This document shows, in pieces, positions 1 to 64,000 of a DNA stretch of 64,000 nucleotides. The translations under genes and the position numbers were made by a program. Every line of letters begins with the position of its first letter. Positions within the stretch are counted from its first letter, which is position 1. Under the pieces are notes generated by a model. The model saw only the letters and a program-made list of their open reading frames with translations, ran no database searches and was not told the origin of the DNA. The stretch is from Klenkia brasiliensis (GTDB lineage Bacteria; Actinomycetota; Actinomycetes; Mycobacteriales; Geodermatophilaceae), in assembly GCF_900100695.1 (NCBI RefSeq), contig NZ_FNCF01000003.1, forward strand, positions 434,001 to 498,000, given 5' to 3'.

Positions 1-33
1 GAACGGCCGCCCCGCGCGGCCGCGAGGAGAACC

Positions 34-2685
34 GTGTCCCCCATCCGCACTGCCCGCCCCGCCGTCCTCGGCGTCGCGGTGGGCGCCCTGGTCGCCGGCG
101 GCCTGGTCACCACCGCCGCCCCGGCCGCCGCAGCCTCCCCCGACGTGGTCATCAACGAGGTCTACGGCGGTGGCGGCAACAGCGGCGCCGTCTACGCCAA
201 CGACTTCATCGAGCTGCGCAACGACGGCCCGACCGCCGTCGACCTGTCCGGCTGGAGCGTGCAGTACGCCTCCGCCACGGGCACGTCCTGGAACGCCACC
301 CCGCTCACCGGCACCATCCCCGCCGGCGGCACCTACCTGGTGCAGCAGGCCGCGGGCGGCAACACCGCCCTCCCGGCGCTGCCCTCCCCCGACGACACCG
401 GGACCCTGGCGATCAGCGGCACCGCGGGCAAGGTGGCCCTGTCCACCGGCACCGCGCGGCTGACCTGCGGCACGGCCTGCGCCGGCGCCCCCGGCGTGCG
501 CGACCTGCTCGGGTGGGGCGCCGCCACCGGCGGCGAGGGCGCACCGGCGCCCGGCACCAGCAACTCGACCTCGGTGGCCCGCACCGCGGGCCCGGACACC
601 GACGTCAACGCGGCCGACTTCGCCGTCGGCGCGCCCACCCCGGCCGGGACCGGCGGCACCGCCCCGGACCCCGACCCGGAGCCCGAGCCCGAGCCCACCG
701 GCCCGGCCTGCGACGCCACCGCCGTCCCGATCGGCACCGTGCAGGGGTCCGGCGCATCGACGCCGGTCGCCGGCCAGCAGGTCACCGTGCGCGGCACCGT
801 CGTCGCCGACCTGCAGGCCGGCGGCTTCGACGGCTTCCACGTGCAGGACACCGGCGACGGCGACCCGGCCACCTCCGACGCCGTCTTCGTCTACGCCCCC
901 GGCGGTGCGCCGGTGGACCTCGGCGACGTCGTCACCGTGACCGGCACCGCCGCGGAGTTCCCCGCGGACGACCCGCTGTCGGTCACCCAGCTGACCCGGG
1001 CGACCTACACCGACTGCGGCACCGCGCCGCTGCCGGAGCCGGCCACCCTGCCGATCCCCAGCGACGACGCCACCCGTGAGGCCTTCGAGGGCATGCTCGT
1101 CACCCCCGGCACCGAGCTGACCGTCTCCGAGCTGTTCGACCTCACCAGCTTCGGCGAGGTGCTGCTGTCCTCGGGCGGCCGCCTGCTGTCCCCGACCCAG
1201 GCCGCCGACCCCGGCGCCCCGGCCGCCGCGGTCGCCGCGGACAACGTGCTCCGCTCGATCACCCTGGACGACGGCCGGTCCACCCGGCTGGCCGGCGGCT
1301 CGGTCCCGCCCTACCTCGCCCCCGGCGACCCGGTGCGCATCGGCGACACCGCCGACCTGGGCCCGGTCGTGCTCTCGGCCGGTTTCGGCACCTGGCGGCT
1401 GCAGCCGGCCAGCGGGGACACGTCCGGGACCACCTTCACCCCGACCAACCCCCGCACCGCGGCCCCGGCCCCGGTCGGCGGTGACCTGCGGGTCGCCGAC
1501 TACAACGTGCTCAACTACTTCGTCACCTTCGGCGGGGCCTCCCGCGGGGCGGCGAACGCGGCCGAGCTGGCCGAGCAGCAGGCCAAGATCGTGGCCGGGC
1601 TGCAGGCACTGGACGCCGACGTGATCACCCTGCACGAGATCGAGAACTCCGCGATCACCACGCCGGACACCCCGTACCGGGCGGTGGAGACCCTGCTGGC
1701 CGCCCTGTCGGCGGCCGACGGGCACACCTGGGCCTACGCGCCGGCACACGAGGACAGCGATGTCATCACCAACGCGATCGTCTGGCGCACCGACGTCGTC
1801 ACCCCCGTCGGAGCGCCCCTGGCCTACACCAGCCCGGCCTTCGACAACGCCCGCAGCCCCATCGCGCAGACCTTCGCGACGACCGACGGCGGCGAGGTGT
1901 TCAGCGTGGTCGCCAACCACCTGAAGTCCAAGGGCAGCGCCTGCGCCACCGGCAACGACACCTCCGTCGGCGGCCCGGGCAACTGCAACGCCGACCGGAC
2001 GGCGCAGGCCACCGAGCTGGTCGCCTTCGCCCAGCAGGTCGCCGAGACCAGCGGCGACCCCGACGTCCTGCTCACCGGTGACTTCAACTCCTACCGGTAC
2101 GAGGACCCGCTGGACGTCGTCCGGGGTGCCGGCTACACCGAGCTCGGCGAGACCTTCGCCCCCGACGAGTACAGCTACGTCTTCGACGGCGGCTCGGGCT
2201 CGCTCGACCACGCCTTCGCCACCCCGTCGCTGGCGGCGCAGGCCACCGGGCTGACCGTGTGGGAGACCAACGCGGTCGAGTCCTACGCCTACCAGTACGA
2301 CTCCGGCGTGGACCCGCTCTACGCGCCGGACCCGTACCGGGCCAGCGACCACAACCCGACCGTCATCGGCTTCACCCTCGACGCCCCGGCCACGGCCGCG
2401 GTGGACCAGGACCGGCCCTTCCGCGGTGACCGGGTCACGGTCACCGGCACCGGCTTCGCCCCGGGCGAGCGGGTCACCGTGACGATCGGCGGCCGCTCGG
2501 GCGGGTCGGGCACCGCCGACGCGCAGGGCACCGTGGTGCTGCACCCGCGGGTGCCGGTGCTGCTGGCGGCCGGCGAGCAGCCGGTGGTGCTGACCGGGAC
2601 CTCCGGCGAGACGGCCGGCACGTCGATCACCCTGCGCACCCTGCTGCAGGAGCTCGTCGACCGGCTGCGGGGCCTGTTCGGCTGA
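34..2685 (+). CDS. Secreted ExeM/NucH-type endonuclease with lamin-tail domain
   Basis: An 883-residue exported protein, probably an extracellular DNase that scavenges or remodels eDNA. The GTG start has a GAGGAG ribosome site at 24-29. Residues 1-34 form a signal peptide ending in an Ala-rich stretch. About 36-165 resembles a lamin-tail domain ([11 protein letters not shown] at its start), followed by a Pro/Glu-rich linker near 208-225 and an OB-fold-like segment near 235-330. From about 488 comes an endonuclease/exonuclease/phosphatase domain with [14 protein letters not shown] (near 533), [11 protein letters not shown] (near 682) and SDHNP (near 770), the expected metal and catalytic motifs. 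An Ig-like tail ([10 protein letters not shown]) follows; no LPXTG or membrane anchor is seen, so it is probably released. The domain order matches the ExeM/NucH family. Only 33 bases lie upstream in the window, so promoter context is missing. Confidence 0.88.
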
Positions 2686-2691
2686 GCACCG

Positions 2692-2724
2692 GCCACCCCC
2701 GTCCCGACCCGGGGCGGGGGTGGC
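2692..2724 (+). terminator. GC-rich hairpin after the nuclease gene
   Basis: Perfect 9-base arms GCCACCCCC (2692-2700) and GGGGGTGGC (2716-2724) surround a 15-base loop just after the nuclease stop. There is no T-tract, as is common for actinobacterial terminators. It runs almost into the candidate msrB -10 box at 2735. Confidence 0.55.
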
Positions 2725-2747
2725 ACCCCGGTCGTACCGTGGGGTGC

Positions 2748-3170
2748 ATGACCCAGCACGTGGACAAGCAGCCCACGGTCGTGAAGACCGACGAGGAGTG
2801 GCGGGCGCAGCTCTCGCCCGAGGAGTACGCCGTGCTCCGCCAGGCGGGCACCGAGCGGCCCTGGGTCGGTGAGTACACCGACACGAAGACCGTCGGCGTC
2901 TACCACTGCCGGGCCTGCGGCGCCGAGCTGTTCCGCTCGGAGACCAAGTTCGACTCGCACTGCGGCTGGCCCTCGTTCTACGAGCCGTCGTCCCGGGACA
3001 ACGTGGTGCTCAAGAGCGACCGGTCGCTGGGCATGGTGCGCACCGAGGTGCTGTGCGGCACCTGCCACAGCCACCTGGGGCACGTCTTCGACGACGCACC
3101 CCAGACCCCCACCGGCGACCGCTACTGCATCAACTCGGTGTCGATCACCCTGGCGCCCGCCGAGGCCTGA
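2748..3170 (+). CDS. msrB: Peptide-methionine (R)-S-oxide reductase MsrB
   Basis: Reduces methionine-R-sulfoxide in oxidised proteins in the cytoplasm. The 140-residue product is a complete single-domain MsrB: two zinc CxxC pairs (CRAC and CGTC), the [10 protein letters not shown] block and the catalytic Cys in RYCINS near the C terminus. An in-frame GTG lies nine bases upstream at 2739, but the ATG at 2748 is preferred because a TACCGT -10-like box (2735-2740) sits seven bases before it, fitting a leaderless transcript. The gene converges on hemQ across a strong hairpin; msrB next to the haem genes is also the order in mycobacteria. Confidence 0.95.
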
Positions 3171-3183
3171 CCCGCCCGGGTGC

Positions 3184-3225
3184 GACCCGTCGCGGGGTCG
3201 GCCGGAGCCAGCCCCGCGACGGGTC
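3184..3225. terminator. Bidirectional terminator between msrB and hemQ
   Basis: A perfect 14-base inverted repeat: the left arm 3184-3197 begins GACCCGTCGC and the right arm 3212-3225 ends GCGACGGGTC, with a 14-base loop. It lies between convergent stop codons and could serve both strands. There is no T-run on either side. Confidence 0.7.
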
Positions 3226-3234
3226 ACCCGGTGG

Positions 3235-3951
3235 TCAGGCCAGGCCGGCCACCAGCTCGCCGGCCGACCGGCGGGTGCCGGTGTAGAACGGGATCTCCTC
3301 GCGCACGTGCCGCCGGGCCCGGCTGGCCCGCAGGTCGCGCATGAGGTCCACGATGCGGTGCAGCTCGTCGGCCTCGAAGGCCAGGATCCACTCGTAGTCG
3401 CCGAGCCCGAACGAGGCCACCGTGTTGGCCCGCACGTCGGGGTAGGGCCGGGCCTGCATGCCGTGCTCCTTGAGCATGTCCCGCCGCTCCTCGTCGGGCA
3501 GCAGGTACCACTCGTAGGACCGCACGAACGGGTAGACGCAGACGAAGCGCCGCGGCTGCTCGTCGGCCAGGAACGCCGGGATGTGCGAGCGGTTGAACTC
3601 CGCCGGCCGGTGCAGCGCCATCTGCGACCACACCGGGTCCAGCCGCCGGCCCAGCGCCGAGCGGCGCAGCCGGGTGTAGGCCTCCTGCAGCGCCTCGGCG
3701 TCGGCGGCGTGCCACCACACCATCACGTCGGCGTCGGCCCGCAGGCCGGCGACGTCGTAGAGCCCGCGGACGACGACGTCCTTGCCGGCGAGCTCCTCGA
3801 CCAGCGACTGCAGCTCGTCGGCCGCGCCCTGCCGGTCGTCGTCGCCGAACGGGCGGGCGAGCCGGAACACCGACCACATCGTGTAGCGGATGGTGGCGTT
3901 GAGCTCGTTGGCCCGCTTGCCGATGCTCTTCTGCTCGGGCTGGTCGGTCAT
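3235..3951 (-). CDS. hemQ: Coproheme decarboxylase HemQ (chlorite dismutase-like)
   Basis: Last enzyme of the coproporphyrin-dependent haem pathway of actinobacteria: converts iron-coproporphyrin III to haem b using peroxide. The 238-residue protein has the family's typical length and motifs, beginning [18 protein letters not shown] and including [17 protein letters not shown] (its Tyr is a candidate for the catalytic Tyr) and [13 protein letters not shown]. The start at 3951 is chosen because a GGGGAG site lies about ten bases upstream; an alternative ATG at 3960 would sit directly on that site. It follows hemY on the same strand after a short gap, so hemE-hemY-hemQ is probably one operon. 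Confidence 0.93.
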
Positions 3952-3983
3952 GCCCGCCATTCTCCCCCGCGCGCGCCGGCCGG

Positions 3984-5378
3984 TCAGGTGAGGGTCGCTG
4001 TGAGCCGGGCGGCCGCCCGGCGGGCGCTGCCGATGCAGGCGGGCACCCCGACGCCGTCGTAGGCGGCCCCGGCCACGGCCAGCCCGGGGACGTCGGCCAC
4101 CGCGGCCCGGACGGCGGCGACCCGGCCGAGGTGGCCGGCCAGGTACTGCGGCAGGCCGCCACCCCACCGCACCAGGTGGGTCTCCACCGGCTCGGGCCGG
4201 GACAGCCCCAGCAGGTCGGCGACCTCGGCGACCACCGCGGCGGTCAGGTCGGCGTCGGTGCGCTGCAGCTGCTCCTCCTCCAGGTAGCGGCCCACCGAGG
4301 AGCGCACCCGCAGCAGCCCGTCGCCGGACAGGTGCGGCCACTTCTGCGAGGACACCGTGACCCCCTTGACCAGCCGGCCGGTCACCGGGGGCACCAGCAG
4401 CCCCGACCCGGCGGCCAGCTCCTGGCCGGGGAACGCCATCGCGACCACGGCCATCGAGGCGTACGGGATGCCCTCCAGCGGCTCCACCGCGCCCGGGGCG
4501 ACCCCGGCGAGCAACCGGGCCGCCTTCCCGGCGGGGACGGCGACCAGGACGGCGTCGGCGGTCAGCACCTCGCGGCCGGCCCCCACCTCGAGCTCGAACC
4601 CGGCGGCCACCCGGCGCAGCGAGGAGGCGGGCGTGCGCAGCCGCACCGCACCCTCGGGCAGCGCGGCGGCCAGTGCGTGCGGCAGGCCGGCGACGCCGTC
4701 GGGCAGCGTGACGAACACCGGGCCGTCGGGGGTGCCGGCGGCGGCCTCCCGGCTGCGCGCACCGGCGTCGCGGGCCGCCGCCGCGGCGGCGAGGACCGTG
4801 CCGTGCCGGGGCAGCTGCGCGGCCAGCGCCGGCATGGTGGCGCGCACCGACAGCCGGTCGGCCTGCCCGGCGTAGACCCCGCCGAGCAGCGGCTCGACCA
4901 GCCGGTCGACCACCTCGTCGCCGAGCCGCTCGCGCAGCAGCCCGCCGACGGTGCGGTCCTCGGCGGGGTCGGCCGGGAACTGCAGCGGCTGCAACGACGC
5001 CTCGGCGCGCACCCGGGCCACCCCGTCGGGCGACAGCACGCCGTCCAGCCCGTCGGACGAGGTCGGCACCCCCAGCAGGGTGCCGGCCGGCAACCGGTGC
5101 CGGCCGGTGGGCAGCTCGACGGCCGCCGAGGTGGTCGCCGGGACGACGGTCGGCAGCCCGAGCTCGGCCATCAGCGCGACGGCGTCGGGCACCCGGGCCA
5201 GCACGGCCTCGGCGCCGGTGTCGTACCAGGTGCCGGCCAGCCGGACCCGGCCCAGCTTGCCGCCGACCCGGTCACCGGCCTCGAGCACGACGACCTCGTC
5301 GTCCGGGCGCTCCCGGTGCCAGGCCCAGGCCGCCGTCAGACCGGTGATGCCGGCCCCGACGACGACCAGCCGGCTCAT
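3984..5378 (-). CDS. hemY: Coproporphyrinogen III / protoporphyrinogen oxidase HemY
   Basis: FAD-dependent oxidase that aromatises coproporphyrinogen III in the actinobacterial haem route. The 464-residue protein starts with a dinucleotide-binding fold ([14 protein letters not shown], then [13 protein letters not shown]) and keeps the amine-oxidase C-terminal FAD segment ([20 protein letters not shown]). The ATG overlaps the hemE stop in an ATGA arrangement at 5375-5378, which indicates translational coupling. In actinobacteria this family is often named HemG or HemY; the coproporphyrin substrate is inferred from the neighbouring hemQ. Confidence 0.93.
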
Positions 5379-6460
5379 GCGCGGGCCGTGAGCTCGTGGA
5401 CCAGCTCGACCACGTGGGTGATCGCGCCGGGGTCGGTGTCGGGCAGCACGCCGTGGCCGAGGTTGAACACGTGCCCCCGCGCCGCGCGGCCCTGCTCGAC
5501 GACGCGGCGGACCTCGGCGTCCAGGGTGGCCCGGTCGGCCAGCAGGACGGCGGGGTCGAGGTTGCCCTGCAGCGAGTAGCCCGGGCCCACCCGGCGCGCG
5601 GCCTCGTCCAGCGGGATGCGCCAGTCGACCCCGACGACGTCGGCGCCGGCGTCGCCGATCAGCGGGAGCAGCTCCCCGGTGCCGACGCCGAAGTGGATCC
5701 GCGGCACGTCCCGCACACCGGCGGCCCGGTCGCCCAGGCCGTCGAACGCCGCCCGGGAGTGCGGCAGCACGCGGGCGGCGTAGTCGGAGGCCGACAGCAC
5801 CCCGGCCCAGGAGTCGAACAGCTGCACCGCGGAGGCGCCGGCGTCGACCTGGGCGCGCAGGAACACCGACGCGGAGACCGCGAGCTTGGCCAGCAGCCGC
5901 TGCCACGCCTCGGGCTCGGCGTACATGAAGGCCTTGGTGCGGGCGTGCTCCTTGGAGGGCCCGCCCTCGATGAGGTAGGTGGCGAGGGTGAAGGGCGCAC
6001 CGGCGAACCCGATCAGCGGGGTGGCGCCGAGCTCGGCGACCAGCCGGCCGACCGCGGTGGTGAGGAAGCCCAGCGCGTCGGGCTCGAGGTCGGGCAGCGC
6101 GTCGACGTCGGCCACGCTGCGCACCGGCTGCGCGACGACCGGCCCGACACCGGGCTTGATCTCGATGTCCACACCCGCCACCACCAGCGGCAGCACGATG
6201 TCGGAGAACAGGATCGCGGCGTCCACCCCGTGCCGGCGGACCGGCTGCAGGGTGATCTCGGTGACCAGGTCGGGGTCCTGGCAGGCCTGCAGCATCGCGG
6301 TGCCGGCCCGCAGCGCGCGGTACTCCGGCAGCGACCGGCCGGCCTGGCGCATGAACCACACCGGGGTGCGGTCGACCGGGCGGCCGAGGGCGGCGCGGAC
6401 GAGGTCGGAGTCGGCCGGGGACGGCGTGCTGGCGGTGTCCGGCCCTGCTGGGGTACCCAC
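5375..6460 (-). CDS. hemE: Uroporphyrinogen decarboxylase HemE
   Basis: Decarboxylates uroporphyrinogen III to coproporphyrinogen III. The 361-residue product has the hallmark [16 protein letters not shown] motif near residue 30, the [13 protein letters not shown] segment and [17 protein letters not shown]. The GTG at 6460 is preceded by GGGAGG about ten bases upstream, and the family's length fits this start. The frame stays open upstream, but that part is Pro/Gly/Arg-rich and unlike the family. First gene of the hemE-hemY-hemQ operon, divergent from the DUF3000 gene. Confidence 0.94.
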
Positions 6461-6623
6461 GACCAGCCATCCTCCCAGACCCCGGCCGGGACGCCCGCCG
6501 GGAGCCACCGGCGCTCGCGGACGACCCGCCGGGAGCGACACGCCGGGTGTCCTCACTCTCCGTGCACGACTGGTTGGCGAGTCGCGCGGGCGCATTATCG
6601 GTACAGCGACCTACCCTTCGGGC

Positions 6624-7265
6624 GTGGATCCACAGCGCAGGGCAGGGCGCGCGCCGGGAGGGGACGCCGAGCGCCCCCCGCCCCCGGCCGAGTTCCAGGC
6701 CGGCCTCGACGCCCTGGCCACCGTGCGCGCCCGCCGCGAGATCGAGCTGGAGCACATCCCGGCCCCGCAGCGGCTGGCCCCCTGGTCGCACGCCATCGGC
6801 GCCCGGGTCGCCGAGCCCGCCGGTGACGGCTCCGGCGAGGACGACCTGGAGATCGCCAGCGGCCGGTTCATCGTCCTGTACGACCCGGCCGGCCACGAGG
6901 CCTGGGACGGCACCACCCGCTGCGTCGGCTACGTCTCCGCGGTGACCGACGAGACCATGGTCGACGACCAGATGTTCTCCGAGGTGGCCTGGAGCTGGCT
7001 CGTCGAGGCCCTCGTCGACCACGACGCCGACCACCACTCCCTCGGCGGCACGGTCACCCGCACCGCCTCCACCCGGTTCGGCGACATCGCCGGCCCCGAG
7101 CACTCGGTCGACGTCGAGATCCGCGCGTCCTGGACCGCGGCCGACACCGACCTCGACCGCCACCTCGGCGCCTGGCTCGAGGTGCTGGGCAACGCCGCGG
7201 GTCTCCCCCCTCCGGGGGTGCACCTGCTCGGGCAGGGGCGGGCACCCGGCGGCGCGACCTCCTAG
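6624..7265 (+). CDS. DUF3000 family protein
   Basis: A 213-residue conserved actinobacterial protein (related to Rv2680) of unknown function, in its usual place between the haem genes and rnd. No signal peptide or membrane segment is visible. It has an acidic, Trp-containing core (FSEVAWSWLVEALVDH, then GGTVTRTASTRFGDI). The GTG start has no ribosome site but a TACCCT box at 6612-6617 exactly six bases upstream, the window's recurring leaderless arrangement. The last 20 or so codons (GLPPPGVHLLGQGRAPGG) look less conserved. Confidence 0.85.
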   Translation: MDPQRRAGRAPGGDAERPPPPAEFQAGLDALATVRARREIELEHIPAPQRLAPWSHAIGARVAEPAGDGSGEDDLEIASGRFIVLYDPAGHEAWDGTTRCVGYVSAVTDETMVDDQMFSEVAWSWLVEALVDHDADHHSLGGTVTRTASTRFGDIAGPEHSVDVEIRASWTAADTDLDRHLGAWLEVLGNAAGLPPPGVHLLGQGRAPGGATS

Positions 7266-7274
7266 AGTGGGCTG

Positions 7275-7294
7275 GTTGCTCCATCCGGAGCAAC
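7275..7294 (+). terminator. Perfect hairpin after DUF3000
   Basis: GTTGCTCC (7275-7282), loop ATCC, GGAGCAAC (7287-7294): a perfect 8-base stem ten bases after the DUF3000 stop and 37 bases before the regulator start. It could be a terminator or, given its symmetry, an operator for the downstream LuxR-type regulator. Confidence 0.5.
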
Positions 7295-7331
7295 GACGGA
7301 TGGGCCGGCTGCGGCGACGCACGGGACGGCC

Positions 7332-8054
7332 GTGACGCTGGAGCGACCACCGGTGACCCTGGGACACACGCGTGCCGACGGCGCGCTGCTGCCCCCGGAC
7401 GCCACCGCCCTGGTCGTCGACCCGGCACCGCTGGTCCGCGAGGCGCTGGCCGCGCGGCTGCGCGCGATGGGCGCCCGCGACGTCGAGGAGGCCGCCGGGC
7501 TGGACGAGGCGCGCGTGCGCGCCCACGTGTCCGGCCCCCGCGCGCTGTGCGTGCTCGACGTCGACCTGCCCGACAGCACCGGACCGGTGCCCGGCCCGGC
7601 CGGCCGGGGCCTCGAGCTGCTCCCGGTGCTGCGCGCCGACGGGTGGCCGGTGGTCGTCGCGCTCACCGCGGTGACCGACCCGGGCGTCGTCCGGGCCGCC
7701 TTCCTCGCCGGGGTGCAGGGCTACCTGCTCAAGACCTCCCCGCTGGCCGTGCTGACCGAGGGCCTGCAGGCCGCGCTGTCCGGGGAGGTCTGGGCCGACC
7801 CGGGCATCGCCAGCAGCCTGGCCGTCGGGCTCACCCGCACCCCGGCCGACGACGGCGCCGGCCACCTCTCGGCCCGCGAGGTGGACATCCTCCGGCTCGT
7901 CGCCGAGGGGCACACGAACAAGGAGATCGGTGACTTGGTGGACCTGTCCGCCCTCACGGTGAAGAGCCACCTGGCCCGCATCGCGCGCAAGCTCGGCACC
8001 GGCGACCGCGCCCACATGGTCGCCCTGGGCATCCGGAGCGGGGTGATCTCGTGA
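7332..8054 (+). CDS. LuxR/NarL-family response regulator with atypical receiver
   Basis: A 240-residue cytoplasmic transcription factor. The receiver (about 25-150) has the phospho-acceptor region CVLDVDLPD, Thr in VALTAV and Lys in YLLKTSP. The usual acidic pair at the first strand is replaced by VVDPAPL, so one Mg-binding acid is missing and phosphorylation may be weak or absent. The C-terminal HTH (LSAREVDILRLVAEGHTNKEIGDLV, then LTVKSHLARIARKLG) is intact. Its stop overlaps the rnd start in a GTGA junction, so the two are co-translated. No kinase is adjacent; the partner and targets are unknown. Confidence 0.85.
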   Translation: MTLERPPVTLGHTRADGALLPPDATALVVDPAPLVREALAARLRAMGARDVEEAAGLDEARVRAHVSGPRALCVLDVDLPDSTGPVPGPAGRGLELLPVLRADGWPVVVALTAVTDPGVVRAAFLAGVQGYLLKTSPLAVLTEGLQAALSGEVWADPGIASSLAVGLTRTPADDGAGHLSAREVDILRLVAEGHTNKEIGDLVDLSALTVKSHLARIARKLGTGDRAHMVALGIRSGVIS

Positions 8055-9295
8055 CCACGCCGGAGAGCACCCCGGTCGAGCCCACCGCCGAGCCGGAGTC
8101 GACCGCCGTCCCCCTGCTGGCCCCCCGCGACGGGCTGCCGCCGGTCATCGAGACCTCCACCGCGCTGGTCGACTACGCCGCGGCGCTGGCCGCCGGCAGC
8201 GGGCCGGTCGCGGTGGACGCCGAGCGCGCCTCGGGCTACCGCTACGGCCAGAAGGCCTACCTGGTGCAGCTCCGCCGGGGCGGTTCGGGCACCGGGCTCG
8301 TCGACCCCGTGCCGCTGCCGGACCTCTCCCCCGTGCAGGCGGTCATCGGCGACGTCGAGTGGGTGCTGCACGCGGCCAACCAGGACCTGCCGTGCCTGGC
8401 CGAGATCGGCCTGGCGCCCGCCAAGCTGTTCGACACCGAGCTCGCCGCCCGGCTGGCCGGGCTGCCGCGGGTCGGGCTGGGCGCGGTGGTCGAGTCGCTG
8501 CTGGGCTACACGCTGCAGAAGGGCCACTCGGCGGCGGACTGGTCGACCCGGCCGCTGCCCACCGACTGGCTGGTCTACGCCGCGCTGGACGTCGAGGTGC
8601 TGGTGGAGCTGCGCGACGCACTGGCCGCGATCCTCGAGGAGCAGGGCAAGACCGAGTGGGCGCGGCAGGAGTTCGACGCCATCATCGCCGCCGGGCCGCC
8701 CGCCCCCCGCGTCGACCCGTGGCGGCGCACGTCGGGCATGCACTCGCTGCGCAGCCGGCGCCAGCTGGCCCTGCTGCGGTCGCTGTGGGAGGCGCGCGAC
8801 CTGCTGGCCCGCCGCCGCGACGTCGCCCCCGGCCGGGTGCTGCCGGACTCCGCGATGGTCGCCGCGGTCGCCGCCGACCCGGCCACCGTCGAGGCGCTGG
8901 CCGACCTGCCGGTGTTCCGGGGCCGGTCCAACCGGAAGATCGCCAGCACCTGGTTCGGCGCGCTGCAGAAGGGCCGCGCCGTCCCCGAGGACCAGCTGCC
9001 CCCGCACAGCCTGCCCGGCGACGGCCCGCCGCCGGTGAACCGCTGGGCCGACCGCGACCCCGACGCCGACAAGCGCCTCAAGGCCGCCCGCGCCGGGCTC
9101 GCGGCGCTGGCCGAGCAGTGGTCGGTGCCGGTGGAGAACGTGCTTTCCCCCGACCTGGTGCGCCGGCTCATGTGGTCCCCGCCGGAGGAGGTCACCCCGG
9201 AGTCGGTCGCCGGCTTCCTGCGGGACGGCGGTGCCCGGGCGTGGCAGGTCGACCTCACCCGCGACCTGCTGACCGACGCCGCCTCCCCCGCCTGA
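8051..9295 (+). CDS. rnd: Ribonuclease D-type 3'-5' exonuclease with HRDC domain
   Basis: A 414-residue RNase D relative that trims the 3' ends of structured RNAs. The DEDD exonuclease fold is visible: AVDAERASGYRY (DxE), HAANQDLPCL, DTELAARLAGL and YAALDVEVLVEL (Y-x3-D). An HRDC-type helical domain begins near residue 215 (RQLALLRSLWEARDLLARRRDVAPGRVL in that region). The GTG start overlaps the upstream regulator stop by four bases. Synteny with mycobacterial Rv2681 supports the call. The N-terminal 30 residues are low-complexity and could be trimmed. Confidence 0.9.
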   Translation: MTTPESTPVEPTAEPESTAVPLLAPRDGLPPVIETSTALVDYAAALAAGSGPVAVDAERASGYRYGQKAYLVQLRRGGSGTGLVDPVPLPDLSPVQAVIGDVEWVLHAANQDLPCLAEIGLAPAKLFDTELAARLAGLPRVGLGAVVESLLGYTLQKGHSAADWSTRPLPTDWLVYAALDVEVLVELRDALAAILEEQGKTEWARQEFDAIIAAGPPAPRVDPWRRTSGMHSLRSRRQLALLRSLWEARDLLARRRDVAPGRVLPDSAMVAAVAADPATVEALADLPVFRGRSNRKIASTWFGALQKGRAVPEDQLPPHSLPGDGPPPVNRWADRDPDADKRLKAARAGLAALAEQWSVPVENVLSPDLVRRLMWSPPEEVTPESVAGFLRDGGARAWQVDLTRDLLTDAASPA

Positions 9296-9350
9296 CACCC
9301 GCCCCCCGCGCCCGGCCGCGCCCGCCTCCCGCGCCCGCCCTCCCGTTCGG

Positions 9351-9410
9351 GGTATCGGAAGCTCCACCCCGGCCATCGGCCCGGATCGGCCAGGTGGAGC
9401 TTCCGATACC
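9351..9410. repeat. Long perfect inverted repeat between rnd and fadA
   Basis: Arms of 18 bases, GGTATCGGAAGCTCCACC (9351-9368) and its exact complement (9393-9410), flank a 24-base loop that is itself partly symmetric (ATCGG...CGGAT). It lies in the 222-base gap after rnd. It could be a terminator or a repetitive extragenic palindrome. No other copy was noticed in this window. Confidence 0.75.
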
Positions 9411-9451
9411 GGGCTCGTCGGCGGCTGGAGCGGGGTCGTGGGCACGGGATG

Positions 9452-9467
9452 GTTACCGGCGGGTAAC
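9452..9467. promoter_or_regulatory. Candidate operator of the fadA-fadB operon
   Basis: GTTACC-GGCG-GGTAAC is a perfect 6-4-6 inverted repeat, 50 bases before the fadA start. Its size and position suit a TetR-family repressor of fatty-acid degradation genes; which regulator binds is not known from this window. Confidence 0.5.
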
Positions 9468-9517
9468 TTGAGGGGCGTCGCGGTCCCCCGCCGCGGCCCG
9501 CTCCCACCGGAGGTCCC

Positions 9518-10720
9518 GTGACCCGCTCCCTGCGCGAGGTCGTCTTCGTCGACGGCGTGCGCACCCCGTTCGGCAAGGCCGGCCCGAAGGGCATGTACGC
9601 GCAGACCCGCGCCGACGACCTGGTGGTGCGCTGCATCCGCGAGCTGATGCGGCGCAACCCGCAGCTGCCCGCCGACCGGGTCGACGAGGTGGCCATCGCC
9701 GCCACGACCCAGATCGGCGACCAGGGCCTGACCATCGGCCGCACGGCCGCGCTGCTGGCCGGCCTGCCGAAGAGCGTCCCCGGGTTCGCGATCGACCGGA
9801 TGTGCGCCGGCGCGATGACCGCGGTGACCACCACGGCGTCGGGCATCGCGTTCGGCGCCTACGACGTCGCGATCGCCGGCGGCGTCGAGCACATGGGCCA
9901 CCACCCGATGGGCGAGGGCGTCGACCCCAACCCGCGCTTCGTGTCCGAGAAGATCGTCGACTCCTCGGCCCTGGTGATGGGCTCGACGGCGGAGAACCTG
10001 CACGACCGCTACCCGCACCTCACCAAGGAGCGCGCCGACGCCTTCGCCGTCGGCAGCCAGGACAAGTACGCCGCGGCGCTGGCCGCCGGCAAGATCGGCC
10101 CCGAGCTCGTGCCGGTCGCCACCCGCTCGGCCGAGCAGGGCTGGGGCCTGGCCACCGCCGACGAGCCGCCCCGCCCGGGCACCACCGTCGAGGGTCTGGC
10201 CGACCTCAAGACCCCGTTCCGGCCGCACGGCCACGTCACCGCCGGCAACGCCGCCGGGCTGAACGACGGCGCCACCGCCTCGCTGCTGGCCGCCGAGGAC
10301 GTCGCCGTCGAGCTCGGCCTGCCGATCGGCATGCGGCTGGTCGGGTTCGGCTTCACCGGCGTCGAGCCCGAGGTGATGGGCATCGGCCCGGTGCCCGCGA
10401 CCGAGAAGGCGCTGGCCCGCACCGGCCTCACCATCGACGACATCGGGCTGTTCGAGCTCAACGAGGCCTTCGCCGTCCAGGTGCTGGCCTTCCTGGACCA
10501 CTTCGGCATCGCCGACGACGACCCGCGGGTCAACCCATGGGGCGGGGCCATCGCGGTGGGCCACCCGCTCGCCTCCTCCGGCGTCCGGCTGATGACCCAG
10601 CTGTCGCGGCAGTTCGCCGAGCGACCGGACGTCCGCTACGGGCTGACGGCGATGTGCATCGGCATCGGCATGGGCGGATCGGTCATCTGGGAGAACCCGG
10701 CGTGGGAGGGCGAGAAGTGA
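9518..10720 (+). CDS. fadA: Acetyl-CoA C-acyltransferase (thiolase, FadA type)
   Basis: Thiolytic last step of fatty-acid beta-oxidation. The 400-residue protein carries the nucleophilic Cys in DRMCAGAMTA (near residue 93), the His of GHPLASSG and the second Cys of CIGIGMGGS. It begins with VVFVDGVRTPFGKAG, typical of thiolases. The GTG is preceded by GGAGG with four bases spacing. The stop overlaps the fadB start (GTGA at 10717-10720), so both subunits of the trifunctional complex are co-translated. Confidence 0.95.
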   Translation: MTRSLREVVFVDGVRTPFGKAGPKGMYAQTRADDLVVRCIRELMRRNPQLPADRVDEVAIAATTQIGDQGLTIGRTAALLAGLPKSVPGFAIDRMCAGAMTAVTTTASGIAFGAYDVAIAGGVEHMGHHPMGEGVDPNPRFVSEKIVDSSALVMGSTAENLHDRYPHLTKERADAFAVGSQDKYAAALAAGKIGPELVPVATRSAEQGWGLATADEPPRPGTTVEGLADLKTPFRPHGHVTAGNAAGLNDGATASLLAAEDVAVELGLPIGMRLVGFGFTGVEPEVMGIGPVPATEKALARTGLTIDDIGLFELNEAFAVQVLAFLDHFGIADDDPRVNPWGGAIAVGHPLASSGVRLMTQLSRQFAERPDVRYGLTAMCIGIGMGGSVIWENPAWEGEK

Positions 10721-12732
10721 GCGAGCAGTTCCCCGACGAGGTCGTCACGCAGGCGCTGCTGCGGCAGGTCCGGCTCCCCGGGGTGGCCAAGCCGCTGGCG
10801 CTGATCACCCTGGACAACGGGCACGACCACACCCGGCCCTCCACCTTCGGCCCCGGTGGGTTGGCCTCGCTGGACGCGGCACTGGACCAGGCGCTGGCCG
10901 CCGACGTCGCGGGCATCGCGGTCACCGGCAAGCCCTTCGTCTTCGCCGTCGGCGCGGACCTCTCCGGCGTCCCGCGCATCGGCAGCCGCGACGAGGCGCT
11001 CGAGATCGCCCGACAGGGCCACCGGGTCTTCGCCAAGCTCCGCGCCGCACCGGTGCCGACGTTCGCGTTCGTGAACGGTGCGGCGCTCGGCGGTGGGCTG
11101 GAGCTCGCCCTGCACGCCGACCACCGCACCATCTCGGCCGGTGCGTTCGTGGCCTTCCCCGAGGTGTTCCTCGGCCTGGTGCCCGGCTGGGGCGGCACCC
11201 AGCTGCTCCCCCGGCTGATCGGCATCGACGCCGCCGTGACGGTGATCGTCGAGAACGCCCTGGCCCAGAACCGGATGACGCCGGGCCCGCGGGCGGCGAA
11301 GCTCGGGATTGCCGACGCCCTCCTCGAGCCCGCCGACTTCCTGGAGCGCTCGCTGGAGTGGGCCGCCGGCGTGCTCACCGGCGCGGTCACGGTCGACCGC
11401 GCCGACGTCGACACAAGCGCCTGGGACGACGCGATCGCGCGCGCCCGCCAGGTCGTGGCCGCGCGCACCCGCGGCGCGTCGCCGGCCGCCGTCCGGGCCG
11501 TCGACCTGCTCGAGCTCGCCCGCGACGCCACGTTCGCCGACGGCACCGCCGCCGAGGACGACGCGCTGGCCGACCTGATCATGACGCCGGAGCTGCGCAG
11601 CTCCCTCTACGCCTTCGACCTGACCCAGAAGCGGGCCAAGCGGCCGGCGGGTGCGCCCGACAAGGCCCTGGCGCGGAAGGTCACCAAGGTCGGCGTGGTG
11701 GGCGCCGGTCTGATGGCCTCCCAGCTGGCGCTGCTGTTCCTGCGCAAGCTGCAGGTACCGGTGGTGCTCACCGACGTCGACCAGGCGCGGGTGGACAAGG
11801 GCGTGGGCTGGGTGCACGGCGAGCTGGAGAAGCTGGCCGGCCGGGGCAGGCTGTCCCCCGACGCGCTCAACCGGCTCCAGGGCCTGGTCACCGGGTCGCT
11901 GGAGAAGTCCGCGTTCGCCGACGCCGACCTGGTGATCGAGGCCGTCTTCGAGGAGCTGTCGGTCAAGCAGCAGGTGTTCGCCGAGGTCGAGGCGGTCGTG
12001 TCCGACACGTGCGTGCTGGCCACCAACACCTCGGCCCTGTCGATCACCGACATGGCGGCGGAGCTGCGCCACCCCGAGCGGGTCGTCGGCATGCACTTCT
12101 TCAACCCCGTCGCGGTGCTGCCGCTGCTGGAGGTCGTGCGCGCCGGGGCGACCGACGACGCCACGCTGGCCACCGCCTTCGCCGTCGGCAAGCAGCTCGG
12201 GAAGTCGTGCGTGCTGGTCGCCGACGCCCCGGCGTTCGTGGTCAACCGGCTGCTCACCCGCTTCCTCGGCGAGGTGACCGCGGCGGTCGACGCCGGCACG
12301 CCGGTCGAGGTCGCCGAGCGGGCGCTGGACCCGCTGGGCCTGCCCATGACGCCGTTCGAGCTGCTGTCGCTGGTCGGCCCGCCGGTCGCGCTGCACGTCG
12401 CCGAGCGGATGCACGAGGCCTTCCCCGACCGGTTCGGCGTCGGCGACGGCCTGCGCCGGATGGTCGAGCTGGGCAAGCCGTCGGTGTTCAGCGAGCCCGG
12501 CGTCGTCGACCCCGAGCTCGCCGAGGTGTTCACCTCGTCGGGCACCGGTCCCTCCGCGGAGGAGCTGCGGGCGGACGCCGAGCGGGCGCTGGCGGAGGAG
12601 ATCACGCTGATGCTGGACGAGGGCGTGGTGCAGGCCGTCGAGGACATCGACCTGGCCATGCTGCTCGGCGCCGGCTGGCCGTTCTGGCTGGGCGGCATCA
12701 GCCCCTACCTGAAGCGCGTCGGCGCCCTGTAG
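10717..12732 (+). CDS. fadB: Fatty-acid oxidation multifunctional protein FadB
   Basis: A 671-residue fusion of enoyl-CoA hydratase (about 1-210, with oxyanion-hole segments FAVGADLSG and GAALGGGLELAL) and 3-hydroxyacyl-CoA dehydrogenase. The Rossmann fold KVGVVGAGLMASQLALLF is near residue 325, catalytic-region GMHFFNPVAVLPLLEVV follows, and the C-terminal dehydrogenase domains contain PAFVVNRLLTRFLGE. It partners the preceding thiolase in beta-oxidation. The start is fixed by the four-base overlap with fadA. A hairpin follows the stop immediately. Confidence 0.94.
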   Translation: MSEQFPDEVVTQALLRQVRLPGVAKPLALITLDNGHDHTRPSTFGPGGLASLDAALDQALAADVAGIAVTGKPFVFAVGADLSGVPRIGSRDEALEIARQGHRVFAKLRAAPVPTFAFVNGAALGGGLELALHADHRTISAGAFVAFPEVFLGLVPGWGGTQLLPRLIGIDAAVTVIVENALAQNRMTPGPRAAKLGIADALLEPADFLERSLEWAAGVLTGAVTVDRADVDTSAWDDAIARARQVVAARTRGASPAAVRAVDLLELARDATFADGTAAEDDALADLIMTPELRSSLYAFDLTQKRAKRPAGAPDKALARKVTKVGVVGAGLMASQLALLFLRKLQVPVVLTDVDQARVDKGVGWVHGELEKLAGRGRLSPDALNRLQGLVTGSLEKSAFADADLVIEAVFEELSVKQQVFAEVEAVVSDTCVLATNTSALSITDMAAELRHPERVVGMHFFNPVAVLPLLEVVRAGATDDATLATAFAVGKQLGKSCVLVADAPAFVVNRLLTRFLGEVTAAVDAGTPVEVAERALDPLGLPMTPFELLSLVGPPVALHVAERMHEAFPDRFGVGDGLRRMVELGKPSVFSEPGVVDPELAEVFTSSGTGPSAEELRADAERALAEEITLMLDEGVVQAVEDIDLAMLLGAGWPFWLGGISPYLKRVGAL

Positions 12733-12767
12733 AGCACGGTGCGCCCCCGACCGGGGCGCATCGTGCT
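12733..12767. terminator. Terminator between convergent fadB and the thiamine-binding gene
   Basis: AGCACGGTGCGCCCC (12733-12747) pairs with GGGGCGCATCGTGCT (12753-12767) with one mismatch and a five-base loop, starting at the first base after the fadB stop. The remaining 113 bases before the next gene hold nothing I recognise. Confidence 0.65.
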
Positions 12768-12880
12768 CTGGCCCGCCGCCGCGGGTTGACCTTGCAGTTC
12801 GGCAACGCCGACGCGCCGGGGAACGGCGCGCAGCCGTTGTGGTTCTGCACGATCAACGGCGGCGGAGCGCAGGGAACGAC

Positions 12881-13162
12881 CTACCGGAAGCCGTCGGTCA
12901 GGGAGTCCATGGTGCGGTTCACCTCGGCGACCTTGATGTGGCTGATCCCGGCGGTCGCGCCGGCGGCCAGCATCGCCTCGTGCACCCCGCGCAGGGTGGC
13001 CCACACCTGGTCGGCCTCGCCCTCGAGCGTGGTGCCCAGCGCGCCCACCTCGTAGGTCAACCCGGACGCCTGGATCACCGCGATCGCGGCCTTGACGTGC
13101 GCGTACGGCTCCTCGGCCGTGCCCGGCGGCGACGGGGCGACCTGGATCTCAGCGATCAGCAT
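12881..13162 (-). CDS. MTH1187/YkoF-type thiamine-binding protein (DUF77)
   Basis: A 93-residue cytoplasmic protein with the small ferredoxin-like fold of the DUF77 family ([15 protein letters not shown] at the start, then [14 protein letters not shown]). Members bind thiamine or related ligands. The start at 13162 has an excellent GGAGGAG site and overlaps the end of dxs by 14 bases. The coupling to dxs is logical because Dxs uses thiamine diphosphate and makes DXP, itself a thiamine precursor in bacteria; that functional link is inference. Confidence 0.85.
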
Positions 13163-15056
13163 GCTTCTCCTCCGACGACGAGCGGTCACTGATCCGGGCG
13201 GCCCACTCGACCACCCGGCGGGCGACGTCCTGCTCGGTCAGGCCGTGCTCGGCGAGCACCTCGGCCCGGCTGCCGTGGTCCAGGAACACCTGGGGCAGCG
13301 CGATGCAGCGCACCGGGACGTCGACCTCGGCGTCGCGCAGCGCGGCGGCCAGGGTCTCCCCCACCCCGCCCGACCGGCCGCCGTCCTCCAGCGTGACGAC
13401 CAGCCGGTGCCCCCGGCACAGCTCCACCAGCTCGGGGGACGCCGGGAGCACCCACCGCGGGTCGACGACGGTGACCTCGATGCCCTGCTGGCCGGCCCGC
13501 TCGGCGGCGGCCAGCCCGGCCGGGACCATGGACCCGCACGCCACCAGCAGCACCTCCGGCGCCGCACCCCGGCGCAGCACGTCGACGGGCCCGACCCGCT
13601 CCAGCGCCGGCAGCGAGGGCAGCACCGAGCCCTTGGGGAAGCGCAGCACGGTGGGGCCGTCGGAGACCGCCAGCGCCTCGTCGAGCTCCTCGACCAGGGT
13701 GGCCTCGTCGCGGGGCATCGCCATCCGCAGACCGGGCACCACCGAGCAGATCGAGGTGTCCCACATGCCGTTGTGCGAGGCGCCGTCGGTGCCGGTCACC
13801 CCGGCCCGGTCCAGCACGACGGTGACCGGCTGGCGGTGCAACGCGACGTCCAAGAGCAGCTGGTCGAAGGCCCGGTTGAGGAAGGTGGAGTACACCGCGA
13901 CCACCGGGTGCAGGCCGGCCATCGCCAGGCCCGCGGCTGAGGTCAGCGCGTGCTGCTCGGCGATGCCGACGTCGAAGGTCCGGTCGGGGAACCGGGCGGC
14001 GAAGGCGGCCAGGCCGGTGGGGTGCAGCATCGCGGCGGTGATGGCCACGACGTCGGGCCGCTCGTCGCCGACCTCGACCAGCGCGTCGGAGAACGCCGTC
14101 GTCCAGTCCCGGCCCGCGGTGGCCGCGCTGACCCCGCTGTCGGGGTCGAAGGCGCCGGTGGCGTGCCAGGCGTCGACCTCGTCGCGCTCGGCCGGGGCGT
14201 AGCCGAAGCCCTTCACGGTCAGGGCGTGCACGATGACCGGCCCGCCGAAGGCCCGGGCCCGGCGCAGCGCGGACTCCAGCGAGGCGATGTCGTGGCCGTC
14301 GACCGGGCCGACGTACTTCATCCCGAGGTCCTCGAACATGCCCTGCGGGGCCAGCACGTCCTTGAGGCCCTTCTTGATGCCGTGCAGCGCGTCGTAGAGG
14401 GCGCTGCCGACCACGGGGGTGCGGGTGACCGAGGCGCGGACGGCGTCCAGTGCCTGCTCGTAGCCCGGTCGCAGCCGCAGGCTGGCCAGCGCGTCGGCGA
14501 CCCCGCCGATGGTCGGCGAGTACGAGCGGCCGTTGTCGTTGACCACGATCACCACCGGCCGGTCCTGGGCGGCGGCGATGTTGTTCAGCGCCTCCCAGGC
14601 CATGCCACCGGTCAGCGCCCCGTCGCCGATGACGGCCACCACGGGCCGGACGTCGCCCCGGACGGCGAAGGCCTTGGCCAGCCCGTCGGCGTAGGACAGC
14701 GAGGTCGACGCGTGGCTGTTCTCCACCCAGTCGTGCTCGCTCTCGGCCCGCGACGGGTAGCCGGACAGCCCGCCGCGCTGGCGCAGGCCGGTGAACCCGT
14801 CCAGCCGGCCGGTGAGCAGCTTGTGCACGTAGGACTGGTGACCGGTGTCGAACACCACCGGCTCGTGCGGGGAGTCGAACACCCGGTGGATCGCGATGGT
14901 CAGCTCGACCGCGCCGAGGTTGGGGCCCAGGTGCCCGCCGGTGCGGGCGACGCTGGTGACCAGCGCGTCACGGACCTCCGCGGCCAGGGCGGGGAGCCGG
15001 TCGGGGGCGAGTGCCCGCAGGTCGGCCGGACCGGTCAGTTCGCGGAGCAGTGACAC
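13149..15056 (-). CDS. dxs: 1-deoxy-D-xylulose-5-phosphate synthase
   Basis: First enzyme of the MEP isoprenoid pathway: condenses pyruvate and glyceraldehyde-3-phosphate using thiamine diphosphate. The 635-residue protein shows [13 protein letters not shown], the diphosphate-binding [16 protein letters not shown]...NDN block, the transketolase pyrimidine domain ([32 protein letters not shown]) and the C-terminal domain. Two tandem GTG codons (15059, 15056) could start it; 15056 is preferred because a TACGCT box (15063-15068, complement) lies exactly six bases upstream, the leaderless pattern seen repeatedly here. Confidence 0.95.
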
Positions 15057-15088
15057 CACCCGAGCGTAGTCGCGGCCGCCCGGCCGGG

Positions 15089-15487
15089 TCAGAGCTTGGG
15101 GTTCCAGCGCTCCCCGCGCAGCGCCGCGCCCACCAGCGCGACGCCCTTCGCCGCGGCCGCCAGCCGGGTGCCCTCGCGCTCGTAGGCGGTCATCGCCGCC
15201 TCCATCGCCTCGGGCGGCAGCTCGCCCGCGAGCTCCACCCGCACGGTGCGCCAGCCCGCGCGGGCGGCCTCCAGCCCCGCGGTGACGTGGTCGCCGGCGA
15301 AGCGGGCCAGCAGCACCGGGTAGCGGCGCAGCACCTCGTGGCTGCGGTACTCCGGGGGCACCAGGTCGTAGAGCCAGGCGACGGCGGTGCGCTCCCAGTC
15401 GGGGACGCCCGGCGGGCGCACCTCCTCGGGCCAGCCGGGAGGTGCCGTGCCGTCCCGCCCGGTCGGGGGGCGGTCGACGGCGGGCAC
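15089..15487 (-). CDS. Conserved hypothetical protein
   Basis: A 132-residue, probably cytoplasmic protein without signal peptide or membrane segment. It begins Pro-rich, then has a helical core ([27 protein letters not shown], then [23 protein letters not shown] in part). I recognise no family. A CAGACT box lies seven bases before the GTG, fitting a leaderless start. It sits between dxs and the SGNH lipoprotein gene with a one-base gap to the latter, so it could end that operon. Confidence 0.7.
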
Positions 15488-15488
15488 G

Positions 15489-16187
15489 TCACCCAGTCTG
15501 CCCCGCGGCCGCGCCGGGTGCGGTGGCGCCGGCCGGGTGCAGCAGGGCCTCGTGCAGCGCCACCCCGATGTGCGCCGCCGCCTGCTCGGTCGGGTGCACG
15601 CCGTCGAGGCTGGTGCCCGGCCGGTAGTCCCCGTCGTCGTCCCGGCACTGCGTCATCGGGTCGACGTACTGCCAGCCCTGCTGCTGGGCCAGCGCCTCCA
15701 GCCGGGCGTCCAGCGCCAGGGTCTCCTCCCCCAGCCCGTCCTCGGGCGCCACCGCCGACAGCACCACCCGGGGGGCGTGCACCAGGGCGGCGATCTGCAC
15801 CAGGTCGTCGAGGGTGTCCTCGGTGGGGATGCCCCAGTCGATGTCGTTGTTGCCGCCCATCAGCACCAGCACGTCGGGCCGGACCGCGCCGGTCCCCACG
15901 TTCTGCACGCCCTCCAGCATGTCGTCGGTGGTGGCCCCGGCGTGCGCCCAGCCGCCGAGCACCCCCACCCCGTGCCCGATCGCCCACCACGCCCAGGACC
16001 CCTGGCCGATCTGGCCGGCGTCGAAGTCCGGGCTGTCCATCTCGGTGATGGAGTCCCCGACCGCGACCACCGCCACCGCCGGGTCGGCGGCGGCGTCGGA
16101 CACCCGCGCCGCGGTCGGCGGCGCCACCTCGCCCGCGCAGCCCGCCACCGTCGCCAGCGCCACCCCCAGCACGACCACCCGCCGCAT
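15489..16187 (-). CDS. Secreted SGNH/GDSL hydrolase lipoprotein
   Basis: A 232-residue exported esterase/acetylhydrolase-like protein. The N terminus is a lipoprotein signal with lipobox VAGC at about residues 14-17, so it should be anchored outside the membrane. SGNH blocks are clear: AVGDSITEMD (catalytic Ser), GGNNDIDWG and DGVHPTEQAAAHIG (Asp/His). The ATG overlaps the stop of the upstream DUF2156 gene by one base (TGATG), so it is the last or near-last gene of a coupled envelope operon. Deacetylation of a cell-envelope glycan or lipid is plausible; the substrate is unknown. Confidence 0.85.
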   Translation of the reverse strand: MRRVVVLGVALATVAGCAGEVAPPTAARVSDAAADPAVAVVAVGDSITEMDSPDFDAGQIGQGSWAWWAIGHGVGVLGGWAHAGATTDDMLEGVQNVGTGAVRPDVLVLMGGNNDIDWGIPTEDTLDDLVQIAALVHAPRVVLSAVAPEDGLGEETLALDARLEALAQQQGWQYVDPMTQCRDDDGDYRPGTSLDGVHPTEQAAAHIGVALHEALLHPAGATAPGAAAGQTG

Positions 16188-18718
16188 CACCGCTGCCCCG
16201 ACCCGACCAGCTCGCGTGCCGGCTCGGCTGCCGGCGGCGGCGGGACGGGACGACGGCGTCGTCGGCCGTGCAGCAGCGCGCGGCCCAGCCGCAGCGCCTG
16301 CCGGGGGGACAGGTGCGGCAGGTAGGCCTGCGAGACCGCACGGGCGATCCGGGGCAGGTCGGCGTTGTCCAGGTGCACCAGCCACAGCGGGCGGTGCTGC
16401 GGTTGGAACTTGGCCTTGAACGACAGCAGCGAGCGGAAGCCGTACACCGGCTCCATCAGCCGCCCGGTGGCCTCGAGCAGCCGGGCCAGGGCGTCGTCGG
16501 CGCTGTCGGCCGGGAAGGCCAGCGGGGCACCGGACAGGCTGACGAACTCCGCGCCCTCCTCCTGGAAGGCCAGCGCCGCGGTGCCGACCAGGAACTCCAT
16601 CGTCCCCGGAGGGCAGCCGGGGCTGCGCCGCATGAGGTCCAGCGTCCAGCCCACCCGGACGCCGTCCCGGGTGGCCGGCAGCCAGCTGGTGATGCCGTGC
16701 ACGTGGCCGTCGGGGCCCACCGACAGCAGGCACCGGACGGCGGGGTCCTCCAGCTCGTCCAGCCCGCCCAGGGTGAAGCCCATCTCCGGCAGGCCCTTGC
16801 CGGCCAGCCACTCCTCCGAGGACAGCACGACCTGCTCCCGCAGGGCCAGCGGCGCATCGGCCCAGGTCACCCACACCGCCTGCACGCCGTCCCGGGCGGC
16901 GCGGTTGATCGCCGTCCGGACGTCCTGCCACTTCTTCCCGGTGTAGGCCAGCGACCCCAGAGGCAACCACGTCTCGCTGGCCACCTGCAGCCGCCGCGCA
17001 CCCGGCAGCGCCTCGGCGACCTCGTCGGTGACGGAGTACCAGCACGGCGTCCAGCCGCGGGCCTGGCACCAGGCGGTGAACTCCGGCACCGCCCGCGCCC
17101 GCGCGCCGGGCGGGCCGACCGGGTCGCCGGTGGTCAGCGCGACACCGCCGACGACCCGGAAGGCGACGACGGCCCGGCCGTCGGCGGTGAACCACCAGCG
17201 GTTGCCCACCCAGGTGGTCATGAACGACAGCGCGGTGTCGCCGTGCCGGTCCACCAGGGCGCGGGCCCGGGCGGCGTCCCCGCTGGGCACCGCCGGCCGC
17301 ACGACCACCCAGGCCGAGCCGACGAGCACCGCCCAGCAGGCGACGCCGGTCCAGTTGGCCAGCACCCGCGCCGCACCGCGCAGCGGCGCCAGCTGCGGCA
17401 ACACCTCGCCCAGCCAGCCCGGGGGCAGCATGCGGGCGGGCAGGTCCAGCAGCAGCCGGGTCAGCGTGGCCGGGGTGGCCCACTCCCCGCGCAGCAGCAG
17501 GCCGAGCCCGAGGTAGACCACGACCACCGCGGCGAGCCCGCCGCCGGCCAGGGCCGCCCAGCGGCGCGCGGTGCCCGGGGCGGCCGGCACGGCGAAGCGG
17601 CCACGGGTGACCAGCAGCAGCACCAGCAGGGCCAACGGCGCCACCAGCGGTGCCCACACCGCGACGACCGGCAGCCCGGCGCGCGGCGTGCCCAGCACCG
17701 TGAGCGCGTCCGCGGGCCGGGTCAGGACGGCGACGACGACGGCGCCGCCGACCGCCGACAGCGCCGCGGTGAACAGCACCGCACCGGCCCAGGCGGCCCG
17801 GCGGCCACGGCGCAGGCCCTCGGCCAGCACCAGCTGCAGCAGCACCGGCAGCGCCGACAGCAGGGTGGGGCCCAGCCCGACCAGGTGCTCGCGGCCGGTC
17901 AGCACCCGGCAGTCGGCGGCCTCGCCGGTCGTGCTGCAGACCTGCCGGACCAGCCCGCTGTCGGGCGAGCCCGCGACGAACAGGTGGGACAGCACCGACC
18001 ACGGGCCGGCGGAGGTGCGCGCCAGCGCGGCCAGGAGGGGGCCCACCGCGGCGGCCGCGACCACCAGCGCGACCAGCGCCCGGGACTCCCGGCGGCTGAC
18101 CGGGGCGTGCTCGCGGCGCCGGCCGCGCCGCCGCAGGGCCACCTCGCCGGCGACGAGGCCGACCAGCCAGCCGGCCAGCCGGTGCACGTCGCCGCCGGTG
18201 CCGCCGTAGAGCACCAGCATCCCCAGCCCGGTGCCCAGCACCACCCGCACCCGGCGGCGGGCCAGCGGGGTCGCGGTCGCCGAGGCGGCGGCGACCGCGG
18301 CCAGCACGCCCGGCAGCGGGCCGACGACCAGCGCGCCGGCCAGCAGCTGGCCCCAGCGGTCGCCGGTGGCGGCCAGCAGCGCCGACGCCGCGGTGCCCAC
18401 CAGCCCGGCGGCGACCTGCCCGCCGACCAGGGCGGCCAGGGTCCGGCGGCTGCCGACCCGGTGCTCGACCACGCCCAGCAGGCCGGCCACCAGCAGCAGC
18501 GTGACGACCGTGCCGGCCGGGGTGGCCACGGTGAGGCCGGCGGTCAGCAGGGTCCACCACCGCCCCTGGCCCAGCGGCCCGGGCCCGGTGCCCAGGGCCG
18601 CCTCCGTGCCCAGCGGCGCACCCACCACGAGGGCCACCACCAGCCCGGCGGTGACCGGGACGCGCCGCAGCAGGTCCCGTCCGCGGCGGGCGGTGGTCGC
18701 GACGTCGACGGCGCTCAT
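16187..18718 (-). CDS. Rhomboid-like membrane protein fused to a DUF2156 (MprF/LpgS-type) domain
   Basis: An 843-residue membrane protein. Residues about 10-205 hold several hydrophobic helices like a rhomboid fold, but I see no clear GxSG Ser/His protease dyad, so it may be inactive. More membrane helices extend to about 450 (LLLQLVLAEGL, PLALLVLLLVTRG, AVVVVYLGLGLLLRG). The C-terminal half is the DUF2156 acyltransferase domain (FMTTWVGNRWWFT, KKWQDVRTAINRA, GWTLDLMRRSPG, FRSLLSFKAKFQPQHRPLW) found in phosphatidylglycerol lysyltransferases. It probably flips or modifies an envelope lipid with an aminoacyl group. Start and stop overlap the neighbouring genes, so translation is coupled. Confidence 0.85.
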   Translation of the reverse strand: MSAVDVATTARRGRDLLRRVPVTAGLVVALVVGAPLGTEAALGTGPGPLGQGRWWTLLTAGLTVATPAGTVVTLLLVAGLLGVVEHRVGSRRTLAALVGGQVAAGLVGTAASALLAATGDRWGQLLAGALVVGPLPGVLAAVAAASATATPLARRRVRVVLGTGLGMLVLYGGTGGDVHRLAGWLVGLVAGEVALRRRGRRREHAPVSRRESRALVALVVAAAAVGPLLAALARTSAGPWSVLSHLFVAGSPDSGLVRQVCSTTGEAADCRVLTGREHLVGLGPTLLSALPVLLQLVLAEGLRRGRRAAWAGAVLFTAALSAVGGAVVVAVLTRPADALTVLGTPRAGLPVVAVWAPLVAPLALLVLLLVTRGRFAVPAAPGTARRWAALAGGGLAAVVVVYLGLGLLLRGEWATPATLTRLLLDLPARMLPPGWLGEVLPQLAPLRGAARVLANWTGVACWAVLVGSAWVVVRPAVPSGDAARARALVDRHGDTALSFMTTWVGNRWWFTADGRAVVAFRVVGGVALTTGDPVGPPGARARAVPEFTAWCQARGWTPCWYSVTDEVAEALPGARRLQVASETWLPLGSLAYTGKKWQDVRTAINRAARDGVQAVWVTWADAPLALREQVVLSSEEWLAGKGLPEMGFTLGGLDELEDPAVRCLLSVGPDGHVHGITSWLPATRDGVRVGWTLDLMRRSPGCPPGTMEFLVGTAALAFQEEGAEFVSLSGAPLAFPADSADDALARLLEATGRLMEPVYGFRSLLSFKAKFQPQHRPLWLVHLDNADLPRIARAVSQAYLPHLSPRQALRLGRALLHGRRRRRPVPPPPAAEPARELVGSGQR

Positions 18719-20019
18719 GCCGGCAGCCCGGTGTGCTGGGCCAGCCAGGGCAGCGCGCCCTCGAGGCCGGGGCCCCACACGTCCCAGGAGTGGGCGCCCG
18801 GCAGCTCGGTCGAGGTCACCGACACCCCGGCCCCCTTCAGCGCCGCCACCACCTCCTCCTGCTGCGGGCGGTAGTGGTCGTCGTCCTTGCCGACCACGAG
18901 GTAGCCCGACAGCTGCGGGTAGCGGTGCGCGGCGAGCAGGTGCAGGGGGTCGACGGCGTCGAAGGGGGCCTCCTGCCCGTTGAACGTGGCCGCCAGCGTG
19001 CTGCTCGCGCTGCCCAGGGTGGGCGCCCGCTGGCCGGAGGCGTCGAAGAAGGTCGGGAACAGGTCGGGGTGGTTGGTGGCCAGCTGCAGGGCGCACGTGC
19101 CGCCGTAGGAGAACCCGCCGACCGCCCAGTGGCTGTGGTCGGTGTCGACCTGCAGGTTCTTGCCGATCCAGTCCGGGACGTCGACCGAGAGGTAGGTGTC
19201 GGCCTTGCCCAGTGCGGAGTCCATGCACAGCGGGTTGCTGCCCTCGCCGCCCAGGTCGTCGGGCATCACGACCACCGGCGCGAGGCCGTGGTGGGCGTCG
19301 GCCCAGTCGTCCAGCCGCTGCGCCAGCTGCCCGCCGTCGATCCAGTCACGCGGGCTGCCCGGCTGACCGCCCAGCAGGATCCACACCGGCAGGTCGGGGC
19401 GGTCCGAGCTCAGGTAGGCGGGGGGCAGGTAGACCCAGGCCGGGCGGGCCGGGAAGCCCGAGGCGGTCGCCGGGATGGTGACCTGCGCCAGCGCCCCGGT
19501 GGAGGGCATCCCGGCCGGCGGGGTCCAGTCGGCCAGGCTGGTCTGCGAGACGGCGGCCGTGGTGAGCACGTCCTGCGCGTCCGCCTGGTCGTAGGGCGGC
19601 AGCTGCAGGGCCGCGGCGACGGTCGGGAAGGGCTGGTAGACGGCGTTGACCGCGTTGGCCGCACCCAGCAGGACGCCGGCCAGGGCCAGCACCGTGACCG
19701 CCCGGCGCCACCACCGCTGCCCGGCCCAGCCGGCCACCGCCAGGGTGATGCCGAGCAGACCCAACCCGATCCACAGCGGCACCAGCCAGGGCAGGCCGTC
19801 CGGGAAGGGCTTGGTGATGGCCAGGACGAGCTGCGCGACGCCGAGCAGCACGGCGGCCGCGACGAGGGCGACCGGGACGCGGCGGGTGAACCAGCGGCGG
19901 TGCCGGTGCGTCACGAGGAGCACGGCGAGGCCGACGAACAGCGCGCCCACCAGGATCTGGTAGAGCGGACCGGTGACCAGGTGCAGGCCGATGAACCAAC
20001 GCCACAGGTGGCTGAGCAC
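18715..20019 (-). CDS. Membrane-anchored esterase of the antigen 85 / esterase D superfamily
   Basis: A 434-residue protein with about four N-terminal membrane helices (LYQILVGALFVGLAVLLV, VALVAAAVLLGVAQLVL, LWIGLGLLGITLAVAGW, AVTVLALAGVLLGAANAV) and an extracytoplasmic alpha/beta hydrolase. The nucleophile elbow is GGFSYGGTCALQ and the C-terminal His is in LPGAHSWDVW. GTG at 20019 has GAGGAGG five bases upstream. The stop overlaps the DUF2156 start (ATGA). Homologues are annotated as esterases or mycolyltransferase-like; since mycolic acids are not expected in this lineage, the acyl acceptor is unknown. Confidence 0.85.
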   Translation of the reverse strand: MLSHLWRWFIGLHLVTGPLYQILVGALFVGLAVLLVTHRHRRWFTRRVPVALVAAAVLLGVAQLVLAITKPFPDGLPWLVPLWIGLGLLGITLAVAGWAGQRWWRRAVTVLALAGVLLGAANAVNAVYQPFPTVAAALQLPPYDQADAQDVLTTAAVSQTSLADWTPPAGMPSTGALAQVTIPATASGFPARPAWVYLPPAYLSSDRPDLPVWILLGGQPGSPRDWIDGGQLAQRLDDWADAHHGLAPVVVMPDDLGGEGSNPLCMDSALGKADTYLSVDVPDWIGKNLQVDTDHSHWAVGGFSYGGTCALQLATNHPDLFPTFFDASGQRAPTLGSASSTLAATFNGQEAPFDAVDPLHLLAAHRYPQLSGYLVVGKDDDHYRPQQEEVVAALKGAGVSVTSTELPGAHSWDVWGPGLEGALPWLAQHTGLPA

Positions 20020-20181
20020 GGTGTCCTCCTCGTTCGACACCCAGCACCGTCGTGGCGTGGGCTGGGAGGTCACCACCGCCGAGCTGTGAGCCCGCTGCAC
20101 ATCCGGCGGACAGAGGATCTGCGGCTGGTCCACAGCCGGCCGGGAGGGAGCTGTCAGCAACCGGGCACACAGTCCTCAGCC

Positions 20182-21990
20182 GTGACCACCGTGCTCGACG
20201 CCCCCGCGCCCGCCGACGGTCCGGCCCCCGCGCGCCCGCGGCGCCGCCGGCCCCCGGCCTCCCGGGTGGCGCTGGGCGTGCTCCTCGCCGGCACCGCGGC
20301 CCTCGACACCGTCGGGCTGTCCCGCTCGGGCTGGGGCAACGCCTTCTACGCCGGCGCCGCGCAGGCCGGGTCGCAGAGCTGGTCGGCCTGGTTCTTCGGC
20401 GCCTCGGACGCCCCGGGGTCGATCACGGTGGACAAGCCGCCGGCCGCGCTGTGGGTGATGGGCCTGTCGGTGCGGCTGTTCGGGTTGTCCAGCTGGTCGC
20501 TGCTGGTGCCGCAGGCGCTCATGGGCGTGCTCGCCGTCGCCGTCCTCGCCGCGACCGTGCGGCGGGTGCTCGGCCCGTGGGCAGGGGTGCTGGCCGGCCT
20601 GCTGCTGGCGGTCACCCCGGTGGTCACGCTGATGTTCCGCTACGACAACCCCGACGCGCTGCTCACCCTGCTGTGCGTGCTGGCCGCCTGGGCGGTCGGC
20701 CGGGCGGTCGAGGACGGCCGCACCCGATGGTTGCTGCTGGCCGGGGCGTTCGTCGGCACGGCGTTCCTCACCAAGTCGCTGCAGGCCTTCCTGGTGCTGC
20801 CCGGCCTGGCCGCGGCCTACCTGGTGGCCGGCCCGCCCCGGCTCGGGCGCCGGCTGCTCCAGCTGCTCGCCGCCGGCGTGGCGCTGGTGGTGGCCTCGGG
20901 CTGGTGGGTGCTGGCCGTGCGGCTGGTGCCCCGCGCCGACCGGCCGTGGATCGGCGGCACCAAGGACGACGACCCGCTGAGCCTGGCGTTCGGCTACAAC
21001 GGGCTGGGGCGGCTCAACGGCGACGAGATGGCCGGCGGCGGTGGCCTGCACCGCACCTCCTCCTCGGTCTGGCGGCTGCTGGGCTCCGGCGGCGACGAGG
21101 CCGGCTGGCTGCTGCCGCTGGCCGTGCTCGCGCTCGTGGCCGGCCTGGTGCTCACCGCCCGGGCGGCCCGCACCGACCGGGCCCGGGCCGCCCTGGTGCT
21201 CTGGGGCGGCTGGCTGGTGGTCACCGCCGGCGTGCTGAGCACCATGAAGGGCATCGAGCACAGCTACTACGCCGTGCAGCTGGCCCCCGCGGTGGCCGCG
21301 CTGGTCGCCCTCGGCGGCACGCTGCTGTGGCGCGCCGGCCGGGCCGGGCGGGCGGTGCTGGCGGTCGGGGTGTTCGTCGGCGCCGGCTGGGTCGTGCTGG
21401 ACGCGGGCTACCACTGGCACCACCCGGAGGCGGCGGGCGTGCTGGCCGGCGTCGTCGGCGTCGTCGTGCTGGCCGGGCTCGTCGCCCTGCTGCTCGGCCG
21501 CCCGCGGGTCTTCCTCGCCGCTGCGGTGCTGGCGCTGGTGTCCGCGCCGCTGGGCTGGTCGGTGAGCACCGCCGCGGCGGTGAACCAGAGCAGCAACGTC
21601 TACGCCACCCCGCCCCCGCTGACCGCGGCCGGTTGGCGCGGTGGGCCGCACGACGGGGCCGGCATCGACCCCCGCGCGCTGCAGCTGCTGCAGACCGGCG
21701 CCGCGGGTTGGACCTGGGTGGCCGCCACCACCGGCCACCACGGTGCGTCCATCCAGCTGGCCGTCGGCGCACCGGTGATGGACATCGGCGGGTTCTCCGG
21801 GCAGGACCCCGACCTGACCCTGGACCAGTTCGAGGCCGACGTCGCCGCCCACGAGATCCACTACTACGTCGGCGGCACCGGCGGCGGGCCCGACGCCGCG
21901 CGCATCCTGGCCTGGGTGGAGGGGCACGGCCGGCAGGTCCCGGCCGGGACGACGAAGCTCTACGACCTCTCGGCGCTGGCCACGGGCTGA
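20182..21990 (+). CDS. ArnT/PMT-type membrane glycosyltransferase (GT-C)
   Basis: A 602-residue polyprenol-phosphate-sugar-dependent glycosyltransferase with about twelve hydrophobic segments. The N-terminal region has the GT-C acidic loop (SWSAWFFGASDAPGSITVDKPPAALW) and MFRYDNPDALLTL, both typical of the YkcA/ArnT group. The last 150 residues form an extracytoplasmic domain (GAPVMDIGGFSGQDPDLTLDQFEADV). It probably moves a sugar to an envelope acceptor. Divergent from the esterase operon across 162 bases, so shared regulation is possible. Its 3' end overlaps the convergent RNA methyltransferase by 31 bases. Confidence 0.88.
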   Translation: MTTVLDAPAPADGPAPARPRRRRPPASRVALGVLLAGTAALDTVGLSRSGWGNAFYAGAAQAGSQSWSAWFFGASDAPGSITVDKPPAALWVMGLSVRLFGLSSWSLLVPQALMGVLAVAVLAATVRRVLGPWAGVLAGLLLAVTPVVTLMFRYDNPDALLTLLCVLAAWAVGRAVEDGRTRWLLLAGAFVGTAFLTKSLQAFLVLPGLAAAYLVAGPPRLGRRLLQLLAAGVALVVASGWWVLAVRLVPRADRPWIGGTKDDDPLSLAFGYNGLGRLNGDEMAGGGGLHRTSSSVWRLLGSGGDEAGWLLPLAVLALVAGLVLTARAARTDRARAALVLWGGWLVVTAGVLSTMKGIEHSYYAVQLAPAVAALVALGGTLLWRAGRAGRAVLAVGVFVGAGWVVLDAGYHWHHPEAAGVLAGVVGVVVLAGLVALLLGRPRVFLAAAVLALVSAPLGWSVSTAAAVNQSSNVYATPPPLTAAGWRGGPHDGAGIDPRALQLLQTGAAGWTWVAATTGHHGASIQLAVGAPVMDIGGFSGQDPDLTLDQFEADVAAHEIHYYVGGTGGGPDAARILAWVEGHGRQVPAGTTKLYDLSALATG

Positions 21991-23231
21991 GCGCCGGGCA
22001 GCAGCAGCGCGACGCACTCCACGTGCGCGGTCATCGGGAAGGCGTCGAAGGCGCGCAGCCCGGCCAGCCGCCAGCCGGCGCCGGCGAAGACCGCGACGTC
22101 GCGGGCCAGGGACGCCGGGTCGCAGGCCACGTAGGCCACCGCCCGCGCCCCCGAGCCGGCCAGCACCTCGCTGACCTCGCGGCCGGCACCCGACCGGGGC
22201 GGGTCCAGGACGACGACGTCCGGCGGGCCGTCCAGCTCGGCGAGCAGCCCGGCCAGGCCCTCGGCGTCCACGTCGCCCTGCCACACCTCGGCCTGGGGCA
22301 GGTCGGCCAGGTTGTCCGCGGCGGCGGCGCAGGCCCCGGCGTCGGACTCCACGCAGACCACCTGTCCCCCGGCGCCCACCCCGGCGGCCAGCGAGCCGCC
22401 GAACAGGCCGGCGCCGGCGTAGAGGTCCAGCACCCGCTCGCCGGGCCGGACGCCGACGAAGCCGGCGACCGCCCCGACCAGCGCGTCGGCCGCGGCCGGG
22501 TGCACCTGCCAGAAGCCGGTGCCCTCGACCTGCCAGTCCCGGTGCCAGGCGCGGCGCTCGGCGCGCGCCCCGGTGACCTCGGCGCCGGTGGGCCGCGCGA
22601 CCTTGGTCGACCGGGCGTGGCCGCGGCGGTCCAGCACGGTGGTGGTCACCCCGCCGACGGAGTCCACCGCGACGTCGACCGCCCCGGCGCCGTCCCACCG
22701 GCGGCCCAGCACGGCGGCCACCGCGGGCTCCACGGTGATCGGGCAGTCCTCGAGGACGACGACGTCCCTCGACCGGTGCGGGCGCAGCCCCGGGCGGCCC
22801 GCGCGGTCGACGGCGAACCGGGCCCGGGAGCGCCAGCGCAGCGGACCGCCGGGCAGCTCCTCGACGTCGAGGGCGACGTCCATCCCCGCCAGCCGGCCGA
22901 ACTGCTCGGTGACCACGTCGGCCTTGAGCCGGCGCTGGGCGGCGGGGTCGACGTGCTGCCAGTCGCAACCCCCGCAACGGCCCGGCCCCGACGCCTTGCA
23001 CGGCCGCTCGACCCGGTCGGGGCTGGCGTCGAGCACCTCCACGGCGTCGGCCCGGCAGTAGCCGGGGTGCCGGTCCTCGGTGACGGCGACCACCACCCGC
23101 TCGCCGGGCAGCGCGTGCCGGACGAAGACCACCCGGCCCTCGTGCCGGGCCACGCAGTGCCCGCCGTGCGCGACCGGGCCGACGGTCACCTCGAAGCGCT
23201 GCCCGACCCAGGAGTCCCGGTCGGTGCTCAC
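21960..23231 (-). CDS. TRAM-domain RNA (uracil-5-)methyltransferase, TrmA/RumA family
   Basis: A 423-residue SAM-dependent RNA methyltransferase. An N-terminal TRAM domain (VGQRFEVTVGPVAHGGHCVARH) is followed by Fe-S-type cysteines (CKASGPGRCGGCDWQH, later EDCPI), the SAM fold (VLDLYAGAGLFGGSLA), catalytic DPPRSGAGREV and the C-terminal YVACDPASLARD with the nucleophilic Cys. Which uridine is modified cannot be told. The GTG at 23231 overlaps the stop of the upstream permease by four bases (GTGA). Synteny with Rv2689c supports the call. Confidence 0.92.
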   Translation of the reverse strand: MSTDRDSWVGQRFEVTVGPVAHGGHCVARHEGRVVFVRHALPGERVVVAVTEDRHPGYCRADAVEVLDASPDRVERPCKASGPGRCGGCDWQHVDPAAQRRLKADVVTEQFGRLAGMDVALDVEELPGGPLRWRSRARFAVDRAGRPGLRPHRSRDVVVLEDCPITVEPAVAAVLGRRWDGAGAVDVAVDSVGGVTTTVLDRRGHARSTKVARPTGAEVTGARAERRAWHRDWQVEGTGFWQVHPAAADALVGAVAGFVGVRPGERVLDLYAGAGLFGGSLAAGVGAGGQVVCVESDAGACAAAADNLADLPQAEVWQGDVDAEGLAGLLAELDGPPDVVVLDPPRSGAGREVSEVLAGSGARAVAYVACDPASLARDVAVFAGAGWRLAGLRAFDAFPMTAHVECVALLLPGAQPVASAERS

Positions 23232-25258
23232 GTGTCGGCCGGGTCCTGGGCGAAGCCGCGCCGCAGGTCGCCCGGCGCGGGGCCCTCGGGCTGGCGCAGC
23301 AGCACCTCCTCGCGGTCGCGGGAGCCCTCCAGCTGCCACGGCACGGTGGTGATCATGACGCCGGGCTGGAACTGCAGCCGGGTGCGCAGCCGCAGCGCGC
23401 TCTGGTTGTGCAGCACGTTCTCCCACCAGTGCCCCACCACGTACTGCGGCACGAACACCACCACCAGCTCGCGCGGGCTGTCCCGACGGATGTCCTTGAC
23501 GAAGTCGACCACCGGCCGGGTGATCTCGCGGTAGGGCGACTCCAGCACGGTGAGCGGCACCGGTATGTCGTAGCGCTCCCAGTCGGCCTGCAGCGCGCGG
23601 GTGTCGGCCTCGTCGACGTTGACGTTCAGCGCGGTCAGCTGGTCGGGCCGGGTCGCCCGGGCGAAGGCCAGCGCCCGCAGCGTCGGCTTGTGCACCTTGT
23701 TGACCAGCACGACCGCGTGCACCTTGGAGGGCAGGGTGCGGGAGTCCCCGCTGGGCACCAGCTGGTCGGCGACGTGGGTGTAGTGCCGGTTGATCTGCCG
23801 CATCAGCAGGTAGATGAACGGCATCGCGACCAGCACGATCCACGCGCCGCGGGTGAACTTGGTCAGGATGATGATCACCAGCACGATCGTGGTGATCGAG
23901 CCGCCGAGGGCGTTGATGACCTGCGACCGGCGCATCCGGGCCCGCTCGGCACCCTCGACGAGCTTCATCTCCCGGTTCCAGTGCCGCACCATGCCCCACT
24001 GGCCGATGGTGAAGCTGGTGAACACCCCGACGATGTAGAGCTGGATCAGCCGGGTGGAGTCGGCCTCGAAGGCCACCAGCATGACCACCGCGAAACCGGC
24101 CAGCAGCAGGATGCCGTTGCTGTAGACCAGCTTGTCCCCGCGGGTGTGCAGCTGCTTGGGCATGTAGCGGTCCTGCGCGAGCACCGAGCCCAGCAGCGGG
24201 AAGCCGTTGAACGCGGTGTTGGCCGCCAGGATGAGCACCAGCGCGGTGGTGGCCTGGATGTAGAAGAAGCCGATCGAGTCGCTGCCGCCGAACACCGCGC
24301 TGGCCACCTGCGCGATGACCGTCCGCTGCGGCTCGGTCTCGCAGTTCGTGAAGCCCTCCAGGTCGCACGGGAACTCCGCGTACTTCACGCCGGCGAACAG
24401 CGCCAGGGCGGTGACGCCGGCGAACATGGCCGCCGCGATCCCGCCCATGAGGGCCAGCGTGGTGGCCGCGTTCCTGGACTTCGGCGGCCGGAACGCCGGC
24501 ACCCCGTTGGCGATCGCCTCGACGCCGGTCAGCGCGGTGCAGCCCGACGCGAAGGCCCGCAGCACGAAGAACAGCAGGGCCACCCCGGCGAGCTGGTCGT
24601 AACCCGGCTCGGGGGTGATCGTGTAGCCGGCGCTCTCGGCGACCAGCGACGCGTCGGTGACGAAGTACCGGAGGAACCCGGTGACCACCATGACCAGGAT
24701 GCCGGCGACGAACAGGTAGGTCGGGACGGCGAAGCCCTTGCCCGACTCCCGCAGCCCGCGCAGGTTGGCCGCGGCGAGGAAGGCGACCAGCCCGACGGCG
24801 ATGAGCACCCGGTGCTCGGCCAGCTGCGGGAACGCCGAGATGATGTTGTCGGTGCCCGACGCGACCGAGACGGCGACGGTCATCACGTAGTCGGTGAGCA
24901 GTGCGCTGGCCACCACCAGCGAGGCGAACCGGCCGTGGTTCTTCGCGGCCACCTCGTAGTCGCCACCCCCCGAGGGGTAGGCGTGCACGACCTGCCGGTA
25001 GGACAGCACGACCACGACCAGCAGCAGGACGACGGCCACCGCCAGCCAGGGCGCCAGGAACAGGAACGCCGTCCCCGCCAGGGTGAGCACGATGAGGATC
25101 TCCTGGGTGGCGTAGGCCACGGAGGAGAGCGGGTCGCTGGCGAAGATCGGCAGCGCCAACCGCTTGGGCAGCAGGGACTCCCCCGCCTTGTCGCTGCGGA
25201 CCGGGCGGCCGAGCACGAGGCGCTTGGGGAGTTGCCCGAGGTCGGACAGCGAAGGCAC
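23228..25258 (-). CDS. APC-superfamily permease, probably KimA-like potassium importer
   Basis: A 676-residue protein with about twelve membrane helices and a cytoplasmic C-terminal domain of roughly 170 residues. The transporter core has FASDPLSSVAYATQEIL and YPSGGGDYEVAAKN; the tail has VHAVVLVNKVHKPTLRALAFA and VVFVPQYVVGHWWENVLHNQ, as in Bacillus KimA-type K+/H+ symporters, many of which are c-di-AMP-controlled. The divergent gene pair next door encodes TrkA-type K+ gating proteins, which strengthens a potassium role, though amino-acid transport cannot be excluded. The GTG at 25258 has a TACCAT box six bases upstream (leaderless). Matches the position of Rv2690c. Confidence 0.88.
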   Translation of the reverse strand: MPSLSDLGQLPKRLVLGRPVRSDKAGESLLPKRLALPIFASDPLSSVAYATQEILIVLTLAGTAFLFLAPWLAVAVVLLLVVVVLSYRQVVHAYPSGGGDYEVAAKNHGRFASLVVASALLTDYVMTVAVSVASGTDNIISAFPQLAEHRVLIAVGLVAFLAAANLRGLRESGKGFAVPTYLFVAGILVMVVTGFLRYFVTDASLVAESAGYTITPEPGYDQLAGVALLFFVLRAFASGCTALTGVEAIANGVPAFRPPKSRNAATTLALMGGIAAAMFAGVTALALFAGVKYAEFPCDLEGFTNCETEPQRTVIAQVASAVFGGSDSIGFFYIQATTALVLILAANTAFNGFPLLGSVLAQDRYMPKQLHTRGDKLVYSNGILLLAGFAVVMLVAFEADSTRLIQLYIVGVFTSFTIGQWGMVRHWNREMKLVEGAERARMRRSQVINALGGSITTIVLVIIILTKFTRGAWIVLVAMPFIYLLMRQINRHYTHVADQLVPSGDSRTLPSKVHAVVLVNKVHKPTLRALAFARATRPDQLTALNVNVDEADTRALQADWERYDIPVPLTVLESPYREITRPVVDFVKDIRRDSPRELVVVFVPQYVVGHWWENVLHNQSALRLRTRLQFQPGVMITTVPWQLEGSRDREEVLLRQPEGPAPGDLRRGFAQDPADT

Positions 25259-25385
25259 GCGGCGATGGTACGGACGAGGGAGGCCTGCACCGCGTCCGCG
25301 CCGGTGGGGCCCGGCACACGTGTAGCTTCGCGCCCTGTACGCCACGGCGGCCGGCGCCGGGCGGCGGAACCCCGCAGGAGCGCAC

Positions 25386-26054
25386 GTGCACGTGGTCGTG
25401 ATGGGCTGCGGCCGGGTCGGGTCGGCGATCGCGCGGAAGCTGGAGAAGATCGGGCACAGCGTCGCGGTCATCGACCAGAACGCCGAGGCCTTCCGCCGGC
25501 TGGGCCCGGAGTTCAACGGCCGGCAGGTCACCGGGCTGGGCTTCGACCGGCAGACCCTGCTGGACGCCGGCATCGACTCCGCCGGGGCCTTCGCCGCGGT
25601 GAGCAGCGGCGACAACTCCAACATCATCAGCGCCCGGGTGGCCCGGGAGACCTTCGGCGTCGAGCACGTCGTGGCGCGCATCTACGACTCCAAGCGGGCC
25701 GAGGTCTACGAGCGCATGGGCATCCCCAGCGTGGCGACCGTGCCCTGGACGGTGAACCGGCTGATGCGCGAGCTGCTCAGCGTCAAGGTCACCGAGATCT
25801 GGCGCGAGCCCACCGGCACGGTGCTGCTCATGCGGGTCACCGTCACCGACGGCTGGGTGGGCCGCCCGCTGAAGGAGCTCGAGCGCGCCTCCGGCGCCCG
25901 GGCGGCGTGGCTGGTCCGCTTCGGCGAGGCGCAGCTGCCGACGTCGAGCACCGTGCTGCAGTCCGGCGACCACCTGGTCGTCGCCGCCACCGACGAGATC
26001 GCCACCGCCGTGCACGACGTGGTCGAGAACGCACCCGAGGGAGGGCACCACTGA
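25386..26054 (+). CDS. ceoB: TrkA-type potassium channel/transport regulator (first of pair)
   Basis: A 222-residue cytoplasmic gating subunit for K+ uptake. RCK-N has the nucleotide-binding VVMGCGRVGSAIARKLEKIG and VIDQN; an RCK-C domain follows (VLLMRVTVTDGWVGRPLKEL). An AGGAG site lies six bases before the GTG; a TAGCTT -10-like box at about 25322 suggests a leadered transcript, unlike the divergent permease. Stop and next start overlap (TGATG). Equivalent to mycobacterial CeoB; no TrkH membrane subunit is in the window, so the partner may be the adjacent permease or lie elsewhere. Confidence 0.92.
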   Translation: MHVVVMGCGRVGSAIARKLEKIGHSVAVIDQNAEAFRRLGPEFNGRQVTGLGFDRQTLLDAGIDSAGAFAAVSSGDNSNIISARVARETFGVEHVVARIYDSKRAEVYERMGIPSVATVPWTVNRLMRELLSVKVTEIWREPTGTVLLMRVTVTDGWVGRPLKELERASGARAAWLVRFGEAQLPTSSTVLQSGDHLVVAATDEIATAVHDVVENAPEGGHH

Positions 26055-26722
26055 TGCGGGTCGCCATCGTGGGGGCCGGCGCCGTCGGGCGGTCGATCGC
26101 CGGGGAGCTGCTGGGCAACGGCCACGCGGTCATGCTCATCGAGAAGAACGGGTCCAAGGTGCGGGCCAAGGCCGTGCCCGGGGCCGAGTGGGTGCAGGCC
26201 GACGCCTGCGAGGTGACCGCGCTGGAGGAGGCCCAGCTGGCCACCTGCGACGTGGTCATCGCCGCCACCGGCGACGACAAGGCCAACCTGGTGGTCTCGC
26301 TGCTGGCCAAGACCGAGTTCGCGGTCAACCGCGTCGTCGCCCGGGTCAAGGACCCGCGCAACGAGTGGCTCTACACCGAGGCCTGGGGCGTCGACGTCGC
26401 CGTCTCCACCCCGCGGGTGCTGGCCGCGCTGGTCGAGGAGGCGGTGACCGTGGGCGACGTCGTCCGGCTGATGAGCTTCCGCAAGGGCGCGGCCAACCTC
26501 ACCGAGATCACCCTGGCCGAGGACACCCCCTGGGTGGGCCGGGCGCTGCGCGAGGTGCCGCTGCCCCGCGAGACGGTGCTGACCGCCATCCTGCGCGGCG
26601 AGCGGGTCATCACGCCCTCCCCCGACGAGCCCCTGGAGGCCGGCGACGAGCTGCTGTTCGTCATGCACGGCGACGTCGAGGAGGAGCTGCAGGAGGTGCT
26701 CTCGGGCCGACCCGTCGGCTAG
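26054..26722 (+). CDS. ceoC: TrkA-type potassium channel/transport regulator (second of pair)
   Basis: A 222-residue partner of the preceding protein. RCK-N is shown by VAIVGAGAVGRSIAGELLGNG and VMLIEKN, and by VIAATGDDKANLVVSLLAKTEF; the RCK-C region contains ITLAEDTPWVGRALREV. It starts at the ATG that overlaps the first trkA stop by one base. Its TAG stop shares a CTAG with the convergent DUF3159 gene, leaving no room for a terminator between them. Confidence 0.92.
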   Translation: MRVAIVGAGAVGRSIAGELLGNGHAVMLIEKNGSKVRAKAVPGAEWVQADACEVTALEEAQLATCDVVIAATGDDKANLVVSLLAKTEFAVNRVVARVKDPRNEWLYTEAWGVDVAVSTPRVLAALVEEAVTVGDVVRLMSFRKGAANLTEITLAEDTPWVGRALREVPLPRETVLTAILRGERVITPSPDEPLEAGDELLFVMHGDVEEELQEVLSGRPVG

Positions 26723-27519
26723 TTGTCGGCGGTGCGGTGACGGTGCAGGCGGGCCACCACCCACAGCGTCACCACCAGCGCGGCGCCGGTGACCGGCAGC
26801 CCCAGCACCAGCGACGCGGTGCCCAGCAGCGCGACCTGGTCCTGCCAGTACAGCACCGCCTGCACGGCGAACCGGACCAGGAACGTGCCGGCCCACAGCA
26901 CGGTCAGCCAGGTGTAGGCCCGCAGCATCCGCCGGTCGTCGCGCCAGTGCCGCTCGGGCGCGGCGTCGGGCTGCCGCTCGTCGTCCGACCGGTCCTGGGC
27001 CTCGTCCTGGGTGTCGGCCTCGGCGGCCTCCTCGGCGGCCTCGACCACGGCCGCGCCGCGGGCCCGCAGCCGGCCGGCGAGCTTGCCCCCGACGCTGTGG
27101 TCGGCCATCGACCCCAGGTGGCTGGGGGCGAGGAACTCCGCGGCCACCCCGACCAGCGGCCAGCGCACCAGCACCGAGCCGAGCAGGACGACGCCGAGCC
27201 CGGCGTTGCGGATGAGGCCCACCACGAAGAAGTCCCGGGCCTCCCCCGACGCCCGGGCGATGGCCACGGCGATCGCGACGCCGATCAGGCCGCTGATGGC
27301 CTGCTGCACGCTCTCCTTGCGCAGCATCCGCAGCCCGAACACCAGGACGGCGGCGCCGAGGGCGGCCCAGATGCCGACCGTCAGCCCGCCCAGGCCGTTG
27401 GCGACGACGAAGGCCACGGTGGGCAGCGAGACGTCGACCATGCCGCGCCAGCCCCCGAGGGAGTCCAGCACCAGCTGCCGGTCGAACGCGACCGGCCTGC
27501 GCCCCTGCGCAGGGCTCAC
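26719..27519 (-). CDS. DUF3159 family integral membrane protein
   Basis: A 266-residue actinobacterial membrane protein of unknown function with about six helices (TVAFVVANGLGGLTVGIWAALGAAVLVFG region, then LIGVAIAVAIA, LGVVLLGSVLV, TASLVLGLPVTGAALVVTLWVV). A charged cytoplasmic loop rich in Glu/Asp/Arg lies near 160-200. GTG at 27519 follows the upstream OB-fold gene by seven bases, so they form one operon. Same position as Rv2693c. Its stop shares a CTAG with the second trkA gene. Confidence 0.88.
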   Translation of the reverse strand: MSPAQGRRPVAFDRQLVLDSLGGWRGMVDVSLPTVAFVVANGLGGLTVGIWAALGAAVLVFGLRMLRKESVQQAISGLIGVAIAVAIARASGEARDFFVVGLIRNAGLGVVLLGSVLVRWPLVGVAAEFLAPSHLGSMADHSVGGKLAGRLRARGAAVVEAAEEAAEADTQDEAQDRSDDERQPDAAPERHWRDDRRMLRAYTWLTVLWAGTFLVRFAVQAVLYWQDQVALLGTASLVLGLPVTGAALVVTLWVVARLHRHRTADN

Positions 27520-27526
27520 CGGCGGC

Positions 27527-27904
27527 TCACCCGGCGCTCAGCTCGTACCAGGGGTTGTAGATGACCTTGCGGCCCTCGAAGGAGGCGAACCGGCCCCGCG
27601 CGGTGAGCGTGCGACCGGGCTCGATGCCGGGGATGCGGCGGCGGCCCAGCCAGACCAGCGTCACCGAGCCCGAGCCGTCGAACAGCTCGGCCTCCAGCGT
27701 GGGCACGGTCTCGCGCGGGGTGTAGACCACCGACTTCAGCCGGCCGGTCACCGCCACGACCTTGCCCTTCTGGCACGCGCTGACCGGCTCGCAGCCGGAG
27801 CTGACGACGTCGGACTGCAGCTCCTGCGCGTCGATGGTCTGGTCGTCGGCGGTCAGCTTGGCCAGCTTCTGGGCCAGCCAGCCCTTCGGACGGGTCTCGG
27901 TCAC
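27527..27904 (-). CDS. OB-fold nucleic-acid-binding protein
   Basis: A 125-residue cytoplasmic protein with a single OB fold (GKVVAVTGRLKSVVYTPRETVPTLEAEL in part, then GSVTLVWLGRRRIPGIEPG and RGRFASFEGRKVIYNPWYEL), as in Rv2694c and RecG-like wedge domains. The GTG overlaps the DUF3710 stop (GTGA). Function is unknown; binding to nucleic acid is the family expectation only. Confidence 0.85.
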   Translation of the reverse strand: MTETRPKGWLAQKLAKLTADDQTIDAQELQSDVVSSGCEPVSACQKGKVVAVTGRLKSVVYTPRETVPTLEAELFDGSGSVTLVWLGRRRIPGIEPGRTLTARGRFASFEGRKVIYNPWYELSAG

Positions 27905-28653
27905 GCGTCCAGGGTAGGACCGGTACCGCCCCCCGGTGCCGACGGCTGCACCACACCCTGCTGCGCCCCACCCTTCTGGGCCGCCTGCTGGGCGGCCACC
28001 TGCTGGGCGGCCTGCGCGGGCAGGGTCATCGGCAGCTGCTCGCGCACCGGCATCGGCTCGGTGCCCCGGACGACGACGATCGAGCGGAACGCGTCCTCGA
28101 GCGCGGCACCGGCCTCGGGCGTCTCCGCCGCGGGGCCGGAGATCATCCCGCGCAGGAACCAGCGCGGACCGTCCACGCCGATGAACCGGGCGGCCCGGCG
28201 CACGGGTGCCGCAGGGGCGGCCTGGCCCGGCTGCGGCGGCGGGCTGGCGGTCACGGTGCCGGCCAGCTCCGGGCCGAAGGGGCCCTCCCGCTCGCTCAGC
28301 GACCCGCCCTGGCCCTTCGCGCTGGTGACCAGGTCGGCGCGCACGCCCTCCCAGATCCCGCCGGCCCGGGGCGCGGCGAACGCCGACACCTGCAGCAGCG
28401 AGTCGCCCGACCGCAGGCTGGCCCCGATGACCTTCTGCGCCTGGTTGACGTCGACCCGCAGCTCCATGCCGGGGACGGCGGGCAGCCGCAGCGAGCCGAG
28501 GTCGATGCGCTGCACGCCGTCCTCGGGGGCGTCGGCCTCGTCGTAGGGGCCGGTGGTCTCCTCCTGCGGCCGCTCGCGGACCTGCGGCTCGGGCGGGACG
28601 CCCCGCTCCCGCACGCTGCGCTCGATCCGGTTGCGCCGTCGTCCGAACGGCAT
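27901..28653 (-). CDS. DUF3710 family protein
   Basis: A 250-residue conserved actinobacterial protein of unknown function (compare Rv2696c). The N terminus is highly charged (MPFGRRRNRIERSVRERG), followed by a beta-rich core (LRLPAVPGMELRVDV, GSLSEREGPFGPELAG, FIGVDGPRWFLRGMISG). The C-terminal 45 residues are a low-complexity Gln/Ala-rich tail (AAQQVAAQQAAQKGGAQQG), presumably disordered. It lies two bases after dut and overlaps the OB-fold gene, so dut-DUF3710-OB-DUF3159 is one operon. Confidence 0.88.
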   Translation of the reverse strand: MPFGRRRNRIERSVRERGVPPEPQVRERPQEETTGPYDEADAPEDGVQRIDLGSLRLPAVPGMELRVDVNQAQKVIGASLRSGDSLLQVSAFAAPRAGGIWEGVRADLVTSAKGQGGSLSEREGPFGPELAGTVTASPPPQPGQAAPAAPVRRAARFIGVDGPRWFLRGMISGPAAETPEAGAALEDAFRSIVVVRGTEPMPVREQLPMTLPAQAAQQVAAQQAAQKGGAQQGVVQPSAPGGGTGPTLDA

Positions 28654-28654
28654 G

Positions 28655-29161
28655 TCAGGCCTGCCCCTCTGTCTGCGTCGGTGTCGCTGTGGGTGCGGTG
28701 AACCCGCCGGTGGAGCCGTGCCCGCCGGCGCCGCGGGCGCTGCCCGGCAGCTCCGCGACCGGGCGGAAGTCCGCCTGCACGACCGGCTGCACCACCAGTT
28801 GGGCGATGCGGTCGCCCCGGCGCAGCCGGATGGTGCGCTCGGGGTCGTGGTTGACCAGGTTCACCTTGATCTCGCCGCGGTAGCCCGCGTCGATGGTGCC
28901 GGGTGCGTTGACCATGCCCAGGCCCACGCGGTGGGCCAGGCCGGAGCGGGGGTGCACGAACCCGGCGTACCCCTCGGGGATGGCCACCGCCACCCCGGTG
29001 CCGACCAGCGCGCGCTGGTGCGGCGCCAGCTCCAGGTCCTCGGTCAGCGCCAGGTCGGCGCCGGCGTCACCGGGACGCGCGTAGACCGGTGCGACGGCGC
29101 CCTCGGCGAGGACGACCGGGACCGGCAGCGGCGCCGGGGAGGACGCGGGCGGGGACGGCAC
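28655..29161 (-). CDS. dut: dUTP diphosphatase
   Basis: Hydrolyses dUTP to dUMP, keeping uracil out of DNA. The 168-residue trimeric-type dUTPase carries the five family motifs, visibly [50 protein letters not shown] and the C-terminal [10 protein letters not shown] arm that closes on the active site. The GTG at 29161 has a TAGCCT box exactly six bases upstream (29168-29173, complement), so the mRNA is probably leaderless. About 15 extra Pro/Ser-rich residues precede the domain. Confidence 0.95.
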
Positions 29162-29170
29162 GGGCCGAGG

Positions 29171-30070
29171 CTAGTGCCGTCCGGGTGCGCGCAGGTCGGC
29201 GAGGACCGCCTCCGCGAGCTGCGTCGTGGCCTTGCGGTTGCTGCGGGCGGCCAGGCCCGCGCCGAGCAGCAACGGCGCGGCCGAGGAGACGTTGCGGGCC
29301 AGCCGGCGGGTGACCCGCCGGCGCAGCGCGTTCACCCCGGCGCTGCCGAGGGTGGCCAGCAGCCCGCCGCCGCCACCGGAGCCGGTGTCGACGGCCCGCT
29401 GGTGGGTCCAGCTGGTCAGGTAGGCCGCGGCCCGCTCCCGCGCGTCGCCCGGTGCGGGCCGGCCGTGCAGCTCGTGCAGCTCGCCGATCAGGACCACCTC
29501 GACCGCGGCCACCAGGACGGTCTCCGCCCCCAGCTCCAGCGGCAGGGCCACCATCGACGGCGGCGCGAACCACTGCGCCGCGGTGAGCCCGCCGGTGGCC
29601 GCGCCGATCCCGGCGGTCACCCGGCCGTACCGGGTGACCAGGGCGTCGGCGACGGCGTCGCGGTCCATGCCGGGGTAGGCGGCGCGCAGCCGCTCGGCGT
29701 CGCGGATCGGCAGCCGGGGCGCCGCGGCGTGCAGCAGGTCCGACAGCACGGTGCCCGGCCGCCACCCGCCACCGCGGTCCTCGTCGCCCGCGCGGGCGGT
29801 GCCGCCGTCCACCGGCCCGTCGTCGTCGCCGCGCCCGGCGCGGGCCGCCGTGGCCACGGCACCGACGACGTCGCGCAGCACGGCCCCCGCCCGGCCGCCC
29901 TTGCCCGCGGGTGCGTCCTCCCCGGGGCGCTCACCGAGGAGGCCGCCCACCGCGTCGGCGACGGACCGGGCCGCCCGCGTCAGCGGGCTGCCGGTGTCCT
30001 CGACGCCGGTGTCGACCGGCCGGGGACGCGGGACGTCCCTGGCCGGTGCGGTGCGCGGTTCCTCCTGCAC
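29171..30070 (-). CDS. Conserved hypothetical protein with a hydrophobic core
   Basis: A 299-residue protein I cannot assign. The N-terminal 110 residues are charged and low-complexity (RGDDDGPVDGGTARAGDEDRG). The C-terminal half has weakly hydrophobic stretches (TAGIGAATGGLTAAQWFAPP, MVALPLELGAETVLVAAVEVVLIGE region) that may associate with the membrane; a distant EcsC-like relationship is possible but unproven. It occupies the dut-DUF4193 interval, where mycobacteria have a DUF3093 protein (Rv2698) that this is not. GTG start; no clear ribosome site. Confidence 0.7.
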   Translation of the reverse strand: MQEEPRTAPARDVPRPRPVDTGVEDTGSPLTRAARSVADAVGGLLGERPGEDAPAGKGGRAGAVLRDVVGAVATAARAGRGDDDGPVDGGTARAGDEDRGGGWRPGTVLSDLLHAAAPRLPIRDAERLRAAYPGMDRDAVADALVTRYGRVTAGIGAATGGLTAAQWFAPPSMVALPLELGAETVLVAAVEVVLIGELHELHGRPAPGDARERAAAYLTSWTHQRAVDTGSGGGGGLLATLGSAGVNALRRRVTRRLARNVSSAAPLLLGAGLAARSNRKATTQLAEAVLADLRAPGRH

Positions 30071-30099
30071 GGTGTCCCCCCGGTGTCCAGCTCGGCCGA

Positions 30100-30399
30100 T
30101 CAGGCGCAGTCGCGGCAGATCAGCCGGTCACCCTTGGTGGAGGCCAGCCGGCTGCGGTGGTGGACCAGGAAGCAGCTGGAGCAGGTGAACTCGTCCTCCT
30201 GCTTCGGCAGCACCCGGACGGTGAGCTCCTCGTTGGACAGGTCGGCGCCGGGCAGCTCCAGCGCCTCGTTGAAGTCGGTCTCGTCGACGTCGACCGAGGA
30301 GGACTGGGCCTCGGCCCGGCGGGCCTTGAGCTCCTCCAGCGAGTCCTCGCCGAGCTCGTCGGCCTCGTTGCGTCGTGGGGCGTCGTAGTCGGTGGCCAT
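30100..30399 (-). CDS. DUF4193 family zinc-ribbon-like protein
   Basis: A 99-residue cytoplasmic protein conserved in actinobacteria (compare Rv2699c). The N-terminal two thirds are acidic (DELGEDSLEELKARRAEAQS), and the C terminus has two Cys pairs, CSSCFLVHH and CRDCA, that look like a zinc ribbon. The ATG at 30399 has a GAGGGG site. Its partner is unknown; similar small acidic zinc proteins in this phylum interact with transcription factors, which is only an analogy. The 259 bases upstream, shared with the divergent phosphotransferase gene, hold no recognisable gene. Confidence 0.88.
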   Translation of the reverse strand: MATDYDAPRRNEADELGEDSLEELKARRAEAQSSSVDVDETDFNEALELPGADLSNEELTVRVLPKQEDEFTCSSCFLVHHRSRLASTKGDRLICRDCA

Positions 30400-30658
30400 G
30401 GTGTGCCCCTCTTCTTCTCTTCGTGGTGCGGGCCCGCTGGCCCGTTGTCCTCCGCCGCCGTCCGGCCGCCGCGGTCTCGGGCGGGCCCTCGGGGCCCCCG
30501 CTCGCGGTGCTGCCGGACTCCGGCAGGCCACCCAACGTGGCGGGTGCCGCGTTTGTGCCCGGGTCGGCGGGCGTCACACACCGGGTGCGGTGGGCGTCGT
30601 CGCACGGCCGTGGAACGGGGTCGTCCGGGTCGGGAGCGCCAGAGGCTACCCTGCGCCG

Positions 30659-31705
30659 ATGACCGCCACCGTGGGTGCCGACCCGGGGGTCGTCGGCCCC
30701 TACCTCGCGACCGTCCTGGACGACCCGCGCTGGCAGCAGGTCGACGTGTCGCTGATCGCCGCCGGCATGTCCAACCTCACCTACGTCGTCACCCCGGCCG
30801 AGGGGCCGTCGTCCGACGCGGTGGTCCTGCGCCGCCCGCCGACCGGTGCCGTGCTGGCCACCGCGCACGACATGGCCCGCGAGCACAAGGTGATCAGTGC
30901 ACTGGCCGGGACCCCCGTGCCGGTGCCGCGCACGCTGCACCTGTGCACCGACCCCGCCGTGCTGGGGGCGCCGTTCTACGTGATGGAGCGGGTCGAGGGC
31001 CTGCACGTCGTCGACGAGCTCCCGCCCGGCTACGCCGACACCGAGGCCGACCGCCGCGCCATGGGCGACGGCCTGGTCGACGTGCTGGCCGACCTGCACT
31101 CCGTCGACCCCGCCGCGGTGGGCCTGGCCGACTTCGGGCGGCCCGAGGGCTTCCTCGCCCGGCAGGTGCGGCGCTGGACCACTCAGTGGGAGGCCACCCG
31201 CGACACCGACCGGCCCGAGCTGGACGCCCTGGCCGCGCAGCTGGCCGCCACCGTGCCGGTCACCCGGCGCAGCGGGATCGTGCACGGGGACTACCGGATG
31301 GACAACTGCCTGCTCGACCCCGACGTGCCCGGCCGGGTGCGCGCGGTCCTGGACTGGGAGATGTCCACCCTCGGCGACCCGCTCACCGACCTCGGCATGC
31401 TCTTCGTCTACTGGCCCGAGGCGGGCGAGGAGCGCGGGGTCGCCCTCTCGGCGGTCACGACCCTGCCCGGGTTCCCCACCCGGGCCCAGGTCGCCGAGCG
31501 GTACGCCGCCCGGACCGGCACCGACCTGGGCGACCTGTCCTGGTACGTCGGCTTCGCCTACTTCAAGTTCGCCGCGATCCTCGCCGGCATCGTCGCCCGG
31601 TCGGCCGCGGGGGCGATGGCGGGCAAGGACACCACCGGCTACGCGGAGAAGATCGACCCCTGCGTCGCCCTGGGGCGCGCCGCGCTGACCGACGGTGCGG
31701 TCTGA
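30659..31705 (+). CDS. Phosphotransferase family protein (APH fold)
   Basis: A 348-residue aminoglycoside-phosphotransferase-fold kinase of the group related to the ACAD10/11 N-terminal domain. The kinase motifs are complete: the Brenner-type HGDYRMDNCLLD, DWEMSTLGDPLTDLG, and the N-lobe segment GMSNLTYVV with VLRRPP. Such proteins phosphorylate small hydroxylated metabolites, for example 4-hydroxy fatty acids, rather than conferring resistance. The ATG has a TACCCT box at 30647-30652 six bases upstream (leaderless). It interrupts the DUF4193-cei neighbourhood of mycobacteria. Its 3' end lies 58 bases before the cei start. Confidence 0.88.
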   Translation: MTATVGADPGVVGPYLATVLDDPRWQQVDVSLIAAGMSNLTYVVTPAEGPSSDAVVLRRPPTGAVLATAHDMAREHKVISALAGTPVPVPRTLHLCTDPAVLGAPFYVMERVEGLHVVDELPPGYADTEADRRAMGDGLVDVLADLHSVDPAAVGLADFGRPEGFLARQVRRWTTQWEATRDTDRPELDALAAQLAATVPVTRRSGIVHGDYRMDNCLLDPDVPGRVRAVLDWEMSTLGDPLTDLGMLFVYWPEAGEERGVALSAVTTLPGFPTRAQVAERYAARTGTDLGDLSWYVGFAYFKFAAILAGIVARSAAGAMAGKDTTGYAEKIDPCVALGRAALTDGAV

Positions 31706-31763
31706 CCCGGCCCCACCGCACTACGATCTCGCCGATCCCCGTCCTCCCCCGAGTGGAGCGCAG

Positions 31764-32309
31764 TTGACCCAGACCAGCGAGCGGCGCCCGGCCCGCGCCC
31801 GCCGCGACCGCCGTCCCCTGGTCCCGGTCATGTTCCTGCTGGTGCTCGCGCTGGCCGCCGTCTTCGTGTGGTGGAACGTGTTCCGCACCGAGGCTGCCGG
31901 CGCCCGCGCCGACGCCGCGGCCTGCTCCAGCGCCGAGGCCGCCGCGCCCTCGCTGGACCCGACCACCGTGCAGATCCGGGTGCTCAACGCCACCGACACC
32001 GCCGGCCTGGCCGGCACGGTCGCGGCGACCATGCAGTCGCGCGGGTTCGTGGTGACCGAGGCCGCCAACGACTCCTCCCCCCGCCGCGGCGAGGTGACCG
32101 GCGCGGGCGAGGTCCGCTTCGGCCCCCGCGGCGCCGAGACGGCCCGCTACGTCGCGCTGTTCCTGCCCGGCGCCGGGAGTTACCAGGACACCCGGGCGGA
32201 CGCGACCGTCGACCTGGTCATCGGCCCGGAGTTCACCGAGCTGGCCACCCCCGAGGCGGTCGCCGCCGCCCTCACGCCGGCCGCGAGCGCCTCCGCCGCC
32301 GCCTGCTAG
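31764..32309 (+). CDS. cei: Envelope integrity protein Cei (LytR C-terminal domain)
   Basis: A 181-residue single-pass membrane protein: a charged N terminus (SERRPARARRDRRP), a helix at about 25-45 (PVMFLLVLALAAVFVWWNV) and an extracytoplasmic LytR-C domain (IRVLNATDTAGLAGTVAATM, RYVALFLPGAGSY). It corresponds to M. tuberculosis Cei (Rv2700), needed for envelope integrity. The start is a TTG with GGAG at 31755-31758 five bases upstream; a longer in-frame reading from 31695 lacks a ribosome site. Its TAG shares a CTAG with suhB at 32306-32309. Confidence 0.88.
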   Translation: MTQTSERRPARARRDRRPLVPVMFLLVLALAAVFVWWNVFRTEAAGARADAAACSSAEAAAPSLDPTTVQIRVLNATDTAGLAGTVAATMQSRGFVVTEAANDSSPRRGEVTGAGEVRFGPRGAETARYVALFLPGAGSYQDTRADATVDLVIGPEFTELATPEAVAAALTPAASASAAAC

Positions 32310-33121
32310 GGGGTGTGCGCCCGGGCGACCAGGGCCCGGAAGTCCTCGGCGATGCCCGCGGGGGCGGCGGTGACGAGCGGGTCGGCCATCCGCTGGCCGG
32401 TCGTCACCTGCACCTCGAGGCCCGCCTCGGCGGCGACCAGGCAGGCCGCGGTGAAGTCCCAGGGCTTGAGGTCCAGCTGGTAGAACGCGTCGATCCGGCC
32501 CGCGGCCGCCAGGCAGATCTCCACCGCCGCCGACCCCCACCGCCGGACGTCGCGCACCTCGGGCAGCAGCCGGGCCAGCACCTCGCCCTGCCACGTGCGG
32601 ATCCCGCGGTCGTAGGCGAACCCGGTGCCCACCAGCGTGACCTCCAGGCTGGCCGGCGCCGAGCAGCGCAGCGGGGTGCGCCCGCCGCCGGACTCCACCC
32701 AGGCGCCGCCGCCGAGCACCGCGGCGTACACCTCACCGGTCGGGACGTCGGCGACCACGCCCACCGTCGGCACGCCGTCCACCTCGGCGGCGATGCAGAC
32801 GGCGTAGGACCCCAGCCCGTAGAGGAAGTTGACCGTGCCGTCGATCGGGTCGACCACCCAGCGCACCCCGCTGGTGCCCGGCCGGGAGGCACCCTCCTCA
32901 CCCAGCACCCCGTCGTCGGGGCGGGCCGACAGCAACCGGTCGACCACCAGCTGCTCGCTGGCCTTGTCCACCGCCGTGACGACGTCGACGGTGGTCGTCT
33001 TGCTCTGCACGTCGTCGGCGGCGCGGGCCCGGCCGTCGGCGACGAGCGCGGCCGCCTCCCGGGCGGTGGCCAGCGCCAGGTCGAGCAGCTCGGCGGGGTC
33101 GGGACGCACGTCGGAGGTCAC
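32306..33121 (-). CDS. suhB: Inositol monophosphatase family protein SuhB
   Basis: A 271-residue Mg-dependent phosphatase. The metal-binding motifs are intact: GEEG, WVVDPIDGTVNF and PWDFTAACLVAAEAG. It probably hydrolyses inositol-1-phosphate, supplying inositol for phosphatidylinositol, though related actinobacterial enzymes also act on other sugar phosphates. GTG start, divergent from ppgK by 73 bases, and convergent with cei through a shared CTAG. Same place as Rv2701c. Confidence 0.92.
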   Translation of the reverse strand: MTSDVRPDPAELLDLALATAREAAALVADGRARAADDVQSKTTTVDVVTAVDKASEQLVVDRLLSARPDDGVLGEEGASRPGTSGVRWVVDPIDGTVNFLYGLGSYAVCIAAEVDGVPTVGVVADVPTGEVYAAVLGGGAWVESGGGRTPLRCSAPASLEVTLVGTGFAYDRGIRTWQGEVLARLLPEVRDVRRWGSAAVEICLAAAGRIDAFYQLDLKPWDFTAACLVAAEAGLEVQVTTGQRMADPLVTAAPAGIAEDFRALVARAHTP

Positions 33122-33194
33122 AGGCTGATCCTGCCGGGTGAGGTCGCGCGCGGCTGGTGCAACCGTGCGCGACCCGGATCACTAGCCTGTCCGC

Positions 33195-33938
<744 letters not shown>

Positions 33939-34005
33939 CCGATCGCGCACAATCCTTCCGGACCGGCCGCGTGCCGGATCCCGCTGCCGCGGACGTGACC
34001 GTCGC

Positions 34006-34011
34006 TACACT
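34006..34011 (+). promoter_or_regulatory. Candidate sigA -10 box
   Basis: TACACT stands 73 bases before the sigA GTG in the ppgK-sigA gap and is the best -10 match there. No convincing -35 is visible 16-18 bases further up, so the assignment is tentative. Confidence 0.35.
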
Positions 34012-34084
34012 GTCGGCGTCCCGGAGCGTCGCCGGCCAGCCTGACGGCCCCGGGGAACGCGCCGCAGCACGGGAAGGAACTCGA

Positions 34085-35347
<1,263 letters not shown>

Positions 35348-35666
35348 GGTCGCCCGTGCGCCCGGTCACGGCCGCATCACGTTTCCCACTCCGGTGGGGG
35401 AGCTCGGGGTTGGCGGCGGCACCCGCCGGGCATCAGTCGTATCGTGGAGCCGTCAACGAGAGCAGCGGAACCACGCAACACCGATGGACCAGTGCGATCC
35501 CTGCTCACCCGTTCCACAACCCAGGTCCTGCACCACCCGGCACACCGCGTGCGGCGCGTCGGAGGGCTGGAGGGCCGGATCGGGAACACCGGGGGTCATC
35601 CTGGCGCTGTGCAGGAGGCCGATCCGCGAACGCGGGTCCGTGCGGTAGAGAGCGAGTGATGACCAG
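35348..35666 (+). other. 319-base gap between sigA and the DUF7455 gene
   Basis: Contains a small hairpin CCCAC-TCCG-GTGGG at 35385-35398, possibly the sigA terminator. A TAGAGA box at 35646-35651 is seven bases before an ATG at 35659 that opens a seven-codon ORF (MTRCPRP) overlapping the DUF7455 start. No other gene is supported. Confidence 0.4.
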
Positions 35667-35879
35667 ATGCCCCAGACCCTGACGAACCGTTCCACCGATG
35701 ACCTGGTCGTTCCCTTCCACTGCGACCGGTGCGGTGCACTGGCCAAGGTGCGGGTCGTGCTCGCGAGCGGCAGCGACCTCGTGTTCTGCGGGCACCACGC
35801 CCGCGAGTACGACGCCAAGCTGCGCGACATCGCCATCGAGATCATCGACGCGGACAGCGAGCAGCCCGTCACCGCCTGA
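35667..35879 (+). CDS. DUF7455 small Cys/His protein
   Basis: A 70-residue cytoplasmic protein common just downstream of sigA in actinobacteria. CDRCGALAKV near residue 20 and FCGHHAREY near 47 provide three Cys and two His in a zinc-ribbon-like spacing. Function unknown; a role with the transcription machinery is only suggested by position. The ribosome site is weak, and the start may depend on the short overlapping ORF that begins at 35659. Confidence 0.8.
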   Translation: MPQTLTNRSTDDLVVPFHCDRCGALAKVRVVLASGSDLVFCGHHAREYDAKLRDIAIEIIDADSEQPVTA

Positions 35880-36023
35880 CCGAGGCGCTATCGTCGCGCA
35901 CAGCGATGGAGCTCTCACCCGACGACGCCGCCGGCGCCCACCCCTCCACGGGGCGCGGTACCGGCGGCGTCGCCGCGTCCGGAGCCCCTGGACCGGCCGA
36001 CCGACAGCGAGCGTGACCCAGCG

Positions 36024-38420
36024 ATGAGCGACGAGACCCCCCGCCGCGACTCTGACCCTCGACCCGAGGGTGAGACCCCGGTCGGCGACGACCGCACCGC
36101 GCGGTTGCAGCCCGACGGCACGGTGGGGTCCGGTCGCCCGTCGGCGCCGCCCGCCGCCGAGCGCCCCCGCCCCGTCGCCCCGGGCTGGGGCGACCAGACC
36201 CCCGTCGCCCCGGCCGGCCAGCCGCTCCCGGTGAACCCCCGACGGCGCGCCGCCGACGCCGGCACGCCCGACCCCCTGCCGGTCGACCAGACCCCGACCG
36301 GTGAGCTGCGCGCCGGCGCGCGCCCCGAGGAGCCCGACTCCACCCAGGTGATCGGCGCGGTGCCCGCCGCTGACGACCCGGCCGCGGAGCCGGACCAGCG
36401 GGCAACCGCGGAGCAGGCCGACGAGCCCGCCGACGACGACGAGCCCCACGACGACGATGCGCATGGCACGGGCGCCGACGACCGCGGGGACGACGACGTC
36501 GCCGACGTCGAGCAGACGGCCGAGGTGCCCGCGGCGGTCGTCCCCCGCGACGTGTTCGACGACCCCGCACCGACCACCGTCGCGGCGCCGCCGGCCCACC
36601 CGGACGGCTCCCCCGACCCGCTGGTCGGTCCCGCCGACGGGTCCGCCGGGTCGGGCCGGTCCCGTTGGCGCCGGCCCGCCGTGCTGGTGCCCGCCGCCGT
36701 CCTGCTGGCCCTGGGCGTGGCGTACGCCGTCGACCTGGCGGTCGCCGGCGACGACGTCCCCCGCAACACCGTCGTCGCCGGCGTCGACATCGGCGGCCTG
36801 TCCCCCGCCGCGGCCTCCCAGGCCCTGGCCGAGCAGCTGGCCCCGCGGGTCACCGCCGACCACGTGCTGGTGGCCGACGACGTGCAGGGCGTGCTCTCCC
36901 CCGCCACCGCCGGCATCACCCTCGACGTCGACTCGACGGTGCGGGCTGCCTCCGGTCAGCCGCTGAACCCCTGGACGCGGCTGGTGTCGGTGTTCTCCGA
37001 GCGCGACGTCACCCCGGTCATCACCGGCGAGGAGACCGCGCTGGCGGCCCAGGTGGACGCGTTCGCCGAGACCGTCGACCGGGCGCCGGTCGACGCCACG
37101 ATCGCGCTGGAGGGCACCACGGCCACCGTCGTCCCGGCGGTGACCGGCCGGCTGCTGGACCGCGAGGCCGCGGGCGAGGCCGTCACCGAGGCCCTGGCCT
37201 CCGGCGGTGACCCGCAGACCCCCATCGAGCTGCCGGTCGAGACCGTCGACGTCCAGGTGGAGGACTCCGCGGCGCAGCAGGCGCTCGACGAGGTCGTCAC
37301 CCCGGCCGTGGCCGCCCCGGTCACCGTCAGCGGCGACGACGGCACCTCGGCGGAGCTGAGCCCCGAGGGCATCGCGGCGGCGCTGCGCTTCGCGGCCGGG
37401 GACGGCGGCGCGCTGGACGTCTCGCTGGACCCCGCCGCCCTGCAGACCGCGCTGGGCGACCAGCTCGGCGAGTTCGGCACCCCCGCCCAGGACGCCCGGT
37501 TCCAGATCACCGGCGACACGATCGCCGTCGTCCCGTCGGTCGACGGCACCGGCATCGACCCGGCCGCGCTGGCCTCCTCGCTGCGCCCGGTGCTCACCGA
37601 GCCCGCGCCGCGGGCGGTGACCGCGAGCCTGGGGGCCGTGCCGGCGGAGTTCACCACCGACGAGGCGAACGCCCTGGGCATCGTGGAGCCGATCAGCTCC
37701 TTCACCACGAACTTCACCAACTCCGCCAGCGGCACCAACATCCGGGTGGTGGCCGAGTTCGTCGACGGCGCGGTCGTGCTGCCGGGTGAGACCTTCAGCC
37801 TCAACGGCTACACCGGCCCGCGCGGCGAGGCCCAGGGCTACGTGCCCGCGGGCGTGATCAACAACGGCGAGTTCACCCAGGCGGTCGGCGGCGGCATCAG
37901 CCAGTTCGCCACCACGATGTTCAACGCGGTCTTCTTCGCCGGCCTCGAGGACGTCTACCACAAGCCGCACAGCTACTACATCAGCCGCTACCCGGCCGGC
38001 CGCGAGGCCACGGTCTACTACGACTCGATCGACCTGCAGTGGCGCAACGACAGCCCGACCGGGGTGTACGTGCAGACCCAGTGGGTGCCCGGGGCCCTGA
38101 CGGTGACCTTCTGGGGCACCCAGCGCTACGACGTCGAGTCGGTCAGCAGCGACCGGTACAACGTGCGCACCCCGGTGGTGCAGGAGAAGCCCGACGACGG
38201 CAACTGCAACCCGCAGGCCGGGGCGAACGGCTTCGACATCACCGTCACCCGCATCTTCAAGGACCCCACGACCGGCGAGCAGCTGCGCACCGAGGACTTC
38301 GACACCCGCTACGCCGCGGAGCCGGTCATCCGGTGCGTGCCGGTCGCCCCGGCCGCCCCGGAGTCGACCGCGCCGGGCGCCCCGGCCCAGCCGACCGGTC
38401 GTCGTCCGCGGCGGACCTGA
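36024..38420 (+). CDS. VanW/YoaR-type envelope protein with peptidoglycan-binding domains
   Basis: A 798-residue type II membrane protein. About 1-210 is a disordered cytoplasmic stretch rich in Pro, Asp and Glu; one helix at about 213-235 (RPAVLVPAAVLLALGVAYAV) crosses the membrane. Outside are two PG_binding_4-like repeats (about 240-560) and a VanW domain (about 565-720: TNFTNSASGTNIRVVAEFVDGAVVLPGETFSLN in part, GGGISQFATTMFNA, then HSYYISRYPAGREATV). VanW proteins occur in vancomycin clusters but the domain's activity is unknown; a wall-associated role is likely. Nothing here suggests a resistance cluster. Confidence 0.88.
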   Translation: MSDETPRRDSDPRPEGETPVGDDRTARLQPDGTVGSGRPSAPPAAERPRPVAPGWGDQTPVAPAGQPLPVNPRRRAADAGTPDPLPVDQTPTGELRAGARPEEPDSTQVIGAVPAADDPAAEPDQRATAEQADEPADDDEPHDDDAHGTGADDRGDDDVADVEQTAEVPAAVVPRDVFDDPAPTTVAAPPAHPDGSPDPLVGPADGSAGSGRSRWRRPAVLVPAAVLLALGVAYAVDLAVAGDDVPRNTVVAGVDIGGLSPAAASQALAEQLAPRVTADHVLVADDVQGVLSPATAGITLDVDSTVRAASGQPLNPWTRLVSVFSERDVTPVITGEETALAAQVDAFAETVDRAPVDATIALEGTTATVVPAVTGRLLDREAAGEAVTEALASGGDPQTPIELPVETVDVQVEDSAAQQALDEVVTPAVAAPVTVSGDDGTSAELSPEGIAAALRFAAGDGGALDVSLDPAALQTALGDQLGEFGTPAQDARFQITGDTIAVVPSVDGTGIDPAALASSLRPVLTEPAPRAVTASLGAVPAEFTTDEANALGIVEPISSFTTNFTNSASGTNIRVVAEFVDGAVVLPGETFSLNGYTGPRGEAQGYVPAGVINNGEFTQAVGGGISQFATTMFNAVFFAGLEDVYHKPHSYYISRYPAGREATVYYDSIDLQWRNDSPTGVYVQTQWVPGALTVTFWGTQRYDVESVSSDRYNVRTPVVQEKPDDGNCNPQAGANGFDITVTRIFKDPTTGEQLRTEDFDTRYAAEPVIRCVPVAPAAPESTAPGAPAQPTGRRPRRT

Positions 38421-38476
38421 CCCCTCCGGGTGGGCGTGTCCGCACGGGCGCGCCACAGCTCCGGCACACTGGGCCG

Positions 38477-39532
38477 GTGGCGACCGTCCTGCCCTCGGGC
38501 TCCCCGGCCTCCGCCGGCGACCTCGGGGCCGGCGGTGCCGCCGCCGCGCCGGACACCGAGGAGCCCGCCAGGCGCCGCTCGCTGGTGTCCCGGCTGCCCG
38601 CGCCGCTCCGGGTCCCCCTGCAGGTGCTCGGGCGCACCGTCGCCAAGGCCTGGCAGGACCGCATCCTCGGGCTGTCGGCGGAGGCGTCGTTCTGGCAGAT
38701 CCTGTCGGTGCCGCCGCTGCTCATCGGGCTGCTGGGGTCGCTGGGCTACCTGGGGTCGTTCATCGGCGACTCGGCCGTGGCGGAGATCGAGGCGCGGCTG
38801 GTGCAGCTGGCCTCGGAGGCGCTGACCCCCGCCGTCGTCGACAGCCTGGTGCAGCCCACGCTCACCGACATCCTCGGCTCGGGCCGGCTCGACGTGGTCA
38901 GCCTGGGCTTCCTGCTGTCGCTGTGGGCCGGGTCCTCCGGTGTCGCGACCTTCATGAACACCAGCGTCATCGCCTACGACCAGCGCGACATCCGCGGGCC
39001 GATCCGCACCCGGCTGATGGCCCTGGGGCTGTTCGTCGTCGCGCTGGTCCTGGCCGTGCTGTCGCTGCCGCTGCTGGTGCTCGGGCGCAGCGCCCTGGTG
39101 TCGCTGCTGCCCACCGACCTGCAGTCGACGGCGACCGTGCTGGTGAACGCGGTGTACTGGCCGCTGGTCGCGATCGTCCTGGTGCTGGCCCTGACGAGCT
39201 TCTACCACGTCACGCTGCCCCGGCGGCTGCCGTGGGTCAGGCACCTGCTGGGCGCGGTCTTCGCGGCCGGGTTCTTCATCGGCGCCGCGCTGGTGCTGCG
39301 CACCTACGTGGCCGACGTCCTCACCACGGCGCTGCCCTACGGCGCGCTGGCCGCACCGATCGCGGCCCTGCTGTTCTGCTTCTTCCTCGGCATGGCGGTG
39401 CTGCTGGGCGCCGAGCTCAACGCCACGGTCGAGGCGCGCTGGCCGTCCGGGCAGCGGCGGCACGACCGCCGCCGGCGCCGCCGCCGGGCCGCCAAGATCG
39501 AGCTCGAGGCCCGGAAGCTGGGTCTGCGCTAG
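38477..39532 (+). CDS. YihY/virulence factor BrkB family membrane protein
   Basis: A 351-residue membrane protein with about six helices (VPPLLIGLLGSLGYLGSFIG, LGFLLSLWAGSSGVATFMN, LGLFVVALVLAVLSLPLLVLG, AIVLVLALTSFYHVTL, AAGFFIGAALVLRTYV, IAALLFCFFLGMAVLLGAELNA) and a very basic C-terminal tail ([14 protein letters not shown]). The YihY family was once called RNase BN by mistake; its function is unknown. A CACACT box sits six bases before the GTG. Its stop is one base from that of the convergent DUF3039 gene. Confidence 0.88.
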   Translation: MATVLPSGSPASAGDLGAGGAAAAPDTEEPARRRSLVSRLPAPLRVPLQVLGRTVAKAWQDRILGLSAEASFWQILSVPPLLIGLLGSLGYLGSFIGDSAVAEIEARLVQLASEALTPAVVDSLVQPTLTDILGSGRLDVVSLGFLLSLWAGSSGVATFMNTSVIAYDQRDIRGPIRTRLMALGLFVVALVLAVLSLPLLVLGRSALVSLLPTDLQSTATVLVNAVYWPLVAIVLVLALTSFYHVTLPRRLPWVRHLLGAVFAAGFFIGAALVLRTYVADVLTTALPYGALAAPIAALLFCFFLGMAVLLGAELNATVEARWPSGQRRHDRRRRRRRAAKIELEARKLGLR

Positions 39533-39533
39533 C

Positions 39534-39758
39534 TCACTTCTTGAGCTGGGCGTAGACCTCCTTGCACGGCTCGCACACCGGGCTGCCGGGCTTGGGGCTC
39601 TTGGTCACCGGGAAGACCTCGCCGCACAGCGCCTCGACCAGGGTGCCCATGACGGCGCTCTCGGCGATCTGGTTCTTCTTCACGTAGTGGAAGACCTCCG
39701 GCGGCTGCGAGGTGGTGTTCTCGCGGACGTCCGGGCGCTCCAGGATCTCGGTGCTCAC
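39534..39758 (-). CDS. DUF3039 family protein
   Basis: A 74-residue actinobacterial protein of unknown function. A conserved core (FHYVKKNQIAESAVMGTLVEALCGEVF) is followed by CEPCKEVY; the three Cys could hold a metal. The GTG overlaps the stop of the upstream DUF3099 gene (GTGA), so both are translated together, as is usual for this pair in actinobacteria. Confidence 0.87.
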   Translation of the reverse strand: MSTEILERPDVRENTTSQPPEVFHYVKKNQIAESAVMGTLVEALCGEVFPVTKSPKPGSPVCEPCKEVYAQLKK

Positions 39759-40099
39759 GGCTCCGAGTCTATGACCCGCCCGGCGCTGGGCCGGGCCTCG
39801 AGGATCCGGTCGGGCGCGGGCACCTTGTACCGGTTGACGTCGACCTTCTTCTTCGGCGGCCGGTCGTTGGCCATGACCACGGCGATCCACGGCAGCACCG
39901 TGCCGAGGACGGCGAAGATCGCCATCAGCCAGAGGGTCTGGTAGAAGATCGCCGCCAGCATCACGCTCACGATGCGGATCAGCATGGTGATCACGTACCG
40001 CTTCTTGCGGGCAGCGTGCTGGTCACCCAGGCTCGGCTGCGCCTCCGTGATGAGCACCGGCTCGTTGCGGGTCTCCCGGTTCGTGGTCACGCGACCCAT
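39755..40099 (-). CDS. DUF3099 family membrane protein
   Basis: A 114-residue protein with two membrane helices (YVITMLIRIVSVMLAAIFYQ, LWLMAIFAVLGTVLPWIAVVM) between a short N terminus and a basic tail (RPPKKKVDVNRYK). Function unknown. ATG at 40099 or GTG at 40090 could start it; neither has a strong ribosome site. It is first in a two-gene operon with DUF3039. Confidence 0.85.
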   Translation of the reverse strand: MGRVTTNRETRNEPVLITEAQPSLGDQHAARKKRYVITMLIRIVSVMLAAIFYQTLWLMAIFAVLGTVLPWIAVVMANDRPPKKKVDVNRYKVPAPDRILEARPSAGRVIDSEP

Positions 40100-40148
40100 C
40101 GTGCCACCGGATCGGGTACCCCCGCCGGGCGTGGCGGGAAATCCCGTT

Positions 40149-40733
40149 TCAGCTGGTCTTCTTCGCCTTCGCAGCGGCCTTGGCGTCCTGCTTGAAGGCC
40201 CGCACCTCGGCCAGGCTGGTGGGGTCGACGACGTCGGCGACCGAGCGGCGGGCGCCGTCGGTGCCGTAGTCACCGGCCGCCTCCCGCCAGCCGGACGGCG
40301 TCACGCCGTACTGCTTGCCGAGCAGGGCGACGAGGATCTTCGCCTTCTGCGCACCGAAGCCGGGCAGCTCCCCGACCCGCCTCAGCAGCGTCGCGCCGTC
40401 GGGGACGTCGGCCCAGAGGTTCTCCGCGCGGCCCTCGTAGCGCTCGACCAGCAGCCGGCACACCGCCTGGGTGCGCTCGGCCATGGAGCCCGGGTAGCGG
40501 TGCACCGCCGGCGGCCCGGCGAAGACGGCCTTGAGCGCGTCGGGGTCGGCGTCGGCGATGGCCGCCGCCGACAGGGTGTCCGTGCCGAGCCGCTGCGCCA
40601 GCAGCGCGGGCCCGGCGAACGCCCGCTCCATGGGGAACTGCTGGTCCAGCAGCATCCCGATCAGCAGGGCGAGCGGGTCGCGGCCGAGCAGGTCGTCGGC
40701 GGCCGGTTCCTGGGCGATCCGGATGGTCGGCAC
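40149..40733 (-). CDS. HhH-GPD-type base-excision repair protein
   Basis: A 194-residue DNA glycosylase-like protein: an N-terminal helix bundle (DPLALLIGMLLDQQFPMERAFAG), a helix-hairpin-helix (VGELPGFGAQKAKILVALLG) and a basic tail (KQDAKAAAKAKKTS). The catalytic residue is not obvious, and the substrate lesion is unknown. The start is set at the GTG at 40733, not the ATG further up, because a CAGACT box lies six bases before it. The same box and spacing recur in a truncated copy at 47.2 kb. The gene forms the left border of the putative island. Confidence 0.87.
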   Translation of the reverse strand: MPTIRIAQEPAADDLLGRDPLALLIGMLLDQQFPMERAFAGPALLAQRLGTDTLSAAAIADADPDALKAVFAGPPAVHRYPGSMAERTQAVCRLLVERYEGRAENLWADVPDGATLLRRVGELPGFGAQKAKILVALLGKQYGVTPSGWREAAGDYGTDGARRSVADVVDPTSLAEVRAFKQDAKAAAKAKKTS

Positions 40734-41199
40734 GCCGGCAGTCTGCACCATGCCCACGGGCAGCACTGGCGATCATCGACGTCGCCAGCTGCCACCTCGG
40801 CGAGTCCTTCACCGTGCATCAGCCTCGACGCCTCGATCAGGTCGCCCCAACCGAGCGGTGTCGAACCCGGGCGATGACCTGACCGCCGCGCACCGGGAGG
40901 TCCAGGCCCACGGGGCCGTGGGGGAACGCGCCATGGAAGCGTCCTGGCCGACCAGCCAGGCTCGCCGTTGGCCCAACTGCTGCGGGTCGCTGACCACACC
41001 ACCGCGACTCGGAGCTGGGCAAGCCCCGCTCGATCGTGCATGACGCCAGGCGCGTCGCCGGGCTACCGGGTGGTCGCGATCCCGGTCTGCGTTCCGGGCC
41101 GGGTTACCGCTGGGCCGGGAGGCCACCGGACTGGCTGGGAACGATGCGGCCTCCGCGGGGCGGTCCTGGGTGTTGCAAGACCGCCCGCGTCCTGGGGCC
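40734..41199. other. 466-base gap, left end of the island; possible transposase debris
   Basis: No intact gene. A plus-strand stretch around 40860-40960 translates as DDLTAAHREVQAHGAVGERA, reminiscent of the C-terminal part of IS5-type transposases, but it is short and breaks into other frames, so it would be a remnant at most. The sequence is noticeably less GC-biased than the core genes nearby. Confidence 0.3.
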
Positions 41200-41211
41200 T
41201 CAGCCCCAGGA
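41190..41211 (-). terminator. Hairpin enclosing the stop codon of the island operon
   Basis: On the minus strand TCCTGGGGC-TGAG-GCCCCAGGA forms a perfect 9-base stem, and its four-base loop holds the TGA stop of the DNRLRE-like gene. It is the only strong hairpin at the end of the four-gene operon. Confidence 0.5.
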
Positions 41212-41850
41212 GAGGACCAGCTGGGGTGGGTTGGACCCTTCGCGACTGCTGTAGGTCTGCAGGTCGTTGCCGGTGGTCTCGTCGGCGTCCGCGATCTCGA
41301 TGCCGCCGTTGCCCTCGGCGTACAGCCCGGTGACGATGCTCTGCACCGGCCACGTCTGCCAGCCCGGGCTGGCAGGGGTCGAGGTCGTCGCGGCCCCGGT
41401 CGCGGTCGTCGTGGGCTGGGTGGACCAGGTCACCGCGGTCTCGCTCCAGGACGTCGTCGTCAACACGCGGCGGGCCACGATGCTGCGCACTGAGTCGTTG
41501 CTGGACAGGTAGAGGCGCAGGCTGACGCCGCTGAGGGTGCAGCCCGCGGGGATCGTGGGCAGGGCGAACCGGACCAGGGAGCGGTTGAGCCCACCGTTGC
41601 CGGACCGGACCAGCAGCGTGGTCGTGGTGCCGTAGTTGGCGTTGGCCGGGGATTCACGGATGGTGGCGTCCTCCGAGGCCGTGACCGTCACGGTGGTCGG
41701 GTTGACGCACCAGGTCCCGGAACCGACCTGGTCGGCGGTGTTCGTCGTGCTGGCGGTGAAGGCCGCGGTCGAGGTGACCTGGGTGAGCGCCACGGTCCCG
41801 GCCGCCGCCAGGACGAGGACGGCCGCCCGCACCCAGGTGGGGCGGCTCAC
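41200..41850 (-). CDS. Secreted DNRLRE-like protein with SipW-cognate-type signal
   Basis: A 216-residue exported beta-sheet protein. The N terminus has a hydrophobic helix (AAVLVLAAAGTVALTQV) followed by AAFTASTTNTADQVGSG, closely like the exported protein at 44.0-44.6 kb; this pattern marks proteins cut by SipW-type peptidases. The rest resembles the DNRLRE/CBM96 domain (ATIRESPANANYGTTTTLLV, RSLVRFALPTIPAGCTLSGV, then SWSETAVTWSTQP and GNDLQTYSSREGSNPPQLVL). DNRLRE domains occur in surface and matrix proteins. GTG overlaps the diguanylate cyclase stop (GTGA), so its synthesis is coupled to that enzyme. Confidence 0.82.
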   Translation of the reverse strand: MSRPTWVRAAVLVLAAAGTVALTQVTSTAAFTASTTNTADQVGSGTWCVNPTTVTVTASEDATIRESPANANYGTTTTLLVRSGNGGLNRSLVRFALPTIPAGCTLSGVSLRLYLSSNDSVRSIVARRVLTTTSWSETAVTWSTQPTTTATGAATTSTPASPGWQTWPVQSIVTGLYAEGNGGIEIADADETTGNDLQTYSSREGSNPPQLVLSWG

Positions 41851-43283
41851 CGGGTCGCCACCGCACCGGCCGCGCCGGACCGCTGCGCCCGTCGTCCGCG
41901 CTTGACCTCGTACATCGCCTCGTCGGAGGCCCGGAGGACCGCCTCGAGGTCCTCGCCGGCGGTCGAGGTCGCGGTCCCGATGCTGATACCCACCCGCGCC
42001 GTACCACCGGGCAGGAGCACGGGCCGGCCGACCACCAACTCCACCTGCCGAGCCACCGTCGCCAGCTCGAGCGGGTCCGCCGAGGGCAGGAGGAGGACGA
42101 ACTCGTCGCCGCCGAAACGGGCCAGCGCCGAGCCCTCCGGCCGGGAGGCCTCCAGCCGGGCGGCTATCCGCTGCAGGAGCAGGTCGCCCGCGGCGTGGCC
42201 GTGCAGGTCGTTGACCGCCTTGAAGCCGTCGAGGTCGCAGAACAGCATCCCGACCGGGCGGGGCATCCCTGCGGCCAGGTCGATGAGCCCGCGCCGGTTC
42301 AGCAGCCCGGTCAGCGGGTCGTGCTCGGCCTGCTGGTGCATGGCGGCGCTGAGCCGGCGGAGGTCAGTGACGAGCGTGGCGTACTCCAGGGTCACCCGGC
42401 TCTGTGCGACCAGGAGCTCCAGCGCCTCCACCACGCGGTCATCGCGCCGGCCCTCGGGCACGGTCACCCGCAGCGTGTGGAGGTCGTCGCCCTCGCCGTG
42501 CAGCTGCCAGCGGACGTCGTCCGGCCGGCGCCGGGCATCGCCGTCACCGGCCACGACCCGGCCGTCCGCGCTGACGACCCACGCGGACCGGGCACCGACG
42601 CGCATCGCCGCCGTTACCAGACCGGTCAGGACGTCGTGGACGTCCGGGCGCACGAGGTCGGCGCCCGCGGCCACCACGCTCGCGAGGAGCTCCGAACGGT
42701 CGTCGGCGTCGGCACCCGCGGCGCGGGACCGGACGACCTCGGCGACGAGGTGCTCGCCGAGCAGACCCAGGGGCAGGGCTCCCAGCAGCAGGAGGGGCAG
42801 CGTGACGACCAGGGCCTGGAGCGCGGCGACGTCCAGCGACCCCGGGGTGAGGAACTGCGCAACGACGAGCGCGGTGGTGCAGCCGACCCAGGTGACGGCC
42901 AGGCCGCTGAGGCCGGCCAGCACGGCTGCCTCCAGGAGGGGCAGCAGCACCAGGACGACGGCCAGCGACCGGGGAGGCGGTCCCGCGACCCAGACGACAC
43001 CCACGACCACGACGGCGTCGACCGCGACGCCGAGCAGCGCCGAACGCACGCGGTGGCCGGGCCGCCGGAGCCGACGCACCGACACGCGGTCGCCGGCGAC
43101 CAGGACCGCCGCCCCGAGGCCGAGCAGGGCCAGGGCGAGCGGCCGCTCGACGGTCGAGGAGGGGCCTGGTTCGTAGGCCGCGGCGAGGACGCAGAGGCCG
43201 ACGACGGCGACGAGCCGCACCTGGGAGAAGGCGCGAGCGGCGACCGTCCTCCCCAGCTGCCGCCGGGAACCGTCGTTGATCAT
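41847..43283 (-). CDS. Membrane diguanylate cyclase (GGDEF)
   Basis: A 478-residue protein making c-di-GMP. About six N-terminal helices (residues 20-185, for example LALALLGLGAAVLVAG and AVVLVLLPLLEAAVLAGLSGLAV) precede a GAF-like segment and a GGDEF domain. The active site RFGGDEFVLLLP near residue 390, FCDLDGFKAVND and GISIGTA are intact. The inhibitory RxxD motif five residues upstream is absent (Ser at the Asp position), so product inhibition may be weak. It overlaps the signal peptidase stop (ATGA) and the DNRLRE start (GTGA). Its place inside an exported-protein operon is unusual. Confidence 0.9.
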   Translation of the reverse strand: MINDGSRRQLGRTVAARAFSQVRLVAVVGLCVLAAAYEPGPSSTVERPLALALLGLGAAVLVAGDRVSVRRLRRPGHRVRSALLGVAVDAVVVVGVVWVAGPPPRSLAVVLVLLPLLEAAVLAGLSGLAVTWVGCTTALVVAQFLTPGSLDVAALQALVVTLPLLLLGALPLGLLGEHLVAEVVRSRAAGADADDRSELLASVVAAGADLVRPDVHDVLTGLVTAAMRVGARSAWVVSADGRVVAGDGDARRRPDDVRWQLHGEGDDLHTLRVTVPEGRRDDRVVEALELLVAQSRVTLEYATLVTDLRRLSAAMHQQAEHDPLTGLLNRRGLIDLAAGMPRPVGMLFCDLDGFKAVNDLHGHAAGDLLLQRIAARLEASRPEGSALARFGGDEFVLLLPSADPLELATVARQVELVVGRPVLLPGGTARVGISIGTATSTAGEDLEAVLRASDEAMYEVKRGRRAQRSGAAGAVATR

Positions 43284-43990
43284 GTCAAGCCTTCCGGGGT
43301 GGTGGTGGCGGCGCGTGCGGCATCCAGCCGGCGTGCCAGGTCAACGGTGAGGGCGGCGGGGACGAGGGAACCACCGGCCGACGTGGAGGTACGGGTGCGG
43401 CCGGCGAGCAGGATCTCGCCGGGCAGTCGGTGGTCCTGGCGGTTCCAGGGGTCGAGCTCGGGGTCGTTCGCCTTCGGCGCCAGCCACACCGTCGTGACGA
43501 GGAGAGCGGCAGCCAGCGCCAGGGAGGTCGTGTCACCCCGCTCGACCCACAGCGACGGCAACCCGATGAAGGGCACCTCCAGGACGGCGGCCCCTCGGAC
43601 CTGGTCCGGCCGGACGGGGGCAGCGTCAGGTGCGGGGTTCGCGTCCCCCTGGACGACGTAGGTGCCGTCGTCCTGCACGGCGACGACGCGGTGCAGGACC
43701 CTCCCGGTCCCGGGCAGGTCGTAGAGCACGACGGTGCCGACGTCCAGCCCGGCGGTGCCGGCGTCGCGGAGGACGACGACGTCCCCCGGTGACACGACCG
43801 GCTCCATCGAGCCGCTGGTGACCAGGGTGGGGTGCCACCCCAGGACCAGGGTCGGCAGGACGATCCAGGTGGCCAGACCGAGAGCGACGGTCAGCAGCAG
43901 GCTGCTCACCGTCCCGGCCACGAAGGCGGTCGTGCGCACCCAACTGCGTGACGGCGCCCCGGTCCGGCTCAGGCCGAACGCGTTTCCCAC
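43280..43990 (-). CDS. ER-type (SipW-like) signal peptidase I
   Basis: A 236-residue S26B-type peptidase. An N-terminal helix (TVSSLLLTVALGLATWIVLP) is followed by the catalytic Ser in TSGSMEPVVSPGDVVVL, a His instead of Lys in GRVLHRVVAV, and QGDANPAPD, which together mark the Ser-His ER type. A second helix (LALAAALLVTTVWLAP) lies near 165. The GTG at 43990 overlaps the exported-protein gene by 22 bases; another GTG at 43939 is possible. It presumably processes the two flanking exported proteins, as SipW does TasA in Bacillus. Confidence 0.88.
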   Translation of the reverse strand: MGNAFGLSRTGAPSRSWVRTTAFVAGTVSSLLLTVALGLATWIVLPTLVLGWHPTLVTSGSMEPVVSPGDVVVLRDAGTAGLDVGTVVLYDLPGTGRVLHRVVAVQDDGTYVVQGDANPAPDAAPVRPDQVRGAAVLEVPFIGLPSLWVERGDTTSLALAAALLVTTVWLAPKANDPELDPWNRQDHRLPGEILLAGRTRTSTSAGGSLVPAALTVDLARRLDAARAATTTPEGLT

Positions 43991-44586
43991 GTGAAGCCGA
44001 AGTTGGTGGTCCTGTTCTGCGCGTTCTGGTCGTTGGCGACCGAGACGGTGAACCGGAAGGTGCGCGTCTCCCCGCTGGCGGCGGGGTCCCAGGTCGAGAT
44101 GCCGGTCGCGTAGGAGTTCTTGCTGGACTGGAAGGCCGCGATGGTCCCGGTGTAGAGGGTCGAGGTGGCGCTGAAGCTGCTGCAGTTGCCGAACGCATCG
44201 GCGGTGTCGGGACCCACCTCGACGGTGAGGTTGAAGTAGGTGCCGGCATCGCCCGTGACGCCGGCCGAGTACAGGTAGACAGGCCCGGGGTTCACCGTGC
44301 CGGTGTAGGTGACGTCGATGCACCGGGACAGGTTGTTGCCGGGGGTCAACGGACCCTCGCTGGCGAACATCGCCGACCCGGAGTCGTTGTCGCTGAGCGC
44401 CACCCCGCCGCTGGTGACCGTGTCGGCGGTGTTGTCGGTCGTGGCGACGAATGCGGCGTAGCTGCTTGACGCGACGAGGAGCGCGACCAGCAGGAAGGTC
44501 AGGGCGACGGCCGCGAGCTGGATCGTCAGGCCGTTCAGCGATCGTCGACGACCGCTTCTTGGCGCCGCGTTCGAAGGTTTAGTCAT
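43969..44586 (-). CDS. TasA/SipW-cognate-type exported surface protein
   Basis: A 205-residue exported protein. A basic start (RSGRRRSLNG) and a long hydrophobic helix (LAAVALTFLLVALLVASSSY) lead to AAFVATTDNTADTVTSGG, the SipW-cognate processing pattern shared with the DNRLRE protein. The mature part is a beta-rich domain (VTYTGTVNPGPVYLYSAGV, ETRTFRFTVSVANDQNAQNR) like TasA/CalY or the alternate-signal exported proteins of actinobacteria. The ATG at 44586 is chosen because a GACGAT box lies six bases upstream; a GTG at 44634 would run across the conserved 44630-44649 element. It heads the operon and may form fibres; that is inference. Confidence 0.8.
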   Translation of the reverse strand: MTKPSNAAPRSGRRRSLNGLTIQLAAVALTFLLVALLVASSSYAAFVATTDNTADTVTSGGVALSDNDSGSAMFASEGPLTPGNNLSRCIDVTYTGTVNPGPVYLYSAGVTGDAGTYFNLTVEVGPDTADAFGNCSSFSATSTLYTGTIAAFQSSKNSYATGISTWDPAASGETRTFRFTVSVANDQNAQNRTTNFGFTWETRSA

Positions 44587-44629
44587 ACCAAGATCGTCGG
44601 CACGGCTGCCCGCCCGTGAAGCACCGTCC

Positions 44630-44649
44630 GACACCCCTCACCCTTCGTG
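44630..44649. promoter_or_regulatory. 20-base element shared with the multicopper oxidase promoter
   Basis: GACACCCCTCACCCTTCGTG in the divergent gap between the exported-protein operon and the GGDEF-EAL gene matches 52362-52381 at 19 of 20 positions. Within it and just beyond, TCACC (44638-44642) and GGTGA (44652-44656) form a symmetric pair. It ends about 45 bases before the ATG at 44586, where an activator or repressor could act on either gene. Confidence 0.55.
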
Positions 44650-44765
44650 GTGGTGATGCGGCTCACCGTCGGATCGACACACTGTCGTTCTGGCCGGTCA
44701 TCCCATGGGGTCATCGAGCCGTGGGCTGATCTGCAGGTCCACCGGAGGGGGTCGATGCCTCATCC

Positions 44766-47063
44766 ATGACCTCTGTTCGGCGATTGGTGCACGGACCCCG
44801 ACGTCGGGGGTGGAGCTGGCCGTCGACCCTCGTCCTCGGGCTCGTCTACTGCGCCGCGATCACCTGGCGGCCGACCGGCCCTGTCTGGGACCTCGTCGTG
44901 GACATCGCCCTCTACAACTCCGTCCTCGTGGTCGGGGTGGCCGCAGCGCTGGCAGCAGCACGCCGGTCCCCCCGGGAGCGGACGGCCTGGCTGGGGGTGG
45001 CCTGGTACCTCGGGCTGACGGCGGTGGCGAACGGCACGTGGTCGGTCCTGGACGCCACCGGCCACGGAGACGGGCCCTCCATCGCCGACGTGTTCTACCT
45101 CGCCGGCTACGTCGGGCTGTACGTGGCCCTCATCGTGCTGATCCGGGTGCGGGTGCCCAGGTTCCACCCCAGCATGTGGCTCGACGGGCTCATCGGCGGC
45201 CTGGGCGGGGCGGCTGTCGCCGTGGCCCTCGTGCTCACACCGTGGCTGGAGCACCTCGCCCCCGACACCGCCACCGCTGTCATCACCCTCGCCTACCCGG
45301 TGGTCGACGTCGTCCTCATCGCGGTGCTGATCGGCGTGGCCGCCGTCCTCGGCGTCAACCGCGACTCCACCCTGGCGGCCGTCGGCGCCGGGCTGGTCGC
45401 CAACCTCGCCGCCGACATCGCCTTCCTGCAGCAGACGAATGCCGGGACCTACGTGGAGGGCAGCGTCGTCGACGTGGGATGGCTGGTCGCGGCCGCCGGG
45501 CTCACCTGGGCGGCCACCCGCGCCCCGGCCGACGCGGTCGACCGGGCCGCCGATGCCCACACGCGGGTCGGGTGGCGCCTGCTGGTGCTCCCCCTCACCT
45601 GCAACGCGGCCTCACTCGCACTCCTGGGCGCCGGCTGGGGAGAGCGCTTCCCGCCCCTGGCCGCCTGGTTCGCCATCGCCTGCGTCCTCGCCGGGCTGTG
45701 CCGCACAGCCGTCACGTTCCACGAGGTCCGCAGCTTCCACGAGATACGCGAGCAGGCGGTCACCGACGAGCTGACCGGCCTGAGCAACCGTCGCGCACTG
45801 CTCGAGGGCGCTGAGCGGGTCGTCGGCCGCGCCACGGCCGCGCGCCCGGCAGCCCTGCTGCTCCTCGACCTCGACCGCTTCAAGGAGGTCAACGACGGGC
45901 TGGGCCACGCTGCAGGCGACGAACTGCTCCGCATCCTCGCCCGCCGGCTCCAGGAGGTGACCCGCCCCCGGGACCTGCTGGCCCGCCTCGGCGGCGACGA
46001 GTTCGCCGTCGTGCTGCCCGACACCGACGTCGAGACCGCCCGGGCCGTGGCCGAGGGCCTTCGCGACGCCATGGCCCGGGGGGTGACCCTCGACGGGATG
46101 CGAGTGCACGTCGGCGTGAGCATCGGCGTCGCCAGCTGCCCCGTCCCGGCCGACTCGGTGACCGAGCTGCTGCGCTGCGCAGACATCGCCATGTACGGCG
46201 CCAAGCGGGCCCGGGGTGGGGTGAGAATCTACGTGCCCGACCCCGCCGTCGGACCGATGGACGAACTGCAGTCGATGGACGAGTTGCGGACCGCTCTGGA
46301 CGACGACCAGCTCGACGTGCACGTCCAGCCCCAGGTCGACGCGACCACCGGCGCTGTGCTCGGCGCCGAAGCGCTGCTGCGATGGCACCACCCCGACCGC
46401 GGCATCCTGCCGCCCGCCGCCATCCTGCGCAGCGCCGAGCGCGCCGGCCACCTCGGCGCCGTCGCCGAGCGGGTGCTCGACCGCGGCCTGGCCGCCGCCG
46501 CGACCTGGTGGACGACGCACGAGGTGCCCGTCTCGATCAACCTGGCCGCGGTCGACGTCGTCGACCCGTCGCTGCCCGGCCGGGTTGTCTCGGCCCTGCA
46601 CCGCCACGACCTGCCGCCCCGTGCACTGACCATCGAGGTGGTCGAGGACAGCCTGGTTGCCGATGTCGGAGCGGCCCGCGCGCTGCTCGGGGACCTGCGC
46701 GCCCTCGGCGTACGTGTGTCCATCGACGACTACGGGACCGGGTTCAGCTCGCTGGCCTACCTCACCCGCCTGCCCGCAGACGAGCTCAAGCTCGACCAGT
46801 CCCTCATCACCGGCATCGTCGAGGACCGCGCCACCCATGCCGTCGTCCGCCACACCGTGGCCCTCGCCCACGACCTGGGGCTGCATCTCGTCGCGGAGGG
46901 GGTCGAGGACACCGGAACGGCACGCGTCCTGGCAGACCTCGGCTGCGACCGCATCCAGGGCTGGGTCGTCGCCGAACCGATGCCCCCGGCGGAGTTCTGC
47001 GCCTGGCTTGCAGATCGCGGCCAGCTGGCGGCTCTCGACCGGGCGGTCGCCGAGCCCGGGTGA
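44766..47063 (+). CDS. Membrane GGDEF-EAL dual-domain c-di-GMP enzyme
   Basis: A 765-residue protein with eight to ten N-terminal helices (up to about 315), a GGDEF domain (LLDLDRFKEVNDGLGHAAGD, ARLGGDEFAVVLP) and an EAL domain (GAEALLRWHHP, IEVVEDSLV, IDDYGTGFSSLAYL, LKLDQSLI, AEGVED, IQGWVVAEPMP). Both active sites and the RxxD inhibitory site (RPRD) look intact, so it could make or degrade c-di-GMP. A four-codon ORF at 44755-44769 (MPHP) with a strong GGAGGGGG site overlaps its ATG (ATGA), probably giving coupled initiation. It is divergent from the exported-protein operon. Confidence 0.9.
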   Translation: MTSVRRLVHGPRRRGWSWPSTLVLGLVYCAAITWRPTGPVWDLVVDIALYNSVLVVGVAAALAAARRSPRERTAWLGVAWYLGLTAVANGTWSVLDATGHGDGPSIADVFYLAGYVGLYVALIVLIRVRVPRFHPSMWLDGLIGGLGGAAVAVALVLTPWLEHLAPDTATAVITLAYPVVDVVLIAVLIGVAAVLGVNRDSTLAAVGAGLVANLAADIAFLQQTNAGTYVEGSVVDVGWLVAAAGLTWAATRAPADAVDRAADAHTRVGWRLLVLPLTCNAASLALLGAGWGERFPPLAAWFAIACVLAGLCRTAVTFHEVRSFHEIREQAVTDELTGLSNRRALLEGAERVVGRATAARPAALLLLDLDRFKEVNDGLGHAAGDELLRILARRLQEVTRPRDLLARLGGDEFAVVLPDTDVETARAVAEGLRDAMARGVTLDGMRVHVGVSIGVASCPVPADSVTELLRCADIAMYGAKRARGGVRIYVPDPAVGPMDELQSMDELRTALDDDQLDVHVQPQVDATTGAVLGAEALLRWHHPDRGILPPAAILRSAERAGHLGAVAERVLDRGLAAAATWWTTHEVPVSINLAAVDVVDPSLPGRVVSALHRHDLPPRALTIEVVEDSLVADVGAARALLGDLRALGVRVSIDDYGTGFSSLAYLTRLPADELKLDQSLITGIVEDRATHAVVRHTVALAHDLGLHLVAEGVEDTGTARVLADLGCDRIQGWVVAEPMPPAEFCAWLADRGQLAALDRAVAEPG

Positions 47064-47197
47064 CCTCGCCTGAGCCAGGACGGTGCCGAGCTCCGACTCA
47101 GCCATGCAGCTCCGGGGTCAGCCGACGTCGAGACGCGGTCGAGACGGTCCCGGCCCTTCGTCCAGCCGGACTGTCCACAGCTTCCTCTTGACACGTG

Positions 47198-47290
47198 CTG
47201 GTCCAGGAGCATGCCGAGCAGCAGGGCGAGCGGGTCGCGGCCGAGCAGGTCCTCGGCGGCGGGGTCCTGGGCGATCCGGATGGTCGGCAC
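47198..47290 (-). pseudogene. Truncated 5' copy of the HhH-GPD repair gene
   Basis: Reads as a GTG start and 31 codons (PTIRIAQDPAAEDLLGRDPL, then ALLLGMLLDQ) that match the N terminus of the intact gene at 40149-40733. About 87 of 93 bases agree, after which similarity stops abruptly. The CAGACT box six bases before the start is also preserved, but the sequence upstream of that box differs from the intact locus. It marks the right junction of the island. Confidence 0.85.
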
Positions 47291-47468
47291 GGCCGAAGTC
47301 TGCCCCAGCCGGACGTCCGGACCAGGAGCCTGGACGCGGCCGCGGGTGACAGGTCCGACCCGGCGGCCTGCGCGAGGGGATCGTCGTGCTCCGCCGGCAG
47401 CTGCTCGGCCATGACCCCCGGCCGCCTCGCTGCGCCGCGGAACCAGATGTGACCGATGTTCACACGAA

Positions 47469-47489
47469 CGTCACGGGACGGCCGTGACG
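47469..47489. promoter_or_regulatory. Perfect 8-5-8 inverted repeat before the M14 peptidase gene
   Basis: CGTCACGG (47469-47476), five bases, CCGTGACG (47482-47489), ending 74 bases before the peptidase start: a candidate operator or a short hairpin. A GTTC-ACAC-GAAC palindrome abuts its left side. Confidence 0.45.
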
Positions 47490-47563
47490 CCCTCGGGGGC
47501 CCCTCGTTCTCACGGCAACTGCACAGGTGTTGCAGAGCCGCAACCCAGAACGAGAGGCACCCC

Positions 47564-49648
47564 TTGCTCCCTCCGCTCCGCAGACGGACCACCCTCGTCG
47601 GCCTCGGCACCGCCCTGCTGGTCGGGCTGACCACCACGAGCCCCATCACCACCGCGACCGCCCAGGAGACGGTGTTCGCGCCCCAGCTGGTCAGCATCGA
47701 CACCCCGACCCGGGAGGCCCGGCAACTGGTGGAGAGCCTCGGGCTCGACACCGCGGGGGCCGGCCCCGGCACCACCGACGTCGTCCTGCACACCCCGGCC
47801 GACCTCGACGTGCTGGGCGCGGCCGGTCTCGGCTACGACGTCCGCATCCCGGACCTGGTGGCCCGCTCCGTCGAGATCAACCAGCAGAACGCCGCGTACG
47901 CCGCGGCCACCGACCGCTCGCCGTTGCCCTCGGGCCGGGACGCCTACCGCACCCTCGACGACTACGACACCGACATGGCCGCCCTGGCGCTGCACCACCG
48001 CGACCTGGTCAAGACGTTCACGCTGCCGCACCGGTCGCTGGACGGGCGGCTGATCCAGGGCATCGAGATCGGCCGGGACGTCAACGGACCGGACACCGGC
48101 CTGCCCGTCTTCCTCATGATGGGCCTGCACCACGCGCGCGAGTGGCCCTCCGGCGAGATGACGATGGAGTTCGCCTACGACCTGGTGCTCAACTACGGCC
48201 GGGACCAGCGGATCACCGACCTGGTCAACCGGTCGCGGATCGTGATCGTGCCCGTGGTCAACCCCGACGGGTTCGACCGGTCGATCACCGACGGCGCCCT
48301 GCTCGACGGCCGGGTGGTCGACGACGGCGGCACCGTGTCGATCCTGGGCACCCCCGGCGCGGCCTACATGCGCAAGAACTGCCGGGTCGCCGACGGGGTC
48401 GACACCCCGGACGGCACCTGCCGGCTCGCCACCGCGACCACCCCGGGTGCCTTCGGCGTCGGCGTCGACCTCAACCGCAACTACGGCGCCTACTGGGGCG
48501 GGCCGGGTGCCTCCGACCAGTTCGTGAACCCGACCTACCGGGGCGCGACCCCGTTCTCGGAGCCGGAGTCGCAGAACATCCGCGAGCTGATGAGCGGCCG
48601 GCAGGTCACGACGATGATCACCAACCACACGTTCTCCGACCTGATTCTCCGCCCCGGTGGCGTCTCCCCCGACCAGGTGGCACCCAGCCAGGGCGTGCCG
48701 ATCGGCGAGGCCGCCGACGAGGAGGCGATGGCCGCGCTCGGTGCCGCCATGGCCGCGCAGAACGGGTACACCAGCCAGCGCGCGTACGAGCTCTACGACA
48801 CCACCGGCTCCACCGACGACTGGTCGTACAACACGACCGGCGGCTTCGCCTTCACCTGGGAGATCGGCACCGAGTTCCACCCGCCGTTCCCCGAGGTCGT
48901 CGACGAGTACCTCGGTGCGGGTGAGTACGCCGGCAAGGGCAACCGCGAGGCCTACCTCATCGCCCTGGAGAACGCGGTCGACCCGCAGACGCACTCGGTG
49001 CTCACCGGCCGGGCGCCGGCCGGGGCGACGCTGCGGCTGCAGAAGAGCGTCGCCACGCCGACCTGGGAGGGCGCGATCCAGGACACCCTGAGCACGACGA
49101 TGACCGTCGGGGCGAACGGCCGGTACACCTGGCACGTCAACCCCTCCACCCGCCCGGTCGTGATGGACCGGCAGGTGGAGACGCTCTCCGGCGCGCCGGT
49201 GCAGCAGCAGTCCTGGACCGGGACGACGGCGCCGCTGCAGTCGACCGACCAGGAGTTCGTGGTCACCCAGGACGCCGACCTGCTCGAGGTCACCCTCGAC
49301 TGGCCGACCCCCGACGACTTCGACCTCGAGGTCCACCGCAGGGGCGCCGACGGGTCGCTGACCCCGGTCGGCAGCTCCGGCAACTCCATCGGGGAGAAGG
49401 AGCGTGTCCTGCTGCAGGACGTCACCGCCGGGACCTACGTGCTGCGGGTCGTCAACTTCGCCTCCGTGGCGCCGAGCTGGACGCTGGATGCGGCGACCTA
49501 CCAGGCGGGGACGACGACGGTGCCCGGGCTGGTGGAGAACTGGACGCTCACCTGCGAGCGCGGCGGCCAGGTCCTGCAGCGGGTGCCGGTGGTCATCGAC
49601 CGCGGGCAGCAGCTGCGGGTGGACCTGACCGCCTGCGGACGGCGCTGA
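47564..49648 (+). CDS. Secreted M14-family zinc carboxypeptidase
   Basis: A 694-residue exported metallopeptidase. The signal peptide spans about 1-36 (RRTTLVGLGTALLVGLTTTS). The M14 domain (about 120-460) has the zinc motif GLHHAREWPSGE near residue 189, VDLNRNYGAYWGG, the third ligand region TNHTFSDLI near 353 and the catalytic Glu in FTWEIGTEF near 431. The C-terminal 230 residues hold two beta domains, one resembling a pre-peptidase/pilin-type domain (LEVTLDWPTPDDFDLEVHRRG). The TTG start has a GAGG site seven bases upstream; longer readings in frame lack one. It lies just outside the island; a link to the oxidase cluster is unclear. Confidence 0.9.
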   Translation: MLPPLRRRTTLVGLGTALLVGLTTTSPITTATAQETVFAPQLVSIDTPTREARQLVESLGLDTAGAGPGTTDVVLHTPADLDVLGAAGLGYDVRIPDLVARSVEINQQNAAYAAATDRSPLPSGRDAYRTLDDYDTDMAALALHHRDLVKTFTLPHRSLDGRLIQGIEIGRDVNGPDTGLPVFLMMGLHHAREWPSGEMTMEFAYDLVLNYGRDQRITDLVNRSRIVIVPVVNPDGFDRSITDGALLDGRVVDDGGTVSILGTPGAAYMRKNCRVADGVDTPDGTCRLATATTPGAFGVGVDLNRNYGAYWGGPGASDQFVNPTYRGATPFSEPESQNIRELMSGRQVTTMITNHTFSDLILRPGGVSPDQVAPSQGVPIGEAADEEAMAALGAAMAAQNGYTSQRAYELYDTTGSTDDWSYNTTGGFAFTWEIGTEFHPPFPEVVDEYLGAGEYAGKGNREAYLIALENAVDPQTHSVLTGRAPAGATLRLQKSVATPTWEGAIQDTLSTTMTVGANGRYTWHVNPSTRPVVMDRQVETLSGAPVQQQSWTGTTAPLQSTDQEFVVTQDADLLEVTLDWPTPDDFDLEVHRRGADGSLTPVGSSGNSIGEKERVLLQDVTAGTYVLRVVNFASVAPSWTLDAATYQAGTTTVPGLVENWTLTCERGGQVLQRVPVVIDRGQQLRVDLTACGRR

Positions 49649-49736
49649 CGCGGGGCGGGGCGCCGGGCGACCGGCGTCCCGCCCCGCTCGGCGTGCGGCC
49701 CCCTCCGCGGGCCGAGGGCCGACGACCACCCCACCC

Positions 49737-49769
49737 GTGCTGGGGGCCCGGCACCCCCCACGGCGGGTT
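49737..49769 (+). promoter_or_regulatory. G/C-block promoter element A
   Basis: GTGCTGGGGGCCCGG (49737-49751) followed by CCCCC-CACGGC-GGGTT (49754-49769). The CTGGGG block begins 90 bases before the receiver start. Similar blocks stand before the genes at 52503, 55305 and 57483. Confidence 0.4.
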
Positions 49770-49829
49770 TGGCGATCGGCCGACCGGGGCGCACCATGGC
49801 GCGCGTCGTCCAGCGTCGGGAGGTGTCCG

Positions 49830-50243
49830 GTGATCTCCGTCCTCGTCGCCGACGACCACGCCTTCGTGCGGCGCAGCGTGGTCGACGTGCTGACCGGGGC
49901 CGGCGACATCGAGGTCGTGACGCAGTGCGAGGACGGCGACGAGGTGCTCGCCGCCGTGCAGCTGCACCGCCCCGACGTCGCCCTGCTCGACGTGCGGATG
50001 CAGCGGATGTCGGGCATCGCCGCCGCCCGGGAGGTGAGCACCCGCACCGCGACCCGGGTGCTCATGCTCTCCGGGTCGCTGTCGGACCAGCTGCTCGCGG
50101 ACGCGGCCGACGCCGGCGCCGCGGGCTTCGCCCTCAAGGGCGACGACCCCGCCCACCTGCCCGAGCTCGTGCGGCGGGTCGCGCAGGGCGGGACGGCGTG
50201 GGGCCGGCGGCACCCGGCGCTCCCCCGCGTGCCGGAGGTCTGA
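49830..50243 (+). CDS. Single-domain response regulator (CheY-like receiver)
   Basis: A 137-residue stand-alone receiver: ISVLVADDHAFVRRS (acidic pair), ALLDVRMQRMSG (phospho-acceptor Asp), VLMLSGSLSD (Ser) and FALKGDDP (Lys). There is no output domain; the C terminus is a short Arg/Pro-rich tail. GGGAGG stands six bases before the GTG. It lies 135 bases before the NarL-type regulator, so it may act as a phosphate sink or partner for the kinase at 51.1 kb. Its upstream region has the CTGGGG-GCCCG element also found before the oxidase, secreted-protein and peroxidase genes. Confidence 0.85.
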   Translation: MISVLVADDHAFVRRSVVDVLTGAGDIEVVTQCEDGDEVLAAVQLHRPDVALLDVRMQRMSGIAAAREVSTRTATRVLMLSGSLSDQLLADAADAGAAGFALKGDDPAHLPELVRRVAQGGTAWGRRHPALPRVPEV

Positions 50244-50262
50244 GCGCGGCGTCTGACCGTTG

Positions 50263-50275
50263 TCACGCTGCGTGA
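50263..50275. promoter_or_regulatory. TCAC-GCTGC-GTGA element before the NarL-type regulator
   Basis: TCACGCTGCGTGA is an imperfect palindrome 103 bases before the regulator start. It matches TCACCCTGCGTGA at 52370-52382, before the multicopper oxidase, at 12 of 13 bases, and 44638-44650 at 10 of 13. Confidence 0.5.
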
Positions 50276-50377
50276 TGACACCCGAAACCGGTTCAGGGAC
50301 CGACACGGGCAGCATTGACGTGGACGGTCCGGTTCCGCTTCGGTTCAGCGCCATACCGAACGGACGCGGAGGCGGGC

Positions 50378-51058
50378 ATGGCGACGGCGACACCGGACCG
50401 GACGAGGAACGCGACGACCCGGGTGCTGGTGGTCGACGACCACCGCAGCTTCGCCGAGCTGCTGTCGGCAGCGCTGGGCGCCGCGGGCATGGAGCCCGTC
50501 GGGGTCGCCTCCTCGGCCGACGAGGCGGTCGAGGCGGTCCTGGACCTCCGACCCGACGTCGTGGTCATGGACATCGAGATGCCGCACCAGGACGGGCTGT
50601 CGGCCACCCGCCGCATCCGGGCCCTCGCCCCGGACACCGTCATCGCCGTGGTCAGCGCGCACGGCGACCCGGCCTGGGTCGTGCGCGCCAACCAGGCCGG
50701 CGCATCGGCCTACATCCCCAAGAACGGGTCGTTGCAGGAGATGCTCGACGTCCTGGGCCGGTGCCGGGCCGGGCAGATGGTCATCGCCCCGTCGACGTTC
50801 GCGGGCCACGGCGCGCACGGCGCCCCCGCCGCGCCGGCCCGGGACGTCCCGAGGCTCACCGCGCGGGAGCAGGAGGTGCTCACCTGCCTGGGCCGGGGTC
50901 TCCCGGTGAAGACCGTCGCGCGGACCCTCGGCATCACGGTCGAGACCTGCCGGGGGTACGTGAAGTCGCTGCACGTGAAGCTGGGGGTGAGCAGCCAGCT
51001 GGAGGCGGTCATCACCGCGCAGTCCCTCGGCCTGCTCGACAGCCCCTCCCGGGTCTGA
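50378..51058 (+). CDS. NarL/LuxR-family response regulator
   Basis: A 226-residue transcription factor. The receiver has VLVVDDHRSFAELL, the phospho-acceptor in VVMDIEMPHQDGL, Ser in VVSAHGD and Lys in YIPKNGS. The LuxR HTH is LTAREQEVLTCLGRGLPVKT and VETCRGYVKSLHVKLG. ATG at 50378 has GGAGG five bases upstream; earlier in-frame codons lack a site. The histidine kinase starts 12 bases after its stop, making a clear two-component pair. The palindromes and G/C blocks before the surrounding operons are candidate targets. Confidence 0.9.
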   Translation: MATATPDRTRNATTRVLVVDDHRSFAELLSAALGAAGMEPVGVASSADEAVEAVLDLRPDVVVMDIEMPHQDGLSATRRIRALAPDTVIAVVSAHGDPAWVVRANQAGASAYIPKNGSLQEMLDVLGRCRAGQMVIAPSTFAGHGAHGAPAAPARDVPRLTAREQEVLTCLGRGLPVKTVARTLGITVETCRGYVKSLHVKLGVSSQLEAVITAQSLGLLDSPSRV

Positions 51059-51070
51059 GCCGGGCATGCG

Positions 51071-52363
51071 GTGGGCACCGCGTGGCCGGCGTCCTCGCCC
51101 CGGCGTGCGCTGACCGCCTTCGTCGCCCTCGGGCTCGGCGTCCTGGTCGTCGTCGCCACGGTGGCGGTCGTGCTGAGCGAGGTCATCGCCCGGCGCAGCG
51201 CGCTGGACGAGGCCGCCGGCACGACCGACCGGTTCAGCCGGCTGACCGTCGCCCCCCTGCTCGAGGGCGCGTTGGCCGGGGTGGCCGCGGACCGCGAGAA
51301 CCTGGACCGGCTGGTCGACATCCGGCTGCGCGACGGGACCCTGGTCTCGGTGGTGGTCTGGGACGCCGACGGCACCGTCCTGTACTCCACCGACCAGTCA
51401 CTGGTCGGCACCCGGCCGCCGACCGGTGAGGAGTTCGCCCGGGCGCTCGCCGGGACGACCGTCGCCGACGTCGACGAGGACCCCGAGACCGGCCAGCACG
51501 GCGCCGGGGGCGCACCGCTGGTCGAGGTCTACACGCCGCTGGCCCTCGCCGGGGAGGACCTGGTCCTGGAGGCCTACTACAGCTACGGCGGCGTGGAGGC
51601 GCAGACCAGCCTGCTGCGCCAGCAGATCGTGCTGGTGGCCGTCGGCGGCATGGTGCTGCTGCAGCTGGTGCAGATCCCGGTCGCGGTGTCGATGGCCCGC
51701 CGCATCCGGCGCGAGGAGCACGCCCGCGGGGAGCTCGCCGACCGGGTGCTCGCCGAGTCCGACCGGGAGCGCCGGAACATCGCCGCCGACCTGCACGACG
51801 GACCGGTGCAGGAGCTCGCCGGGGTCGCCTACACCCTGTCGGCGTTGCGGATGACCGGCGGCGACCTGCGCCCCGAGGTGCTCGACCGGCTGGGCACGAG
51901 CGTCGGCGACACCCTGGCCGAGCTCCGCCGCCTCATGGTCGAGGCCCACCCGCCCGACGCCGACGTCGAGGGCCTGCGGCACGCCGTGGAGGCGCTGGCC
52001 ACCGACCCGGCCGCACCCGGCACGGCGGTCGCGGTGGACGTCGGCGACCTGCCCGAGCTGCCCCCGGCGACCGCGGCCGTGCTGCTCCGCGCGGCCCGGG
52101 AGCTGGTCGGGAACGCGCTGCGCCACGCCGGCGCCGACCGCGTGGAGGTACGGGTGCGGGCCGTCGGGGACGAGGTCCACCTGACCGTGCAGGACGACGG
52201 CGTGGGCCTGCCCGCCTCGGGGGTGGACCGGCGGGCGGAGGGCCACCTGGGCCTGCGCCTGGTCGTGGAGCGGGCCCGCGACGCCGGCGGGTGGACCGAG
52301 CTCGGCGAGCGCCCGGGCGGGGGCACCAGGGTGGTCGTCGCGCTCCCGCTGACGGCCGGCTGA
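51071..52363 (+). CDS. NarL-type sensor histidine kinase
   Basis: A 430-residue membrane kinase. Helix 1 (AFVALGLGVLVVVATVAVVL) at about 15-36 and helix 2 (IVLVAVGGMVLLQLVQIPVAV) at about 178-200 enclose a 140-residue extracytoplasmic sensor with a PAS/CHASE-like look (VVVWDADGTVLYSTDQSLVG). The dimerisation domain has the phospho-His in RRNIAADLHDGPVQELAG near 240, and the ATPase has RELVGNALRHA and DDGVGLP. It pairs with the NarL-type regulator just upstream. The sensor's ligand is unknown; its neighbours suggest an extracellular redox or metal cue. Confidence 0.92.
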   Translation: MGTAWPASSPRRALTAFVALGLGVLVVVATVAVVLSEVIARRSALDEAAGTTDRFSRLTVAPLLEGALAGVAADRENLDRLVDIRLRDGTLVSVVVWDADGTVLYSTDQSLVGTRPPTGEEFARALAGTTVADVDEDPETGQHGAGGAPLVEVYTPLALAGEDLVLEAYYSYGGVEAQTSLLRQQIVLVAVGGMVLLQLVQIPVAVSMARRIRREEHARGELADRVLAESDRERRNIAADLHDGPVQELAGVAYTLSALRMTGGDLRPEVLDRLGTSVGDTLAELRRLMVEAHPPDADVEGLRHAVEALATDPAAPGTAVAVDVGDLPELPPATAAVLLRAARELVGNALRHAGADRVEVRVRAVGDEVHLTVQDDGVGLPASGVDRRAEGHLGLRLVVERARDAGGWTELGERPGGGTRVVVALPLTAG

Positions 52364-52381
52364 CACCCCTCACCCTGCGTG
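52362..52381. promoter_or_regulatory. 20-base element shared with the island promoter
   Basis: GACACCCCTCACCCTGCGTG matches 44630-44649 at 19 of 20 bases, and its palindromic core TCACCCTGCGTGA (52370-52382) matches 50263-50275 at 12 of 13. It starts on the last bases of the kinase gene, 122 bases before the oxidase start. Confidence 0.6.
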
Positions 52382-52392
52382 ACCACACGGCA

Positions 52393-52442
52393 CCCCCACT
52401 AGCGGGTGCCCGGTCTCCCCCCGTCGACGGCTGGGGCGCCCG
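52393..52442 (+). promoter_or_regulatory. G/C-block promoter element B
   Basis: CCCCC-ACTAGC-GGGTG (52393-52408), then TCCCCCC (52416-52422) and CGGCTGGGGCGCCCG (52428-52442). The last block matches 55215-55229 at 14 of 15 bases and begins its CTGGGG 72 bases before the oxidase ATG. Confidence 0.5.
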
Positions 52443-52502
52443 GACGCACCGGTCGAGGCTCGACCCGGGCCACCCGAGGGCGGTGGCCGATAGGAGCCCA
52501 CC

Positions 52503-54083
52503 ATGTCCAGCCCCGCCCTGAGCCGCCGGGACGTGCTCAAGGTCTCCGTGCTCGGCGCCGCCGCCCTGGCGCTGCCGTGGCAGGGCGTCCTGTCCGGCAA
52601 GAGCGCCTCGAGGATCGCCGCCAGCAAGCTGCCCCGGCCCTACACGGTGCCCTTCACCGTCCCGCCCGTGCTGACCCCGGTGCGCAGCGACGCGACGGCG
52701 GACTACTTCCAGCTCACCCAGCAGGCCTTCGTCGGGGAGATCCTGCCCGGCGTCCGCACGCCGCTGTGGGGCTACAACGGCCAGGTCCCCGGCCCGACGA
52801 TCAAGGCGCGCGCCGGGAAGCAGACCGTGGTGCGCCAGATCAACGCGCTGCCGGCCACCCACCCGGTGCTGGGCTACGTGCCGTGGACGTCGACCCACCT
52901 GCACGGCATGCCGTCCAAGCCGCAGTACGACGGCTACGCCGGGGACAACTCGATGCCCGGGCAGTGGAAGGACTACGTCTACCCGAACAACACCACGGCC
53001 CGCACCCTCTGGTACCACGACCACGGCGTGCACCACACGGCGGAGAACGTCTACATGGGCCTGGCCGCGCAGTACCACCTGACCGACGCCGTCGAGGCCG
53101 CGCTGCCGATCCCCAAGGGCCGCTACGACGTGCCGATGATCCTCGGCGACGTCGCCTTCGCCGCCGACGGGTCGCTGCTGTGGGACGACAACACCCACTC
53201 CGGGGTCTACGGGGACGTCGTCCTGGTCAACGGCCGCCCCTGGCCCACCATGCAGGTCGAGCAACGGAAGTACCGGTTCCGTGTGCTCAACGCCTCGATC
53301 GCGCGCGGGTACAAGCTGGCGCTGAGCAACGGCCAGCCGTTCCAGGTGATCGCCACCGACGGCGGCCTCATGGCCGCCCCGCAGCAGGTCACCGAGCTGA
53401 CCATCGGCATGGCCGAGCGGTACGAGGTGGTGATCGACTTCGCCGCCCTGCCGGTGGGCCAGCGGATCCAGCTGGTCAACCGGGGCGTGAAGAACGCCGT
53501 CGACTTCGACAACACCAACAAGGTCATGCAGTTCCAGGCCTCCGGCCCGGCCACCGACACCACCAACAACACCGTGCCGCCGGTGCTCGCCAGCCCGCAC
53601 GAGGCGATGACGCTGACCCCCTCGATGGCCAAGGCCACCAAGAAGCTGCGGCTGCAGCGGGTGAACGAGCTGTGGACGATCAACGGCGAGACCTGGGACG
53701 ACGTCGAGCGCAGCGACTACGAGCGCATCTTCAGCCACCCCGAGGTCGGGGACGTCGAGCTGTGGGAGATCGAGAACCGCTCCGGCGGGTGGTTCCACCC
53801 CGTGCACGTGCACCTCGTGGACTTCCAGGTGCTCAGCCGCAACGGCCGGCCGGCCCCCGCGCAGGAGCGCGGCCCCAAGGACGTCGTCTACGTCGGGGAG
53901 AACGAGACGGTGCAGATCCTCATGCGCTTCGGGCCCGAGCACGGGCGCTACATGATCCACTGCCACAACCTCAGCCACGAGGACCACGACATGATGACCC
54001 AGTTCCAGGTGGGCGTGCACGACGCCGACTGCGACCCCCGGCACGCCGCCCCGCCCGCCTACGGCACGCCCCCGGCGCTGTGA
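52503..54083 (+). CDS. Tat-exported multicopper oxidase
   Basis: A 526-residue three-domain multicopper oxidase that oxidises a substrate and reduces O2 to water outside the membrane. The Tat signal is LSRRDVLKVSVLGAAALALP. All four copper motifs are intact: STHLHGMPS near 132, WYHDHGVHH near 170, HPVHVHLVDF near 433 and HCHNLSHEDHDMM near 486, the last holding the type-1 Cys. It belongs to the spore-coat/bilirubin-oxidase-like group (CotA type). Metal ions, phenols or Mn(II) are possible substrates. Its stop overlaps the next gene (GTGA), a His-rich membrane protein. The regulatory elements before it link it to the two-component system. Confidence 0.93.
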   Translation: MSSPALSRRDVLKVSVLGAAALALPWQGVLSGKSASRIAASKLPRPYTVPFTVPPVLTPVRSDATADYFQLTQQAFVGEILPGVRTPLWGYNGQVPGPTIKARAGKQTVVRQINALPATHPVLGYVPWTSTHLHGMPSKPQYDGYAGDNSMPGQWKDYVYPNNTTARTLWYHDHGVHHTAENVYMGLAAQYHLTDAVEAALPIPKGRYDVPMILGDVAFAADGSLLWDDNTHSGVYGDVVLVNGRPWPTMQVEQRKYRFRVLNASIARGYKLALSNGQPFQVIATDGGLMAAPQQVTELTIGMAERYEVVIDFAALPVGQRIQLVNRGVKNAVDFDNTNKVMQFQASGPATDTTNNTVPPVLASPHEAMTLTPSMAKATKKLRLQRVNELWTINGETWDDVERSDYERIFSHPEVGDVELWEIENRSGGWFHPVHVHLVDFQVLSRNGRPAPAQERGPKDVVYVGENETVQILMRFGPEHGRYMIHCHNLSHEDHDMMTQFQVGVHDADCDPRHAAPPAYGTPPAL

Positions 54084-54679
54084 CCGCCGTCCTGCCGGTC
54101 GCCCCCGGGCAGCGCCGCAGCGCGCGCGTCGAGCGCGCACCCGTCGCCACGCGGTGGCGGTTCGTCGCCGCGGCGGCGACCGGCGGCGCCGGCGTGCTGC
54201 ACGGCGTGGCGGCGGCCCAGCACCTCGGCGAGGCCCCCACCCTGACGGCGGGCTTCGTGCTGACCGCGGCGGTGCAGCTGGGGATGGCCGGGTGGCTGCT
54301 GCTGGGCCGCCGGGGCTCCGGGTGGGACAGCCGCACGGTGCAGCTGGCCCTGTGGGCCACCGTCGGGTTCCTGCTGGTCCTGCTCGTCGGGCACACCACC
54401 GACTGGCTGACCCCCCTGCACGGCACGGCGGCCGGGCACGGCGGGCACGCCACCGGCCACGCGGTCCAGACCGCCGGCGCGGTCGCGCTGGGCCTGGACG
54501 CCCCGGTCGAGGTGGAACCGCTGGGCGCGCTCGGCACGACCACCGGGGCGCTCGAGGTGCTGGCCGTCCTCGGCCTCGCCGCCCTGCTGCCGGCCGCGAC
54601 CCGGCGCCGGACGACGACCGGGCTGCTCGTGCTGGGACTGGCGGCGTGGACGGCGTGGGCCACCGGCGTCCTCGGCTGA
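54080..54679 (+). CDS. Histidine-rich membrane protein coupled to the oxidase
   Basis: A 199-residue protein of unknown function with about five hydrophobic segments ([68 protein letters not shown]). His residues are concentrated near the membrane: LHGVAAAQHLGE, VGHTTDWLTPLHG, HGGHATGHAVQ. This suggests metal, possibly copper, handling for the oxidase, but no known copper-transporter motif is present. The GTG overlaps the oxidase stop by four bases, so the two are translated together. Confidence 0.8.
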   Translation: MTAVLPVAPGQRRSARVERAPVATRWRFVAAAATGGAGVLHGVAAAQHLGEAPTLTAGFVLTAAVQLGMAGWLLLGRRGSGWDSRTVQLALWATVGFLLVLLVGHTTDWLTPLHGTAAGHGGHATGHAVQTAGAVALGLDAPVEVEPLGALGTTTGALEVLAVLGLAALLPAATRRRTTTGLLVLGLAAWTAWATGVLG

Positions 54680-55179
54680 GCACCTGTGGCACCGCCCTGG
54701 CCGTCACCGCCCTGCTGGTGGTGACGGCCTCGGTGCTGGGCGTGCTGCCCCTCCAGCCGGTGCGCACCGGCTCGGGCAGCATGGCGCCGGCCGCCCCGAC
54801 CGGCGCGCTGCTGCTGGTGCAGCACGGCGCCGGCCAGGTCGGCCGGCGCGACGTGGTGACGGTGTCGGCCGACGTCACCGGGGAGCCCCTGGTCAAGCGG
54901 GTCGTGGCGGTCGGCGGTGACGAGGTCGCCATCGAGGACGGCGTGCTGGTGGTCGACGGCCGGCCGGTGTGCGAGCGCGATGTCGACCCCGACCGCCTGG
55001 ACGGCGTGTGGTTCGGGCCGGTCCGGGTGCCCGCGGGCTCGGTCTTCCTGCTCGGCGACGACCGGGCCGGCTCGGTCGACTCGCGCGTGTTCGGCGCCGT
55101 CCCGGTGGCCGCCCTGACCGGCCGGGTCCTGCTCCGCCTCTGGCCCGCCCCGGCCGCCCTGGACGACGGCCTGTGCTGA
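54655..55179 (+). CDS. P-type (bacterial) signal peptidase I
   Basis: A 174-residue S26A peptidase: a short basic N terminus and one helix ([18 protein letters not shown]), catalytic Ser in [16 protein letters not shown], the general-base Lys in [13 protein letters not shown], and the C-terminal [14 protein letters not shown] box. It therefore differs in mechanism from the Ser-His enzyme in the island. The start is uncertain: GTG at 54655, GTG at 54646, or a CTG at 54676 overlapping the previous stop. It probably serves the secreted protein next downstream. Most bacteria have one housekeeping LepB elsewhere; this looks dedicated. Confidence 0.85.
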
Positions 55180-55229
55180 CCCCCGGCATTGGGGGGTCGG
55201 CTCCCCCCAGCGGGCGGCTGGGGTGCCCG
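55180..55229 (+). promoter_or_regulatory. G/C-block promoter element C
   Basis: CCCCC-GGCATT-GGGGG (55180-55195) followed by TCCCCCC (55202-55208) and CGGCTGGGGTGCCCG (55215-55229). CTGGGG begins 87 bases before the ATG at 55305. Element B has the same layout within one base between its TCCCCCC and CGGCTGGGG blocks. Confidence 0.5.
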
Positions 55230-55304
55230 CTGCCGCGCGACGAGGGTCGGTCCCGTCGTCCCGGCCCCCGTGGCCGGACCCCCTCCCGCACCACCGGAGC
55301 AGCC

Positions 55305-57323
55305 ATGCCAGCCCACCGTGCCCACCCGCCCGCGACCACCGGTCGCCGTCCCCGGTGGCGCCGCGCGCTCCTGGCGACGACGGCCCTCGTCGCCGCCGCG
55401 GTGCCCGCCGTCGTCGTCGCGCAGTCCGCGAAGGCCGCGGTGCCGGTCTTCCCGGACAACATCGTGGTGTTCCCCGATCGCGACATGGTCTCCCTGGAGG
55501 GCTTCGCCGCGGCCTCCGGCCAGCGGGTGACCATCGAGGTGCGCCGCGGCGGCGTGCTCGTCGGCCAGACCTTCGGCACCGGGGCGTCGGCGACGGCGAT
55601 CGCCGCCGGTGCGCCCGTGGTGGAGGTCAACCACCCCGGCGGGGTCTGCTGGGGTGCCGGTGGCTCCACGCTGTCGGTCACCCCGGACATCCGGCCGGGC
55701 GACGTGGTCACCGTGGCCTTCGGGTCGGTCACCGCGGACACCACCGTGCAGGATGCCCAGGTGACCGGCTCGTCGGTGAGCGGCACCGAGCTGACGGTCA
55801 CCGGGCACATCGGCAGCGGCGTGGACCCCGCGTTCCTCGAGCAGCGCATCATCAACCCCTCGATGCGCGACGACCCCACCATCGCGCGGCGCGACGTGCG
55901 CGCGGTGACCGGTCCGGAGGTGGCCGCGCCCAAGGGCTCCTACAGCTCGGGGCTCTCGGTCACCGGGACCAGCTTCACCGCGCACTACACCTTCGCCACC
56001 GACGCGGCCGCCCAGCTCGCCGCCGAGGGTGCGCTGCGGGCCATGACCTGGCAGAACCAGGACGCCGACGGCAACCGGCAGGGCCTGACCATCGCCGAGG
56101 CCGGGGAGACCGGCGGCCCGGGCATGGGCGGCTGCCCCGCGGGCGCCACCGGCCAGGGGCCGCGCTCGCCCAGCGCCGTCACCGCGACCCAGGCCGGCGG
56201 CGACGTGGACGTGCGGTGGACCCCGGCCGCGCAGAACCCGGGCACCTCCCCCGTGCTCGGCTGGACGGTGCGGCTGGTGAGCCGGCAGAGCGCCGCGGGC
56301 GTGGTGACCGAGACCGGGGTACGCATCGCCGACCCCGCCGCCACCCGGGTGGCCCTCCCCGGCGAGCTGGCCGGGCACCGGGTCGAGGTCCGGGCGCTGA
56401 GCGACGCGGGCGAGAGCTGGCCCCCGGCCCTGGACGGCGTGACCGCCCCGCCGGGGTCCACCGACGCCACCCCGCCGCCGGTCTCGGCGTCCCCCGCCGG
56501 TGGCCAGGTCACCGGCCCGGTCACGGTCACCCTGACCACCGAGTCGACCAGCCTGACCGGCATCTACTACACGCTGGACGGGACCAGCCCGCTGGACGGG
56601 CCGGACACCGCCGCCCCGACGTCCACGCCGTACACCGGGCCGATCACCGTCTCCCCCACCGCGGGGACGCCGGTCGTGCTCCGGTACGTGGCGATCGACG
56701 CCGCCGGCAACTCCTCCCTGGTGAAGAACGAGACGTACACGCTGACGGCACCCTCCGCGCCGGGGGCGCCCACCATCGGGACGGTCACCGCCGGCGACGG
56801 CCGGGCGACGGTCAACTGGACCGCGCCGACCAGCCCGGGCACCTCGCCCGTCACCGGGTACACCGTCACCGCGACCCCCCGCACGGGGACGCCGGTGCGG
56901 GGCACCGCCGGACCCGGCGCCACCCAGCTGGTGCTCACCGGCCTGACCAACGGGGTGGTGCACGACGTGGTCGTCACCGCCACCAACGGCGTCGGCACCG
57001 GGCCGGCCTCCGCCGCGGCGCAGGTCACGCCGACCCGGCCGGCGACCGACACGGTCACGGTCACCCGGGCGAGCTGGAAGGTCGGCGACCTGCGGGTCGA
57101 GGGCACCGGGTCGGTGCCCGGCGCGACGGTCAGCATCCGGTCCGGCGGACCGACCGGCCCGGTGCTGGGCACCGCCGTGGTCGGCACCCCGGCCGCGGGG
57201 GCGGCCACCGGGACGTGGACCTTCCGGCTGCGCACCGCCGCGGCGGGCACCCGCCCGGCCGACGTGTACGTCACGTCCTCCGGCGGCGGCCAGGTCGGGC
57301 CGGTGACGCTGGCCAACGCCTGA
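55305..57323 (+). CDS. Large secreted protein with Fn3 and chitobiase C-terminal-like domains
   Basis: A 672-residue exported protein. The signal peptide spans about 1-44 ([26 protein letters not shown] region). About 45-270 is a beta-rich domain I cannot assign ([42 protein letters not shown]), common in this lineage's secreted proteins. Then come an Fn3-like domain ([16 protein letters not shown]), a chitobiase/hexosaminidase C-terminal-like domain ([28 protein letters not shown]), a second Fn3 ([17 protein letters not shown]) and a C-terminal beta domain. There is no catalytic motif or anchor, so it is probably structural or adhesive. It sits between a signal peptidase and a peroxidase, so it may be a substrate for oxidative cross-linking (inference). 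Confidence 0.85.
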
Positions 57324-57385
57324 CCCACCCCCGACCGGCGCCGCGGCGCGGCACCCCCTGCCCCGGGGTGCCGCGCCGTGGCGCT

Positions 57386-57408
57386 CCCCCAGGTCTGGGG
57401 GTGGCCGG
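57386..57408 (+). promoter_or_regulatory. G/C-block promoter element D
   Basis: CCCCCAG-GT-CTGGGGG is a perfect palindrome at 57386-57401, continuing as TGGCCGG. CTGGGG begins 88 bases before the peroxidase start, the same distance as in elements A and C. Confidence 0.45.
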
Positions 57409-57438
57409 CCCCCGCCCGGACCGGCCAGGGTCGGCCCC

Positions 57439-57477
57439 GATGAAGGGGCCCGACGAAGGGGCCCGACGAAGGGGGTG
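57439..57477 (+). repeat. Three 13-base tandem repeats before the peroxidase gene
   Basis: GATGAAGGGGCCC (57439-57451), GACGAAGGGGCCC (57452-57464) and GACGAAGGGGGTG (57465-57477) stand just before the GTG at 57483. They could affect translation or be a chance slippage product; 13 is not a multiple of three. Confidence 0.75.
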
Positions 57478-57482
57478 GTCCC

Positions 57483-58973
57483 GTGGTCGACCGCACACCG
57501 AGCATGGGACGGCGGGGGTTCCTGGGCGCGACGGCGGCCGGCATCGCCGCCCCCGTCCTGGTGCCGTCGGTCCTCGGCCACCCGGCCTCGGCGGCCACCG
57601 GCGGCCCGGGCACCTGGCAGCACGCGGTGGGCGCACCGCGGGGCTCCGACATCGCCGTCACCTCCGGGCGGGCCACCGAGGGCCGGTTCGGTCTGCTGTT
57701 CAAGGACCTCCCCGCCCACCAGCCGCCGGACGCCCTGCTCGCCTCGCTGGCCCGCTCGATGACCGACCCGCGCACCCCGGGCACCGACCCCAGCGACCGG
57801 GACGCCGACGACAACCCGGCCATCACCGGCGGCTACACCTTCCTGGGCCAGTTCATCGACCACGACCTGACCCGGGACACCACCCCGCTGACCGAGCAGG
57901 CGGTCGACCCGCACGGGCTGCGGAACTTCGACACCGCGTGCTTCGACCTGGGCTCGGTGTACGGCCGCGGGCCGGACCTGGACCCCCAGCTCTACGACCC
58001 CGCCCGGCCCGGCTGGCTGGCCGTGGGCGAGCCCGACGGGGTCCCCGACCTGCCCCGCGCCCCCGACGGCACCGCCCACCTGGGCGACCCCCGCAACGAC
58101 GAGAACCTCGTCATCACCCAGCTGCACGCGGCCTTCCTGCGCTTCCACAACGTGCAGATGGCCGAGGGCCGGTCCTACCTGGACGCGCGGCGGCTGACGC
58201 AGTGGCACTTCCAGTGGCTCGTCGTCCAGGAGTTCCTCCCCCGGGTGTGCCAGCCCGCGGTGGTCCAGGGCCTGCTGGCGCTCGGCAACCGCATCCCGTG
58301 GTTCCGCCCGCGCAGCACGGTGCGGCCGATGATGCCGCTGGAGTTCTCGGTGGCCGCCTACCGGTTCGGGCACAGCATGGTCCGCTCGGAGTACGAGGTG
58401 AACGACGCGCACGTGTTCCCGGTGTTCGGCACCGCGCCCGACGACCTGTCCGGTGGCCGGCCCGTGCCGCCGGGCCACCGGGTGCACTGGGAGTACTTCT
58501 TCGACGTCCCCGGCAGGGCGCGCCCGGACGGGCTGAACCTGGCCCGCCGGATCGACACCCGGCTCGCCCTGCCGCTGCACGACCTCCCCGGGACCGTCGT
58601 CAGCCGCGACACCACCCCGCTCATCACCGACCTGGCCGAGCGGAACCTGCTGCGCGGCAAGCGGCTCGGGCTGCCCGCGGGCCAGGACGTCGCGGCCCGG
58701 CTCGGCCAGCGGCCGCTGACGAACGCCCAGCTCGGCCTCACCGACCCGGGGTGGGGCGGCAGGGCGCCGCTGTGGTTCTACGTGCTCAAGGAGGCCGAGC
58801 TGACCCAGGGCGGCGCCCGGCTCGGGCCCACGGGCGGGTTGCTCGTCGCCGGGACGCTGCTCACGCTGCTGTTCCTCGACCGCACGAGCTACGTCAACGC
58901 CCGCCCGGCGTGGCGGCCGGCCACGACGCCGTTCACGGTGGGGCACCTGCTCCAGCGGGCCGGGGTCGCCTGA
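57483..58973 (+). CDS. Tat-exported animal-type haem peroxidase
   Basis: A 496-residue peroxidase of the animal (peroxidase-cyclooxygenase) superfamily. The Tat signal is [20 protein letters not shown]. The distal haem region is [17 protein letters not shown] near 120-135, the helix [22 protein letters not shown] near 200, and the proximal His is in [16 protein letters not shown] near 297. It should use peroxide to oxidise halides, phenols or Mn(II) outside the cell. Start GTG at 57483. It is the last gene of the oxidative cluster and has promoter element D upstream. Confidence 0.93.
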
Positions 58974-58996
58974 GGCCGTGCGGCACCATCGGCGGC

Positions 58997-59428
58997 GTGC
59001 GCGCCGTGGTGAGCCGGGTCAGCAGTGCCTCCGTCGTCGTCGAGGGCGCGGTGGTCGGGGAGGTCGGCCGCGGGCTGCTGGCCCTGGTCGGGGTGGCCCG
59101 GGACGACGACGCCGCGGCGGCCCGCGAGATGGCCCGCAAGATCCACGAGCTGCGCGTCTTCCCCGGCGACGACGGGGAGGTGTCGGCCGCCGACCTCGGG
59201 CTGCCGGTGCTGGTGGTGAGCCAGTTCACGCTGCAGGGCGACACGCGCAGGGGGCGTCGTCCGTCCTGGTCGGCGGCCGCCCCCGGGCCGGTCGCCGAGC
59301 CCCTGGTGGAGACCGTCGTGGCCGCGCTGCGCGAGCGCGGCGCGCGTGTCGCCACCGGCGTGTTCGGGGCGTCCATGCAGGTCAGCAGCGTGAACGACGG
59401 TCCCTTCACGCTGCTGCTGGAGACCTGA
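58997..59428 (+). CDS. dtd: D-aminoacyl-tRNA deacylase
   Basis: Hydrolyses D-aminoacyl-tRNA, a translation quality-control step. The 143-residue protein has the family's [14 protein letters not shown] start, the [17 protein letters not shown] motif with the catalytic-site Ser-Gln, and the C-terminal [10 protein letters not shown] cross-subunit Gly-cisPro-type segment in its usual variant form. GTG start with a CACCAT box seven bases before it. It is 23 bases after the peroxidase stop but looks like core genome rather than part of that cluster. Confidence 0.94.
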
Positions 59429-59504
59429 AGCACACCGCTGTGGTTCGGCCGGGCCCCGTCGGGTAGTCGCCTCCCTGCACGGCAACTGTGAGACGGACCG
59501 GTCA

Positions 59505-59531
59505 GGAACACCAGGGGTGGTCTCGGCCGTT
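59505..59531 (+). promoter_or_regulatory. SigE/SigH-type promoter of sigB
   Basis: GGAAC (59505-59509), 18 bases, CGTT (59528-59531). This fits the ECF SigE/SigH (SigR) consensus, which in mycobacteria drives sigB. It lies 149 bases before the sigB start in a 251-base gap with no other gene. Confidence 0.6.
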
Positions 59532-59679
59532 GTCATGGGCGTACCACATCGGGGCCACCACCCCGAGGACGGGCCCGGCCGGCGATCCCGGCGCCGCTCG
59601 TCCCGCACCGAAGACGCCCGGGTGACGGCCAGCACGACCGGCGGCCATCCGACCCGAGAGGCAAGGACGAAGAACCATC

Positions 59680-60663
59680 GTGACGCTGCTGCAGTCCTCC
59701 CCCACCGACACCCTCAGCGTGCGCACCCCGCGCCGTACCCCCGACACCACCGGCCTGGTCTCGACCGACCTGGTCCGTGTCTACCTGAACACGATCGGGA
59801 AGACCGCACTGCTCACCGCCGAGCAGGAGGTCGAGCTCGCCAAGCGCATCGAGGCCGGGCTGTACGCCGACCGGCTGCTGGGCGAGAAGAAGCTGACCCC
59901 CGCGGTCAAGCGCGACTACACCCTGCTGGTCGCCGACGGCAAGGCCGCCAAGGCCCACCTGCTGGAGGCCAACCTGCGCCTGGTCGTGTCCGTGGCCAAG
60001 CGCTACACCGGCCACGGCATGACGTTCCTGGACCTGATCCAGGAGGGCAACGTCGGCCTGATCCGCGCGGTCGAGAAGTTCGACTACACCAAGGGCTTCA
60101 AGTTCTCCACCTACGCGACCTGGTGGATCCGCCAGGCCATCACCCGCGCGATGGCCGACAGCGGCCGCACCATCCGGCTCCCCGTCCACCTGGCCGAGCA
60201 GGTCAACAAGGTGGTGCGCACCCGGCGGCGCATCCACCAGGAGCTCGAGCGTGAGCCCACCGCCGAGGAGCTCGGTCTGGAGCTCGACATGACCCCGGAG
60301 CGGATCACCGAGCTGCTGGAGTACAGCCGCGACCTGGTGTCGCTGGACCAGACCGTCGGCGCCGACGAGGAGTCCCGGCTCGGTGACTTCATCGAGGACA
60401 CCGACGCGGCCGTGGCCGAGGACGCCGTCGCCTTCCAGATGATGAAGGGCGATGTCCGGAACGTGCTGGGCACGCTGGAGGACCGCGAGCGCGACGTCGT
60501 GATCATGCGCTTCGGCCTGGACGGCGAGCAGCCCCGCACCCTGGAGCAGATCGGCAAGCGCTTCGGCCTCTCCCGCGAGCGGGTGCGCCAGATCGAGCGC
60601 GAGACGATGAGCAAGCTGCGCTCCCCCGAGCGGGCCGACGCCCTGCGCGACTACCTCGCCTGA
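59680..60663 (+). CDS. sigB: Group 2 sigma factor SigB
   Basis: A 327-residue primary-like sigma factor without the long SigA N-terminal extension. Regions are complete: [23 protein letters not shown] (1.2), [21 protein letters not shown] and [16 protein letters not shown] (2), [15 protein letters not shown] (3) and [22 protein letters not shown] (4). The GTG has an AAGGA site about ten bases upstream. In actinobacteria SigB directs general stress and stationary-phase transcription; the GGAAC-N18-CGTT promoter upstream implies envelope or oxidative stress input. The next gene starts nine bases after its stop. Confidence 0.93.
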
Positions 60664-60671
60664 CCTCCGCG

Positions 60672-61340
60672 GTGGACGACGCCCGGCCACCCGCCTGGCG
60701 CCGTCCCACCCGCGGGGAGCACCGCTGGCCGGCCACCCTCGCGGTGGCCGGCACCGTCGCGTTGCAGGTGGCGCTGCCCGACCGGGTCTCCCCCGCGCTG
60801 GGCTGGGTGCTGCCCGCCGCCGAGTTGGCCCTGCTCGCCGCGCTCGTGGTCGCGAACCCGCTGCGCATCGACCGGGAGTCTGCGCTGCTGCGCCGCCTCG
60901 CGCTCGCCCTGCTGGCCCTGGTCGTGCTGTCCACCGGGTGGTCCGCGGTGCTGCTCGTCCGCGAACTGGTCACCGGTGCCGACACCCCGGCGACCACCCT
61001 GCTGGCCTCGGGGGCGGGCATCTGGGCCACCACCGTGCTGGCGTCGGCCCTGGTGTTCTGGGAGCTCGACCGGGGCGGGCCGGCCGCCCGTGCCGCCGGC
61101 ACGCGGGCGCACCCCGACTTCGCCTTTCCCCAGATGCAGAGCCCGGACCTGGCTCCGCCGGACTGGGAGCCCCGGTTCGGGGACTACCTGTACCTGGCCT
61201 ACACCAACGCCACGGCGTTCAGCCCCACCGACGTGCTGCCGCTGACCCGCAGCGCCAAGACCGCCATGGCCGTGGAGTCGACCATCACCCTAGTCGTCGT
61301 GCTGCTGGTGCTGGCCCGCGCGGTCAACGTGCTCACCTGA
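60672..61340 (+). CDS. DUF1345-like four-helix membrane protein
   Basis: A 222-residue membrane protein with about four helices (WVLPAAELALLAALVVANPL, LALALLALVVLSTGWSAVLLV, IWATTVLASALVFWEL, STITLVVVLLVLARAVNVL). The C-terminal stretch YLYLAYTNATAFSPTDVLPL then TRSAK resembles the pore-like segment of DUF1345 membrane proteins. A channel role is possible but unproven. GTG nine bases after sigB, so probably co-transcribed with it. Its stop overlaps the convergent gene by eight bases. Confidence 0.8.
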   Translation: MDDARPPAWRRPTRGEHRWPATLAVAGTVALQVALPDRVSPALGWVLPAAELALLAALVVANPLRIDRESALLRRLALALLALVVLSTGWSAVLLVRELVTGADTPATTLLASGAGIWATTVLASALVFWELDRGGPAARAAGTRAHPDFAFPQMQSPDLAPPDWEPRFGDYLYLAYTNATAFSPTDVLPLTRSAKTAMAVESTITLVVVLLVLARAVNVLT

Positions 61341-64000
61341 CGTCGGCGGCGCTGAACATCCGCCGCGGCCCCGGGTCCACCCGGGCGGTCGGCGGGCCCA
61401 CCCGGACCGCGGCGCCGGCCACCACCAGCGAGCGGCCGCCGTGCCACGGGTTGGCCGGGCCCACGATGACCGGCTCCAAGGACAGCGCGAGCACCTCGGG
61501 CAGGTCGTCGGCGAGCCGGGCGACGCGCAGCAGCAGGTCCTCCAGCGCCGCCACGTCGACCGGCTCGCTGCCCCGGTAGCCGTCCAGCAGGGGCCAGGCC
61601 CGGGGCTCCCGCACCATCTCGTGGGCGTCGGTGTCGGTCAGCGGCAGCGTGCGGAAGGCCCTGTCGCCGAGCAGGTCGGTGGCCACCCCGCCGACGCCGA
61701 AGCTGACCAGCGCACCGAACGAGGGGTCGTCGACCACCTCGACGACGGTGGGGACGCCGGGGGCCGCCATCTCCTGGACGATCACCGGGTCGTCGGAGGG
61801 GATGGCCTCGAAGCCGGCGCGCACGTCGTCGGCGTCCCGGAGGTCCAGCCGGGTCCCGCCCAGGTCGGCGCGGTGCCGCAGCCAGGGCGCGGTCGACTTC
61901 AGCACCACCGGGTAGCCGACCTCCTCCGCAGCGGCCACCGCGGCGTCGGCGTCGTCGGCCCGGCGGGTGCGCAGCAGCGGCACGCCGTAGGCGGCCAGCA
62001 GCGCGATCACCTCGTCGTCGGTCAGCTCGCGGCCCCCGCCGCCGGCCAGGGCGCCGTCGACCACCGCGCGGGCGGCGGCCTCGTCGACGTCCAGCTCCGG
62101 CACCTCGCCGACCGGGCGCCGGCGCCAGTCGGCGTGCTCGGCGACCCGGGCCAGGGCGATGACCGCCCGCTCGGGCGTGGAGAACGACGGCACCGACCCG
62201 CGGGCGGGCATGCCGTCCTCGCCGCGGACCACGAGGACGTCGGGGATGCCGTCGGTGGACAGGAAGTTGGCCACCACCGGCTTGGTCGCGCCGACCGAGA
62301 TCTCGCGCAGCACCCGGCCGAAGGGCTCCGCGTCGTGCGCCAGCGCGGGCAGGTACACGGCCACGACGGCGTCCACCCGGTCGTCGTCGAGCGCGGCCTG
62401 CAGGGCCGCGCGGAACTCCTCGGGCGGTGCACCGGTGCCGATGTCGACCGGCCGCTCGTGCGCCAGCTCCAGGCCGAGCTCGAGGACGGCGTCGGCGACC
62501 AGCACGCCCACCGCGGTGGAGTTGCCGACGATCGCCACCCGGCGCCCGGCGGGCAGGGGCTGGTGCGCCAGCAGCGTGCCCACGTCGAACAGCTCGGCCA
62601 GCGTCTGCACCCGGATCACCCCGGCGGAGGCGAACAGCGCCGCGACCGACTGCTCGGGCACGCTCACGCTGGTGCCGGCCAGCCCCGCGGTCATCCCGAC
62701 GTGCCGGCCGCTCTTCACCGCGACCACCGGCTTGTCGCGGCCGACCCGGCGGGCCAGGCGGGCGAACTTGCGCGGGTTGCCGAAGCTCTCCAGGTGCAGC
62801 AGCACGACCTCGGTGCCGGGGTCGGTGGCCCAGTACTGCAGCATGTCGTTGCCGCTGACGTCGGCCCGGTTGCCGGCCGACACGAAGCTGGACAGCCCGA
62901 TCCCCCGGTTGCTGGCCCGCTCCAGCAGCATCACGCCCAGCGCGCCGGACTGCGCGAAGAACCCCATCCGGCCCCGGCCGGGCACGCGGGGGGCGAGGCT
63001 GGCGTTCAGGCTGACCGCGGGGTCGGTGTTGACCAGGCCCAGGCAGTTCGGCCCCACGACCCGCATGCCCGAGGCCCGGGCGGCGGCGACGAACTCCCGC
63101 TCGGCGGCGCGGCCCTCGGGCCCGGTCTCGCCGAAGCCGCCGGAGATGACCACCAGGCCCTTGACCCGCTTGCGCCGGCAGGCCTCCACCACGCCGGGCA
63201 CCTCGGCGGCGGGCACGGCCAGGACGGCGAGGTCGACGTCGTCGGGGATGTCCTCGATCGAGGCGTGCGCGGGCACCCCGGCGACGTGCCGCACGGCGGG
63301 GTTGACCGGGTAGATCGGCCCCGCGAACCCGGCGTCGAGCAGGTTGCGCAGCACCGCGTGGCCGATCTTGGTGGTGTCGTTGCTGGCGCCGACCACGGCC
63401 ACCGACTGCGGGGTGAGCAGCCGGCCGATGGAGCGGGACTCGCTGCGCTGCTCGCGCTCGTAGGTGACGGCGAGGGCCTGCTCGGTGGGCGCGATCGGGA
63501 AGGTCAGGTGGACGACGCCGTCCTCGTAGGAGCGGCGGGCCTCGTAGCCGGCGTCGAGGAAGACCCGCACCATGCCGGTGTTCTGGCTGAGCACCTCGGC
63601 GACGAACCGGGTGATCCCGCGTTCGCGGGCGGCCGCGGCCAGGTGCTCGAGCAGCACCGAGCCCAGCCCGCGGCGCTGGTGGGCGTCCTCGACCAGGAAC
63701 GCGACCTCGGCGTCGTCGGTGCCCGGGTAGCGGTCGTAGCGGCCCACCCCGATGAGCTCGTCGCCCAGCAGCACGACGAAGGCCACCCGGTTGTCGTGGT
63801 CGACGTGGGTGAACCGGTGCAGGTCCTTGTCGCTCAACCGCTTCATCGGGCCGAAGAACCGGTAGTAGCGGGTCTGGTCGGAGCTGCGCTCCATGAGGCC
63901 CTGGATGCCGTCGGCGTCCTCGGGGGTGATCGCGCGCAGGTGCACGGTGCCGCCGTCGGCGGCCACGACGTCGGCCTCCCACCCCGGCGGGGGTGTCGGG
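61333..64000 (-). CDS. GNAT acetyltransferase / ADP-forming acyl-CoA synthetase fusion (partial)
   Basis: At least 877 residues and cut by the right edge. The first domain is a GNAT acetyltransferase (GTVHLRAITPEDADG, EDAHQRRGLGSVLLEHLA), followed by a CoA-binding Rossmann domain (LTPQSVAVVGASNDTTKIG, VVGPNCLGLVN), a succinyl-CoA-ligase-like domain (SAGNRADVSGNDMLQYW) and a C-terminal ATP-grasp half (GYPVVLKSTAPWLRHRADLGG, VIVQEMAAPG). This is the PatA-type arrangement of actinobacterial protein lysine acetyltransferases. A GTG at 63966 could start it, but the frame is open to the edge and reads PPGWEADVVAADGGTVHLR, matching the usual N terminus, so the real start is probably upstream of the window. 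Confidence 0.9.
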   Translation of the reverse strand, partial: PTPPPGWEADVVAADGGTVHLRAITPEDADGIQGLMERSSDQTRYYRFFGPMKRLSDKDLHRFTHVDHDNRVAFVVLLGDELIGVGRYDRYPGTDDAEVAFLVEDAHQRRGLGSVLLEHLAAAARERGITRFVAEVLSQNTGMVRVFLDAGYEARRSYEDGVVHLTFPIAPTEQALAVTYEREQRSESRSIGRLLTPQSVAVVGASNDTTKIGHAVLRNLLDAGFAGPIYPVNPAVRHVAGVPAHASIEDIPDDVDLAVLAVPAAEVPGVVEACRRKRVKGLVVISGGFGETGPEGRAAEREFVAAARASGMRVVGPNCLGLVNTDPAVSLNASLAPRVPGRGRMGFFAQSGALGVMLLERASNRGIGLSSFVSAGNRADVSGNDMLQYWATDPGTEVVLLHLESFGNPRKFARLARRVGRDKPVVAVKSGRHVGMTAGLAGTSVSVPEQSVAALFASAGVIRVQTLAELFDVGTLLAHQPLPAGRRVAIVGNSTAVGVLVADAVLELGLELAHERPVDIGTGAPPEEFRAALQAALDDDRVDAVVAVYLPALAHDAEPFGRVLREISVGATKPVVANFLSTDGIPDVLVVRGEDGMPARGSVPSFSTPERAVIALARVAEHADWRRRPVGEVPELDVDEAAARAVVDGALAGGGGRELTDDEVIALLAAYGVPLLRTRRADDADAAVAAAEEVGYPVVLKSTAPWLRHRADLGGTRLDLRDADDVRAGFEAIPSDDPVIVQEMAAPGVPTVVEVVDDPSFGALVSFGVGGVATDLLGDRAFRTLPLTDTDAHEMVREPRAWPLLDGYRGSEPVDVAALEDLLLRVARLADDLPEVLALSLEPVIVGPANPWHGGRSLVVAGAAVRVGPPTARVDPGPRRMFSAADVR

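Follow-up and report, generated by a model that had tools for sequence, protein, structure and literature searches.

A predicted TasA-like protein, a SipW/SEC11-type signal peptidase, and a putative diguanylate cyclase form a conserved gene unit in Klenkia brasiliensis and related actinobacteria

We analyzed a 64-kb stretch of the Klenkia brasiliensis genome, here called the window. Open reading frame calls place four minus-strand genes at 41200-44586, in the order TAS, PEP, DGC, and DNRLRE (Table 1). The genes overlap by 22 nt (TAS/PEP), 4 nt (PEP/DGC, ATGA), and 4 nt (DGC/DNRLRE, GTGA); an earlier reading made from the sequence alone (the sequence-only reading) had reported overlaps of 4 to 22 bases, and its coordinates, strands, and overlaps were all correct. 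A gap of 179 nt separates the TAS start from that of a divergent gene, whose product scores 142.5 bits for GGDEF and 218.9 bits for EAL with the family models.

Table 1. Features of the cluster and its borders, in window positions
Feature	Position	Strand	Remarks
TAS, predicted TasA-like exported protein, 205 aa	43969..44586	-	ATG start; GTG at 44634 possible
PEP, predicted ER-type (S26B) signal peptidase, 236 aa	43280..43990	-	GTG start
DGC, predicted diguanylate cyclase, 478 aa	41847..43283	-	GGDEF domain
DNRLRE/CBM96 exported protein, 216 aa	41200..41850	-	Domain matches
GGDEF-EAL membrane protein, divergent	44766..47063 (start may be 44787)	+	Neighbor outside the conserved unit
Degenerate flagellar-type promoter, TTCAC-N14-GCCGAC	44596..44620	-	9 nt before TAS ATG
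Flank copy 1, 5' part of intact HhH-GPD gene (40149-40766)	40639..40750		Repeat search
Flank copy 2, displaced HhH-GPD 5' end	47196..47310		Ends at core GACCAGCA (att-like scar)

Inspected by eye, the N terminus of TAS carries a SipW-type signal containing SSYAAFVATTDNTADTVTSG, and the DNRLRE protein has a SipW-type signal of its own containing TAAFTASTTNTADQVGSG. Both proteins open with a hydrophobic stretch, after which comes an AAFxAxTxNxA-like segment. The model for SipW-dependent signal peptides, TIGR04088, matched neither protein of the window and one of 14 TAS relatives (E 1.7e-4). No Pfam or NCBIfam model matched TAS, which remained without an NCBIfam match up to E 10; the TasA model NF046066 was weakly matched by two of the 14 relatives (best E 0.0052), and a search of PDB sequences with the TAS profile returned only weak matches to phage coat and other proteins (best E 0.13). 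The sequence-only reading had proposed structure prediction, and when this was run for TAS, the nearest fold in structure comparison was that of TasA, with archaeal bundling pili (7ueg) at rank 5 and thread filaments (7pnb) at rank 8. Fold and gene context together suggest a resemblance of TAS to TasA, and a TasA-type jelly-roll fold is possible. The DNRLRE protein matched NF033679 with 90.4 bits and CBM96 (PF24517) with 112.2 bits, the domain match being over the cut-off. It may be a second substrate and would then probably act as a carbohydrate-binding adhesin or matrix protein.

PEP scored 73.1 bits against TIGR02228 (cut-off 51.85) and 17.5 bits against Pfam S26, below the cut-off of 22.9. 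It is not an equivalog of Bacillus SipW (NF046067, 42 bits against a cut-off of 190), and a PDB search with its profile hit SEC11C (E 1.4e-9). The residues Ser-61, His-100, and Asp-116, which we take to be the catalytic Ser/His/Asp residues, are invariant in two alignments of 13 and 4 sequences. The model match and these residues indicate that PEP is a predicted ER-type (S26B) signal peptidase. The "MGN" beginning given by the GTG start is preserved in relatives. Among plasmid records, 18 had partial PEP matches (best E 4e-21), and none covered >80% of the query. The TasA/SipW assignment of the sequence-only reading therefore held for the gene order and the SipW/SEC11-type peptidase, whereas the TasA likeness comes from fold and context and from no sequence model.

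DGC matched PF00990 with 106.7 bits and has an intact RFGGDEF motif, so that diguanylate cyclase activity is predicted from the GG(D/E)EF signature. The protein has six predicted membrane helices (low confidence) and a GAF-like region; it lacks an RxxD I-site, and its structure model has a pLDDT of 67.7.

To find comparable loci (type I), we built a profile from four peptidases of this type; it picked out 8 of 112 Geodermatophilaceae genomes at 346-431 bits, the next match scoring 122.7. The eight loci include the window; one (L144) ends within the peptidase gene, leaving seven uncut. Two of them, from Modestobacter caceresii (L145) and Blastococcus sp. CT_GayMR19 (L146), are the same records as L103 and L034, respectively, which stand in for them in neighborhood counts and were left out of the promoter scan, the GGDEF tree, and the peptidase-length count. 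TAS, PEP (22-nt overlap), and DGC (4-nt overlap) have the same order in all seven uncut loci. DNRLRE lies downstream in five (window, L106, L141, L145/L103, and L146/L034), and four (L141, L142, L143, and L146) hold a second TAS gene. Identity to the window in L034, L103, and L106 is 50-57% for TAS, 44-51% for PEP, 45-49% for DGC, and 34-41% for DNRLRE. The sequence-only reading had proposed a search for the ordered set, expecting five genes as one system; the search upheld TAS-PEP-DGC and not the constant presence of DNRLRE. The five-gene system was rejected, as the divergent GGDEF-EAL gene occurs in one of the eight loci, the window itself. Together, these data support a conserved gene unit of a TasA-like protein, a SipW/SEC11-type peptidase, and a predicted diguanylate cyclase. 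The sequence-only reading had called the arrangement unfamiliar as a defined system, and no such operon arrangement was found in the literature at the level of titles and abstract beginnings. We conclude that this is a real, conserved operon type built from known parts.

The peptidases of other TAS loci differ in length. A long form (340 aa or more) accounts for 42 of 76 TAS-linked peptidases, and a GGDEF gene lies near 2 of the 42 long-peptidase loci versus 15 of the 34 short-peptidase loci (p 5e-5). All four long peptidases examined have a LamG-like C-terminal domain behind an apparent internal SipW-type signal; in the window, the DNRLRE/CBM96 protein may therefore take the place that LamG has in other loci. 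Fusions of a SipW-type peptidase to a LamG-like domain occur in L035, L037, L040, L043, and other TAS loci, linking the peptidase to what appears to be its own substrate; at least one long peptidase, that of L036, has a proline-rich tail in place of LamG.

With the TAS profile, matches at E 0.001 came from 52 of the order's 298 genomes, and matches at E 1e-8 from 38 of the class's 394. Loci from the order search were taken down to E 2.4e-12, and five places from the class search (G418, G364, G326, G318, and G407) were left out. Three of the 40 class-search loci had no called TAS gene (L198, L209, and L211), the first of which was later found to belong to a second arrangement. In this type II, a TAS-like gene lies ahead of a cyclase of a different kind; it comprises 15 loci plus L198, from 16 genomes of six families. 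Across 88 TAS loci, 27 of the 529 genes lying one to three genes from a TAS gene were GGDEF genes, versus 2 of 856 further out (Fisher p 6e-10, for loci that are not independent and with kinship uncorrected). A GGDEF gene lay within three genes in 20 of 51 loci of the first set and 4 of 37 of the second, and in none of 26 peptidase loci without TAS.

In a tree of 63 GGDEF domains, the type I cyclases form one clade (7/7, support 0.997), and the 15 type II cyclases fall in a separate 17-leaf clade (support 0.614), whose other two leaves are L198 and one GGDEF domain of the window's genome; the GGDEF-EAL proteins encoded close to TAS genes occupy scattered positions in the tree. The RxxD inhibition site is absent from the seven type I cyclases and present in every type II cyclase whose motif can be read. 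Because the two types fall in different clades, cyclases were probably recruited to TAS loci at least twice.

The type II loci bear on an explanation by local sensing, in which the exported TasA-like protein would join the membrane cyclase in a single transmembrane sensor and c-di-GMP synthesis would follow the state of the surface fiber. In type II, the anchor of the TasA-like protein would consist of a C-terminal helix plus a DRRDPKLA-like tail. Such a hydrophobic segment with a D..DPKL(A/S) tail is present in 14 of the 15 loci (L036, L038, L041, L044, L055, L113-L115, L121, L128, L131, L193, L196, and L197, all directly before the cyclase), the overlap with the cyclase gene is exactly 4 nt in 13 of the 15, and L196 and L197 have the pair without an adjacent peptidase, all of which favor such a sensor. 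The conserved C-terminal, cytoplasmic tail of the type I PEP may also take part and argues in the same direction. Type I, however, has no anchored TasA-like protein, and its cyclases belong to a different clade; we regard local sensing as rather unlikely. In L184, the tail was not found on the TAS-like protein, and the cyclase has no readable GG(D/E)EF. The TAS-like protein of L198 also has the D..DPKL(A/S) tail. At L198:3611-5456, the type II cyclase is split into two overlapping frames, reflecting either a broken gene or a sequence error; of its anchored partner, no more than the end was called.

We then considered transcription. Alignment of upstream DNA revealed CTCAA-N16-NCCGA(T/C) in all seven type I relatives, 9 nt before the start codon in six and 8 nt in one. 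The window's candidate promoter fits neither search pattern; it keeps GCCGAC and the 9-nt distance, with a poor -35 region (TTCAC-N14). Flagellar promoters of Actinoplanes have the form CTCA(A/C)..GCCGA, and the motif of the relatives resembles flagellar (FliA/WhiG) promoters. PMC8325347 gives a -35 element TAAA and a -10 element GCCGATAA. As a control, CTCAA-N14..17-GCCGAT occurred 41 times in four genomes versus 16 times for the reversed pattern, and 7 versus 5 times in the window's own genome. Of 30 such places inspected, seven fall within genes; among the genes that follow the others are fliD, three cheB, two flbD, and an MCP gene, and Pfam confirmed seven of nine such proteins tested.

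The strict form (..GCCGA) stands ahead of 8 of 13 anchored type II TasA-like genes; three of these 13 (L115, L196, and L197) were classed by hand, their tails having since been shown. For TAS genes of type I the count was 3 of 8 and for the remaining TAS genes 6 of 93; peptidase genes gave 1 of 84, GGDEF genes 0 of 32, and genes of any other kind 11 of 1278. The scan missed L145 because its start had been called too far upstream; with the revised start, L145 fits. Eight of these 11 genes lie in the same loci and encode exported proteins that begin in the SipW manner (L036:12792, L041:4559, L044:12232, L114:12542, L115:12215 and 13383, L125:8969, and L184:6043), suggesting that the FliA/WhiG regulon takes in a wider SipW-type secretome. 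A FliA/WhiG sigma factor scores over the model cut-off in the window's genome. Regarding riboswitch control, no Rfam family matched at gathering score in the window, and six related loci yielded one tRNA only. These findings speak in the first place for joint transcription of the genes by means of a sigma factor of the flagellar type.

The five genes are bracketed by a 112-nt direct repeat, 91% identical (40639-40750 and 47196-47307). Displaced HhH-GPD ends occur elsewhere, four in one contig of G007 and one in G004; all displaced copies break at GACCAGCA, followed by a near-identical element arm (L170-L172 and L174), and in G007 the truncated HhH-GPD gene adjoins a large serine recombinase gene. 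Genomes of the genus differ in what lies between the HhH-GPD gene and the dtd/sigma genes, and none of the eight others carries the M14 peptidase gene found to the right. The shared breakpoint, the variable stretch, and the absent M14 gene therefore mark the site of the cluster, next to the HhH-GPD 5' end, as an integration hot spot. No recombinase gene was seen between the two repeats of the window. The operon likely lies on a mobile island. The same variable stretch holds a second S26 signal peptidase gene (54646-55179; PF10502, 105 bits), two genes after a multicopper oxidase gene, before that of an Fn3 protein, and near an animal-type heme peroxidase gene.

The hot spot, together with the three different chromosomal settings of the type I loci, would also suit mere co-transfer, in which a general-pool cyclase happens to share an island with a surface operon and has no specific link to it. 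Two separate cyclase clades, the fixed order and overlaps, and the sharp GGDEF enrichment at one to two genes speak against this explanation, which we consider improbable. The direct coupling of c-di-GMP synthesis to export put forward in the sequence-only reading, with the cyclase's product acting on the peptidase or on the export of the two substrates, has the gene overlap and fixed order on its side but appears very improbable, since the only Pfam and NCBIfam models that the peptidase matches are those of signal peptidases and most homologous TAS-peptidase pairs have no adjacent cyclase.

The reading we prefer, to which we give about an even chance, is an acquired surface-fiber operon with its own c-di-GMP supply that serves as a one-shot motile-to-sessile switch; the position of the relatives' copies behind a swimming-type promoter suggests such a built-in change from swimming to sticking. 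TAS would be exported by Sec, be cut by the dedicated SipW/SEC11-type peptidase, and build TasA-like fibers, while the membrane cyclase, its synthesis tied to that of the peptidase through overlapping translation, would raise c-di-GMP without product inhibition. In relatives, FliA/WhiG would read the operon, which would therefore be on in motile cells; the degenerate promoter of the window would, on this reading, still work. The c-di-GMP would then arm the anti-sigma factor RsiG, so that WhiG is removed, the swimming program ends, and the operon limits itself. One may read the missing inhibition site of the type I cyclases as consistent with a loop that closes at another point. The RsiG-WhiG switch is applied to this Geodermatophilaceae operon by analogy; PMC8325347 reports a twin-motif RsiG in 16 of 16 Geodermatophilaceae. 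The fuller version, a self-limiting switch on an island with RsiG feedback and with cyclases recruited at least twice, once with a membrane-anchored TasA-like sensor, is tentative and less likely than not.

If the preferred reading is true, it joins SipW/TasA-type fibers, c-di-GMP, and the WhiG/FliA sigma factor, which are usually studied separately, in actinobacteria of soil and stone. It would offer a small, defined operon in which the commitment of a motile actinobacterial cell to attachment can be studied directly. It would also be an example of one kind of surface operon that acquired a second-messenger enzyme more than once.

Among known systems, the tapA-sipW-tasA operon of Bacillus subtilis likewise combines an exported fiber protein with a dedicated ER-type signal peptidase, and the predicted fold of TAS is nearest to that of TasA. 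The window unit differs in having no nameable tapA, in holding a predicted diguanylate cyclase and a DNRLRE/CBM96 protein, in the flagellar-type promoter of its relatives, and in the lack of a TasA sequence-model match for its TAS. The archaeal bundling pili and thread filaments retrieved in the fold comparison are built of donor-strand filament subunits, according to PMC9674648. The WhiG system of Rubrobacter, as reported in PMC8325347, is similar in placing flagellar-type (WhiG) sigma promoters before surface-filament and DGC/PDE genes and in embedding a dgc gene within the filament cluster; its filament is a type IV pilus, whereas the one predicted here is of the SipW/TasA type.
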